DNA of 44,106 nucleotides from a virus. Positions 1-44,106 of this stretch are shown in pieces. Where the stretch lies: positions 1-44,106 of the IMG/VR virus record IMGVR_UViG_3300032268_000134, one strand, 5' to 3'. The position numbers were made by a program, and so were the translations under genes. Position 1 is the first letter of the stretch; the number at the start of each line of letters is the position of its first letter. Under the pieces are notes generated by a model that saw only the letters and a program-made list of their open reading frames with translations, had not been told where the DNA came from and did not search any database.

Positions 1-93
1 GGCGGCACGGTTGATACTGCCCTTGCCCTAACACGCGGATTTACCAAGGATGGGAAGTCTGCTATAAATGCCCTCAAGCTCAAGGGGAAGTGA
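1..93 (+). CDS. 3' end of a virion-block protein (partial)
   Basis: The first 30 codons are open in frame 1 and end at TGA 91-93; the start lies outside the window. The visible tail begins GGTVDTALALTRGF and continues with Lys-rich sequence. It matches the Gly-Gly motif followed by a short helix (GGxxxxALxLT) that also closes the next protein (RGGKAKNIDRALKLT), so it is probably the same class of virion-associated protein. The next gene starts two bases after this stop. Function unknown. Confidence 0.7.
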   Translation, partial: GGTVDTALALTRGFTKDGKSAINALKLKGK

Positions 94-94
94 C

Positions 95-1435
95 ATGGAT
101 AAGGCAACCGAGCGGGCGCTTGAACCATCTTTAAGCTCAATCAAGGGTAGAGAGAACAAGGAAATTGTTCGTCAAGCCCTCAAGGCTGCGAAGACATCTT
201 CATTCACCCGCACGGGTTCTGGGCTGATGAAGAGTGATCCGCGCTTGCAGGAAGCCCAGCCCAAGCTGACTGGCATATCCCCCACCAAGAAGAGCGGCCA
301 CCTGATCACGCCTTTTGAAGAACTTCAGGCGGAATTTGCACCAAAGAACAACCTATCCCCGCAGAAGTATGCCGACATTGAAAAGATGCAAAAAGAGGGC
401 GCATATATTCGCCCCTTTGTTGGCGACAAGACCCCTGCGGACACAGTTCTTTTGGGGCATCACGGCACCAAACTGGTAGAGCCTGTCGATCAGCAGGGCG
501 GCGGTGACTACATGCGGTCTGAATTCTTGCGCACCAACCAACCAACGGGCTGGAGATCGCGTGAGGGGGCATCCAAGGGTATGCAGGGCCGTGTCGGCAA
601 GGATGTGCCAGAGGGATCGCCCGTCTATGGCGCTCATTTGCTTATGGGCGATGTAGCTGGTGATAGCTCACACATGCTTTTGCATTCTGTGATCAATCAG
701 GTGCCGAACTTGCCAATTGCCAAGCGCCACATCGATGCATTTGATGAGGAAATGCAGAGCAAGTTTCCGCATGATGAGAAGTACCCAATGCCATGGCCTG
801 GGATTATGAAACCCCAAGCCGTTCATGACTTTTTCTTCAACCAACCTACCGTTGTTCGCGGCAAAAAAGGTCAGCCAGACACGCTACGACCCCAACCAAG
901 ACCTGGTAAGCATGTGTCAGATTTCCTTAAAAACATGGACAGCGTCCGCTGGCAGTCCGCTGGGTTCCCGAATGTTGGGTCTGCCAGATTCGCAAACATT
1001 CACCCAGACCTGATGGCTGAACCTCAAGGTTCAACTGGCTACGGCCTAACCCAACTTGACCCCAAGGGTGAACTGGTTGCAAACGACGAAATGCGGGCGC
1101 ACGGCACTTACACCCACGGCATACCCACACTGGGGTACGCTGGACGCTTCCGCGCCTTAGTCCCTTCCAGCAAGCTGTTTGAAGAGCATGTCAAGAACAC
1201 CAAGAACCCAACCGAAGTTCAGCAGACCCTCATGACCAAGTTTCCTGCGGTAAAAGTTGATCAGCGAGTGGTTGATTTGGTAAAGGGTGCGGAAGAAGAT
1301 CGCATGAAGAAATACGGCTTCAACCGTGGCGGCAAGGCCAAAAACATAGATCGTGCATTGAAGCTCACTTCGATGTACAATGAAAGTGCAACAGGGACGC
1401 CTGGTAACCTAAGAGGATCGAAAAATGGACGCTAA
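95..1435 (+). CDS. Virion-block protein of unknown function with C-terminal GG motif
   Basis: 446 aa. I chose ATG 95 because AAGGGGAAG lies just upstream and the start directly follows the TGA at 91-93; an upstream in-frame GTG/ATG would overlap the previous gene. The protein is soluble-looking, basic at both ends, with no signal peptide or membrane segment. The C-terminus carries RGGKAKNIDRALKLTSMY, the motif class found in several neighbours. No catalytic motif was recognised in the central region (residues about 80-400, rich in Pro, His and Asn). It overlaps the next start by 11 nt, showing translational coupling in the head-gene operon. Its place before capsid assembly genes suggests a virion or portal-associated role; that is inference. 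Confidence 0.75.
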   Translation: MDKATERALEPSLSSIKGRENKEIVRQALKAAKTSSFTRTGSGLMKSDPRLQEAQPKLTGISPTKKSGHLITPFEELQAEFAPKNNLSPQKYADIEKMQKEGAYIRPFVGDKTPADTVLLGHHGTKLVEPVDQQGGGDYMRSEFLRTNQPTGWRSREGASKGMQGRVGKDVPEGSPVYGAHLLMGDVAGDSSHMLLHSVINQVPNLPIAKRHIDAFDEEMQSKFPHDEKYPMPWPGIMKPQAVHDFFFNQPTVVRGKKGQPDTLRPQPRPGKHVSDFLKNMDSVRWQSAGFPNVGSARFANIHPDLMAEPQGSTGYGLTQLDPKGELVANDEMRAHGTYTHGIPTLGYAGRFRALVPSSKLFEEHVKNTKNPTEVQQTLMTKFPAVKVDQRVVDLVKGAEEDRMKKYGFNRGGKAKNIDRALKLTSMYNESATGTPGNLRGSKNGR

Positions 1436-3218
1436 AAGCCTACGCGAGGCAATGAAGCAGAAGGCCAAGCGCCTCTGCGGAGCCACTTCAGAAAAAGTTG
1501 ACGCATCGACGTTCACCCCAGCGGAGCCGCTGAACGCAGACGTGAAGACGGGCGCTCGCCCAGTCTCTCGCCGCGCATTCAAGGTCGGCGGCAAGGTAGA
1601 TGGCGCTGAAGCCATGACCCACGCTGGCCGCACACCGCGTAAGTCTGGCGGCAAAACGGAATACGCCAACGCATTGGTAAACCGTAACGTCAAGGATGCC
1701 AACGAAGAGCGCGAAGGTATTAAGCATGTTGGCGGCTTCAAGAAGGGTGGCCGCACCGAAAAGCAGGTCGGTGGCAGCAATATGATCTCTTCGCCACGCC
1801 CAATGCCACGCCCATCGCGTGAGATGATGGACGAGATGGGCGCTGTGCCAATAACCACCATGGAAACGTCACCACGGCCAAAGCCACGTCCATCGCCCGC
1901 GCGCATGCAGAAAATCATGGATGCGGCTGCCGAGGCTGAGGGCATGAAGGCACTGGAGCGCGCAAACAGGGCGGCGGAACGAGATCAATACGACCTTGAA
2001 ACCTTGGGCCGCAAGCGCGGCGGCAAGGCCGAGGGTTCTGCCAAGGACATGATGGAAGACAAGAAGATGGCGGCCAAGATGGGCATGACCATGAAGGAAT
2101 GGGAAGCATCCCAAGCCGACAAGATGCACGACATGCCATCCAAGGGCCGCACCGCAAAGATGAGCGGCGGCAAAATGGGCTACGCCGCTGGCGGAAAAAT
2201 GAAGATGGTCGAGAAGGACGGCAAGAAGGTTCCAGACTTTGCTGCTGACGGCGTTGGCAAGATGGCAAACGGTGGTGGCCTGTACGCTAACATCCACGCC
2301 AAGCGCGAGCGCATTGAAGACGGCTCAAAAGAGAAGATGCGCAAGGTTGGCGCTAAGGGCGCTCCATCGGCCTCTGACTTCAAGGATGCAGCCAAAACTG
2401 CCAAGAACTATGGTGGTCGTGCTGCAAAAGCCGATGGTGGCGTGAATATGACTGATGATGCTATGCAAGATATGGAACTCCAAGATAGATACGGAAATGA
2501 TGCGCGCCGCTCTCGTTCATATTTTACTGAATACCCACCACGAGAACGCGCACCACAAAGAGATTTTCAGGGCATGGCAGATTTGCCGATTAAAGAAAGA
2601 GAATTTTCAAATAACATGGCAAATATGCCAAAAGAAATGCGGGAGGGAATTGATCGTTATGTTGGCGACATGACGCGCCGTAAATCTGGCGGCAGCGCCA
2701 TGAAGAAGGGCGGCAAGGCCATGCACCACAAGGACTGCATGTGTAAGGCCTGCGGTGGCGCTGCGATGGCCCAAGAGGGTGGCCGTACGGCCCGCAAGTC
2801 GGGTGGTAAGGTTGGCAAGAGCAACATCAGCATCAACATCTATCCGCACAATGCTGAGAAGGCTGGCGCTATGCCCGTCCCACCCGCTGGTATGCCGCCC
2901 ATGATGAAGCCACCAATGCCGATGCCTGCGCCAATGCCTGCGCCAATGCCATCGGCACCGCCACCCGCCCACATGTCGCTCCCACCAGGTCTACAGCAGG
3001 CTCTGGCAGGCGCTGCGGGTGCTGGCCCAATGCCACCCGCTGGCGGTGGGATGCCTCAGCCCATGATGAACCGCCCCCCAATGCCTGCGCCTATGATGGG
3101 CCGCAAGGCTGGCGGCAGAGTGGAATACCCAATCACTGGCGGTTCTGGTGGTGGACGTGCGCGCAAGGAGAAGGTCGATGCCTACGGCGAGAAGATGAAC
3201 AAAGACCTCAGGAAGTAA
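1425..3218 (+). CDS. Lys/Gly-motif repeat protein with Pro-Met-rich tract
   Basis: 597 aa, strongly basic. It contains a dozen or more copies of a short motif of the type RKSGGK, KKGGR, AAGGK or KAGGR spread over the length, an internal block around GLYANIHAKRERIEDGS (residues about 286-320) that I recall as common in uncultured phage proteins, a small Cys/His cluster (HHKDCMCKACGG, residues about 429-440) that could bind metal, and a Pro/Met-rich low-complexity stretch at about 485-560 (repeated PMPAPMPAPM). It overlaps the preceding gene by 11 nt and is followed by a hairpin at 3226-3248. Disorder and charge would suit DNA or scaffold binding within the head. No enzymatic domain was recognised; function is inference. 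Confidence 0.8.
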   Translation: MDAKSLREAMKQKAKRLCGATSEKVDASTFTPAEPLNADVKTGARPVSRRAFKVGGKVDGAEAMTHAGRTPRKSGGKTEYANALVNRNVKDANEEREGIKHVGGFKKGGRTEKQVGGSNMISSPRPMPRPSREMMDEMGAVPITTMETSPRPKPRPSPARMQKIMDAAAEAEGMKALERANRAAERDQYDLETLGRKRGGKAEGSAKDMMEDKKMAAKMGMTMKEWEASQADKMHDMPSKGRTAKMSGGKMGYAAGGKMKMVEKDGKKVPDFAADGVGKMANGGGLYANIHAKRERIEDGSKEKMRKVGAKGAPSASDFKDAAKTAKNYGGRAAKADGGVNMTDDAMQDMELQDRYGNDARRSRSYFTEYPPRERAPQRDFQGMADLPIKEREFSNNMANMPKEMREGIDRYVGDMTRRKSGGSAMKKGGKAMHHKDCMCKACGGAAMAQEGGRTARKSGGKVGKSNISINIYPHNAEKAGAMPVPPAGMPPMMKPPMPMPAPMPAPMPSAPPPAHMSLPPGLQQALAGAAGAGPMPPAGGGMPQPMMNRPPMPAPMMGRKAGGRVEYPITGGSGGGRARKEKVDAYGEKMNKDLRK

Positions 3219-3225
3219 ACCTTGG

Positions 3226-3250
3226 GGGGCCAGCTAAACACTGGCCCCTT
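3226..3250 (+). terminator. Hairpin, likely terminator or processing site
   Basis: Perfect 8-bp inverted repeat GGGGCCAG / CTGGCCCC (3226-3233 and 3241-3248) with a 7-nt loop CTAAACA, followed only by TT. It sits 8 nt after the stop of the GG-motif gene. The stem is strong but the U-tract is short, so partial termination or mRNA stabilisation are both possible. Confidence 0.55.
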
Positions 3251-3273
3251 ACTTTCAGATATTAGGATTACAG

Positions 3274-3480
3274 ATGATCACCACCGTAAGCACCGCCTTC
3301 GAGCGTGAACTTGTCAAATACATCCTTGAACGCAAGGCCGAGATCGTCAGCAACATGGCTGGCGGACTTGCTATTAAGACTATTGAGGAATATCGTGAGG
3401 CGGTCGGAAAAATTGCCGCGTTCGATGAGGTCATCTCAATGTGTCACGAGGTTTCCGCCACGATTAACAAGACCATGTAA
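3274..3480 (+). CDS. Small hypothetical protein
   Basis: 68 aa, predicted all-helical, no Cys and no membrane segment. It starts at ATG 3274 after AGATATTAGGATTACAG (a weak Shine-Dalgarno, AGGAT). It lies between a hairpin and the GroES-like gene, nine bases upstream of that gene's start, so both are probably on one transcript. The family is not recognised. Position and helical content resemble small head-assembly helpers, but nothing specific supports that. Confidence 0.7.
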   Translation: MITTVSTAFERELVKYILERKAEIVSNMAGGLAIKTIEEYREAVGKIAAFDEVISMCHEVSATINKTM

Positions 3481-3489
3481 GGATTAGAC

Positions 3490-3879
3490 ATGCCCCATAT
3501 GCCCATGAGCCACGAAGAAGACCCCAAGAAAAAGCTGTTGGAAGAGCTTGGTGACACCTCAAACATTGAGTTGTTTCACAACCAAGTGCTTCTCGCCGTA
3601 TATTTGCGGCCAGAAAAGACAAAATCTGGCCTGATTTTGACTGCAAATCACCTCGATGAGGATCGATACCAGTCAAAAGTTGGCCTGCTGGTCAAGCGGG
3701 GGCCTCTCGCATTTGAGCAGGACGGCAATTGGTTCACTGGAGTGACCTTCCAAGACCACGACTGGCTCATTTTCCGCCCATCTGACGGCTGGTCTATCAC
3801 CGTCAATGGCGTTTTGTGCCGCATTTTTGATGACATCAGCATCAAGGGCCGCGCACCCCACCCAGATTCCGTTTATTGA
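3490..3879 (+). CDS. GroES-like (Cpn10-fold) phage protein
   Basis: 129 aa. After a charged N-terminus the sequence follows the Cpn10 pattern: a strand with NQVLLAVYLRPEKTKSGLIL (compare the GroES pattern xDRVxVKxxExxxKSxGGIVL), then DEDRYQSKVGLLVKRGP (the GroES 'GxVxAVGxG' segment), DHDWLIFRPSDGWSITVNG (the GroES 'GDxVxF..GYG...' segment) and a final strand CRIFDDISIKGR. Phage co-chaperonins of this type (T4 Gp31 is the classic case) cap GroEL so that it can fold the capsid protein. The gene lies among capsid assembly genes, which fits. A structural role using the same fold cannot be excluded. Confidence 0.6.
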   Translation: MPHMPMSHEEDPKKKLLEELGDTSNIELFHNQVLLAVYLRPEKTKSGLILTANHLDEDRYQSKVGLLVKRGPLAFEQDGNWFTGVTFQDHDWLIFRPSDGWSITVNGVLCRIFDDISIKGRAPHPDSVY

Positions 3880-3891
3880 AGGTGAAAAGAC

Positions 3892-4704
3892 ATGGATGAA
3901 GAAGAAATTGAAGTTATTGTTGATGATCTGCCTGAAGTCGAGGTCGAGAAAGAGGCAGTCCCAGACGTTCAGGACACTGTTTCTGAGCTAAAGCGGCAGC
4001 TTAACGCTGAGCGAGAGGCGCGTGTGGCCGCAGAGAAGCGGGCGCACCACGCAAACACCGAAAAGGATGACACTGAAATCCAATTGGTATCCAGTGCCAT
4101 CGACAGCGTGGTGCGCGACACGGAAATCCTGAAGAGCAATTACCAAATTGCTATGCAAAATCAGGATTTTGCCAAGGCGGCTGATATTCAGCAGCTTATG
4201 GGCGAAAAATCTGCTCAATTGCAGCAACTTCGCAACGGCTTGGATGCTATGACCTCCAAACCGAAGACCCCAGAGCCGCAATACGTCCCCGCAGACCCCG
4301 TTGAGGCCTTCGCATCGCGCCTTTCCGCCACATCGGCAGACTGGGTGCGCCGCAATCCTCAATTCGTCACCGATCAGCGCCTAAATCGCAAGATGATACG
4401 AGCGCATGAGGATGCGGTTGACGATGGCATCGCCGTAGACACCCCCGCGTACTTTGCAGCCATTGAGGCCAAGCTTGGCGTGTCGAAAACGACCGACACT
4501 GGCGATCAGTACGCCGCAAAGGTCACCCAGCGCCGTGATGCTGCCCCAGCAGCCGCACCTGTCAGTCGTGGCACAGGCAGTGGCAACAAGAACGCTGTCA
4601 GGCTTACATCGGCAGAGCGCGAGGCAGCCTCAGATATGGGCATGAGCGAGCAGGACTATGCCAAGAACAAGATTGCACTCATTAAGGAAGGTAAACTCAA
4701 ATGA
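3892..4704 (+). CDS. Scaffold-like head assembly protein
   Basis: 270 aa. Acidic N-terminus (MDEEEIEVIVDDLPEVEVE), then a long predicted coiled coil (residues about 25-115, rich in Glu, Lys, Gln and Ala), a middle region with WVRRNPQFVTDQRLNRKM, an Ala/Pro-rich linker and a basic helical C-terminus (LTSAEREAASDMGMSEQDYAKNK). This architecture, an acidic/helical rod with a short basic C-terminal helix that can bind capsid subunits, is typical of phage scaffolding proteins, and the gene precedes the capsid genes. The stop overlaps the next start by 4 nt (ATGA). The scaffold call rests on architecture and place, not on a recognised family signature. Confidence 0.6.
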   Translation: MDEEEIEVIVDDLPEVEVEKEAVPDVQDTVSELKRQLNAEREARVAAEKRAHHANTEKDDTEIQLVSSAIDSVVRDTEILKSNYQIAMQNQDFAKAADIQQLMGEKSAQLQQLRNGLDAMTSKPKTPEPQYVPADPVEAFASRLSATSADWVRRNPQFVTDQRLNRKMIRAHEDAVDDGIAVDTPAYFAAIEAKLGVSKTTDTGDQYAAKVTQRRDAAPAAAPVSRGTGSGNKNAVRLTSAEREAASDMGMSEQDYAKNKIALIKEGKLK

Positions 4705-5231
4705 GCGATGAAGAATTTCAGAAGGTGACAAAAAGTGTGCGGCCCAGCATGCGCCAACCAATGGCGACAGTTGAGCAGCCACGGGATGCGGCGGCCCGTA
4801 CTGCGGAGCTTCGCAACCACAATAAAACGGACAGCGGCCACAATGAATACTTTGTGGAGCCTGGCATTGTCCCAGAAGAGTGGAGCTATGAGTGGAAAAG
4901 GTGGACTGTCCTTGGCGCTGAAGACCCCTCCCACCAAACTTACCTGCAAGGTAATGGCTGGGAGATCGTGCCAGCATCCAGACACCCTGAGATGATGCCA
5001 CTGGGGTACACAGGCACCATGATTATTCGCAAGGGCATGGTACTGATGGAGCGCCCACTAGAGATCACCGAAGAGGCCCGCTCTATTGAGCAGCGCCGCG
5101 CGCGCCTACAAGTTCGGGCCAAGGAGGAACAGCTGTCAGCCTCACGCCCAGGTGAGTTCGAGCGCAGCCACAAGGGCGAGAATATGACGAAGATCAAGAA
5201 GGGGTATGAAGCCATGCCAATCCCTGAATGA
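4701..5231 (+). CDS. Conserved-looking head-region protein, function unknown
   Basis: 176 aa, starts in an ATGA overlap with the scaffold-like gene. Residues 45-120 contain a Trp-rich globular part (VPEEWSYEWKRWTVLGAEDP, GWEIVPASRHPEMMP) followed by a charged helix with many Arg/Glu (residues about 122-150). No membrane segment or catalytic motif. It is coupled to the next small gene by another ATGA overlap at 5228-5231. I know similar sequences from phage head clusters but cannot assign a role. Confidence 0.75.
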   Translation: MSDEEFQKVTKSVRPSMRQPMATVEQPRDAAARTAELRNHNKTDSGHNEYFVEPGIVPEEWSYEWKRWTVLGAEDPSHQTYLQGNGWEIVPASRHPEMMPLGYTGTMIIRKGMVLMERPLEITEEARSIEQRRARLQVRAKEEQLSASRPGEFERSHKGENMTKIKKGYEAMPIPE

Positions 5232-5428
5232 TCAAGCCGTCCACCGTCTACAAGAAGATCGAAACCCTTCGGCGCATAATACGCGCCGAGGGAACCCAAG
5301 CAATTCAAGACGCATGGGATCAGATTGAGCCGCACACCTCTACATTTATGAATAATGGAATTAGATATGGAACTCGAAGAGAGAATGACGAAGACAGTCA
5401 AGGGTCAGGTGACGTGGGCCAACCCTGA
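5228..5428 (+). CDS. Small hypothetical protein overlapping the next gene
   Basis: 66 aa, starting in the ATGA of the preceding stop. The first 40 residues (MIKPSTVYKKIETLRRIIRA and on) look like a normal helical protein. The last 24 are Asn/Gly/Asp-rich and lie in DNA also used, in another frame, by the Cys-rich gene starting at or after 5355. The functional part may therefore be the N-terminal half, with the tail an extension over the next gene. Function unknown. Confidence 0.5.
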   Translation: MIKPSTVYKKIETLRRIIRAEGTQAIQDAWDQIEPHTSTFMNNGIRYGTRRENDEDSQGSGDVGQP

Positions 5429-5582
5429 TATGAATGCGAAGTGCGACGAATGTCGCCACTTCAAGGTAGACCCCAAGGACAAGAAGTTGGGCAAATGCGA
5501 CCTTGTGAAGGTGTTCACAAGAAAAGCAGGCGCGTTATTCAATGGCGAAATAGCTATTGCGTGTTCAAAGTTTGATCGATAA
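5355..5582 (+). CDS. Small Cys-rich, probably zinc-binding protein
   Basis: 75 aa from ATG 5355; in-frame ATGs at 5367 and 5385 are alternatives and no start has a strong Shine-Dalgarno. The C-terminal 50 residues carry CDECRHFKV then KCDLVK and AIACSKF, giving a C-x2-C ... C ... C arrangement that would bind one zinc or a similar metal. It is the last gene before the 511-nt noncoding region with the tRNA. Comparable four-Cys miniproteins are frequent in phage structural operons; their job is unknown. Confidence 0.65.
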   Translation: MELDMELEERMTKTVKGQVTWANPDMNAKCDECRHFKVDPKDKKLGKCDLVKVFTRKAGALFNGEIAIACSKFDR

Positions 5583-5730
5583 TAGTGTTGTCGGGTGCAG
5601 GTTCGATTCCTGCTCGCTGGTCGAGACTTGGTAGAGCGGGGTGTCGAACCCCCTACCGTAAAAAAGTAACATAACGTGGTGACACGTTGACCTGACAGTC
5701 GGGAAAGACCGACAACCGCTTTCTGGCGGA
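5583..5730 (+). ncRNA. Candidate structured RNA upstream of the tRNA
   Basis: No open frame here looks coding. The segment is a run of strong hairpins: GCAGG-TTCGATT-CCTGC (5597-5613), identical in form to a tRNA T-arm; GGTAG-AGC-GGGGT-GTCGA-ACCCC-CTACC (5630-5657); AACGTG-GTGA-CACGTT with a GNRA-type loop (5673-5688); then CGG-GAAAGA-CCG and CCGC-TTTCTG-GCGG (5700-5711 and 5716-5729) enclosed by GACAGT/ACTGTC (5694-5699 with 5730-5735). The last stem uses the first five bases of the tRNA. Whether this is a discrete RNA, a tRNA relic or part of one larger RNA with the tRNA embedded is open. Confidence 0.45.
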
Positions 5731-5807
5731 CTGTCTGTGGCGCAACTGGATAGCGCACGGGGCTTCTATCCCCATGGTTGTGGGTTCGAGTCCTACCAGA
5801 CAGGCCA
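5731..5807 (+). tRNA. tRNA-Arg (anticodon TCT), CCA encoded
   Basis: Full cloverleaf readable by eye: acceptor CTGTCTG pairs with CAGACAG (5797-5803), discriminator G 5804, encoded CCA 5805-5807. D-stem GCGC/GCGC with loop AACTGGATA. Anticodon stem CGGGG/CCCCA (outermost C-A mismatch) with loop CTTCTAT, T33 and anticodon TCT at 5765-5767. T-stem GTGGG/CCTAC with loop TTCGAGT. It reads AGA (and by wobble AGG) arginine codons. The gene lies between the head-assembly genes and the capsid genes, within a noncoding stretch. Confidence 0.9.
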
Positions 5808-6093
5808 CCTGAGCGCGGCGAATGCTAAAGAAAGCAAGACCCCAACCTATAGGGGAGAACAACGCCAAGGTGGATTCCGCCCAGTATCTGGGGATGCGGC
5901 GCAACCGCTGAAAGGATAAGCCGAGGTGGGGGGCTGCCCCCTTAAAATCTCGTCGGTGCCGCGCTCTTTACTTGTCGTAAAAATAGAGGTATGGTGCGTA
6001 CATCCATCCCCTCGGCGGGGCTGTCCAAATCACCCCCTTGGTCATAAATCGCCTCGGTGCGCGAAATAGACCTCCTGTAAAGGAGATTTCCGC
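5808..6093 (+). other. Noncoding region downstream of tRNA, structured
   Basis: 286 nt without a credible gene. Visible structure: GGCG (5817-5820) pairs with CGCC (5863-5866) around a CCCC/GGGG hairpin (5840-5843 / 5852-5855); CCGC-CCAG-TAT-CTGG-GGAT-GCGG (5877-5899); a GGGGG-CTG-CCCCC hairpin (5929-5941) that may terminate an RNA; and CCCC/GGGG around 6008-6020. The last 20 bases carry the strong ribosome binding site AAGGAG for the gene at 6094. Together with 5583-5730 it may form a larger RNA with the tRNA embedded. Confidence 0.4.
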
Positions 6094-7047
6094 ATGGCAA
6101 ATACGTTTGCGCCTATCGGTTTCGCCCAGTATTCAGGCACTGGTTCGGCTCCAACCTACGAGCAGACCATGGCCGCGATTGCATCGGGCAATACGACCCC
6201 AATTTTCTTCAATGACCCTGTAATGCAGGCCTCCAACGCCACTGGCGTAGGCACTGGTTACATCGCCCAAGCAACTGGCCCAGTAACCCTGACCGTTGCT
6301 GCCACGGGTATCGCCACTGTCGCCACTGGCGCAATGACGATCACCTTCACCGCGATCTCGTCCAGCACCGCAAACATCCCAACCTTCGCATCGACCAACT
6401 GGGCAGCCCCAGTGGGTTCTGTTGTGGTTGTGAGCAACGCGACTGGCGTTCCAAACGGTGTCTTCACGGTCACCTCGGCAACCTCCACGACTGTCGTGGT
6501 TCAAAGCACTGGCGTTGCGGCTGCAACCTCGGCAACCTCCACCCCCGTGGTCACCGTCTATGTCCCCGTGGCTGGCGTGTTCACTGGCTGCAAATACCTG
6601 TCGGTATCGCAGAAGCGCACCGTATGGTCGAACTACTGGGGCGGCTCGGACGCTTCTGGTGATGTGATTGCCTATGTGATCACCGATCCAAATGCTCGCT
6701 TCACCGTGCAGACTGGCAACTCGAACACCACGGCAACGGCTGTCGGCCAAGCCAACGTGGGCGAGAACATCGGCTTCAACTGGCAGGACAGCGCCACGAC
6801 TGGCGAAACGAATGGCCGTACCTCGACGGGTATCTCCACCATGTTTGCTGATCAGTTCACCCTGTCTTCGGCTGGTGTGCTGGGTGCAAACGCTGCGTTG
6901 CCGTTCCGCATTATTGCACTTGCCAACTTCGAGCCTGGCCAGACTTCGCCACTGGCTGGGATCAACGGCAATGACGCTACGAGCGGGTACAACGAGATCA
7001 TCGTTGGTTTCAACAACGCAATGCCACGCAACTTTGCTGGCGTGTAA
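6094..7047 (+). CDS. Capsid decoration/stabilisation-like protein with inserted Ser/Thr-rich domain
   Basis: 317 aa, strong Shine-Dalgarno AAGGAGA. The N-terminus (MANTFAPIGFAQYSGTGSAP) and the C-terminal half (TGCKYLSVSQKRTVWSNYW, DVIAYVITDPNARFTVQT, PFRIIALANFEPG, EIIVGFNNAMPRNFAGV) match a type of protein I know as encoded directly before the major capsid protein in many podovirus-like phages. Between them, residues about 70-155, sits a Thr/Val/Ala-rich stretch with beta-strand character, resembling an immunoglobulin-like or adhesin insertion. Located 11 nt before the capsid gene. A head decoration or head-fibre role is the likeliest; it could also help stabilise the shell. Confidence 0.6.
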   Translation: MANTFAPIGFAQYSGTGSAPTYEQTMAAIASGNTTPIFFNDPVMQASNATGVGTGYIAQATGPVTLTVAATGIATVATGAMTITFTAISSSTANIPTFASTNWAAPVGSVVVVSNATGVPNGVFTVTSATSTTVVVQSTGVAAATSATSTPVVTVYVPVAGVFTGCKYLSVSQKRTVWSNYWGGSDASGDVIAYVITDPNARFTVQTGNSNTTATAVGQANVGENIGFNWQDSATTGETNGRTSTGISTMFADQFTLSSAGVLGANAALPFRIIALANFEPGQTSPLAGINGNDATSGYNEIIVGFNNAMPRNFAGV

Positions 7048-7058
7048 GGAGATAGAAA

Positions 7059-7970
7059 ATGGCTGTTAATCTTTCAGCAATCAAAGACCTTCTCCTACCA
7101 GGCTTGCGTGGTATCGAAGGCAAGTACGAGATGATCCCATCTCAGTACGATAAAATCTTCACGAAGCACAATTCCAAGATGGCGCTTGAGCGCACCGCAG
7201 AAATGCGCTTCTTGGGCTTCGCGCAGTTGAAAACCGAAGGTGGCCAGACCGCATTCGACAACGGCGCTGGTGAGCGTTTTATCTACAACCAAGAGCATAC
7301 GGAAATCGGCTTGGGCTACGCAATCACTCGCAAAGCCATTGACGATAACTTGTACAAAACGCAGTTTGCACCCTCGAACCTCGGCTTGGTGGAATCGTTC
7401 CAGCAGACCAAGGAAATCTATGGCGCGAACATCCTGAACACCGCAACCACCTACAACGGTGCAGTTGGCGGTGACGGCGTTGCTCTGATCTCGACCTCGC
7501 ACCCAATCGATGGTGGCACGGTTGCAAACCGCCCAACGACCGATGTGGAACTGAACGAAGCGACCCTGCTGAATGGCATGATCTCGATTCGTACCAACTT
7601 CCGCGATCAGGCTGGCTTGAAGGTATTCGCCCGTGGCCGCAAGCTGATTGTCCCACCACAACTGGAACCAGTTGCAATTCGTCTGACGAAGACCGAACTG
7701 CGTCCAGGCACGGCGGACAACGATGTCAACGCGATCATGTCCACCGCTGGCGGCTTGCCAGAGGGCTACATGGTCAACGACTTCTTGACCTCGACTGGCG
7801 CATGGTTCCTGCTGACCAACATCGACGGCCTGTCCTACATGGAGCGGGTAAAGTTCGAGACAGACATGCAGGTGGACTTCGTCACGGACAACTTGCTGGT
7901 CAAGGGCTACGAGCGTTACTCCTTCGGGTACTACAACTGGCGCTCGATCTTTGGTTCGTTCCCAACCTAA
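7059..7970 (+). CDS. Major capsid protein (HK97 fold, Mu gpT-like)
   Basis: 303 aa, Shine-Dalgarno AAGGAG before ATG 7059. The sequence shows the pattern of Mu gpT-like capsid proteins: N-terminal helix, E-loop region with FDNGAGERFIYNQEHTEIGLGYAITRKAIDDN, a central region with VALISTSHPIDGG, the A-domain segment GLKVFARGRKLIVPPQLEPVA, and a C-terminal part ending in YERYSFGYYNWRSIFGS. It forms the icosahedral shell. The gene is followed by a strong terminator hairpin at 7983-8000, so capsid mRNA probably ends there in part. No N-terminal protease-cleaved delta domain is obvious, which fits the presence of a separate scaffold-like gene. Confidence 0.85.
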   Translation: MAVNLSAIKDLLLPGLRGIEGKYEMIPSQYDKIFTKHNSKMALERTAEMRFLGFAQLKTEGGQTAFDNGAGERFIYNQEHTEIGLGYAITRKAIDDNLYKTQFAPSNLGLVESFQQTKEIYGANILNTATTYNGAVGGDGVALISTSHPIDGGTVANRPTTDVELNEATLLNGMISIRTNFRDQAGLKVFARGRKLIVPPQLEPVAIRLTKTELRPGTADNDVNAIMSTAGGLPEGYMVNDFLTSTGAWFLLTNIDGLSYMERVKFETDMQVDFVTDNLLVKGYERYSFGYYNWRSIFGSFPT

Positions 7971-7982
7971 GCAAAAAACGGA

Positions 7983-8000
7983 GGGGGCTTCGGCCCCCTT
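7983..8000 (+). terminator. Terminator hairpin after capsid gene
   Basis: GGGGGC-TTCG-GCCCCC (stem 7983-7988 and 7993-7998, UUCG tetraloop) followed by TT. It starts 12 nt after the capsid stop. The U-tract is short, so readthrough into downstream structural genes is expected. Confidence 0.7.
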
Positions 8001-8086
8001 CACCATCTAGGATCAATCGGACGATCTGACCGCCCTAGCGGACTTTGCACAGACAGACCGTCCTCATCGTGCAAAAGGAGCCTCAA

Positions 8087-8542
8087 ATGGGCAAGACTAC
8101 TTTCACTGGCCCGATTCGTGCGGGCAATATTCTGAACACCTCTGGCACCACACTCGGCCAAGACGTTAAAAACGTTGGCTCAGTTGTCATGGCTCAGACC
8201 TATCCAATCACGCAGGCGCTGACCGCAACCGCACTGGGTACCACCATTGTGCTGCCTGCCAACAGCCATATCTTGAACATCCAGATGCTAAACACTGTGG
8301 CATGGGATGGGGCTGCATCAACCTTGAGCGTTGGCACTACCGCGACCGCAACGGAACTTGTCGCCCTGACATCTATGACGGTTGGCCTTGTTGGCTTGAA
8401 CCCAGGTACTGATGCCACCCGCACTGCAAACTGGGATGACATCGGTACCAATGACAAGCGCATCTTTGTCAAGTCGGCAAACACTGGCGCAGGCGTTGGC
8501 ACTCTGACTGTCCGTTACATCCAAGCGCATGAGCTTGCATAA
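8087..8542 (+). CDS. Small beta-rich structural protein
   Basis: 151 aa from ATG 8087, chosen for AAGGAG at 8075-8080; an upstream ATG at 8045 has no ribosome site. Composition is Thr/Ala/Val/Gly-rich with alternating hydrophobic residues (TYPITQALTATALGTTIVLP, GTLTVRYIQAHELA), suggesting a beta-sandwich virion protein such as a head decoration or tail accessory subunit. It directly follows the capsid gene and terminator. The stop overlaps the next start (TAATG). No specific family recognised. Confidence 0.7.
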   Translation: MGKTTFTGPIRAGNILNTSGTTLGQDVKNVGSVVMAQTYPITQALTATALGTTIVLPANSHILNIQMLNTVAWDGAASTLSVGTTATATELVALTSMTVGLVGLNPGTDATRTANWDDIGTNDKRIFVKSANTGAGVGTLTVRYIQAHELA

Positions 8543-8730
8543 TGGAAAACGGCATCCGCGTTGGGAACAAAAAACCATCGATGACCATCGATAAATCGGT
8601 CAGCACGGGTAAGCCTTCGGTCACCGAGGACTTCACCCCGCACAACCCCACTGGAAGCCGCACCGTCACTGGTGGACAACCTGTACATGGTATGCCACTG
8701 ATGTCGGCAGCAGCCGCCAAGGCAAAATAG
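8542..8730 (+). CDS. Small hypothetical protein
   Basis: 62 aa, Ser/Thr/Pro/Gly-rich and probably disordered (residues 10-50), ending in an Ala/Lys tail. Its ATG shares the A of the preceding TAA, so it is translated by reinitiation. Likely a minor structural component; function unknown. Confidence 0.6.
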   Translation: MENGIRVGNKKPSMTIDKSVSTGKPSVTEDFTPHNPTGSRTVTGGQPVHGMPLMSAAAAKAK

Positions 8731-8735
8731 CGTGG

Positions 8736-8751
8736 GGGGCTTCACGGCCCC
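8736..8751 (+). terminator. Weak terminator-like hairpin
   Basis: GGGGC-TTCACG-GCCCC, six bases after the 8730 stop, without a U-run. It resembles the GGGGGC-TTCG-GCCCCC hairpins elsewhere in this genome but has a longer loop; partial termination is possible. Confidence 0.4.
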
Positions 8752-8776
8752 TCATCCACTTCTGTAGGAGACAGGC

Positions 8777-9085
8777 ATGACCCCCGTCACAATCTCAAAA
8801 ACTGGCACTGGGCGGAGCGCGGTCATTGCCTCTGACAGCTTCCAAAACCCCTTCAATGTCGGCATCGTCGCAGTCGTATCTGGCACGGCCACGTTCAACA
8901 TTGAGATTTCAATGGATGATCCGTCAGTGGTAACCCCATCGGTGTGGGCCGTTGATGCTGGCTTCTCCGCAAAGACCGCATCCACCAACGGGTCAATCAC
9001 GGTGCCGCACCACGCGCTATCGATCAACGTGACCTCTGGCTCTGGCACCGTCACGGCGTACATCGTTCAAGCGGGTATTCGGTAA
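8777..9085 (+). CDS. Small beta-rich structural protein
   Basis: 102 aa, after GTAGGAGACAGGC (Shine-Dalgarno GGAG). Mostly Ser/Thr/Val with alternating pattern (GTATFNIEISMDDPSVVTP, GSGTVTAYIVQAG), consistent with a beta-sandwich similar in style to the 8087 gene product. No Cys or His cluster. Stop overlaps the next start (TAATG). Probable head or tail accessory protein; family not recognised. Confidence 0.65.
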   Translation: MTPVTISKTGTGRSAVIASDSFQNPFNVGIVAVVSGTATFNIEISMDDPSVVTPSVWAVDAGFSAKTASTNGSITVPHHALSINVTSGSGTVTAYIVQAGIR

Positions 9086-9336
9086 TGGCAAAGACACCAG
9101 CTTGGCAGAGGGCTGAGGGAAAAAATCCCGCTGGCGGTTTGAATGCAAAGGGGCGAGCATCCGCAAAGGCTCAGGGCATGAACCTGAAGCCACCAGCGCC
9201 AAATCCAAAGACGGAAAAGGATGCTGGCCGCAAGAAGTCATTCTGTGCCAGGATGTCTGGCATGGAAGGCCCGATGACGGACGAGAAGGGCAAGCCAACT
9301 CGCAAAGCCCTGTCCCTGAAAGCATGGAAGTGTTAA
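9085..9336 (+). CDS. Conserved small basic phage protein (DUF6321-like)
   Basis: 83 aa, Lys-rich, with the conserved string KTPAWQRAEGKNPAGGLNAK at the start and RKKSFCARMSGMEGPM ... GKPTRKALSLKAWKC at the end. I recall this pattern as a widespread small protein family of tailed phages (DUF6321, from memory). The two Cys near the C-terminus are a fixed feature of the pattern. High basic charge suggests contact with packaged DNA, but the function is not known to me. Confidence 0.6.
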   Translation: MAKTPAWQRAEGKNPAGGLNAKGRASAKAQGMNLKPPAPNPKTEKDAGRKKSFCARMSGMEGPMTDEKGKPTRKALSLKAWKC

Positions 9337-9339
9337 AAA

Positions 9340-10020
9340 ATGACCACCAGCGGCACATATGCGTTCAACCCAGGTCTGGGCGAGATCGTGCTTTATGCGT
9401 ACATGAATTTGGGTATTCGCCCAGCGTCATTGCTGCAAGAGCATATGGATTCCGCCCGCATGGCGACCAACATGATGCTGTCACGGTGGGCAAACCAGGG
9501 AGTAAATTTGTGGGCGGTTGACCTGATCACTACGCCACTGATTGAGGGCCAGACCACCTACGCCGTAGCGCCGAACACGGTCATGATCCTTGATGCATAC
9601 ACCACGACAGATCAGGGCATCGACCGCGTCATTATGCCGATCAGCCGTACAGAGTACGCATCATACCCAAACAAGGAGCAGCAGGGCTTCGTCACGTCTT
9701 TCTGGTATGACCGCCTGATTTCGCCCACAATCACGCTGTGGCCCGTTCCTGATGGCACGTCATCCACAATCCTGAAGTATTACCGTGTGCGCCAAATCCA
9801 AGACTCGAACCTCCAGAACAACGAAAACGTTGAAATTCCATACCTCTGGCTAGAGTGCTTTGCTGACGGACTGGCGTACCGACTGGCGCGAATTTGGAAC
9901 CCGCAGATGGCTGTGGCGCTCAAGGCTCAGGCCGATGAAAGTTATGCTATCGCGTCCAACCAGAACGTGGAGAATGTCGGCACGTACATCAGTCCCATGA
10001 TTTCGGGGTATTTTAGGTAA
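9340..10020 (+). CDS. Head-tail adaptor/connector protein (P22 gp4-like type)
   Basis: 226 aa, helical with a central beta part. The pattern (GEIVLYAYMNLGIRPASLLQ, ATNMMLSRWANQGVNLWAVD, GQTTYAVAPNTVMILDAY, IPYLWLECFADGLAYRLARI) follows podovirus adaptor proteins that ring the portal and connect it to the tail nozzle. A related adaptor-type gene occurs at 13686, closer to the nozzle-type gene. It starts 4 nt after the previous stop and shares TAATG with the next gene. Family call from pattern memory. Confidence 0.6.
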   Translation: MTTSGTYAFNPGLGEIVLYAYMNLGIRPASLLQEHMDSARMATNMMLSRWANQGVNLWAVDLITTPLIEGQTTYAVAPNTVMILDAYTTTDQGIDRVIMPISRTEYASYPNKEQQGFVTSFWYDRLISPTITLWPVPDGTSSTILKYYRVRQIQDSNLQNNENVEIPYLWLECFADGLAYRLARIWNPQMAVALKAQADESYAIASNQNVENVGTYISPMISGYFR

Positions 10021-10520
10021 TGGCATACGCATCCAGATCAGGTAAGGCGAGAACGTCACGGGTATCCCCGCAGGCTCACGCGATCTGTGATCGGTGCGGT
10101 GGCCGCTATAACCACGTCAATTTGAATTGGCAGTATGACTGGGCTGGCGCGTCGATCATAAACAAGCGTATCTTGGTGTGCAGGCACTGCTTGGATAATC
10201 CGCAGCAGCAGCTTCGCGCCATTGTGCTTCCCCCAGACCCCATTCCAATCATGAACCCGCGCCCAGAGCAGTTTGAGCGCGCCGAGACGGATTACCGCCT
10301 GACGAGCTTGCCCGCGACCATGAACGCCAAGACTGGCCTCATGGTGCCAGAAGGCGACACTCGCATCACCGAAAACGACAAGAAGCGCGTTGTCCAGCAG
10401 ACAGGCTTCGCGGATGGCAGCCTGAATGAAAGACCTGGAACTGATCCCAATGCCCCAGGTGACAATGACCCAGGTTTGCCGTATGGTAACACTGAAGTTC
10501 CAAAGACAGGGCCGATCTGA
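10020..10520 (+). CDS. Zinc-ribbon structural-block protein
   Basis: 166 aa. Residues about 23-60 hold CDRCGGRYNHVNLNWQYDWAG and later CRHCLDNPQQQLR, two CxxC pairs that form a zinc ribbon; the remainder is Pro/Asn/Asp-rich and probably extended. I know this arrangement (basic N-terminus, CDRCG, WQYxWAG, CRxCLDxPQxQL) from podovirus structural clusters, but its role is unknown. Its ATG overlaps the previous stop and its TGATG couples it to the fibre gene. Confidence 0.7.
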   Translation: MAYASRSGKARTSRVSPQAHAICDRCGGRYNHVNLNWQYDWAGASIINKRILVCRHCLDNPQQQLRAIVLPPDPIPIMNPRPEQFERAETDYRLTSLPATMNAKTGLMVPEGDTRITENDKKRVVQQTGFADGSLNERPGTDPNAPGDNDPGLPYGNTEVPKTGPI

Positions 10521-12154
10521 TGGCGAACGTACAAATCCCCAATCTCCCTGCGGTTGCATCCCTGTCTGGGGCCGAACTGTTTGAGGGTGTACAGGCTGGC
10601 ACATCCGTAAAGATCAGCTTGGCTCAGGTCATCGCGGCTGCCCGCATCACCACACCCATAACGTTTCCTTTTTCGGTTAGCGTTGGTGGCACGGGTGTCA
10701 CAACCATCACTGGCTACATCAAGGGCAGTGGTACAACCCCATTCACTGGATCGGCAACCATACCAAATACCGACATCACTGGTCTGGGTACGATGTCAAC
10801 GCAGGATGCAAGTGCTGTAGCCATCACGGGTGGCTCAATCACGGGGATCACCGATCTTGCTGTTGCTGATGGCGGCACTGGGGTATCAACCCTGACTGGA
10901 TATGTGAAGGGAAGCGGCACCTCGCCGCTCACAGCATCCGCAACCATCCCAAGCACTGACATCACTGGACTTGGAACCATGTCCACCCAGAACGCCAACA
11001 GCGTGGCCATTACGGGCGGGTCGATCACTGGCATCACCGATCTGGCCGTGGCTGATGGTGGCACTGGGCAGGGCAGCGCCCTTACACAGTACGGTTTGAT
11101 TTACGGAAGCACCACAACCGCAATGGCATCTACGGCGGCTGGGACGGCAACTCAGGTTCTTCATGGGAACGCATCTGGCGCTCCCACTTTTAGCGCCGTC
11201 AGCCTCACAACAGACGTTTCTGGAACTTTGCCACTGGGCAATGGCGGTACTGGTGTGACCACAGCGCCAGCGGCTGCTGCGGTTTTCTTGGGATACACAT
11301 CCACCGCAACGGCGGCTGGCACAACAGTCTTGACCAACACGAGCAGCCAGTACCAACTGTTCACTGGTTCGACCACGCAGACAATTACATTGCCCGTCAC
11401 GTCAACCCTTGGGGCTGGCTGGTCTTTTCACATCGTAAACAACTCCACTGGGTCACTCACTGTCAACTCGTCTGGCGGAAACCTTGTGGCAACCATCATT
11501 GCTGGCCTGAGCGCGATGGTGACTTGTATTGGCACCACCCTCACCACCGCCGCCGACTGGGAGGCTGGTTTCACTGATTTCCAGTCTGTTACAGGAACTG
11601 GCTCTGTTGTCCTTGGAACCGCCCCAACGATCACGGGTGCGGTTTCTGCCAATGCCACATCTGGCAACGGCGCTATTGTTGGGGAACAGACATTTAACCT
11701 TGCCGCAAACGTAACTGCATTTGGCCCCACCATTGGTGATTTCTTTGGGGCAACCTCGGCAATATCTCTTGAAGCCTCGTCTGTGTACGAAATCTACATT
11801 TACGCGGTGATGACAAAAACCACTGCGGGAACGGCGACTTGGACTTTGACCGCATCGTCCGCCCCCACACGCATCGTAGGCACTTATCTGGCATCTCCAG
11901 TGACTGGTATTGCCGCTGGCGCACCAATAAGCGGATTTGCTGGATCGCAGGGCGCAACAACGGCTGCCTTTGCGGCGACTGGATCGCTGACAACTGCCGT
12001 CAACCACGCATTCCAGTTTGTCACTCAAGTTCAAACCAACGCCGCGACAAGCTTCAAGCTGCAACTTACCCAAAGTGCGGGTACGGCAACACCATTGGCT
12101 GGGTCTTACTATACAGTCAAAAAGATCAGCGCAACAACTGGCACATTTGTGTAG
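10520..12154 (+). CDS. Repeat-bearing tail fibre/appendage protein
   Basis: 544 aa. A short N-terminal domain (about 1-50) precedes two perfect-length repeat units of 62 aa, each beginning GGTGV and running through KGSGTTPFTGSATIP, TDITGLGTMS and SITGITDLAVAD, then a third GGTG start. Such Gly/Thr/Ser repeats form the trimeric shaft of fibres. The C-terminal part (about 260-544) is Thr/Ala-rich beta sequence that probably holds the tip. It directly follows the adaptor and zinc-ribbon genes, so attachment to the connector is likely. No chaperone or glycosidase motif seen. Confidence 0.7.
   Translation: MANVQIPNLPAVASLSGAELFEGVQAGTSVKISLAQVIAAARITTPITFPFSVSVGGTGVTTITGYIKGSGTTPFTGSATIPNTDITGLGTMSTQDASAVAITGGSITGITDLAVADGGTGVSTLTGYVKGSGTSPLTASATIPSTDITGLGTMSTQNANSVAITGGSITGITDLAVADGGTGQGSALTQYGLIYGSTTTAMASTAAGTATQVLHGNASGAPTFSAVSLTTDVSGTLPLGNGGTGVTTAPAAAAVFLGYTSTATAAGTTVLTNTSSQYQLFTGSTTQTITLPVTSTLGAGWSFHIVNNSTGSLTVNSSGGNLVATIIAGLSAMVTCIGTTLTTAADWEAGFTDFQSVTGTGSVVLGTAPTITGAVSANATSGNGAIVGEQTFNLAANVTAFGPTIGDFFGATSAISLEASSVYEIYIYAVMTKTTAGTATWTLTASSAPTRIVGTYLASPVTGIAAGAPISGFAGSQGATTAAFAATGSLTTAVNHAFQFVTQVQTNAATSFKLQLTQSAGTATPLAGSYYTVKKISATTGTFV
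10685..11056 (+). repeat. Two tandem 186-nt coding repeats in the fibre gene
   Basis: Units 10685-10870 and 10871-11056 encode aligned 62-residue segments and are followed by the start of a third (GGTGGCACTGGG at 11057). They are diverged at silent positions but keep exact length, pointing to an old duplication under selection for register. Such in-frame units allow shaft length to change by recombination. Confidence 0.8.
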
Positions 12155-12176
12155 CGATTAGGGGAGTGTCTGCATA

Positions 12177-12407
12177 ATGGAAGGCATTTTTGCATACTGG
12201 CCGATTGGCGTCAGCTTTGTAGCTGTGGTGGTGTGGCTTATCCGCCTTGAGGCTGGCAGCGTTGAGAACGGCAAAGAGATCAAGCGCCTGTGGAACCAGC
12301 GCAAGGAAGACATGGATGCGGCCCAACGCTCGCGCGGCGAAACCAACTCCATGCTGGCCGAAATACGAGATGACATCAAAGCCCTAATCGCAAAGGTGGG
12401 AAAATGA
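12177..12407 (+). CDS. Small membrane protein of the lysis cassette (holin candidate)
   Basis: 76 aa. One N-terminal membrane segment (FAYWPIGVSFVAVVVWLI, residues about 5-22) followed by a charged, coiled-coil-like helix (KEIKRLWNQRKEDMDAAQRS and on). It overlaps the endolysin start by 4 nt (ATGA), so it belongs to the lysis unit. A single-span holin or accessory membrane protein fits best; the true spanin is more likely the gene at 13027. Assignment is by position and topology only. Confidence 0.6.
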   Translation: MEGIFAYWPIGVSFVAVVVWLIRLEAGSVENGKEIKRLWNQRKEDMDAAQRSRGETNSMLAEIRDDIKALIAKVGK

Positions 12408-13027
12408 CACGCATATTTGGATCACGCAGCCTGAAAAACATGACAGGTATTCACCCCGATCTTCGCCTTGTTTTGGATAAGGCACTGCAGGACAGCCCAC
12501 TAGACTTTGTGGTGATTGAAGGCCTGCGCACGGTTGAGCGCCAAAAACAACTTGTGGCCAGTGGCGCATCGCAGCGTATGGACAGCCGCCACATCACAGG
12601 CCACGCAGTTGACTTGCTGCCTATCGGCCCCAATGGAAAGCCCGCCTTCGACTGGCCGCTGTACAACCAGCTTGGCCCCGCCGTAAAGAAGGCTGCCGCC
12701 GATTTGGGTATTGAACTGGATTGGGGTGGCGACTGGAAGAAGTTCAAGGACGGCCCGCACTTCGAGCTTGATCGCACGGCATACCCTGTTGGCGAGTGGG
12801 AAACCAAGGCCAAGGCACCCGAAGAGCGCACCAGTGCCGCGCAGTCCACCACTGTGCAGGCATCTGCGGTTCAGATCGCATCTGGAGCAGGCGCGGGCAT
12901 TGCAGCCGTTGGATCGCTGGATGGCACGGCCCAGATCGTGGCATTGGCATTCGCTGGGGTGGTGGTGCTGGCCGCGCTGTGGATCATGCGTGAGCGCCTC
13001 CGCAAGTGGGCTGATGGGGATCGCTGA
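12404..13027 (+). CDS. Endolysin, M15-type L,D-peptidase with C-terminal membrane segment
   Basis: 207 aa. Residues 1-130 form an M15-family metallopeptidase: IEGLRTVERQKQL, then SRHITGHAVDL with zinc ligands H63 and D70, and DWGGDWKKFKDGPHFEL with H119. Enzymes of this family cut peptide cross-links or stems of peptidoglycan. After an Ala/Gly/Ser linker (about 135-175) comes a hydrophobic segment (IVALAFAGVVVLAALWIM, 178-195) and a basic tail. A C-terminal membrane anchor suggests either holin-like behaviour or tethering until release. It has no secretion signal. Overlaps neighbours on both sides. Confidence 0.85.
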   Translation: MTRIFGSRSLKNMTGIHPDLRLVLDKALQDSPLDFVVIEGLRTVERQKQLVASGASQRMDSRHITGHAVDLLPIGPNGKPAFDWPLYNQLGPAVKKAAADLGIELDWGGDWKKFKDGPHFELDRTAYPVGEWETKAKAPEERTSAAQSTTVQASAVQIASGAGAGIAAVGSLDGTAQIVALAFAGVVVLAALWIMRERLRKWADGDR

Positions 13028-13248
13028 TGTTTGGATGGATCAAGCGCACCGCGATGTGGGCCGCAGGGATTGCCGCTCTTTTGTTTGCTGCGTGGATGGC
13101 TGGGCGGCGTGATCAGCGCCAACAGTCCGCCGTAGAGGCAGCCGAATCCTATATAAAAACCCGAAAGGAGATTGATGATGCTGAAAACGCTATCGGTGAT
13201 GACCCTGCTGTGCTTCGTGAGTGGCTGCGCCAGCGTGGTAAACAGTAA
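13027..13248 (+). CDS. Inner-membrane spanin (Rz-like)
   Basis: 73 aa, basic N-terminus, one membrane segment (MWAAGIAALLFAAWMAG, about 9-25), then a periplasmic charged helix (RRDQRQQSAVEAAESYIKTR and on). This is the layout of an i-spanin, which bridges to an outer-membrane lipoprotein to fuse the membranes at lysis. The o-spanin candidate begins inside this gene in another frame at 13175. The ATG shares bases with the endolysin stop. Confidence 0.75.
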   Translation: MFGWIKRTAMWAAGIAALLFAAWMAGRRDQRQQSAVEAAESYIKTRKEIDDAENAIGDDPAVLREWLRQRGKQ

Positions 13249-13375
13249 CGCGATCTGCGATGGCACCGCTGCCGCCAGAACAAATCACGCGGCCTCGCTG
13301 GCCGAAGATGGCGGCGATAAGTCCGTTGTGACTGGCGCGACCCTGATCGCTATGATCGATGGTGCCTGCAAATGA
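13175..13375 (+). CDS. Outer-membrane spanin lipoprotein (Rz1-like), overlapping Rz
   Basis: 66 aa from ATG 13175; ATG 13178 is equally possible and has better spacing to AAAGGAG (13164-13170). The N-terminus is a lipoprotein signal: hydrophobic LKTLSVMTLLCFVSGC with the lipobox ending at Cys, then ASVVNSNAICDG. The mature part has no Pro-rich stretch but keeps the Cys and a compact C-terminus (GDKSVVTGATLIAMIDGACK). It begins inside the i-spanin gene in the +1 frame and extends past its end, a classic overlapping Rz/Rz1 arrangement. Confidence 0.75.
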   Translation: MMLKTLSVMTLLCFVSGCASVVNSNAICDGTAAARTNHAASLAEDGGDKSVVTGATLIAMIDGACK

Positions 13376-13641
13376 ACCGATCTCAAGTTCTTGATGCGGC
13401 AAAGCAGGCCATAACCAAAGACCGCGATGCCACCCACGGCAACATGGAGGACAATTTTGATACGATTGCAAAGTATTGGTCTATCCATTTGGACATCCCA
13501 ATCACGAAAGATGACGTTGCCGTGATGATGGCTTTACTGAAGGCGGCGAGGATCAAGTCAAATCCGAGCCACGCAGACAATTGGGTGGATGGCGTTGGGT
13601 ATTTTGCCTGCGGCGGTGAGATTGCAACGTCTATTGGATAA
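13372..13641 (+). CDS. Small conserved phage protein (DUF6378-like)
   Basis: 89 aa, starts in an ATGA overlap with the o-spanin gene. Helical; shows KDRDATHGNMEDNFDTIAKY, then DDVAVMMALLKAARI and ADNWVDGVGYFACGGE. I recognise this as the common phage family with 'DRxxxYGxxxxNF' and 'DxWxDxxGYxALxxE' blocks (DUF6378 from memory). Its fold may be related to all-alpha nucleotide pyrophosphohydrolases, but this copy has no clear catalytic set, so no enzymatic role is claimed. Confidence 0.6.
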   Translation: MNRSQVLDAAKQAITKDRDATHGNMEDNFDTIAKYWSIHLDIPITKDDVAVMMALLKAARIKSNPSHADNWVDGVGYFACGGEIATSIG

Positions 13642-13685
13642 GTGGCGGATTTAGTCTATAGTGCCTGAAAACGTAAGGTGACCTC

Positions 13686-14426
13686 ATGGTTGGACTGACA
13701 TACGCAACGTACAAGACGCAGATCGCGCAGATGGCCGTGGTTGAGGAGGATGATGTCAACTTCTTGGCAATCCTTCCCTCAATGATTGACTACGCCACTC
13801 TGCGCATCAACCGAGACCTTGACCTTTTGATTACATCGGCATCCCTGTCTGGGGTCAATTACAAGCTGACAACTGGAAACAGGAACCTGTCTTTCAGCCA
13901 AAACCTTGCTGGAGGATCGTACTTTGTTGTCAGTGAGCAAATTAACTTGATCACCCCCGCTGGGCAGACTGACCCAAACTCCAATAATCGCATACCGCTC
14001 CTGCCAGTGACCAAAGAGTTCTTGGATGCTGTTTTTGGGTCTGCATTGACTGCAAATAGGGGTCAGCCAAAATACTTCGCCCCATTTAACGACACGTTAT
14101 TTCTCGTTGGGCCTGTTCCAGATGTTGACTATTATGTTGAAGTAGTGGGTACGGTTCGACCTGCGCCGCTATCAGAAGATGTGCCAACCACATTTATCAG
14201 CCAGTATCTGCCAGACCTCCTGATCATGGCATCCATGATCTACATCTCTGCTTATCAGCGCAACTTTGGCAGGCAGTCAGACGATCCCCAGATGGCGCAG
14301 AGCTATGAAAGCCAGTACGGCACCCTACTCAAGTCTGCAATGGTTGAAGAGGCGCGGAAGAAGTACGAGGGTGCGGCGTGGTCATCTCAAGCGCCCGCCC
14401 CTGTCGCATCACCAACGCGAGGCTGA
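13686..14426 (+). CDS. Tail adaptor-type protein
   Basis: 246 aa. N-terminal helical part (TYATYKTQIAQMAVVEEDDV, FLAILPSMIDYATLRINRDL), a beta middle (NRIPLLPVTKEFLDAVFG, FNDTLFLVGPVPDVDYYVEV) and a helical C-terminus (FISQYLPDLLIMASMIYISA). This pattern is that of podovirus adaptor proteins, of the type described for phage SU10, which join portal and nozzle. It lies immediately before the nozzle-type gene (3 nt gap). The genome also has an adaptor-type gene at 9340; the two may form successive rings. A GTAAGGTGA motif precedes the start. Confidence 0.65.
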   Translation: MVGLTYATYKTQIAQMAVVEEDDVNFLAILPSMIDYATLRINRDLDLLITSASLSGVNYKLTTGNRNLSFSQNLAGGSYFVVSEQINLITPAGQTDPNSNNRIPLLPVTKEFLDAVFGSALTANRGQPKYFAPFNDTLFLVGPVPDVDYYVEVVGTVRPAPLSEDVPTTFISQYLPDLLIMASMIYISAYQRNFGRQSDDPQMAQSYESQYGTLLKSAMVEEARKKYEGAAWSSQAPAPVASPTRG

Positions 14427-14429
14427 TAA

Positions 14430-16754
14430 ATGCCACACGCAAGCCTCAAGCTAATACCAGGTGTTGACCAGAACAGGACACCCGCCCTGAATGAGGCGGC
14501 TATCTCTGAGAGCAATCTGATCAGGTTTGTACCAGATCGGCAGGGCCTTGGGCTGCCTCAAAAGCTTGGAGGCTGGACGCAGTTTGTCAGCAATGCTCAG
14601 TCTTCGGTTGTGCGCGCCCTGCACTCTTGGGCCAACATAGACGGCGAATCTTATTTGGCAATTGGGGATGAGGACAGCCTGAACATTGCAACAGCCAACG
14701 GCTTTTCATCTGAAATATCGCCCCAGTTCTACGAATACAATCTACCAGTTTCGGTTGACACGGTGAGTGGATCGGCCACTGTAACCATCAATGACACTAA
14801 TTCAAATATATCGTCATACGATGGTGTAAACATCCTGACCCCAATCAGCGCGGGCGGCATTATTTTGTCTGGGTATTACCCTCCAATTGCCTTAAACGAT
14901 GATGCGTACCAAGTTGTTGCCCGAAACATTATTGGCCTGACAACACCCGCCACGGCAACCGTGAACAACAGCGGGGCCGTTCCCGTGTTTGATTCCACGA
15001 GCGGACAACTCAATGTCAAGGTGACCTTGGCAGACCACGGGTACACTGCTGGATCGACATTTGCCATTTTGGTTCCAGTGAGCGTTGGGGGCTTGACCCT
15101 TTACGGAAATTACATCGTACTTGATATACCTGCACTGACAGCAAATGATTTTTACATTGCGGCGGAGAACTCTGCAACATCGACTCAGACCGTGTCAATG
15201 AATGGGGGTGCCGCAAGGATCGTCTACTACGTGGGCAAGCAGAACATACCGCCTCCAGGTGGCTTTGGTGACGGCCTCTTTGGCGCTGGCGGATTTGGCA
15301 CGGGCGTAACCTCAAGTGGTGGCCGTCAACTTGCCATTGCGTCAATATCCGCATCCAGCCTCGTGGCAACAGTGACGGTAAATCAGGTTTTGTATGTCGC
15401 CCCAAATACGCGAATTACAATTACTGGCACCACAAACTACAATGGGACGTTCATTGTCACGGCGGCAACTTCTGGCGCTACCAGTACATTCTCCTTTGCG
15501 GTGACAACAAATCCCGCAACCGAGACATCTGGGACTGTCACCACTGATTCGTGGGGCTTTCCACCTGGTGTGTATAGCTCCACCAGTCAAAACGTGTCTG
15601 CACCCCTTGAGGTCAACGATTGGTCTTTGGACAACTGGGGCGGCTTCTTGATGGCAAGCCCAACCAACAGCGGCCTGTTCTATTACGACACTATGGATGG
15701 CGGCAATCACGCAAACGTTGTTCCCTATGCCCCCACAGTCAGCGAAGGCTTCTTTGTGTCGATGCCAGAGCGTCAGATCATTTGCTACGGCACGACATTC
15801 AATGGCATAAAAGACCCACTTCTGGTGCGCTGGACGGACATTGGCAACTTTACCAGTTGGGTTGCCACGGTCAGCAATCAGGCGGGTTCTTTCCGCATCC
15901 CGAAGGGGTCTAAGATTGTCGGCGGTATGCAGGGGCCGCAGCAGGGCCTTCTGTGGACGGACACCAATTTGTGGTCGATGCAGTACATCAACTTGCCACT
16001 GGTATATTCGTTCAACGAGATTGGCGCTGGTTGCGGCCTGATTGGTCGAAAAGCCATGGGAGTTATGACTGGCATCGTATATTGGATGAGCCAGAGCCAG
16101 TTCTTTGTTTTGGCTGGTGGGGGCGTTCAGCCGCTGCCATGCCCCGTCTGGGATGTTATCTTCCAAGACCTAGACACAGATTACCTCAGCAACATTCGTT
16201 GCGCACCCAACAGCCGCTTTGGCGAGATTTCTTGGTATTACCCAACCACAGGGTCGAATGGTGTCCCCACAAAGTACGTCAAGTACAACACCCTGCTCCA
16301 GCAGTGGGATTTTGGTACGCTGACCCGCACCGCTTGGATCGATCAGGGGGTTTTCGGCCCACCCATTGGCGCTGATGATGACGGCATCATCTACCAGCAT
16401 GAGACATCTCAGAATGCCGCTGGCGGCACGATGGACGCATATGTTCAGACAGGTTACTTCGCCCTCAGTGAGGGGGACAATATGACGTTCCTTGATCAGG
16501 TATGGCCAGACATGAAGTGGGGATATTACGGCGGATCGAACAATGCCAACGTCAATATCACGTTCTACGCTGTGGACTACCCAGGCCAGACACCCAGAGT
16601 TTACGGGCCTTACAACGTGAACCAAGGGACAGAGTACATCTCGCCACGCATTCGTGCGCGCCTGATCTCAATCAAAATTGCGGGCAGCCAGATCGACACG
16701 TTCTGGCGATTGGGTAACATCCGATACCGCCTCCAACCAGATGGAAAATATTGA
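14430..16754 (+). CDS. Tail nozzle/needle-base type protein
   Basis: 774 aa. The N-terminus (LKLIPGVDQNRTPALNEAAI ... SNLIRFVPDRQGLGLPQKLGGW) is a hallmark of large podovirus tail proteins that follow the adaptor, equivalent in place to P22 gp10 or the nozzle of SU10. The interior is beta-propeller-like with repeated aromatic and Gly motifs (SWANIDGESYLAIGDEDSL, WGGFLMASPTNSGLFYYD, YWMSQSQFFVLAGGG). Residues about 100-380 contain extra Ser/Thr-rich modules that look like inserted immunoglobulin-like domains. The stop shares bases with the next ATG (TGATG). Confidence 0.65.
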   Translation: MPHASLKLIPGVDQNRTPALNEAAISESNLIRFVPDRQGLGLPQKLGGWTQFVSNAQSSVVRALHSWANIDGESYLAIGDEDSLNIATANGFSSEISPQFYEYNLPVSVDTVSGSATVTINDTNSNISSYDGVNILTPISAGGIILSGYYPPIALNDDAYQVVARNIIGLTTPATATVNNSGAVPVFDSTSGQLNVKVTLADHGYTAGSTFAILVPVSVGGLTLYGNYIVLDIPALTANDFYIAAENSATSTQTVSMNGGAARIVYYVGKQNIPPPGGFGDGLFGAGGFGTGVTSSGGRQLAIASISASSLVATVTVNQVLYVAPNTRITITGTTNYNGTFIVTAATSGATSTFSFAVTTNPATETSGTVTTDSWGFPPGVYSSTSQNVSAPLEVNDWSLDNWGGFLMASPTNSGLFYYDTMDGGNHANVVPYAPTVSEGFFVSMPERQIICYGTTFNGIKDPLLVRWTDIGNFTSWVATVSNQAGSFRIPKGSKIVGGMQGPQQGLLWTDTNLWSMQYINLPLVYSFNEIGAGCGLIGRKAMGVMTGIVYWMSQSQFFVLAGGGVQPLPCPVWDVIFQDLDTDYLSNIRCAPNSRFGEISWYYPTTGSNGVPTKYVKYNTLLQQWDFGTLTRTAWIDQGVFGPPIGADDDGIIYQHETSQNAAGGTMDAYVQTGYFALSEGDNMTFLDQVWPDMKWGYYGGSNNANVNITFYAVDYPGQTPRVYGPYNVNQGTEYISPRIRARLISIKIAGSQIDTFWRLGNIRYRLQPDGKY

Positions 16755-17104
16755 TGGCATCTCTGTCAGACATTCTTACCGCCGCCAAGAACCTTGTCAC
16801 CTCGGTGAACCAGCTTGGACAGACGTACCTTAAAATCAACGGAACTGCCCGATCATCCACCCTGACTGCAACCACTTTGGTAGCCAACGGCCAAGGCAGG
16901 CTCGCATCAATCAGCGTTGTGGTTGCTGGCAGTTCCGCCTGCGTGGTGTATGACAGCAGCAACGCATCCAGTCTGACAAGCAGCTTGGCGGCAGTAACAA
17001 ACGCCATTGGCGTGACAGTGATCAATATGCCATACAACAATGGCCTCGTCGTTGTCCCAGGCACTGGCATGACGGTCGTAATCTCGTACTCTGAGGGAGC
17101 ATAA
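16754..17104 (+). CDS. Small structural protein
   Basis: 116 aa from ATG 16754, which overlaps the preceding TGA. Short N-terminal helix ([20 protein letters not shown]) followed by Ser/Thr/Val-rich beta sequence ending in [14 protein letters not shown], a pattern I associate with small virion subunits encoded after the nozzle gene. One Cys only. Function unknown. Confidence 0.65.
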
Positions 17105-17105
17105 A

Positions 17106-17681
17106 ATGCCGCTAAAGCATGGATCATCGCAGGAAACCATTTCTGATAATATCTCAGAGATGGTGGACGCTGGACACCCACAGGATCAGGCTATCGCCGC
17201 AGCCCTCAGAACGGCCCGCCAAGGACGCGCGCGCGGTGGCAGGACAAAGGTTCACAAGGGTGCCATCCACAGTTCCGTGGCGGGCCGAACAGACCACCTC
17301 CCGATGCATGTGGCATCTGGCTCCTACGTCATCCCCGCAGACATCATCTCGGCCATGGGTGAGGGCAATTCCATGGCTGGCTTCAAGGTCGCCAAGAACA
17401 TCTTCTCTGGCAAGGGGCCGTACGGGCAAAGCGGGATGCCATACGGGGCCAACGGGCTTCCATACGGAGTTCCAGCCCCACGCAAGGCTGAGGGTGGTGA
17501 TGTTGATTCAGTACCCATCGTTGCGGCTGGCGGCGAGTATGTGATACCACCCGAAGACGTTGTCGAGATTGGCAAGGGTGATCTGGATCATGGCCACAAA
17601 ATCCTTGACGCATTTGTGAAAAAGATGCGCCAAAAGACGATTAAGACTTTGCAGAAATTACCTGGCCCGAAGCGCGATTAG
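17106..17681 (+). CDS. GG-motif virion-block protein (DUF6496-like N-terminus)
   Basis: 191 aa. The N-terminus [18 protein letters not shown] ... [12 protein letters not shown] matches a very common phage pattern ('PLKxGSSxxTIxxNI...G.PQ.QAxAIAL', DUF6496 from memory). It is followed by [14 protein letters not shown], then a duplicated segment: residues about 60-80 ([25 protein letters not shown]) and about 140-165 ([25 protein letters not shown]) share the order (L/V)P..A.G.YVIP.(D/E)....G.G. Its end overlaps by 4 nt the antisense HNH gene. Virion association is inferred from neighbours. Confidence 0.7.
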
Positions 17682-18163
17682 GGATTGAAAAAATCGCCAT
17701 GCAGGCGTTTTGCTTCTTTGCAGTACGCCTCATGTGCCTCCTCTTTTGTTGCAAAACATCCTAATGACCTTACTTTTTTTTCAAAAGTAATTCTTGCCTC
17801 CCACGGCTTTTCCTTAAGCCATTTTTTGTAAGAAACGCCCTTTAGGCCGTGTTTGCTTGAGGATTTCGTATTTGCTCTATTTTGGCCGTTGGATGCTTCT
17901 CTCAAATTTTCAAAACGATTGTCATTTTTTATTCTGTTTATGTGGTCAATTTGCAATTCAGGCATTTTTCCTGTTACATAAAACCAAGCCAGTCGATGTG
18001 CTGCATAAATCTTTCCGTCTATCTCTATGGAAACATATCCAGTCTTCTTGTGGGTGTGCCCAGCCACATCTCCAACTTTGATTTTGGAGCGAGGCTGTGA
18101 CCATGTGAAACACCCTGTATTCTGGTCGTAAGATAAGTTATATGTAAGGTATGCGTGTTCCAT
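17678..18163 (-). CDS. HNH homing endonuclease with AP2-type DNA-binding domain
   Basis: 161 aa on the minus strand within a plus-strand operon. Residues 55-100 form the HNH core: [21 protein letters not shown] (H74), then [19 protein letters not shown]. Residues about 104-161 form an AP2-like domain ([20 protein letters not shown], then [20 protein letters not shown]). ATG 18163 is preferred over an upstream TTG at 18199. The base composition is visibly more AT-rich than the flanking genes. Such genes spread by cutting alleles that lack them. It ends exactly on the stop of the 17106 gene, leaving both neighbours intact. Confidence 0.9.
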
Positions 18164-18218
18164 AACGGAAGATATACCTGTTTTGCCGTGAGACTGCAAG
18201 AAAGAAAAGGATTAAGGC

Positions 18219-18710
18219 ATGAATGAGATTAAGGTTCGCGTTGGCGTTGCGGAAGACTTCAATGAGATGATGCGGCTTTCGATTGCGGCGACACAGGAAA
18301 ACGCCTTCATCGCGCCAGACCTTGGCCTGCTTGCAAACCAAGTTTACAAGTCCCTGATCCAACAGGGCGGCGTGGTGGGTGTGATCGGTGATGAGGTTGG
18401 CGGAAAACTTGAGGGCGCGATCCTGCTCAATATCGGCCCAGTGTGGTATAGCGCGGAGCCTGTCCTTGAGGAGAAGGCGATATACGTCGATCCTGAGTAC
18501 CGCGCCGCAAAGGGTGGGCGCGCGCGCAAGCTTGCTGAGTTTGCAAAGAGGATCGCAGAGGAACTTGAGCTTCCATTGGCAATTGGAGTTTTGTCAAACA
18601 GCAGGACTGAGGCGAAGATTCGGCTCTACGAGCGAACCTTTGGTAAGCCTGCGGGTGTGTACTTCCTTTACAATGCAAAGACTGGTATAGTTCCCAAAAC
18701 CGAGGGGTGA
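18219..18710 (+). CDS. GNAT-family acetyltransferase-like protein
   Basis: 163 aa with AAGG before ATG 18219. It follows the GNAT layout: N-terminal strand and helix (VRVGVAEDFNEMMRLSIA), central strands (GGKLEGAILLNIGPVWYS), the strand plus acetyl-CoA loop AIYVDPEYRAAKGGRARKLAEF (an R/K-rich loop replacing the textbook Q/RxxGxG/A) and the final IGVLSNSRTEAKIRLYERTF. GNAT-like proteins are frequent in podovirus structural clusters; the substrate is unknown. It may modify a virion or host protein, or be a structural derivative. The HNH gene separates it from the rest of the operon. Confidence 0.75.
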   Translation: MNEIKVRVGVAEDFNEMMRLSIAATQENAFIAPDLGLLANQVYKSLIQQGGVVGVIGDEVGGKLEGAILLNIGPVWYSAEPVLEEKAIYVDPEYRAAKGGRARKLAEFAKRIAEELELPLAIGVLSNSRTEAKIRLYERTFGKPAGVYFLYNAKTGIVPKTEG

Positions 18711-18715
18711 ATTCA

Positions 18716-21700
18716 ATGGGCGGCAAGACAACAACCTCAACGAACAAGGTTACCATCCCCAAGGAAGTCCTTGATCGGTATAATGCCATCAACGCTCAGG
18801 CGGCGCAAGTTGCCCAGAACCCGTTCCAACAGTACGGCACTAAGCCCGAAGAATTTGTCGCCCAGTTCAACGAACAGCAACTGAAGGGTGTTGAGGGCAT
18901 CAATACCGTCGCTGGTATGGGGCCAGTGTATGAAAACGTGGACAAGTATCTCAACCCCTACATTAAGAACGTTGCTGACACTACCCGCGCGCAGATAGAG
19001 CAAGCCAATGAGCAGGCGCAGTCTGGCGCACTCGGCACCGCCATACAGTCCAATGCATTTGGTGGCGACCGCGCTGGCGTTGCAGCTGCAAACCTTGCAG
19101 GGCAACAAAATCTTGCCTTGGGTTCGACCATGGCAAACATCTACAATCAAGGTTACACGCAGGCTGTTGACACAAGCATGAACGACAGGAACCGCATGTT
19201 GGGCGTTGCTGGCGCGCAGCTGGGCGCGGGTACGCAGATGCAGCAGACCACGCAGGCTGGCATTGACGCTCTGATCAATCAGTTCCAACAGGAGCAGGGC
19301 TACCCATTCCAAGTGGCGCAGTTCTTGGCAAATATCGCTATGGGGTTTGGCGCGCTGTCTGGATCGACCACCACAGGCACCCAGATGGCACCGTTCTTCT
19401 CGGATCGCCGCCTCAAGCACGACATCAAGAAAATTGGCGAGGCAGACAACGGCCTGCCGATCTACACCTTCAAGTACAAGGGTGATGAGCATCACCAGAC
19501 CCATGTCGGCTTCATGGCCGACGAGGTTGAGAAGAAGAACCCTGAAGCTGTGGGCCTTGACCCCAGCGGCTACAAGACTGTTGACTACAACAAGGCCACG
19601 GAGAGCATGGGCGGCGCGGTCAAGGCGTTTGCTGATGGAGGCGTGGCTGGGCCATACGGCTCCAAGGTCGGCCAAGGTGTTGGCGTGGGCAGCTATGTCC
19701 CGCAGGCGTACTTGCCAGTTGGCGAGTTGATGGTGGCAGACCCCAATGCTATTGCGCAAAGCCAGTCCAATTTCTTGGACACCCTCAATTCAGCGGCCAC
19801 CGCAGGGGAGAGCGTTCTGAAATTCCGTGATCACATAAAGAAAATAACTGCAGAGAAAGCCCGTGGTGGCGCTATCAACGGTTACGCTGTCGGGGGCGGT
19901 GTGCAGCCACAGGTGCATAGTGATTACATGTCTAGCACACTGGCGGCGCAGGCAGCAAATAAGGACAAGCCAGAACTCAAGACCGCTGCGCCAACAGAAC
20001 CTCCTAAGCCTGGTATTGAAAATGTTGCCAATATTTTAGGTTCAGTTGCAACTATCGCATCCTTGTCAGACCGCCGCGCAAAGCACGACATCAAAAGAAT
20101 TGGTAAGACTGAAAAAGGTCTCCCAATTTACACCTTCAAGTACAAGGGTGATGACCGCGAGCAGACTCACGTTGGCTTCATGGCTGACGAGGTCGAACGC
20201 GACCACCCAGAGGCCGTTGGCAAGCGGGATGGCTACAAGACTGTCGATTACAGCCAAGCCCACAAGTTTGCCGCTGGCGGCGTTGCAGGCCGTCATGGCT
20301 ACGCCCTTGATGGTGCCGTCGAGGAGCGTCTTCGTGATGCCATGCGCGCCACCGCAGCCGCTGAGAACGGTATGCGTCTGACCCGTGATGAGGTGCCTGC
20401 TGTGCAGACACTTAATAACTTGCCAGATGCAAAGGTTGTGGCTGCTGAAGCGCCCGCTGGCGTTGCGCCAGCGGCTGTGGCCGCAGAGGCACCTACTGGT
20501 GTTGTGCCAGAGGCAGAAGAAAACAGGACAATCGCAGAACGGCTCTCCGACCTAAGACTTAGTGAGAGAATTCCAGCGGGTATGGCGAGCATGGCAAACC
20601 TTGCAACTGTTCCATTTGTGGGAGCGGCTGGAGTTGGCCTCGGCCTTGCTGGCTATCCAGAGACTGGAAATGCCGTAATGGATTTTGCTAAACAACGCTT
20701 GGTTGACACTAATGACTTTGCCGATGTATCCCTTGGTACGGATGCGCAGGCCCAAGAAATTTATCGCCGCAGGGCAGCCGAAAACTTTGCGGCTGAAAAT
20801 GCTGCAGCAAATCAAGCAATTGCCGAAGCCCCGCTTACGGTAGAACAAAGGCCAAGGCCACGCCCTGTTGAAGGCGGTGTGGCTGCAGGGGTTCCAACTG
20901 ACGCATATAAGCAAATGGCATCTACGATGCGGGAAGCTGGGATTTCTAATCTGGCTGGCGACAAACTAGTTCCCACTGGGGTTGCCCCAGTTGAAGGCCA
21001 GATGAGACCAAAGCCCCGTCCAGAAGGCCTTGGTGCCGCAAATGTTGCAGCGCCTGTTGCACCAGTGAAACCCACAGTGGACACGGGCCGCAAGATCGCA
21101 AGTGTGATTGGCAGCGGAAATGGTTTTACTGACGTTGTGTACACTGACGGCACGAAAGATCGCATCACTGGGAATCTGAACTTTAGGAACAACAACCCTG
21201 GAAACCTAGAATACGGCGATCTTGCCAAGAAGTATGGCGCGGTTGGCACAGATGGTCGCTTTGCGGTCTTTCCTGACTACGAGACTGGCCGCAAGGCTCA
21301 AGAGGCTCTGTTGTTTAGTAGCGGTGTATATGAAGGCAAGACAATCGGGAGTGCGATTGCGAAGTACGCACCATTGGGCGATGGGAGCAATGACCCTGTG
21401 GCGTATGCAAATAATGTCGCTGCGGCGTTGGGGATTCCTGTTGACACGCCACTTTCGGCATTGAACCCAGAACAGCGTAGCGCGATGTTGACGGCCATGG
21501 AGAAACAAGAGGGTGGAAGCGGTCTATCAACCTTCTCGACAACACCACTTGGCGCAGATGGAAGACCTGTGCCGCTTCAGGGCGGTGTTGCTGGTGGATC
21601 AGGTCAAGGCACTGTATTTGGATCAGGCGGCGAAGGGCGTAGGGGCGGCGTGAAGCCATACGACGAGCGCAACACGCTGGGCAAGATGGTTTACGACGAG

Positions 21701-22957
21701 GACGGCAAGGTAAACAAGAATGCCATGCTGTCTCTGTTTGCGGGCCTTGGTGACATGCTGACATCTCCAAGCCCATTCCTGCTGCCGTCCATCGGCGCTG
21801 GTGTCGCTGGCGCGGCTAGAACGTACATGGCCCGCGAAGAGCAAGTTGCTGATATTGCAAAGACCAACATTGAGAATTTGAACAAGCTCTACGATCTCTA
21901 CAACAGCTTCATTGCCCAAAATGAAGAATACGCTGGAATGACCTTGGAGGAGTTTGCCAAGAAGAACAATCTTGGGCATTTGCTTCCAAAAGGTTCGCAA
22001 CTTCCAACTGGCACGGATGTTTCCCCAACGTCCAATGACAAGATGACGGTGCAGGAATACAGGAGTGGCTTTGTTGATATGGGCGGCAGAAAGGTCGCAA
22101 TGTCAAACGACCCTGCTTCCATTCAAAAGTTCATAAATGACAATGCTGGGTTCTCACCAGAAACATATATCGGCAGGCAAGTTGAGGAGGCTAGAGCGCA
22201 GCTTCTAAGGCTCGACCAGAGCGGGTTTACCATTGATGCCGAAACTGGCGAGCCTTTCGCAATGCCAGGGCCTATATCTGCTAAAGATGTGGTTGCGAGG
22301 GCGGAAGCCGATAGGATTGCTTCGGGAGAATTTAGAGACCAAGCCCCAGAGGCTATTACGGCTGCAAACAGGCAGACACTCCTTTCAAATGAGCTTGCAA
22401 AGGTATTTGTGAGGGCGGAAAGCGGTACCCTTGCAGATCCAAGCGCACAACTAGAGGGCCTTTTGAAGGCGATAGACCCGCAAAATACGTTTGGTTGGGC
22501 TGATAACTTTGAGGTGGGAAAGGAAGATTACGACAGCGCAGCAAAGCTTGCGGGGGAAATAATTGCTTCTAGGCTTCAATCTCTACCAGGTGGCGCACCA
22601 GCGTCAACAATTGATCTGGTTTCCACAGTTGTTCCAAACCTGGGTATCCAGCCAGAAGCAGCCAAGAAGCTTATCGCAATGCAGCTTGCTGAGGCCAGAT
22701 ACACTGCGGAACTATACCGTGGATATGACCCAGACCCAGACGTTCACGGCACGGACATTAACGCATATGGAAAGCAGTTTGCGTCTGGCGATAGGTTCAA
22801 GAAATACTACGAGGAGGCTCTTGAGTCTCTGCCCTTGTTTGCTGGGGAGGTTCCCCCAGGCATCGATCCAACAGTTTGGAGTTTGATGAATAAAACGGAA
22901 AAGAAAGAAGCTCAGAACTCATATAATTTAGAGCGTGGAGGCTTAAATGGAAACTGA
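18716..22957 (+). CDS. Giant virion protein with two internal S74 domains and a lysozyme-like domain
   Basis: 1413 aa from ATG 18716 (GAGGGG upstream). Helical N-terminus (1-228) with EYKxx-like helices. S74-type intramolecular chaperone blocks start at S229 (SDRRLKHDIKKIG ... HVGFMADEVEKKNPEAV) and S451 (SDRRAKHDIKRIG ... HVGFMADEVERDHPEAV); each keeps the Ser and downstream Lys of the self-cleaving dyad. Gly-Gly motifs FADGGVAGPYG, KARGGAINGYAVGGG and FAAGGVAGRHG follow each block. Residues about 815-930 (RNNNPGNLEYGDLAKKYGAV, then AYANNVAAALGI) resemble a peptidoglycan hydrolase domain of virions. The long C-terminus is helical with SPFLLPSIGAGVAGAA. Probable internal or tail protein for cell-wall passage. 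Confidence 0.75.
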   Translation: MGGKTTTSTNKVTIPKEVLDRYNAINAQAAQVAQNPFQQYGTKPEEFVAQFNEQQLKGVEGINTVAGMGPVYENVDKYLNPYIKNVADTTRAQIEQANEQAQSGALGTAIQSNAFGGDRAGVAAANLAGQQNLALGSTMANIYNQGYTQAVDTSMNDRNRMLGVAGAQLGAGTQMQQTTQAGIDALINQFQQEQGYPFQVAQFLANIAMGFGALSGSTTTGTQMAPFFSDRRLKHDIKKIGEADNGLPIYTFKYKGDEHHQTHVGFMADEVEKKNPEAVGLDPSGYKTVDYNKATESMGGAVKAFADGGVAGPYGSKVGQGVGVGSYVPQAYLPVGELMVADPNAIAQSQSNFLDTLNSAATAGESVLKFRDHIKKITAEKARGGAINGYAVGGGVQPQVHSDYMSSTLAAQAANKDKPELKTAAPTEPPKPGIENVANILGSVATIASLSDRRAKHDIKRIGKTEKGLPIYTFKYKGDDREQTHVGFMADEVERDHPEAVGKRDGYKTVDYSQAHKFAAGGVAGRHGYALDGAVEERLRDAMRATAAAENGMRLTRDEVPAVQTLNNLPDAKVVAAEAPAGVAPAAVAAEAPTGVVPEAEENRTIAERLSDLRLSERIPAGMASMANLATVPFVGAAGVGLGLAGYPETGNAVMDFAKQRLVDTNDFADVSLGTDAQAQEIYRRRAAENFAAENAAANQAIAEAPLTVEQRPRPRPVEGGVAAGVPTDAYKQMASTMREAGISNLAGDKLVPTGVAPVEGQMRPKPRPEGLGAANVAAPVAPVKPTVDTGRKIASVIGSGNGFTDVVYTDGTKDRITGNLNFRNNNPGNLEYGDLAKKYGAVGTDGRFAVFPDYETGRKAQEALLFSSGVYEGKTIGSAIAKYAPLGDGSNDPVAYANNVAAALGIPVDTPLSALNPEQRSAMLTAMEKQEGGSGLSTFSTTPLGADGRPVPLQGGVAGGSGQGTVFGSGGEGRRGGVKPYDERNTLGKMVYDEDGKVNKNAMLSLFAGLGDMLTSPSPFLLPSIGAGVAGAARTYMAREEQVADIAKTNIENLNKLYDLYNSFIAQNEEYAGMTLEEFAKKNNLGHLLPKGSQLPTGTDVSPTSNDKMTVQEYRSGFVDMGGRKVAMSNDPASIQKFINDNAGFSPETYIGRQVEEARAQLLRLDQSGFTIDAETGEPFAMPGPISAKDVVARAEADRIASGEFRDQAPEAITAANRQTLLSNELAKVFVRAESGTLADPSAQLEGLLKAIDPQNTFGWADNFEVGKEDYDSAAKLAGEIIASRLQSLPGGAPASTIDLVSTVVPNLGIQPEAAKKLIAMQLAEARYTAELYRGYDPDPDVHGTDINAYGKQFASGDRFKKYYEEALESLPLFAGEVPPGIDPTVWSLMNKTEKKEAQNSYNLERGGLNGN

Positions 22958-24875
22958 AACTCAGTCCCAACCCGAAAGCTTTAAGTCATTTGCTGAGAAA
23001 ATGAACCAAAAGTATGGCGGTAAACCAGCAGACCCGACTGTGGATGTCGTCAAGCCAAGAACAATTGATGAGATAACGCAGTCAGCCATTGAGCGAAACA
23101 GCAGGGAAAACCCTGGTTTCCTAGGGACGGCAGCCGATGTCGGCAAGTCACTTGCGGCTGGTACTGCCCGTGGTGCGGGTATGCTTGCAGACCTACCCAG
23201 TGACCTGACTCAACTTGTCAGTTCTGGCTCTAAGTACCTTACTGGGTACGAGACACCCAAGTTTGACACAAACTTCAGGGAGGGTGTCAGTGACCTGACT
23301 GGTGGCTTCAGTGAGCGAAAGGCGGATACCACACTTGGTCGCTACGCTGGAACGATTGGTGAGTTCATTCCTGGGGCGGTTGGTGCCGCCTTAACTGGTG
23401 GCGGCTCCTTAGTTCCAACCCTGCTGCGTGGCGCTGTTGCGCCTGCAATTGGCAGTGAATTTGCTGGGCAAATGCTTGAGGGAAGTTCAAGCCCATACGC
23501 AGAACCAGCGGCGCGTCTGGCTGGCGCTATGCTTGGCGGCTTCTCGGCAAACAAGATTGAGAACCTTGCCAGAGGGGTCATATCCCCAACTGGTGGAGCT
23601 AACGCTGCGGGGCTTGCTGAGGCCGCTCGCCTGCGTGAATTGGGTGTTCCTGTCAGTGCAGGACGAGCCACTGGAAACGCAAAGATTTTGGCGGCAGAGG
23701 CCGACACGCCCATTGGTCAGTCGATGTTTGGCGCAGCCCCAGATAGCGGGCAGGCAAAAGCATTTACTGGGGCCACGATGCGACACATCGGCTCCAATGC
23801 GGAGCTTGCCACCCCTGAAGCCTTGCTTGCGGCAAAAAACAATATTGTTGGAAAGCTTGACAGTTCAGTTGATGGGGTTGTGGTTCAGCCAACTCTAAAA
23901 ATGCTGGATGATGTTGCGGAGGCAAGGAAATATTATACGGACATGACCCCCAGAGCTGAGAAAACAGGGATGTTTTCAAACATAATCAAAGAGATGTCTA
24001 CTGGAAATCCCATTGATGCCAAGCAGCTTGTGGCCTGGAGGTCTAATCTGGGAGATGCTCTCTCAAGCAGTAATGAGGGTGTTCGGGGTAGCGCATTTAG
24101 ACTCCGCTCTGCAATTGACGATGCCATCGAAAACCAATTAAGGGCTGATGGTATCCCTGAAAAGTTTGCGCAGTGGAAAGAGGCCAGAACCCAGTACAGG
24201 AACTACCTTGCCATTCGGGATGCCGTAAAGCTCACAAAGCTTACTGGCGTGAATGGGGTCATTACACCAAAAGACCTCATGGCCGCTCTCGCCCGCCAAA
24301 GCAAGGACGAGATTGTCACTGGCCGCCGTGGGGGATTGGGCGAACTTGCAACCCTTGGTGTGAAGAACGTTACGCCGCTGCCGCCACAGGGGCGTGAGGG
24401 ATTTCTTGGCTCCACAGCTAGGGCTGCTGGGCCTCTGGCCGCAGCCGCTGGCGCTGGCTTTGGTGCGCTGCAAGGCGCTCAGTTTATGGGGCTAAGTCCT
24501 CTCCTGACCGCACTCGGTACTGGCGCTGCTGTTGCCGCCCCACTTGTCGGCGCTGCAAAATCCGCCCTTCGCGGGACAGTAATGAATCCAACGGTTCAAA
24601 AGTACCTTGAGAACCAACTGGTGAATTCCAACAGTGGCATCTCAAATCTATCAGCAGCCAAGGCCGCCGCGATGTACGGGTATCCGTCTGCAACTCAGGA
24701 TCGCCAAGAACGTAAATCGGGCGGCAGGGTGGGCAGCCACGAGGCTGAGGCAGATCGCTTGGTAATGGCCGCAGAACGTGCTAAGAAGGGCCTGAGCGCC
24801 CACACAGAGGGCCTGCTGAACACGTCCGATGATGCGGTGGCCAGCGCCCTTGAAATTGCGAACAGGAGCATCTGA
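22947..24875 (+). CDS. Internal virion / DNA-ejection type protein
   Basis: 642 aa, overlapping the previous gene by 11 nt. It has several Ala/Gly-rich hydrophobic or amphipathic segments (LGTAADVGKSLAAGTARGAG, GEFIPGAVGAALTGGGSL, PLAAAAGAGFGALQGAQFMG, ALGTGAAVAAPLVGAA) typical of pilot proteins that leave the head and line the channel through the host envelope. A helical middle (about 300-430) and a C-terminal Gly-Gly motif (RKSGGRVGSHEAEADRL) with a closing helical block ending ASALEIANRSI. No enzymatic motif. Placement after the lysozyme-like giant protein supports an ejection-complex role. Confidence 0.6.
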   Translation: METETQSQPESFKSFAEKMNQKYGGKPADPTVDVVKPRTIDEITQSAIERNSRENPGFLGTAADVGKSLAAGTARGAGMLADLPSDLTQLVSSGSKYLTGYETPKFDTNFREGVSDLTGGFSERKADTTLGRYAGTIGEFIPGAVGAALTGGGSLVPTLLRGAVAPAIGSEFAGQMLEGSSSPYAEPAARLAGAMLGGFSANKIENLARGVISPTGGANAAGLAEAARLRELGVPVSAGRATGNAKILAAEADTPIGQSMFGAAPDSGQAKAFTGATMRHIGSNAELATPEALLAAKNNIVGKLDSSVDGVVVQPTLKMLDDVAEARKYYTDMTPRAEKTGMFSNIIKEMSTGNPIDAKQLVAWRSNLGDALSSSNEGVRGSAFRLRSAIDDAIENQLRADGIPEKFAQWKEARTQYRNYLAIRDAVKLTKLTGVNGVITPKDLMAALARQSKDEIVTGRRGGLGELATLGVKNVTPLPPQGREGFLGSTARAAGPLAAAAGAGFGALQGAQFMGLSPLLTALGTGAAVAAPLVGAAKSALRGTVMNPTVQKYLENQLVNSNSGISNLSAAKAAAMYGYPSATQDRQERKSGGRVGSHEAEADRLVMAAERAKKGLSAHTEGLLNTSDDAVASALEIANRSI

Positions 24876-25927
24876 TGGCTATTACAACTACCGACAACAA
24901 GGGCCTGAATGTTATAGGAATTGGTGACTCAGGTTGGGGGCCACCGCTGAACGACAACGCTGACCTTATTGACAAGGCATTTGGGGGTTTCGCCACTATT
25001 TCTGGGACATCTGGAAGTATCACCCTGACCGCAGATCAATACCAGAACATGTCCCTGCAGTCAGACACGCCAGCGTTTCTCGCAAACGTAACCTTTGTCA
25101 TCCCCAGCGGCGTAAAGGGACAGTGGTTGGTTAAGAACCGAAGCTCAGTAAGCAACTTTGAGCTTCGCATTAAGAACGCCGCAGACGCTGGATATATAGC
25201 AATCGCAAGGGATCAAATTCAAACGGTTTACTCTAACGGAAATTCGGTCTTCCTCACATCCCCCCTGCCATTAAATGTTAGAGTTTTTACTTCAGGCACA
25301 GCGGCCACATACACCCCCACGCCAGGCACCAGAGCCTTGCGCGTGATTTGCGCGGGCGGCGGCGGTGGCGGCGGCGGTGTAGACGGTCAAGGCTCTGGCA
25401 CGGGCGCTGCCGCAGCGGGGGGCGGCTCTGGTGGTGTTGTAATTAAGTACATATCTAGCGTAGCGGCAACGTACACTTACACTGTTGGAGGCGGTGGAGC
25501 GGGTGGGGCTGCTGGGGCAAACAATGGTTCCACAGGGGGCGCGACTACGTTTACTGGCACAGGTGTATCGCTGACCGCCTCTGGGGGTGGGGGCGGAACT
25601 GGAAGGCTTGGGTCTTCATCAAACGGCGCTGGCACCAATGGGGGTGGTGGCGGAAACGCGAGCGGTGGCGATGTAAACGCAGGCGGCTCGCCTGGTACTG
25701 ATGGATACACCAGTATCAATATAAGCTCCGTGGGGAACGGTGGCCCCAGTCAGTTTGGTTCATTTGGCTCTGGCTATAGCATAAACGGTAGTTCTGGCAA
25801 CGGTAACGGCTTTGACGCAGCGGGGGCTAACGCTGGCGGAGGTGGCGCGTCCAACGTAGGGTCAACCGCAAATAATGGGGGCGGTGATGGCGCTGGCGGG
25901 TTAATTATTGTGGAGGAATTTGCATGA
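24875..25927 (+). CDS. Polyglycine-rich tail fibre or adhesin
   Basis: 350 aa. The N-terminus (TTTDNKGLNVIGIGDSGWGP ... LNDNADLIDKAFGG) is a short fibre-attachment type domain. Residues about 60-150 are beta-rich (VTFVIPSGVKGQWLVKNRSS). From about 160 to the end, more than half of the residues are Gly, in runs of 4-8 split by Ala, Asn and Ser, closing with LIIVEEFA. Such Gly runs form polyglycine-II lattices in phage adhesins such as S16 gp38, with receptor-binding loops at the tip. It overlaps both neighbours (TGATGG, ATGA). Confidence 0.75.
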   Translation: MAITTTDNKGLNVIGIGDSGWGPPLNDNADLIDKAFGGFATISGTSGSITLTADQYQNMSLQSDTPAFLANVTFVIPSGVKGQWLVKNRSSVSNFELRIKNAADAGYIAIARDQIQTVYSNGNSVFLTSPLPLNVRVFTSGTAATYTPTPGTRALRVICAGGGGGGGGVDGQGSGTGAAAAGGGSGGVVIKYISSVAATYTYTVGGGGAGGAAGANNGSTGGATTFTGTGVSLTASGGGGGTGRLGSSSNGAGTNGGGGGNASGGDVNAGGSPGTDGYTSINISSVGNGGPSQFGSFGSGYSINGSSGNGNGFDAAGANAGGGGASNVGSTANNGGGDGAGGLIIVEEFA

Positions 25928-26247
25928 GGTTTGTTCAGATTGAAGGCAGCATTGTTGTCAACGTATCTCTTGACGAGAACCGAGATGTTGCGCCAGATGG
26001 GTGGCAACAGCACGACACGGCGCAGATTGGGTGGTATTTTGACGGGGCAGAATTTGTCGCGCCAGTCAAGCCACCTGAGCCGCCGCCCACGCGGGAAGAG
26101 CAACAGGCAAACCGCCAACGGGCCTACTCAAATGAGGCTGACCCCATCGCCATGCAGATGCTGCGCGACGAGGCAACCAAGGACGAGTGGCTGGCCAAGA
26201 TTGACGAGATCAAGGCCCGCTTCCCGTACCCAGAAGAACAACCTTGA
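25924..26247 (+). CDS. Fibre-associated protein (tail fibre assembly type)
   Basis: 107 aa, starts in ATGA overlap with the polyglycine fibre gene. N-terminal beta part (FVQIEGSIVVNVSLDENRDV, GWYFDGAEFVAP), a Pro-rich linker (KPPEPPPTREEQ) and a helical C-terminus (DPIAMQMLRDEATKDEWLAK). This two-part design resembles small fibre chaperones or caps encoded right after fibres. Its last 38 nt overlap the convergent gene ending at 26210. Confidence 0.65.
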   Translation: MRFVQIEGSIVVNVSLDENRDVAPDGWQQHDTAQIGWYFDGAEFVAPVKPPEPPPTREEQQANRQRAYSNEADPIAMQMLRDEATKDEWLAKIDEIKARFPYPEEQP

Positions 26248-26530
26248 AGACTTCGCCATACTTGACCAGTTCGCAGTCAAAGCTGCCGACTGGCAAGTCC
26301 TTGGCGATAATCGCTGGGAACGTGACCCGAATGGTCGCGCTCTGCCTGCTCGTCCTGTTGGCGGTCGAGTCGCCGCCGTGGTGGAACCTGAAGGCAATAT
26401 CCCCGTAATTGTTCTTTAGAACGTCAACAAATGGGATGTCTGGCACCATGGTGCTGGGTATGATGATGTACGCCACCCGTGGGTTCTTCTCACTCTTGGT
26501 GATGGTGGCAACGGCTTTTCTCTTGCTCAT
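26210..26530 (-). CDS. Hypothetical protein, last gene of the recombination operon
   Basis: 106 aa. Basic start (MSKRKAVATITKSEK), then beta-rich sequence (RVAYIIIPSTMVPDIPFVDV, GSFDCELVKYGEVFKVVLLG). The ATG overlaps the upstream stop (ATGA at 26527-26530), showing that it belongs to the minus-strand operon; its end overlaps the convergent fibre-partner gene by 38 nt. No family recognised. Confidence 0.65.
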   Translation of the reverse strand: MSKRKAVATITKSEKNPRVAYIIIPSTMVPDIPFVDVLKNNYGDIAFRFHHGGDSTANRTSRQSATIRVTFPAIIAKDLPVGSFDCELVKYGEVFKVVLLGTGSGP

Positions 26531-26757
26531 CTGTCTGACCCCCGCACCTTGCCGATATGCATCGTGTTGAGTACGATTTCACCGTGGCTGAACAGGGTTC
26601 CGTCCTGCTTGTTGTAGAACTCCTCGACCACGACAAACTCGTTCTCATTCAGGATGTCGCTGAACTCTTCAATTGAGCCTGCAGCATGCTCACCGATGAT
26701 CTGGTGGACGCTGCCGCCACTTCGGGATGGCATATTCATGGTAATAAAAAACTTCAT
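26527..26757 (-). CDS. Small hypothetical protein
   Basis: 76 aa, acidic, with beta strands at both ends (KFFITMNMPS, EFVVVEEFYNKQDG, GEIVLNTMHIG). Start and stop both overlap neighbours by 4 nt. Function unknown; the tight coupling in the recombination operon supports that it is expressed. Confidence 0.65.
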   Translation of the reverse strand: MKFFITMNMPSRSGGSVHQIIGEHAAGSIEEFSDILNENEFVVVEEFYNKQDGTLFSHGEIVLNTMHIGKVRGSDR

Positions 26758-26990
26758 CCTGATTTCCTCTTCTTATAAATCCGCCAGACCTCATTTTCAA
26801 TGTGGGGCCGTATTGGCTCTGGCAGCCGTCTTAGGGCGTTCTGTCTCTGGGTCTTGTCCTTTAAGGACAGTATAGACATTGCCCCATCAAAAATATATTT
26901 GCTGCACACGGACTGGATCGCGGGGTCTTCATCTTCGAGCCGCACCTTCCCCGTCAACACGCGCCTTATACGTTCACTGGGCTTTAGCAT
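26754..26990 (-). CDS. Small helical protein (DUF7696-like pattern)
   Basis: 78 aa from ATG 26990, which overlaps the VRR-NUC gene end by 17 nt; an ATG at 27047 would overlap by 74 nt and is less likely. The C-terminal half, LKDKTQRQNALRRLPEPIRP ... VWRIYKKRK, is a pattern I have seen in small phage proteins beside recombination genes (DUF7696, from memory). Basic and helical. Function unknown. Confidence 0.6.
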   Translation of the reverse strand: MLKPSERIRRVLTGKVRLEDEDPAIQSVCSKYIFDGAMSILSLKDKTQRQNALRRLPEPIRPHIENEVWRIYKKRKSG

Positions 26991-27381
26991 CAAGCCACTC
27001 TTCAAATGCCTGCCATGCCGCATCAGCGCCCAGCGCCAAGCACACAAAGCACCCAGCGTCCTGCGCGGCGCGCATGTATGTCACCTGATCCTGCCCAAGC
27101 GTTGACAGCGTGTGATCCCTGCGCTTTAACTCGCACACGAAGCTGGGGTTGGATGGTATGATGATGTCGGTCGCGCCCGTGGTCATCCCCTCGCTCTTCT
27201 CCTTCGCGGCCTGAAGGTGTGTCCGTTTCCCCTCGTTTCGTGGGTGCAGCGCGACCGCGCCGTACTTTGGATGGAGCCTGCGCAGCCGAGCAAAAAAAGT
27301 GACTTGCTCAAGAGATTCCGAGGGGCATTTCCCTCGAAAGTCCATATCGCCGTACACCTTGATGTCACTTGGGACTTTCAT
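26974..27381 (-). CDS. VRR-NUC domain nuclease
   Basis: 135 aa from ATG 27381 (GAGAG upstream; upstream ATG 27393 possible). The domain runs LEQVTFFARLRRLHPKYGAV, ATDIIIPSNPSFVCELKR (the D ... ExK active site), then QDQVTYMRAAQDAGCFVCLA and FEEWL. VRR-NUC proteins are PD-(D/E)XK nucleases that cut branched or flap DNA, often as Holliday-junction resolvases in phages. Overlap with the helicase end (17 nt) couples them; joint action in recombination or replication is likely. Confidence 0.85.
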   Translation of the reverse strand: MKVPSDIKVYGDMDFRGKCPSESLEQVTFFARLRRLHPKYGAVALHPRNEGKRTHLQAAKEKSEGMTTGATDIIIPSNPSFVCELKRRDHTLSTLGQDQVTYMRAAQDAGCFVCLALGADAAWQAFEEWLDAKAQ

Positions 27382-29149
27382 CTTCTCTCTCATTATAAGC
27401 AAAGACGTTGTAGAAACCACTATTGGCATCTTTTGCATATGTAATAGTCCGTGGGGTTGCCCCATCCAAGCTGTCAAACATGGCCTTCTGCACTCTGGCC
27501 TTGTGGAAAGTTGGGTCGAGCAATATCCAGAAAGAGAATGACCTATAAGGGGTGACCACGTCAACCCTGAGAGTGGCCTTCTTAGAGTTTGAGATGTGGT
27601 TTCGCACTGACCACTCCAACACTAGGTCTGTCTGGCGGCGCGTTGGATCGCGTTTCATCTCCCTAAACTTCACGACAAGTTTGTCGTTTGGATCGACAAT
27701 CTCAGCCTTGCACTCAATGCAGTAACGCGCCGCGATGTCGTTTTCAGCGTCACAGGCGGCGCACTTCTTGAAGGCCCAGCGGTGGCTGCATTGAACCTCG
27801 TCTCCCGCCACGTTGACTGTTGAGCGGCAGCGGCGACCGTAATGGGCGGGCATCGGCCCCCACTCGGTTTGAATTGGAATGCCGTCGAGGTCTAAGAAGT
27901 GACCAAACTCGTCAATCTTGTACCCCTCGTTGTTCGGGCGGGCGGTAAACGTGTTCTCCGCATCACACAGGGGGCAGACGGCCTCCAACTCTGAGGATTC
28001 GTTGTCCGAAAGCTTCACCTTGATCTTGGGATTGAAGATGTCACCATCAGGACAGTGGCGTTCAAGGTTCTGGGCATAATCCATAATCAGGCAGTCAGAC
28101 TTGCCCTTAAAGACGCGCAGACCCCGCCCGATAATCTGTTGGAGAAGCCCCGCGCTTTCCGTGGCCCGCATTAGCGCAACAACATCAACGTGGGGGGCGT
28201 CAAACCCAGTGGTAAGCACTGACACGTTGACCAGATACTTGATCTTCTGGGCCTTGAACTGGCCGATTATCCTGTCCCGATCCACCTTCTTGGTCTTGGC
28301 AGTCACAATGGCTGATATGTGTGGTGGCAGGCTCGCCATGACCTCGTTGGCATGCTGAACCGTGGCCGCAAATATCATCACACCCCTGCGCCCAGCCGAC
28401 CGAGCCACGATGTCGGCCACGATCATGGATGTCTTCCTGCCATGCCCGTGGTATGCCGTATCAACATCAGAGGCGTTGAATTTGCCCGTGCTGTTGACCT
28501 CCATCCCCAATGTATCGTACGCATCACTGCCGATTTCGGATATGACGGGCGGTGTCAGGTACCCCATGTCGATCAGTTCGGATGCCGTGATGCGGTGTAC
28601 GCAGGCGGCAAAATACGGTGCCTTGGTCTGAGATTCGGCCACTGGGGTGCCATCCTCCCACTTGTTGAACACATAGCCTGTATTCATGCGGTATGGGGTG
28701 GCAGACAGGCCAATGACGCGCAGGTTCTCGTTGGCGCTGCGCATGGCCTCAATGATCGACTTCACCGTAGGGGTCATCCCGTGGCATTCGTCCACAATAA
28801 CGGCGGCAAACTGGTTGCCAAACCGTGAGATTGAGTTTGCCACAGTCATGGGTGTGCCAAAGACAACGGGATACCGCAGGCTTTTCTGGCCTGCGGACGC
28901 GCTGAATATAGATGCCTTTGAACCTGTCAGTTTGTACTTTTCGGAATTCTGATCCACCAGTTCGGCTGACGGGGCCAAGCACAGGATATGCTTGCCCCCA
29001 GACATTTTGTTGATCGATGCGGCCACAGCGGCAATGAGGTGGCTCTTCCCCGCCCCCGTGGCAGCCTCAATGCAACACGGGGCGCGGCTTTTCCTGACCC
29101 ACCCCATGATGGCATCGTGGGATTGCTGTTGGTATGGGCGGAGTGTCAT
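27365..29149 (-). CDS. SF2 DEAD/DEAH-box helicase with zinc-finger insert
   Basis: 594 aa from ATG 29149, in ATGA overlap with the exonuclease stop; a longer frame upstream is only antisense-like extension. Motifs: Q-motif region MTLRPYQQQSHDAI, Walker A EAATGAGKSH (about 28-37), DECH (VIVDECHG), SAT (GLSATPYR), and C-terminal helicase motifs LTTGFDAP and QIIGRGLRVFKGK. After about residue 400 follow two Cys clusters (CPLCDAENTF; CSHRWAFKKCAACDAEN, CIECKAE), which likely bind zinc. Helicases of this type serve phage replication/recombination. Coupled on both sides by 4-17 nt overlaps. Confidence 0.9.
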   Translation of the reverse strand: MTLRPYQQQSHDAIMGWVRKSRAPCCIEAATGAGKSHLIAAVAASINKMSGGKHILCLAPSAELVDQNSEKYKLTGSKASIFSASAGQKSLRYPVVFGTPMTVANSISRFGNQFAAVIVDECHGMTPTVKSIIEAMRSANENLRVIGLSATPYRMNTGYVFNKWEDGTPVAESQTKAPYFAACVHRITASELIDMGYLTPPVISEIGSDAYDTLGMEVNSTGKFNASDVDTAYHGHGRKTSMIVADIVARSAGRRGVMIFAATVQHANEVMASLPPHISAIVTAKTKKVDRDRIIGQFKAQKIKYLVNVSVLTTGFDAPHVDVVALMRATESAGLLQQIIGRGLRVFKGKSDCLIMDYAQNLERHCPDGDIFNPKIKVKLSDNESSELEAVCPLCDAENTFTARPNNEGYKIDEFGHFLDLDGIPIQTEWGPMPAHYGRRCRSTVNVAGDEVQCSHRWAFKKCAACDAENDIAARYCIECKAEIVDPNDKLVVKFREMKRDPTRRQTDLVLEWSVRNHISNSKKATLRVDVVTPYRSFSFWILLDPTFHKARVQKAMFDSLDGATPRTITYAKDANSGFYNVFAYNEREDESPK

Positions 29150-30006
29150 TTCAGCATCCAGTACGATGACGGCTTCCCGCGCCACGGTTCCAAATCCGCA
29201 TTGGGTGCTAGTTCCTTGATTGCCTTGGCGTATGAGACTGACCCAGCCTTTTCGACCTTGGTCAATTTCTTCCCGCCAAACATAGAGTTTTCTCCGCCAC
29301 ACATCTCCACGATGCTTTCCAGAAGTTCGGCCTTGCGTTCCTCGGCCCGCGCAATGGCATCCTGAAGGTCGCTGTACTCAGCCACCATCTGCAACGCGCG
29401 CGGGGTGTCGATGATGGGACGAATATCCTCAACATCGTCATCGCAGATCAACAAAAATGCCTGATAAAATGCCTCAATCTTGGGAAAATTTTCTTTGATC
29501 CACTGCTTATCAAATGGAATAAACCCTTGATCCTTTCCAAATGGAGTCCACTGCCAAAAGTGGCACATAGTCCTGCCAGTCACAAACATCTGAATTTGCA
29601 TCTGAGCGTAGTAATGTGGCTGATCATCGATTGTTTTGAATATTGGCTTTGGATCATTCCGAATGCCAAACGGGCATTTGCACTCAAACAGGCAAGTAGA
29701 GCCAACATAGCCATCTGGGCTTGCGCCTAACCAGTCATACTTTTTATGCACCACAAATCCTGCGGGTGACACTGAAAGCCCCTCATGGCGCTCAAACGCC
29801 TCGCGCGCCTCGTCTTCGTGGGTCACGCCCCACTGGGTGGCGATGTTACCCTGAAACTCGCTGGGCAGCCCCTGATAGGAGCGCACCATGCGGCGCATGG
29901 CCTCCTCGCGGGTGCAGTTGGGGTCGAGGCCAAGGATCGCCCCCACCATTGATCCTGTGACGCGACCTCTACGGGCGGCAAACCACTCTGCTGATCTTTG
30001 TTCCAT
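29146..30006 (-). CDS. YqaJ-type (lambda-exonuclease-like) recombinase exonuclease
   Basis: 286 aa from ATG 30006 (30024 is an alternative). Begins MEQRSAEWFAARRGRVTGSM, the conserved YqaJ/lambda Exo opening (W, R and the SxxG). Active site: ASPDGYVGSTCLFECKCPFG with D and ExK, followed by HYYAQMQIQMFVTGRTMCHF, the Q-rich helix. The 5'-3' exonuclease would make single-stranded tails for the annealing ATPase at 31052. A C-terminal helix (about 205-240) is extra. ATGA overlap with the helicase. Confidence 0.85.
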   Translation of the reverse strand: MEQRSAEWFAARRGRVTGSMVGAILGLDPNCTREEAMRRMVRSYQGLPSEFQGNIATQWGVTHEDEAREAFERHEGLSVSPAGFVVHKKYDWLGASPDGYVGSTCLFECKCPFGIRNDPKPIFKTIDDQPHYYAQMQIQMFVTGRTMCHFWQWTPFGKDQGFIPFDKQWIKENFPKIEAFYQAFLLICDDDVEDIRPIIDTPRALQMVAEYSDLQDAIARAEERKAELLESIVEMCGGENSMFGGKKLTKVEKAGSVSYAKAIKELAPNADLEPWRGKPSSYWMLK

Positions 30007-30007
30007 A

Positions 30008-30409
30008 TTATATCCAATTCCCATAAAGAACGCCCTGAAACAGGTCGATGCGGTCTTTTTTCTTTATTAAGTTCATCTGCTTGGCGGCGGCTGTCGCCAC
30101 CCTCCACTTTCTAAACTCGGTGTATGTGTCGACCACGATTAAATTGACCTCGCCCTTTCTGTACGTGCAGAAATTGATTTCACCATACTCATTCAGGCCC
30201 GCGCTTGATGTGTCTTGAAACCCAAGGGGAGCGAACGGATGAAGGTCTGCGTCAAGGATCACTGTATTAAGGATCACAAAGTCAACGTCGGTCCCCATTG
30301 GCGCGGGTTTGCATATTTCACGGCTGCCCGTCCTGAAGAACGGCAAACCCAATTTTGTAAGGTCTTGCAGCGCGCTGTATTCATCATATTCCATATCTAA
30401 TAAATCCAT
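30008..30409 (-). CDS. Nucleotidyltransferase-fold protein
   Basis: 133 aa. Contains FRTGSREICKPAPMGTDVDFVIL, which fits the nucleotidyltransferase signature GSR-x(n)-(S/T)D-x-D. It continues with GEVNLIVVDTYTEFRKWRVA. Phages often carry such small NTase-like proteins with unknown substrates. It is separated from the SSB-like gene by a terminator-like hairpin (30421-30442), so its expression may be attenuated; its stop is one base from the exonuclease start. Confidence 0.6.
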   Translation of the reverse strand: MDLLDMEYDEYSALQDLTKLGLPFFRTGSREICKPAPMGTDVDFVILNTVILDADLHPFAPLGFQDTSSAGLNEYGEINFCTYRKGEVNLIVVDTYTEFRKWRVATAAAKQMNLIKKKDRIDLFQGVLYGNWI

Positions 30410-30420
30410 AATGTTGGGGT

Positions 30421-30442
30421 GGGGATGCCCGAAGGCACCCCC
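30421..30442 (-). terminator. Terminator/attenuator hairpin in the minus operon
   Basis: On the minus strand GGGGGTGCC-TTCG-GGCATCCCC (30442-30421), a UUCG-capped stem with one mismatch, 10 nt after the SSB-like stop. The following sequence is ACCCCAACATTATGG, lacking a U-run. It would favour the first two genes (ATPase and SSB-like) over the distal ones. Confidence 0.5.
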
Positions 30443-30452
30443 GTCAGTTCAG

Positions 30453-31055
30453 TTAAAATGGGATTTCGTCATCCACTTTGCCCTGCGATCCACGGCCCTC
30501 TGCCGCCTTTGCCTGCGAAGACTGAAGCTTGGCAAGCTCTTCCGAACTGGTGCGTTGGGCGGCTTTAGGCGCAACCGCACCCACCCAGTTGCCTTCGATC
30601 AGCTTTCCAGTGTTGCGGTCTGTTTGCGACCAAACCATGGCCTTGATGACCATCGGCTTCATCGTTAGCGATGACGTGAGGTCGATGTCAGTCGGCATAG
30701 CACCTTTGGCGGCCAGCTTTCCACCCGCATTTGAGTCGATTGCCATAAGCATGCGCTTGGCTTTGTCGCGCTTCGCCTTGGCCTTGTCCTCTCCCTTCTT
30801 CAAAACGGATGGATCAAAGTCGTCAACCCAAAGCTTTTGGAACACCTTGCGGTTTGCAAGTTCCTCTGGCTGCAGCACAGTCCAGCGGATGCTGATGTAC
30901 TTGTCGCCATCGTCGGTGCGATCCCACTTGGCTTCATCAATGGCCGCAAGAACTTGCGTCCCTTCTGGGATCACATCAATCTTGCCGCCACCAGCGTCAA
31001 AGCTGTCAGTTGCTTCAACATCGTTGCCGTCTGACAGTTTCCAAAAATCGCTCAT
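30453..31055 (-). CDS. Single-stranded DNA-binding protein-like
   Basis: 200 aa. N-terminal OB-like beta part (about 20-70: KIDVIPEGTQVLAAIDEAKW, YISIRWTVLQPEELANRKVF), charged helix (LKKGEDKAKAKRDKAKRML), a second beta part (TSSLTMKPMVIKAMVWSQ) and a disordered tail ending in DDEIPF, the acidic hydrophobic tip typical of bacterial and phage SSBs that recruits partners. Stop overlaps nothing, but its start shares ATGA with the Sak4-like gene. It probably protects tails made by the exonuclease. Confidence 0.7.
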   Translation of the reverse strand: MSDFWKLSDGNDVEATDSFDAGGGKIDVIPEGTQVLAAIDEAKWDRTDDGDKYISIRWTVLQPEELANRKVFQKLWVDDFDPSVLKKGEDKAKAKRDKAKRMLMAIDSNAGGKLAAKGAMPTDIDLTSSLTMKPMVIKAMVWSQTDRNTGKLIEGNWVGAVAPKAAQRTSSEELAKLQSSQAKAAEGRGSQGKVDDEIPF

Positions 31056-31828
31056 TTTACGTCATCCTTCTTAGGTTTAATGTTTTCTGGCAAGTACTTA
31101 GCAAATGGGTTTACCCCCAGTTCCAGTGCAATTGGCTCGGTGATACCAAATCGGTTTTTCGAGACGTTTGCGGCCATCGCGTGGCATACCATCTGGCGGG
31201 TGCCGTCAGAGAATGCCTTCTTCACGTCACCATCGCCAGTGACGTAGGTTTCGAGCCGAATGAACCCGATGGCATCCACATTGTCGATGTACGGCAGCGT
31301 GGACTTCTCGTTCATTCGCATGGCATATTTGGTGTACGCGCTCGCGTCTGGCGGCTCGATGCGAACCGTTTCGGCGTGAGCCACAAACACCACGTTCATG
31401 CCGCGATCCATCAGCATACCCGCAGCGTTGCGGACGCGGCGGTGCAGGCTCGCAATCATGTCTCGGCCCGCCCCATATCCGCCGTGCGCCTGATTGAGGC
31501 TCTTGGGTTTCTTGGGGTCTGAGTCGATAACGTGATCTGTGAACACCGCATCCAAGGTGGTGACGGTATCGATTACCAAGGTCTGGTATTCGTGATCTTC
31601 CTTGATCAGCGCCGTCAGCTGCTGCCACAACTCATCGACAGACCTGATAAGTGGGAACGCATCTGGCATCATATTTTCAGGCACAGACCGAAGTCCGTCC
31701 TCTGATCGGATGAAGATTGGCTTGGGGAACGTGGCCGCAAGACTTGTCTTGCCGAGGCCCGCATCACCGAGGATGGTGATGGCCACTGGGCGGTTTTGCG
31801 GTTTACCCGCAGTAGCGAGAATACTCAT
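31052..31828 (-). CDS. Sak4-like RecA-type ATPase (single-strand annealing)
   Basis: 258 aa. Walker A ILGDAGLGKTSLA at residues 20-30, Walker B-like TLVIDTVTTLD near 98, later GMNVVFVAHAETVRIE and NVDAIGFIRLETYV. This is the AAA_24/Sak4 layout, a compact RecA-like core used by phages as an annealing recombinase together with an SSB. First gene of the minus-strand operon; its start lies 56 nt from the predicted -35 of the leftward promoter. Confidence 0.85.
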   Translation of the reverse strand: MSILATAGKPQNRPVAITILGDAGLGKTSLAATFPKPIFIRSEDGLRSVPENMMPDAFPLIRSVDELWQQLTALIKEDHEYQTLVIDTVTTLDAVFTDHVIDSDPKKPKSLNQAHGGYGAGRDMIASLHRRVRNAAGMLMDRGMNVVFVAHAETVRIEPPDASAYTKYAMRMNEKSTLPYIDNVDAIGFIRLETYVTGDGDVKKAFSDGTRQMVCHAMAANVSKNRFGITEPIALELGVNPFAKYLPENIKPKKDDVK

Positions 31829-31857
31829 CTTTACTCCTTTTCTTCTTCTCTACGGGC

Positions 31858-31905
31858 TTGACCATATGACCCAAGTGTGGATATGTCAACACACTCTCAA
31901 CACAC
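31858..31905. promoter_or_regulatory. Overlapping divergent promoters with direct and inverted repeats
   Basis: Rightward: TTGACC 31858-31863, 17-nt spacer, ATATGT 31881-31886. Leftward (minus strand): TTGACA 31889-31884, 17-nt spacer, TATGGT 31866-31861. The two promoters occupy the same 32 bp. TTGACCATATG and the complement of CATATGTCAA-like sequence form an imperfect dyad. TCAACACAC occurs twice in direct orientation at 31886-31894 and 31897-31905, 11 bp apart, one helical turn. The HTH protein encoded at 31923 is the obvious candidate to bind here. Confidence 0.65.
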
Positions 31906-31922
31906 CTCAGAAGGAAAAAAAT

Positions 31923-32099
31923 ATGGAAAGCGACGAACAATTGCTTGATCGGGTCAAAAAAGCGTTAGCTGGCAGATACTTAACCTTCGTGTCGGAGCAG
32001 ACTGGCCTTCATTACAATACCATTTGGAAGATTGTGAACGGCAAGACCAATCCAAGCCGCGCCACGCTAGAAAAGCTCTCCGCGCACCTGTTTGGCTGA
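31923..32099 (+). CDS. Small HTH transcriptional regulator (XRE/Cro type)
   Basis: 58 aa from ATG 31923 (AGAAGGAA upstream). Nearly the whole protein is an XRE-type helix-turn-helix: LTFVSEQTGLHYNTIWKIVN as helices 2-3 and GKTNPSRATLEKLSAHL as helices 4-5. There is no oligomerisation or cleavage domain, as in Cro-type repressors. It lies at the divergent control region and precedes the PrimPol gene, so it likely balances leftward recombination and rightward replication transcription. No integrase was found, so a lysogeny switch is not implied. Confidence 0.8.
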   Translation: MESDEQLLDRVKKALAGRYLTFVSEQTGLHYNTIWKIVNGKTNPSRATLEKLSAHLFG

Positions 32100-32122
32100 A
32101 CACGAACCTATTTGGATGAATT

Positions 32123-34423
32123 ATGGAATATCGTGATTTCTGGGAGGCGGGATACAGTGTATTCGGCCTGTATGGCCGTGGCCCCGATGGCAACTGCGAA
32201 TGTGGGAACCCAAACTGCCCCGAAAAGAGCCTGTTCAAGCACCCACGGGTGAGCAACTGGCAGCACACGCCGTGCTGGTCGGAGGAGCAGTTCGAGACGA
32301 TGGAGCTTATGGGCCACTTCAAGACTGGCTGGGGCTTAGTCTTGGGGTCGAAAAACCTGCTGACCGTCGATGTGGATGCCCGCAACGGTGGCCTTGAGGG
32401 ATATGCCGAACTGGTCAAGGATCACCCAGCCATCGCGGGCGCTGGCATGATCGTAAACACGGGGTCGGGCGGCGGGTCGAAGCACTTGCTCTTCAAGGTT
32501 CCAGAGGGCGTGTCCCTCGTGTCCAAGCTCAAGAAGTACAAGGGCATCGACTTCAAGTCTGGCGCGTCCTTTATTGTCGGCGCTGGCTCTATGCATTCCA
32601 GTGGCAACAAATACGAGGTCGTGGTTGGGTCTGTCGATGACATTGATGACTGCCCAGAGAGCCTGCTGAATGAGCTTCGGGTGCCAGAGAAGCACCGCGC
32701 AGACGTGAACGGTGTTGACATCGATGTGTCCCACCAAGACCTGGCTGACATGCTGGGGTTCGTCAACCTCTACGACGACTACGAGGTCTGGGTGAAGATT
32801 GGCATGGCCGTACACCATGCATCTGGCGGGTCAGCATTCGCCGTGTGGGACAAGTGGAGCCAGCAGAGTTCAAAGTACGATGCGGGGGAGATGGACAAGA
32901 AGTGGCACTCGTTTGGCCGCTCCGCGAACCCCGTCACCCTCGCCACTCTTGTGCATTATGCTGAAGAGGGTGGGTGGGTCAGGCCCGTGACATTCACGCC
33001 GACTGTTGAATTCGAGGAAATCCCAGAGGAGGGCGCGAAGGTCAACGACATCGACATCAGCAGCATCGATCTCCTGCGGCCACCAGGCCTTGTGGGGCAG
33101 ATGGCGGAGTGGATCGAAAGCAGGCCCATGCGCAAGCGGGAGAGGCTGTCCGTCATGGCCGCGATCTTCGCCCTCGGAAACATCGCCAACAGCCGATACA
33201 CTGATGACCTGACGCGCGTGAACTCGAACCTGTTTGTGTTCAACGTGGCGGCCTCTGGCACGGGCAAGGACGCAGTCCAACAGGCCGTTGGTGAAATCCA
33301 CAAGGTCTGCGGCATGTCGATGGCCACCCACGGATCGATCAAGTCGGAGCAGGAGATCGTCAGGAACCTTGTCCGAAATCAGCCCAGCTTCTACATGATT
33401 GACGAGATCGGCTTCTTCCTGAGCAAGGTTAAGAACGCTCAGGAGAAGGGCGGCGCGCAGTATCTTGAGGGTGTTTTTGGCACCCTGATGTCGGTGTACT
33501 CGAAGGCAAACGGCTTCTACAGCCTGAGCGGCGACATGGGCGACGAAGTGAAGTCGATGATGCGCAAGGAATTGATGCAACTTGAGAAGGCGCTTGAGGA
33601 AAACGGCCCAAAGCCATTTTTGGAGCGCCGCATCCAGAGCCTTACTCACCAGTTGGAGAACATTGATCAGGGGATTGAGAAGCCTTTTGTGTCGATGTCT
33701 GGGTACACCACCAACACGAACTTTGACAAACTGGTGACCTTCGAGACGGCCACAAACGGCTTCATCGCGCGGGCGATCCTATGCACCGAGCGCGAGACAG
33801 CGCCGCCATCCAAGACAAACTGGCAGTATTTGGAGATGCCAGAGAAAATGAAAAACACCCTCCAGCAGATAGCCAGCGGCGGCAGTTTCGACATGATGGA
33901 TGGTGCAAGCTCCCGAATTGAGTATTACGGCCCAAAAATCGTGATCCCCACATCATCAGATGCCAAGAAAATGCTCCATCAGGTCACCTACATCTTCGAC
34001 ATGATGGCAGAGCAGGCCAAGTCAACCACTGGCCTTGAGGCCCTGTTCATGCGCGGCGCGGAGCAGGTATCCAAGGTGTCCTTCATTCTGTCCATACCAG
34101 AGGGGCTGCGCACCGAACACCATGTGCGCTGGGCCTATGCCTTGGTCAAGCGCGACATCATCGACAAGACGCGCCTCGTGGTGTCCAACGACCGCGCGAA
34201 GGACTCGCCAGGGGAAGCCCTGCGGGCCAAGATTGCAAACCTCATTTCGGGGGAAGACGGTGAGACGCTGGGCGTAATCGTCAACAAGTGCAGGCCAGTG
34301 AAAAAGGCTGAGGTCGAGGCTTGCCTGAAGAATATGGTCGACGCTGGTCAGGCCACTGTACAGGAATCTGTACATCACTTTACGAAAAAAATGATCAAGC
34401 GGTATATTGAAAATAGTCGTTGA
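32123..34423 (+). CDS. PrimPol-type primase-polymerase fused to a helicase-like domain
   Basis: 766 aa. N-terminal PrimPol domain: LTVDVDARNGG with D83/D85, then NTGSGGGSKHLLF with H121, matching the two-metal DxD and SxH motifs of the archaeo-eukaryotic primase-like family. A Cys cluster (NCECGNPNC, 24-32) precedes it. A PriCT-like helical part (about 200-290: DYEVWVKIGMAVHHASGGSA, DKWSQQS, DKKWHSF) follows. Residues about 370-560 contain a P-loop (NVAASGTGKDAV) and SFYMIDEIGFFL as Walker B. It probably primes and unwinds phage DNA. No family A/B DNA polymerase gene was found in the window. Confidence 0.85.
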   Translation: MEYRDFWEAGYSVFGLYGRGPDGNCECGNPNCPEKSLFKHPRVSNWQHTPCWSEEQFETMELMGHFKTGWGLVLGSKNLLTVDVDARNGGLEGYAELVKDHPAIAGAGMIVNTGSGGGSKHLLFKVPEGVSLVSKLKKYKGIDFKSGASFIVGAGSMHSSGNKYEVVVGSVDDIDDCPESLLNELRVPEKHRADVNGVDIDVSHQDLADMLGFVNLYDDYEVWVKIGMAVHHASGGSAFAVWDKWSQQSSKYDAGEMDKKWHSFGRSANPVTLATLVHYAEEGGWVRPVTFTPTVEFEEIPEEGAKVNDIDISSIDLLRPPGLVGQMAEWIESRPMRKRERLSVMAAIFALGNIANSRYTDDLTRVNSNLFVFNVAASGTGKDAVQQAVGEIHKVCGMSMATHGSIKSEQEIVRNLVRNQPSFYMIDEIGFFLSKVKNAQEKGGAQYLEGVFGTLMSVYSKANGFYSLSGDMGDEVKSMMRKELMQLEKALEENGPKPFLERRIQSLTHQLENIDQGIEKPFVSMSGYTTNTNFDKLVTFETATNGFIARAILCTERETAPPSKTNWQYLEMPEKMKNTLQQIASGGSFDMMDGASSRIEYYGPKIVIPTSSDAKKMLHQVTYIFDMMAEQAKSTTGLEALFMRGAEQVSKVSFILSIPEGLRTEHHVRWAYALVKRDIIDKTRLVVSNDRAKDSPGEALRAKIANLISGEDGETLGVIVNKCRPVKKAEVEACLKNMVDAGQATVQESVHHFTKKMIKRYIENSR

Positions 34424-34448
34424 CGGGGCAGTTGCCTCAATGTAAGAG
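34409..34448 (+). promoter_or_regulatory. Promoter with conserved GAAAATAGT-NN-TTGAC element (copy 1)
   Basis: GAAAATAGT at 34409-34417, TTGACG (-35) at 34420-34425, 17-nt spacer, TAAGAG (-10) at 34443-34448. The element overlaps the last codons of the PrimPol gene. It would drive the gene at 34489 and the two following genes. The same nine-base box, two-base gap and TTGAC recur at 40562 and 42153. Confidence 0.75.
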
Positions 34449-34488
34449 TGATTACAGAGGCAGTGAGCCTCGCTATATGGAGATTAAA

Positions 34489-34881
34489 ATGAACGCCGCA
34501 GAACTTTTGTCCGAAGCCCAGCGCCTTGAAAAGAAAATCCTCGACAAGGGATACATCGTCCCATCGGTAACCTTCAAGATCAACTGGCTCGGTGATGACC
34601 TATCAGCATCCCTATCGTATCAAGTCAACAGTGACTACGAGTCCGCACGGCGCTTATACCCCAAGGGGAGCTTGGGAAATGACTGGGGGCCAGTCATCAA
34701 GCAGATGGATGATCACATCGATGCCCTGATCTCAGTCAGAGAGGCAAAGAAGAACGAATTCATCGCCGCCATGGGTCGCCTAATCGACAAGGGCCGCGAG
34801 ATCGACATCGATGTCGAGTACATGAACCCGCTCACAGAAATGATGGGCAAGCTCTCCACCAACATCATCACCAAGGAGTAA
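34489..34881 (+). CDS. Hypothetical protein behind a repeated promoter
   Basis: 130 aa. ATG 34489 is chosen for GGAG at 34479-34482 (ATG 34477 overlaps that site). Helix (ELLSEAQRLEKKILDKGY), a beta hairpin (VTFKINWLGDDLSASLSYQ) and a long helix (KQMDDHIDALISVREAKKNE) follow. A GAGGC-AGTGA-GCCTC hairpin (34457-34471) lies in the leader near the ribosome site. Family not recognised; probably an early gene by promoter class. Confidence 0.7.
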   Translation: MNAAELLSEAQRLEKKILDKGYIVPSVTFKINWLGDDLSASLSYQVNSDYESARRLYPKGSLGNDWGPVIKQMDDHIDALISVREAKKNEFIAAMGRLIDKGREIDIDVEYMNPLTEMMGKLSTNIITKE

Positions 34882-34887
34882 TCGAAG

Positions 34888-35037
34888 ATGGAAAAATTTA
34901 TGACGCTCGTGTGTGCGGCCCTCCATGGGGCTGCATCAAACACAAGTTTGACCCCAGAGGAGTTGGCTCGTCGCGCCATTGCCATCGCCTTGGAGGTCGG
35001 CAATCAGATGGCGGACTACGAAGATGACACCGAGTGA
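34888..35037 (+). CDS. Small hypothetical protein (49 aa)
   Basis: 49 aa: a short protein with MEKFMTLVCAALHGAASN and then EELARRAIAIALEVGNQMAD, ending in acidic DYEDDTE. AAGGAG lies at 34874-34879. It is followed by an overlapping start (35024) for the HTH gene, a typical phage operon arrangement. Function unknown. Confidence 0.6.
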   Translation: MEKFMTLVCAALHGAASNTSLTPEELARRAIAIALEVGNQMADYEDDTE

Positions 35038-35230
35038 GGTGAAATACTCCCGTGTGACCCTCGGCCTGACACTTCGTGAGTTTGCGCAGATGCTGGACAC
35101 CGATGCTTCGACCATCCGAAAGATGGAACTTCAAGAGGGAAGCTCTCAGTATCGCGGCCCAGCACCAAGAATGGTAAGGCTGATCGTGGCATACTTAAAC
35201 GGATACAGGCCACCTGACTGGCCAAAGTAA
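35024..35230 (+). CDS. Small HTH protein (XRE-like)
   Basis: 68 aa from ATG 35024, overlapping the previous gene by 14 nt; a longer frame back to 34979 is less likely. LTLREFAQMLDTDASTIRKM is an XRE-type helix-turn-helix with the following EGSSQYRGPAPRMVRLIVAY helices. It looks like a DNA-binding regulator or an antitoxin-like protein. The gene is followed at once by a bidirectional terminator (35237-35257). Confidence 0.75.
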   Translation: MTPSEVKYSRVTLGLTLREFAQMLDTDASTIRKMELQEGSSQYRGPAPRMVRLIVAYLNGYRPPDWPK

Positions 35231-35236
35231 AGAAAA

Positions 35237-35257
35237 GGGGGCTTGCGCCCCCTTTTT
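35237..35257. terminator. Bidirectional rho-independent terminator
   Basis: GGGGGC-TTGC-GCCCCC (35237-35242 / 35247-35252) with TTTTT (35253-35257) for the plus strand and, on the minus strand, TTTTCTTT after the stem. It separates the plus-strand HTH gene from the minus-strand operon ending at 35257. Confidence 0.9.
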
Positions 35258-35445
35258 CAGTAATAATCTTGCTCCATCCGTATCTCTTCCTTGACCCTCA
35301 TGACGGTGGGAAGGTGGTGCTTGGTGATGCGAGATATGATCTCAAGCTCTTCGGGCGTGACCCACCAGCGCGGCAGCGGCACAAGCCCCATACCGCGCAG
35401 TTTCTGGGCTATTGGACTGAAGGTCTTGTGGTCATCACTCATCAC
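35257..35445 (-). CDS. Small hypothetical protein
   Basis: 62 aa, basic, with GMGLVPLPRWWVTPEELEII and a following helix (TKHHLPTVMRVKEEIRMEQD). The start overlaps the upstream stop by 4 nt and the stop abuts the terminator. Function unknown. Confidence 0.65.
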   Translation of the reverse strand: MMSDDHKTFSPIAQKLRGMGLVPLPRWWVTPEELEIISRITKHHLPTVMRVKEEIRMEQDYY

Positions 35446-35687
35446 TCACATCCCAACAAAGCGTCATTTGCAATCCTCGCCATGCGCTTGACCGTGGCGT
35501 TTGCGCCCGATGTTTCGCAGTCTGCGATCTGCTCAAGGGCATCCATCAGGCGGTTTGCCTCATCCCACCCATCGGTGTAAATCTCCATCGTCTCGGACAC
35601 GATCCCAAGGCCGAAGATGTCGCCAAGCAGGCAGCGTGTGACGTGCCACGCATTTGCCAGTCTGCCCGTGATGTAATTCTCATCCAT
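35442..35687 (-). CDS. Small hypothetical helical protein
   Basis: 81 aa. Helices: MDENYITGRLANAWHVTRCL, SETMEIYTDGWDEANRLMDA, ATVKRMARIANDALLG. Overlaps both neighbours (4 nt and 8 nt). No motif recognised. Confidence 0.65.
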   Translation of the reverse strand: MDENYITGRLANAWHVTRCLLGDIFGLGIVSETMEIYTDGWDEANRLMDALEQIADCETSGANATVKRMARIANDALLGCE

Positions 35688-36030
35688 TTTGCGCTCCTTG
35701 TATAACTTTCATAATGCGCGCCGTGCGGCGGCCCTCAATTCTCGGTATCATGTCCGCGTGTTCTGCCCAGAAGTGCTTCTCAAACAGCGGACACCACGCG
35801 CGGTGCAGGTCTGTCGGGTGGCCCGCGCCGTCCACCATCCGCTCCCATATCAGGGGGATGACGTTGGCAGTGCGGGCCTCCAGCTTGGCCACATAGTCGG
35901 CCACGATTTTCACCTCTCTAGCGTAGTCACATGCGCTATACGGATCATGCCGACCCCTGCCCGTGTAAGCCTCATCGCAGCGGCAGGTTGTCATGTTCTT
36001 AAGCTCCTCAAGTGCTTCATGCGGGGTCAT
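35680..36030 (-). CDS. Hypothetical protein
   Basis: 116 aa from ATG 36030 (ATGA overlap with the upstream stop at 36027). N-terminal MTPHEALEELKNMTTCRCDE, then YSACDYAREVKIVADYVAKL, and a Trp/His-rich C-terminus (RAWCPLFEKHFWAEHADMIP). Several Cys/His residues could bind metal but no spacing pattern is convincing. Confidence 0.65.
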   Translation of the reverse strand: MTPHEALEELKNMTTCRCDEAYTGRGRHDPYSACDYAREVKIVADYVAKLEARTANVIPLIWERMVDGAGHPTDLHRAWCPLFEKHFWAEHADMIPRIEGRRTARIMKVIQGAQNG

Positions 36031-36188
36031 TTGACACAGTCCCCGTCGATCCACTCGTAGCCAGCCTTAATGCATAGCTGCATGGGGCTGAGCTTTTTAG
36101 CCCAAGAGACCACAACAAAAGCAAACGTACACACCAGAACCATGCCCACAAAAAAGAACAGGACATCTTTTGCATCTTGATCCATCAT
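36027..36188 (-). CDS. Small single-span membrane protein
   Basis: 53 aa from ATG 36188, overlapping the previous stop (ATGATG). One membrane segment (VLFFFVGMVLVCTFAFVVVS) and a short tail with CIKAGYEWIDGDC, two Cys that could pair. GGGGAG lies upstream. It forms a pair with the small membrane protein immediately before it. Confidence 0.65.
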   Translation of the reverse strand: MMDQDAKDVLFFFVGMVLVCTFAFVVVSWAKKLSPMQLCIKAGYEWIDGDCVK

Positions 36189-36355
36189 TTTCCACACTCC
36201 CCTTTCCAAGCCCAAGCCCCATCATATGGTGGGCAGTATTGCATATAGCCACGCTCGAAGGCCTGCGCCCTGTATGTGATGCCCTCAGAAACTGACCCCA
36301 TTACGAACCCCGCAAAGGCAGTAAAAATAACAAGCAAAATCATATCGTTATCCAT
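36185..36355 (-). CDS. Small single-span membrane protein (56 aa)
   Basis: 56 aa. Starts MDNDMILLVIFTAFAGFVMG, a membrane segment, followed by SEGITYRAQAFERGYMQYCP and a C-terminus ending WKGECGK. Its TGA overlaps the ATG of the next gene. The small Cys-containing outer part resembles that of the following gene, suggesting two related membrane or periplasmic peptides. Confidence 0.6.
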   Translation of the reverse strand: MDNDMILLVIFTAFAGFVMGSVSEGITYRAQAFERGYMQYCPPYDGAWAWKGECGK

Positions 36356-36668
36356 TATTCATCTTCCCCTTGGCGGCGACAATGGCGCGCTCCGCAATTT
36401 TGTGCTTTTCCGCTGAAAACCCAATAAAAATATCAATCGTCAACTGTGAGATCGCCTCATCGATCACATCATCAGGTATGGCTGTAGGTCGGGGCAATGA
36501 CGATGATCTTTCATCATAATTTGACCACGCCTTGCCCCTGTATTTGTGGCGTGTGGTCAGTCTCTCCCCCTCCATGTAGGAGTGCAGCACCAGTTGCCCA
36601 CTGTGCGTGGTGAACCACCAAATCTTGGCGGACAGACGATCTTCAGCCTCGCGCTTAATCTCAACCAT
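36348..36668 (-). CDS. Hypothetical protein
   Basis: 106 aa. Starts MVEIKREAEDRLSAKIWWFT, a beta-rich middle (SGQLVLHSYMEGERLTTRHK) and a helical C-terminus (DDVIDEAISQLTIDIFIGFS). The start overlaps the previous stop. No family recognised. Confidence 0.65.
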   Translation of the reverse strand: MVEIKREAEDRLSAKIWWFTTHSGQLVLHSYMEGERLTTRHKYRGKAWSNYDERSSSLPRPTAIPDDVIDEAISQLTIDIFIGFSAEKHKIAERAIVAAKGKMNNG

Positions 36669-36852
36669 TTTCCATCTCCCATGGTGCGCGCGCCACTGTG
36701 ACGGGCGCTGTTTTCATCTCTAAGGTGTGCGTTGACATCACTGGCACGTTGACCGTCCTGCGCGGGCCGCTGATCGCGTCTCTGATGGCATACCTGCTGG
36801 GCGTGTCGCTCGCTGCCCTGCCCTCTGGCATCTTTTGTTTGCTTACTCTCAC
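36661..36852 (-). CDS. Small basic protein (GTG start)
   Basis: 63 aa starting at GTG 36852, which overlaps the upstream TGA (GTGA). Basic and Pro/Arg-rich: SRYAIRDAISGPRRTVNVPV. Coupled on both sides by overlap, so probably expressed, but there is no recognisable domain. Confidence 0.5.
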   Translation of the reverse strand: MRVSKQKMPEGRAASDTPSRYAIRDAISGPRRTVNVPVMSTHTLEMKTAPVTVARAPWEMENG

Positions 36853-37136
36853 TTTTCAATCTCCTCATTGTAAGCGTCCACCACGATGGCGCAGATAACG
36901 TCACCCATAGTCGCCCCCTCTGGGGTTTGCTTCCGAAGCCACGCCGCGACCTCTGGCGGCAGCCGCTGTAGCAATTCGTGCTTTTCTGCGGACGTGATGC
37001 TGATCCCATGTCTGCGGGCAAATCCGATATAATTTTCGACATTGGTCAGAGGTACGCCCATATGCTCCGCCACAGCCTTGCGGGACAGGCCCTCGCGCAG
37101 CAGATCAACGGCAATCTCATACTTGTGTTTTTTCAT
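36849..37136 (-). CDS. Helix-turn-helix regulatory protein
   Basis: 95 aa. N-terminal resolvase/Mor-like HTH: YEIAVDLLREGLSRKAVAEH ... GVPLTNVENYIGFARRHGIS, then a helical C-terminus. It is the first gene after a hairpin (37164-37185) that follows the SPFH gene and so may regulate the distal accessory genes. DNA target unknown. Confidence 0.7.
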   Translation of the reverse strand: MKKHKYEIAVDLLREGLSRKAVAEHMGVPLTNVENYIGFARRHGISITSAEKHELLQRLPPEVAAWLRKQTPEGATMGDVICAIVVDAYNEEIEK

Positions 37137-37163
37137 TTCATTATTCCATTTGGTGTTGTTGTT

Positions 37164-37185
37164 GGCCCCACCGATAGGCGGGGCC
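37164..37185. terminator. Hairpin between SPFH and HTH genes
   Basis: GGCCCC-ACCGATAGGC-GGGGCC (37164-37169 / 37180-37185), with CC/GG extending the stem inward. Lies 9 nt after the SPFH stop on the minus strand. No U-run on either strand, so it may be a weak terminator or stability element. Confidence 0.45.
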
Positions 37186-37193
37186 AGACGGGA

Positions 37194-38045
37194 TTACTGG
37201 CCCAAGTTCATGAATGGCACGGCACCGTTTGGCACCATGGTGGTGGGCAGCGCGCCGTCCCACTTCTCGGCTTGGGTCAGGGCGATCAGGCCAGCATTCT
37301 CGCGCAGCGCCTCACCCTTGGCCCTGATGGCGGCGGCTTCGGCTTCACCCTGAATGCGGGTAGCCTCGGCGGCGGCTTTGGCCTCGGCCAGCTTGGAGTC
37401 GGCACTTGCCTGCGCTTGGATCACCGTGATCTCAGCCGTGATCTTCTCGCGCTCGGCGTTCTGCTTGACCTTCTGAACCTCGACCTCGGCCAGCATACGA
37501 TCCTCAATGGAACCCTCATATGCGTCAGAGAAGTCGATGTTTTCAAGTTGCAGGCTGTCGATGATGATCGGGCCTTTCACGGCAGATTGCAGAACGTCAA
37601 GCATCTCTGCGGCCATGCGTGGGCGATCTTGAATGGCCGTGACGGCGTTGTAGCGGCCAAAGACACCCTTTACCGCAGCGGGCAGTTGGCGATCCAGCAG
37701 GCGGGCGACAATACCATCCTGTCCGCCGTACTCTGCATAGATTGTCGCCACCTGATCTGCGGGGAGGCGGTAGCTGACCGAAATCCTCAAGGATGCGGTC
37801 TGCTGGTCTTTGGAGTACGACAGTACATCCTCATACTGTCTTGCCTGATTTTGGATGCTGATGCGGCTGACCCCATCAATGAACGGGATTTTGAACCCCA
37901 GTCCTGCATCCGCGACCCCGATAACGGCCCCGTTGCGCAGCAGGACACCACGCTCGCCTTGGTCAATGGTGTACCACGACAGCCATGTGGTCGTGAGCGC
38001 CAGCAGTGCGACTGCTGATACCGTCATTACTCTAACTTCATTCAT
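37194..38045 (-). CDS. SPFH/prohibitin (HflC)-like membrane protein
   Basis: 283 aa, Shine-Dalgarno GAGGAA. N-terminal membrane segment (VMTVSAVALLALTTTWLSW), then the SPFH core: GERGVLLRNGAVIGVADAGL ... FKIPFIDGVSRISIQNQARQ, SLRISVSYRLPADQVATIYA, then ILDxxVx-like sites and the long Ala/Glu/Lys coiled coil (about 190-255: VQKVKQNAEREKITAEITVI, AEAKAAAEATRIQGEAEAAA). SPFH proteins form ring cages on the inner membrane and in bacteria modulate FtsH protease (HflK/C). A phage copy might influence host FtsH and so lysis timing or stability of early proteins. That role is inference. Confidence 0.85.
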   Translation of the reverse strand: MNEVRVMTVSAVALLALTTTWLSWYTIDQGERGVLLRNGAVIGVADAGLGFKIPFIDGVSRISIQNQARQYEDVLSYSKDQQTASLRISVSYRLPADQVATIYAEYGGQDGIVARLLDRQLPAAVKGVFGRYNAVTAIQDRPRMAAEMLDVLQSAVKGPIIIDSLQLENIDFSDAYEGSIEDRMLAEVEVQKVKQNAEREKITAEITVIQAQASADSKLAEAKAAAEATRIQGEAEAAAIRAKGEALRENAGLIALTQAEKWDGALPTTMVPNGAVPFMNLGQ

Positions 38046-38063
38046 CTTTTCAGTTCCTCATGA

Positions 38064-38300
38064 TCAGCGTGATACCGTCACGCGCGGATTGTTTTTGGGG
38101 AATGGCGACACGCTGGGTGCGCCCGTCCCCGTGCAGTGTACGCCTAGAACGTCCAGCCCCTGCGCCTCGAACACGTCACGCATGACGTTGATCTGGGCGC
38201 TGCACTCAGCGTAGGACGGGAACATCAGCGCGATGCTGGGCGGATGCGCCTCAAGTGGCCCACCCAGAGACAGGGCCATGATTGTCCAGACGGGGATCAT
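38064..38300 (-). CDS. Small, probably exported protein
   Basis: 78 aa. Starts IPVWTIMALSLGGPLEAHPP, a short hydrophobic stretch with Ala-His that could be a signal peptide, followed by SYAECSAQINVMRDVFEAQG and two Cys that could pair. Start overlaps the upstream stop (ATGA). It lies directly before the SPFH gene. Function unknown. Confidence 0.6.
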   Translation of the reverse strand: MIPVWTIMALSLGGPLEAHPPSIALMFPSYAECSAQINVMRDVFEAQGLDVLGVHCTGTGAPSVSPFPKNNPRVTVSR

Positions 38301-38701
38301 TTCTTTTCTCCCAATACGATGGCATACACAGAATATGCCCTGATCTTGCCCTGCGACATCAGGCGGTCGAGGGTCACCTGAACGGCAGCCTCGTCAGCGC
38401 CCAGCGCCTCTGACAACTCCTTCGCGGTAGCCTCCTCAACCCACAATTCGTCAGTCACGCGCTGCTCTAGTTCAACCACAGGTGGGGCGGCGCTGCGCAT
38501 GATCTTGGTGGCCTGCCACGGGGTACGATCTGGCTGTTGGTGGTTCGGCACGATCTCGGCCCGCACCGTCTCTCCCACCTGAAGTCCCGCAAATTTGCTG
38601 ACCGAGGCGTTTACAAATACAGAATCCATAGTTTCAGCCAAAACAGCAAATGTCGTGCCAGTGGGCAGGATGTTGGTAATAATAATGGTGGCAGTCTTCA
38701 T
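38297..38701 (-). CDS. OB-fold plus winged-helix hypothetical protein
   Basis: 134 aa. Residues 1-70 resemble a cold-shock or OB-type beta barrel (TTFAVLAETMDSVFVNASVS, AGLQVGETVRAEIVPNHQQP). Residues 85-130 look like a winged helix (EEATAKELSEALGADEAAVQ, VTLDRLMSQGKIRAYSV). A nucleic-acid-binding role is plausible. Overlaps both neighbours. Confidence 0.65.
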   Translation of the reverse strand: MKTATIIITNILPTGTTFAVLAETMDSVFVNASVSKFAGLQVGETVRAEIVPNHQQPDRTPWQATKIMRSAAPPVVELEQRVTDELWVEEATAKELSEALGADEAAVQVTLDRLMSQGKIRAYSVYAIVLGEKK

Positions 38702-39039
38702 TTTGTTTCCTTTTTAATTTCAGCGAGTACGAGGCGGGCGAGGTTACCCTTATCGTCTAGGATGATGGGGTCTTCCATGTCGGAGCAGCAGCCGCAGTCC
38801 CGTGTCACCTGATGGTATTCGTAGTCAGCCCCCTCTGTGTAGAACTGCAGCCCCTCCACCGCTTTGGCCAGCTTGGCCTCTAGGGCTTCCATTTTGTTGT
38901 CGTGGCGTTCTTGGGTCGCCACCTCACGGGCCAATACGGATTTAAGGTCACGCAACAGTTCTTCAATGCGGTTGGCGGCGGTGTGGCATTCTGGGCTGTA
39001 CCAATTGCGCAGCCACTTAATCAACTCTTCATTGGTCAT
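38698..39039 (-). CDS. Small coiled-coil protein with Cys pair
   Basis: 113 aa. N-terminal TNEELIKWLRNWYSPECHTA, a coiled coil (about 25-65: RDLKSVLAREVATQERHDNK), and a C-terminal TRDCGCCSDMEDPIILDDKG. The architecture is that of the variable small proteins of phage early regions (Ead-like) that pair a N-terminal helical part with a basic or Cys tail. Function unknown. Confidence 0.65.
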   Translation of the reverse strand: MTNEELIKWLRNWYSPECHTAANRIEELLRDLKSVLAREVATQERHDNKMEALEAKLAKAVEGLQFYTEGADYEYHQVTRDCGCCSDMEDPIILDDKGNLARLVLAEIKKETK

Positions 39040-39230
39040 TTCACTTCCCCCGCTTTTACTCGGTAGACTTCAGACAGCGAGAAGCTGCGGGCGTTTACGT
39101 CAACCCACTCGCCATCGATATCGTACATGATGATCTTGTGGCCAGCGTCCCGCATGGCGCGGAACTCTGCCTGCTCCTTGGGGGTGCAGAGGCCGAACGG
39201 GGTGACGTTGGTATATACGTTTCGTTTCAT
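39036..39230 (-). CDS. Small hypothetical protein
   Basis: 64 aa, with GGAGAAAAGAA before ATG 39230. Beta-rich: KIIMYDIDGEWVDVNARSFS, which resembles a short SH3-like or DUF-type fold. Overlaps the next start by 4 nt. Function unknown. Confidence 0.65.
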   Translation of the reverse strand: MKRNVYTNVTPFGLCTPKEQAEFRAMRDAGHKIIMYDIDGEWVDVNARSFSLSEVYRVKAGEVK

Positions 39231-39550
39231 TTCTTTTCTCCGATTAGTTCGAGGATAAGTTCTTGAGGCAATTCATTTCCGTCACCAAACCACCACTTAT
39301 GCACAACATCAGCAGCCTCACGCAGCGCAGCCTCACGGATGGCAGCGGGGTCGATGGCACGGGTGTCCCATGCAAAGGATAGCGCATCTTTGATTGCAAT
39401 ATTGTGGTCAGCGTAATTGACGTAAGGGCCGCTAGATTGACACTCAATGCATTCTACATAATGCCATTCCCCGCCGTTGCCCTCACTGCCAATTAAAAAA
39501 TCTGCTTTTCCGCCGCAAAACGGGCATGGTTTTAGTTTTTTCTTTTTCAT
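39227..39550 (-). CDS. Lar-like zinc-finger protein (restriction alleviation type)
   Basis: 107 aa from ATG 39550 (an ATG at 39568 would extend into the previous gene). N-terminus KKKKLKPCPFCGGKADFLIG and then HYVECIECQSSGPYV, the CPFCG ... CxxC zinc-ribbon of the Lar family, followed by a helical tail ending in LIGEKK. Lar of the Rac prophage alleviates type I restriction; most phage Lar-like proteins have no tested function. Confidence 0.75.
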   Translation of the reverse strand: MKKKKLKPCPFCGGKADFLIGSEGNGGEWHYVECIECQSSGPYVNYADHNIAIKDALSFAWDTRAIDPAAIREAALREAADVVHKWWFGDGNELPQELILELIGEKK

Positions 39551-39915
39551 TTCATTGCCTCTTCCCAATTGCAGATACCCGTGTCGCGCAGGATTTCAAC
39601 CGCCTTAGCTGCCTGCTGGGGTGTGGCATTCCACGCCACGCTACCTTTATCTGGATAACACAGCCAATAGATTTCATGCACCGACATGTTGGGCGGGCAG
39701 ATGGTTTTTACAGCATCCTCCAACTCCATTTCTCGCGTGTTTAGGTTGCGGTATTGCACCCAACCCCCAATGCAGCAGGCAGACCCACAGGGGTGGTAAG
39801 TACCCTTTCGGTATTCGTAGGAATACTGCATGTCGAAGCCCATCTTGCTGCTTAGGCTGTTGTTGTCCAAGCCGCGCAGAAGGTCGGCCAGTTCTGTTAA
39901 ATTTTTCAGTTTCAT
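39547..39915 (-). CDS. Hypothetical protein with C/W-rich core
   Basis: 122 aa from ATG 39915 (overlapping the upstream stop); a longer frame from 39966 is less likely. Starts MKLKNLTELADLLRGLDNNS, then YHPCGSACCIGGWVQYRNLN and CPPNMSVHEIYWLCYP. The GSACCIGGW block is typical of a phage family I have seen without known function (often with a following VAWxATPxQAAxAV segment, also present here). Confidence 0.65.
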   Translation of the reverse strand: MKLKNLTELADLLRGLDNNSLSSKMGFDMQYSYEYRKGTYHPCGSACCIGGWVQYRNLNTREMELEDAVKTICPPNMSVHEIYWLCYPDKGSVAWNATPQQAAKAVEILRDTGICNWEEAMK

Positions 39916-40250
39916 GCTAATGCCCTCACGATTGCTAGGAAAAGTTTGTCCTTCTTTTGCTGCCACTCTGGCAGTTGGTCAAACGGCACCATGCAGGGGT
40001 GGGTCTTGGCCACGGGGTCTTTGGCTTCGCCGCACACCCAGCCGTCTGCAATCTTTCCCGCCATCCAATTATTGTGGCTGTCTTCGGGCGTGGCACCTGG
40101 GAAGGCGTAGGCATGAAACACGCCATCAATGGCACTTGCCCGCTGCCACTCTGGCGCGACACTCCAGCTTGGCTGACTGTGATCGCCGTTGACGGCGCAC
40201 AGCGCGCGGTTAGCTTCGTGACATACTGCTGCAATATCAACGATCATCAT
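39912..40250 (-). CDS. RyR-domain protein
   Basis: 112 aa. Matches the RyR domain pattern: IAAVCHEANRALCAVNGD ... PSWSVAPEWQRASAIDGV, a middle of PEDSHNNWMAGKIADGWVCG, then DPVAKTHPCMVPFDQLPEWQ and KKDKLFLAIVRAL. RyR domains occur in ryanodine receptors and in many bacterial and phage proteins of unknown role. GGAG precedes the ATG. The stop overlaps the next gene. Confidence 0.7.
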   Translation of the reverse strand: MMIVDIAAVCHEANRALCAVNGDHSQPSWSVAPEWQRASAIDGVFHAYAFPGATPEDSHNNWMAGKIADGWVCGEAKDPVAKTHPCMVPFDQLPEWQQKKDKLFLAIVRALA

Positions 40251-40495
40251 TTCATTCTCCGTAGGATTGATGCTGCGTCACGCATCCCAACCGCTTCCAG
40301 GGCAAGGATGCATTCGATGTTTGGGGCCACCGCCTTCTTGAAGCCACGGTCTGACAATAGGTCAACCTCAGCTGACAGGCTGGTGACCTTTTTTTCGACG
40401 CTGCGGATGAAGTCGTTCTGGTTTTCGATGTGCGCCAGAGCCAGCAGTGACAGCGGCGACCCATCGGCCAGCAGGGCCTTTTCGAGGTTGCTCAT
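40247..40495 (-). CDS. Small coiled-coil protein, first gene of the accessory operon
   Basis: 82 aa from ATG 40495; an ATG at 40537 lies too close to the predicted promoter. Residues 2-50 are coiled coil (SNLEKALLADGSPLSLLALA, IRSVEKKVTSLSAEVDLLSD) and then ILALEAVGMRDAASILRRM. Function unknown. Confidence 0.65.
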   Translation of the reverse strand: MSNLEKALLADGSPLSLLALAHIENQNDFIRSVEKKVTSLSAEVDLLSDRGFKKAVAPNIECILALEAVGMRDAASILRRMK

Positions 40496-40528
40496 GTTGT
40501 AATCCTTGTTTGTGTTGTCCGTGCCACA

Positions 40529-40557
40529 TCGGTACACCGCGAAAATATTTCTGTCAA
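40529..40557 (-). promoter_or_regulatory. Candidate leftward promoter of the accessory operon
   Basis: On the minus strand TTGACA (40557-40552), a 17-nt spacer and TACCGA (40534-40529), which fits -10 poorly. It is placed back to back with the rightward promoter at 40562-40601, 42 nt upstream of the first accessory gene. Position supports it more than the -10 does. Confidence 0.45.
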
Positions 40558-40561
40558 TACT

Positions 40562-40601
40562 GAAAATAGTTGTTGACCCGTACGGAGTACGATGTTAATT
40601 C
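40562..40601 (+). promoter_or_regulatory. Promoter with GAAAATAGT-NN-TTGAC element (copy 2)
   Basis: GAAAATAGT 40562-40570, TTGACC 40573-40578, then 17 nt and TAATTC (40596-40601). It shares GTACGATGT just before the -10 with copy 3. It drives the genes from 40638 on. Confidence 0.75.
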
Positions 40602-40637
40602 AGTTACACCGAAACACAAAACACACTGGATAACGAC

Positions 40638-40910
40638 ATGACCATCACCCTAGCAGACCGTTACGCCGCCGCCAAGAACGCCGCCGATGTGGCAAACAAG
40701 GCGCTGGACGCGCTCAAGGCCGAGATCAAGGCCATGGGCGTGGAGACCCTCACGGGGGTCACCTGTGACCTCAAGCTGTGCCTGTCCGAGCAAATGCGCT
40801 TGGATCAGTCCATGCTCACCATGTTCCTAACCGAGCAGGAGATGGACTTCTGCAAGAAGCCCATTCTGGTCGAGACCATCCGCATCAAAGCAAAGGGTCT
40901 GGTCGCTTAG
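40638..40910 (+). CDS. Hypothetical coiled-coil protein
   Basis: 90 aa. Helical N-terminus (LADRYAAAKNAADVANKALD) and then TLTGVTCDLKLCLSEQMRLD with MLTMFLTEQEMDFCKKPILV. No catalytic motif. First gene after the copy-2 promoter. It has the look of an early phage protein but no recognised family. Confidence 0.65.
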   Translation: MTITLADRYAAAKNAADVANKALDALKAEIKAMGVETLTGVTCDLKLCLSEQMRLDQSMLTMFLTEQEMDFCKKPILVETIRIKAKGLVA

Positions 40911-40946
40911 GCCAGCCCACCATCATCAGCAATATAGGAGACTAAA

Positions 40947-41372
40947 ATGGGACTTGATATGTATCTTACGGCCAAAAAGTATTTTTGGTCGGTCGAGAAG
41001 AAGCCACGCATCAGCGGCATCCCGAAGGGATTTGAGGTGAGTTCGGTGAGCGTCGAGGCTATCTGCTGGCGCAAGGCAAACCACATCCATGCGTGGTTTG
41101 TGAGGAACGTGCAGGAAGGCAAAGATGAGTGCGAATCGCATGACGTGGATCACGCCAAACTCAAAGAACTTTTAGATGTCTGCAAGAGGGTCATGGATGA
41201 CCACAGCCTCGCCCCGCAACTTTTGCCCGTGCAAAGCGGTTTCTTCTTTGGCGGCACTGAATACGACGATTGGTACTTTCATGACTTAAAGTACACGGTC
41301 GAGAAGATCGAGGCGGTGCTGAAGGGGTTCAAGGACGATGTTTGGTACCTAGAGTACCGCTCATCTTGGTGA
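40947..41372 (+). CDS. Conserved phage protein of unknown function (MGLDMYL type)
   Basis: 141 aa, with AGGAG before the ATG. MGLDMYLTAKKYFWSVEKK, then AICWRKANHIHAWFVRNVQE, the conserved heart of a protein type common in phages and some bacteria (Trp-Arg-Lys-Ala-Asn and HxWF), then LPVQSGFFFGGTEYDDWYFH. I cannot name a function. Followed by a terminator at 41381-41396. Confidence 0.7.
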   Translation: MGLDMYLTAKKYFWSVEKKPRISGIPKGFEVSSVSVEAICWRKANHIHAWFVRNVQEGKDECESHDVDHAKLKELLDVCKRVMDDHSLAPQLLPVQSGFFFGGTEYDDWYFHDLKYTVEKIEAVLKGFKDDVWYLEYRSSW

Positions 41373-41380
41373 TCATCGGT

Positions 41381-41396
41381 GGGGGCTTCGGCCCCC
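41381..41396 (+). terminator. Terminator hairpin
   Basis: GGGGGC-TTCG-GCCCCC (41381-41386 and 41391-41396) followed by ATTATC, the same stem and loop as at 7983. It lies 8 nt after the stop at 41372; no strong U-run. Confidence 0.65.
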
Positions 41397-41418
41397 ATTA
41401 TCATTGAAAGGAAACGCA

Positions 41419-42144
41419 ATGGAATACGTTAAGGCTGGTGATATTGAGTATGTCAAGTCTTCTGATTTAACGATCACTGATGCGAGCCAGATTGAGCCAG
41501 ATAAATGGTATTCTAGGAGTTGTTTGTCCCATTTCAGGTTTCACCGTGGAAGACTACTGTCTGATGCCTTGTCAAATGACCCCATGGCCCCAGAAACATT
41601 TCGTCCACGGCCAAACGTTGCACTGGTAAGGGGCTTTGATATTCTGGCATATATGGCATCCTATAATGATGATTTGATTTCAAGCACTTTGGAGATAAAA
41701 ATTGGGATAGAAAAGGGTGTTGCTGAGGAAAAGAGTAAATTTGATGCAGAATTAAACCGTATAAAATTTGAAGAGGTAAAATACCGCCGCAAATCGGTTG
41801 ACGCTGCCGTGGCCGAAGTCATGGAATTTGTTAGCAAAAACACGGTCGATATTACAAAGGCTGCAAGCGCAACTTGTGGAATATACTTTTTGAAGTTAAA
41901 AAGTGAGATTGTTTATGTTGGTCAGTCAAAGTCAGTATATGGAAGAGTGTCAACCCATAAAAACGAGGGAAAGAAAAAGTTTGACCAAGTTATTTTTATG
42001 CCTTGCGCCGAAAGTGATCTTAATAATTTTGAAGGGTTTTTTATAAACCTCTTGAGGCCAAAGTATAATGGTGGCGTTGTGGACAAGTCCCACGGCGCAC
42101 CAAGGTCAGAGCTTTGGGGGAGTATCTCGGAGATTTTTGTATAA
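41419..42144 (+). CDS. GIY-YIG nuclease with long N-terminal region
   Basis: 241 aa from ATG 41419 (AAAGGA upstream). The C-terminal third carries the GIY-YIG fold: GIYFLKLKSEIVYVGQSKSV from residue 154, then YGRVSTHKNEGKKKFDQVIF and NNFEGFFINLLRPKYNGG with the Glu expected at the active site. The N-terminal 150 residues include a Tyr/Phe-rich part and a coiled coil (about 85-125). It is clearly more AT-rich than its neighbours, as is the HNH gene. A mobile endonuclease or a phage defence/exclusion nuclease are both possible. Confidence 0.8.
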   Translation: MEYVKAGDIEYVKSSDLTITDASQIEPDKWYSRSCLSHFRFHRGRLLSDALSNDPMAPETFRPRPNVALVRGFDILAYMASYNDDLISSTLEIKIGIEKGVAEEKSKFDAELNRIKFEEVKYRRKSVDAAVAEVMEFVSKNTVDITKAASATCGIYFLKLKSEIVYVGQSKSVYGRVSTHKNEGKKKFDQVIFMPCAESDLNNFEGFFINLLRPKYNGGVVDKSHGAPRSELWGSISEIFV

Positions 42145-42152
42145 ATCTAAAT

Positions 42153-42192
42153 GAAAATAGTGCTTGACCCCTGTGCATCGTACGATGTATCA
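42153..42192 (+). promoter_or_regulatory. Promoter with GAAAATAGT-NN-TTGAC element (copy 3)
   Basis: GAAAATAGT 42153-42161, TTGACC 42164-42169, then 16-17 nt and TGTATC/GTATCA as -10. GTACGATGT (42180-42188) is shared with copy 2. It drives the last plus-strand operon from 42213. Confidence 0.7.
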
Positions 42193-42212
42193 GGGGTCAG
42201 GAGGAAACAAAC

Positions 42213-42398
42213 ATGTACATCTACCAATCACAGACGGGTCACTGGGAACTGGAGTTCCTGACCAGCCAATCCAAAAACGATGCACTGCGCAGCGCGGCCC
42301 ACAAGGTCACTGGGCGGTGGGGCATCATGCCATCCTACGACACGGAAGCAGACGCAATGGCCACAATGGCCGCAATTTATGGGATTTATGAGCAATGA
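42213..42398 (+). CDS. Small hypothetical protein
   Basis: 61 aa with a near-perfect Shine-Dalgarno AGGAGG and suitable spacing. Beta start (MYIYQSQTGHWELEFLTS) and a helix (KNDALRSAAHKVTGRWGIMP). Its TGA overlaps the next ATG (ATGA). Function unknown; the ribosome site suggests high expression. Confidence 0.7.
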   Translation: MYIYQSQTGHWELEFLTSQSKNDALRSAAHKVTGRWGIMPSYDTEADAMATMAAIYGIYEQ

Positions 42399-43018
42399 GC
42401 GATTACAAGACACCATCCGCTGAAACCTATGTGGGGCTGGAGCGGGCCTTTGATTTTTTCAACGAGGCACTGTTTGAAAACCGCCTGCCGCCTGTCATGT
42501 TTACGCTAACACGCAGGCGCGGCGCGCATGGGTATTTCCACGCGGAGCAGTTTGCGCACCGCGATGGCGACAAGACCCACGAAATTGCCCTGAACCCCAA
42601 CACGATGGATCGGGACATCGCCTCGGTGCTGTCCACGTTGGTGCATGAGATGACGCACCTAGAGCAGGAGGAGTTCGGCAAGCCATCTAAGGGTGGCCAC
42701 CACAATCAGGCGTGGGCAGAACTGATGATGCGCGTGGGCCTCACGCCCACAGACACGGGCAGCGAGGGCGGCAAGATGACTGGCCGCAAGGTTACCCACA
42801 TGATCGACCCCGATGGCCCCTTCGCGGCGGCTCTGGCCGACCTGATGCCGTTTGACATCCCGTACTTCACTCAGCCCATCGCCAAGGCTGAGAAGGCCAA
42901 GGACAAGTCTAAGGTCAAGCATTCATGCCCGACCTGTGACGCGAAGGCGTGGGCCAAGGCAGGATCGCGGCTGGTCTGCGGTGACTGCGACGAGGCTCTG
43001 GTTGGGGAGGATGTCTGA
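42395..43018 (+). CDS. SprT-like zinc metalloprotease
   Basis: 207 aa. The SprT core has LVHEMTHLEQ with zinc ligands H84 and H88 and catalytic E85, and a downstream GGHHNQAWAELM that would give the third ligand. N-terminal LERAFDFFNEALFENRLPPV is typical of the family. The C-terminus is a zinc ribbon, CPTC ... CGDC. Spartan/SprT-like enzymes cut DNA-protein crosslinks or DNA-bound proteins; phage versions are known but little studied. It shares bases with both neighbours. Confidence 0.85.
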   Translation: MSDYKTPSAETYVGLERAFDFFNEALFENRLPPVMFTLTRRRGAHGYFHAEQFAHRDGDKTHEIALNPNTMDRDIASVLSTLVHEMTHLEQEEFGKPSKGGHHNQAWAELMMRVGLTPTDTGSEGGKMTGRKVTHMIDPDGPFAAALADLMPFDIPYFTQPIAKAEKAKDKSKVKHSCPTCDAKAWAKAGSRLVCGDCDEALVGEDV

Positions 43019-43836
43019 TGGCTGACAGCAAGAAAGGCGCGTTCATTGTGAAGTCGCAGCACCCGTGGCAAAGGAAGGGGGAGCGGCACACGTTCCATTA
43101 CGGCGACGAGAATAGCGAAGAGGCTGAGGTTAAGGCTCGCGCACTGATCAAGGAACGCGCGGCGCGCGGCTGGGACTGCACCCTGCTGCACGAGGTAACC
43201 TATGCGCCAGAAGAACACCCGCCGCTTTTCAAAATCACATCAAAGCCAAACCCCAATCTTGACATGGACCTTGAGGATTATTTGACCCACAAGGGGGCGC
43301 GCTACATTGAGCCGTATTTTGCGATATGCGGCGGTGAATTGACTGCGGTTGTTGCCGCGCGCCTCAATATTTCTCCAGTAACATTGAAGCAAGGGTGGCG
43401 GGAAAATAACTCTCTGTGGCATCGGCGTGAGTGGCTGCGCGAAAGACGATATGATAACATAGAACTCCGCAAATCGCATCGTGAGGCATATTTGGTCGGA
43501 TTAAACCGCATGCTCTCAGAGGGTCAGCACGACGAAATACCGCTGTTCTTTACAATTATCGACAGCACACTGGTGCGTGATCTCAGCCGTCAAAACCTTA
43601 CCACGGTGGGTGATCTAACGGCGGCGGCGCAGTTGATCCGCGAACACCCGACAATGTGGATGCCCAACGATGCGGACTACGTTTCATTCTGTCTGGCCCG
43701 CATTGAGGAACAGGCTTGGGGGGATGTGTTTTGGTTCATTTCCAATCCCATGCATGGCTTAGAGGCTGACCCCACCTTTGTCCCTCTTGGCCCTAGTTCG
43801 GGTAAAATCACCTCAAATGAGGATACGGACGAGTAG
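43018..43836 (+). CDS. Hypothetical protein, function unknown
   Basis: 272 aa, starting in TGATG overlap with the SprT-like gene. N-terminal part (about 1-70) has a beta/helix pattern (HTFHYGDENSEEAEVKARAL, RGWDCTLLHEVTYAPEEHPP). The middle (about 105-155) has AVVAARLNISPVTLKQGWRE, which could be a helix-turn-helix. The rest is helical. Coupling to the protease suggests a joint task, but this is not shown. Confidence 0.65.
   Translation: MADSKKGAFIVKSQHPWQRKGERHTFHYGDENSEEAEVKARALIKERAARGWDCTLLHEVTYAPEEHPPLFKITSKPNPNLDMDLEDYLTHKGARYIEPYFAICGGELTAVVAARLNISPVTLKQGWRENNSLWHRREWLRERRYDNIELRKSHREAYLVGLNRMLSEGQHDEIPLFFTIIDSTLVRDLSRQNLTTVGDLTAAAQLIREHPTMWMPNDADYVSFCLARIEEQAWGDVFWFISNPMHGLEADPTFVPLGPSSGKITSNEDTDE

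Positions 43837-44106
<270 letters not shown>

Follow-up and report, generated by a model that had tools for sequence, protein, structure and literature searches.

Introduction

In T-box stem I and in the RNase P specificity domain, T-loops form or bind surfaces that resemble the tRNA elbow. A T-loop is also found in the YrlA-type bacterial Y RNAs, non-coding tRNA mimics that work with Ro60; phage genomes, too, are known to encode Y RNAs. Close to phage tRNA genes, further structured RNAs have been described. Theta ribozymes adjoin phage tRNAs and combine an HDV-type fold with a cleavage site at the edge of the tRNA (PMC10879173). GOLLD and ROOL are structured RNAs of unknown function from phages and prophages that are often located near tRNA islands, and GOLLD can hold tRNAs in a linker (PMC12286853).

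Here we investigated a gap in the head gene region of a viral genome, IMG/VR record IMGVR_UViG_3300032268_000134, which was analyzed as one stretch of 44,106 nucleotides (the window). An earlier note, made from the sequence alone, had described this gap as a hairpin-rich non-coding region with an embedded tRNA-Arg, which might belong to the GOLLD or ROOL type, represent a new class or be a decayed tRNA cluster. We report that it contains a compact RNA with two T-arms. GOLLD and ROOL are much larger (GOLLD often exceeds 800 nt) and form multimeric cages, whereas the core of this RNA is self-contained and comprises about 95-135 nt. It shares the T-arm sequence and a D-loop-like GG with tRNA (RF00005); unlike tRNA it has neither acceptor stem nor anticodon arm, and it has two T-arms and a long-range helix of 4 bp. 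The T-loop modules of T-box stem I and RNase P have a different secondary structure and show no family match to the core, and none of the Rfam ribozyme models matched it.

Results

The gap upstream of the major head gene is a mosaic

The gap extends exactly from position 5583 to 6093 (511 nt), flanked upstream by a gene of 75 aa (5355-5582) and downstream by one of 317 aa (6094-7047); since the ORFs within it are short and unsupported, the description as a region without a credible gene was correct. The note had also placed it between head-assembly and capsid genes. The major head protein is encoded by the second gene 3' of the gap (7059-7970; PHROG 371, E=1.6e-11). Head assembly on the upstream side is indicated only by position and by a gene for a GroES-like co-chaperonin within the head region (3490-3879; PHROG 3188, E=1.4e-5). 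Folding energies were below those of shuffled sequence both for the whole gap (z=-2.7) and for 5583-5730 (z=-3.6). The elements identified are listed in Table 1.

Table 1. Elements identified in the gap; positions are those of the window
Element	Position	Strand	Sequence or structure	Basis
Double-T-arm RNA core	5591-5694	+		Model R1; cmsearch 43.9 bits, E=4.2e-9
T-arm 1	5597-5613	+	GCAGG-UUCGAUU-CCUGC	Canonical T-loop; stem covaries in family
P1, 5' strand	5619-5622	+	GGUC	Pairs with 5689-5692
D-loop-like joining strand	5626-5637	+	ACUUGGUAGAGC (family consensus AUCUGGUGAAGGA)	Conserved GG; sequence alignment
T-arm 2, divergent	5638-5653	+	GGGG-UGUCGAAC-CCCC, 8-nt loop	Aligned to T-arm 2 of the model
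HP3 hairpin	5673-5688	+	AACGUG-GUGA-CACGUU	Covaries in family
P1, 3' strand	5689-5692	+	GACC	Pairs with 5619-5622; exact complement across loci, covaries in family
HP4	5693-5717	+	UGACA-[GUCG]-GGAAAGAC-[CGAC]-AACC	58 unrelated flank clusters; directly after P1 in the window
Hairpin between HP4 and tRNA	5716-5729	+	CCGC-UUUCUG-GCGG	Some relatives have similar hairpins of the UUCUGG type (by eye)
tRNA-Arg (anticodon UCU)	5731-5807	+	Cloverleaf	ARAGORN; Rfam RF00005, 57.3 bits
Structured element	5811-5966	+	Closed by GAGCGCGGCG/UGCCGCGCUC, 10-bp helix	RNAalifold, 5 close relatives
Promoter-like sequence	5967-5995	+	TTTACT-17-TATGGT	Recognized by eye; close relatives L003, L011 and L012 have similar sites
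Leader hairpin A	6008-6020	+	CCCC-UCGGC-GGGG	Stem of at least 5 bp in 42 of 46 distinct leaders; 4 bp in the window
Leader hairpin B	6049-6064	+	UCGC-CUCGGUGC-GCGA	Near-invariant in 24 aligned leaders; stem invariant, so covariation uninformative
Leader hairpin C with Shine-Dalgarno	6072-6085	+	CUCCU-GUAA-AGGAG	Sequence; conserved in many relatives

ARAGORN and Rfam agreed on the tRNA-Arg, as proposed before. It is an ordinary tRNA and should read AGA and AGG, which constitute 24% of the Arg codons in the ORFs sampled (a mechanical ORF set) and are absent from the head genes 6094-7047 and 7059-7970. Apart from this tRNA, no Rfam family reached its gathering score in the gap. Phage origin, structure and the neighbouring tRNA are what would be expected of a GOLLD or ROOL RNA, but the Rfam models gave no match at gathering score in the window or at E≤10 in 5400-6200, and the core is short and self-contained; membership in either family is thus highly improbable.

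Relatives of the window phage were collected via the head protein (80) and via the neighbouring gene (63, the two sets overlapping). Among the close relatives the gap is modular: the window shares segment 5588-5808 with L004, whereas L003 and L005 lack it and retain the remainder, and other relatives have different tRNAs (Met, Thr, Pro) or no tRNA at this position. In L079 (1560-2250) an ORF that by eye resembles an HNH endonuclease lies at the place of the tRNA-Met of L025, and of the tRNA itself just the 3' end is left. Because modules are gained and lost independently among relatives, a single large or ornate RNA across the whole gap was rejected. The gap is a mosaic in which a copy of the double-T-arm RNA and an ordinary tRNA are followed by an element specific to the lineage and by the head-operon leader. 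According to the earlier note, homologous phages with unrelated sequence here, apart from the tRNA, would refute its reading. Many close relatives, in fact most of them, do lack the double-T-arm RNA; the family is visible only across unrelated phages.

The double-T-arm RNA is shared by unrelated phages

T-arm 1 and the segment following it were used as a search pattern, which identified 39 contigs. The fold established by comparison starts with T-arm 1, followed by helix P1, which encloses T-arm 2 and the hairpins HP2 and HP3; HP4 is often present at the end. The family consensus is T-arm 1 - UCGCU - P1 - GAGAUCUGGUGAAGGA - T-arm 2 - HP2 - AAGNCAGUG - HP3 (GGU in the loop) - P1', the GGU in the HP3 segment being found at 36 of 48 loci. 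P1 is formed by a stretch of 4 nt after T-arm 1, for which an exact Watson-Crick complement was present downstream, nearly always straight after a hairpin, in all 24 loci inspected. Its sequence varies between loci (GGCC/GGCC, GGUC/GACC, GACC/GGUC, UGCC/GGCA and, in L297, GAUC/GAUC).

The seed of model R1 consists of seven sequences from other phages, aligned with MAFFT without the use of structure. In this seed 96.3% of the cells are paired and two-sided changes occur in 18 of 24 pairs, with a covariation score of 0.607 versus 0.184 for shuffled and at most 0.123 for slid alignments. For 41 distinct sequences aligned on R1, in an alignment that is fitted to the model and therefore somewhat biased, 97.4% of the cells are paired, 20 of 24 pairs covary and the score is 0.507 versus 0.126. 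The comparison that the note had proposed thus revealed very strong covariation among unrelated phages for 5591-5717.

Besides the window, R1 was found at nearly 50 phage loci, with 41 strong loci and further members in Xylophilus phage Lumi (69492-69613, minus strand), Manatee Spring phage, L121, L122 and L015; these further members, like the window, are outside the seed. An independent pattern, CGAGATCNGGTGAAGGA, which does not contain any full helix, yielded 29 new contigs with ten R1 members at E<1e-18, the remaining contigs being mostly coding-like sequence; comparison of the distinct new matches showed covariation for 19 of 24 pairs. The RNA is present in 29 of 30 records searched, nearly always as one strong copy. 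BLASTN searches with three member RNAs against isolated phages detected one true member only, phage Lumi. No member was found in 398 Pseudomonadota genomes, a weak negative, as the filters were strict and the search had no positive control. Mu-gpT-DE, another candidate, had no match in L246.

We consider it practically certain that this conserved RNA family is real. Rfam 15 contains no family for the double-T-arm core, and the motif sequences, searched as strings in the open-access literature, gave no match. As an RNA family, the double-T-arm RNA appears to be new; the broad kind, phage non-coding RNA near tRNAs, is already known. Of the readings offered by the note, that of a new class is the one supported for 5591-5717.

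The T-arms, with their canonical T-loops, could also be remnants of dead tRNAs. For 5591-5717 ARAGORN made no tRNA call, and the best Rfam match was a weak one to tRNA-Sec (20.5 bits against a cut-off of 47, E=0.25); we take the joining strand to resemble the D-arm of tRNA-Ser or tRNA-Leu. Decay cannot keep P1, HP2 and HP3 covarying across dozens of unrelated phages, nor does it explain the long-range P1 and the common architecture. A decayed tRNA cluster is therefore very unlikely and is refuted for the present constraint; an origin from tRNA is possible. A Y RNA of the Ro60 system would likewise be a tRNA-mimicking RNA. A search for a TROVE/Ro60 gene detected it in a control genome but in none of 30 records, of which 29 carry the RNA; a part of these records may be fragmentary, and Ro60 could also come from the host. 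We give this reading very little weight. In L317 ARAGORN reported a permuted tmRNA (6953-7584) overlapping the span of the double-T-arm RNA; inspection by eye placed the tmRNA-like part just upstream, with the core as a separate element.

The copy in the window is divergent

R1 was run against the whole window with filters off and gave a single match, the next best having E=0.29. The score is 43.9 bits versus about 125 for the best member; L165, L298 and L305 are among the members that score best. T-arm 1, P1, T-arm 2 and HP3 can be assigned, and HP2 is weak or lost, being hardly formed. Most members have a canonical T-arm 2 (GG-UUCRANY-CC). The HP3 stem is altered yet paired in L015 and L297 (GGCGUG/CACGUC). 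Folded as a single sequence, the window prefers pairing of T-arm 1 with T-arm 2. In the window, CCGACAAC of HP4 could pair with positions 5587-5594 (GTTGTCGG), a complementarity not seen in L015 or L121. GUCAG/CUGAC, as a helix closing the fold outside T-arm 1, is compatible with a few members only. With the model match and the family helices, we are highly confident that the window copy is a true member.

The hairpins listed in the earlier note fared differently. Conserved counterparts exist elsewhere for the first four, namely T-arm 1 for 5597-5613, T-arm 2 within 5630-5657, HP3 for 5673-5688, and HP4 plus the hairpin with the UUUCUG loop for 5700-5729. The hairpins 5817-5866, 5877-5899 and 5929-5941 lie in an element for which few relatives are known, so that comparative support is thin.

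HP4 is a separable module

IMG/VR contained the HP4 pattern TGACAGNCNGGAAAGACNGNCAACC in at least 119 contigs, whereas 84,980 species genomes gave only 13 matches. Loop and flanks are fixed by this pattern; the free positions, two on each side, were complementary in 116 of 116 cases in 58 clusters (G-U allowed), compared to 86 in the best of 10,000 shuffles. A second pattern, in which the first pair was forced to change and three pairs were free, had nine matches, all with complementary stems. HP4 follows P1 in 21 of 48 cores only and is also found without the core, showing that the two are separable. The 5' end of a tRNA or tRNA-like sequence follows 0-8 nt after HP4 in several unrelated phages; other copies precede an ORF or a terminator-like hairpin.

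Another explanation is a riboswitch that senses a ligand or tRNA, or else a small ribozyme that cleaves itself; the active part would then be HP4 (invariant GGAAAGAC loop, UGACA and AACC flanks). A constant loop with constant flanks on a freely covarying stem is typical of binding or catalytic cores, although here both were set by the search pattern, and HDV-like theta ribozymes adjoin phage tRNAs (PMC10879173). No Rfam ribozyme or riboswitch family matches, no constant class of downstream genes was noticed and no switching helix was seen, and we regard this explanation as improbable.

HP4 also occurs in L149, L152, L157, L167 and similar contigs (40 contigs, one cluster), in hairpin arrays with repeated GGAAAGACC and UGACCA between terminator-like hairpins; these arrays are probably another structured phage RNA. 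In L150 (2800-2870), L145, L147 and L275, tRNA-like sequences without a normal anticodon arm lie right after HP4.

Genomic context of the core

A tRNA on the same strand within 350 nt was found at 10 of 48 loci and in none of 695 control windows from the same contigs, a count that includes near-identical phages (L291/L311) and thus represents fewer independent cases. In L291/L311, L293 and L354 the core starts 0-3 nt past the 3' end of the tRNA. Terminators within 170 nt downstream were present at 5 of 36 loci versus 2.4% of the controls; in Xylophilus phage Lumi the terminator follows straight after P1. At most loci there is neither a tRNA nor a terminator nearby.

The strongest rival to a separate RNA is a cis element, in which core and HP4 would govern processing, stability or antitermination of a polycistronic transcript, for instance by offering RNase a landing site or by acting as a barrier, making a separate RNA unnecessary. 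The core fits tightly between co-directional ORFs in L287, L301 and L288, and HP4 is located at 5' UTR-like and pre-terminator positions and before several tRNAs of one array. On the other hand, a compact multi-helix fold with two T-arms exceeds what a simple processing site needs, the downstream genes seem to differ, and some copies are followed by a terminator. We consider this explanation rather unlikely.

The downstream element and the head-operon leader

The element 5811-5966 is known from close relatives only, and 7 of its 46 predicted pairs covary (RNAalifold, 5 close relatives). Long-range helices like GAGCGCGGC/GCCGCGCUC enclose different interiors in relatives (L046, L121, L122, L263, L013) and are sometimes located right before T-arm 1. 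A scan with a strict promoter consensus found no site. The head-operon leader (6000-6093) has no Rfam match and is not unusually stable in the window (z=-1.1); it is kept in about 46 distinct leaders. Hairpins A and B have similar loops of the CYCGGYGY type, and the stem of hairpin A varies while its pairing is kept. Since the twin hairpins share one loop type, the leader suggests a candidate protein-binding, autoregulatory site for translational control of the head genes. The functions of the element and the leader would be separate from that of the double-T-arm RNA.

Discussion

Our tentative reading is that 5591-5717 is a divergent member of an uncatalogued phage RNA family, which would be processed to a small RNA with a double tRNA elbow and act in trans as a tRNA mimic. 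The small non-coding RNA would be made from the transcript of the phage tRNA island, its ends being set by tRNA processing; in phages without nearby tRNAs it may be produced within a short or terminator-ended transcript. The probable docking partners of the two T-loops are D-loop-like GG segments, one in the joining strand and one in the HP3 loop; this contact would result in two modules resembling the tRNA elbow. Acting in trans, such an RNA may occupy a tRNA-binding factor of the host or of the phage in the course of infection. We lean slightly towards a separate RNA species that acts in trans; mimicry of tRNA as its mode of action is a more cautious proposal. The broadest version, a widespread uncatalogued class of non-coding RNAs with two tRNA-elbow modules that act in trans as tRNA mimics (for example as decoys for host defences that target tRNA) and in which HP4 is a separate module common to several unrelated phage RNAs, is speculative and would go further than we currently expect.

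A compact family with two canonical T-arms is present in dozens of unrelated phages, often beside tRNA genes, and has no Rfam entry. With HP4, a very small and strongly conserved RNA signature is available for searches of any phage data set. The family makes it testable why phages keep non-coding RNAs in tRNA islands, and whether some of these RNAs mimic tRNAs to reach tRNA-binding host factors.
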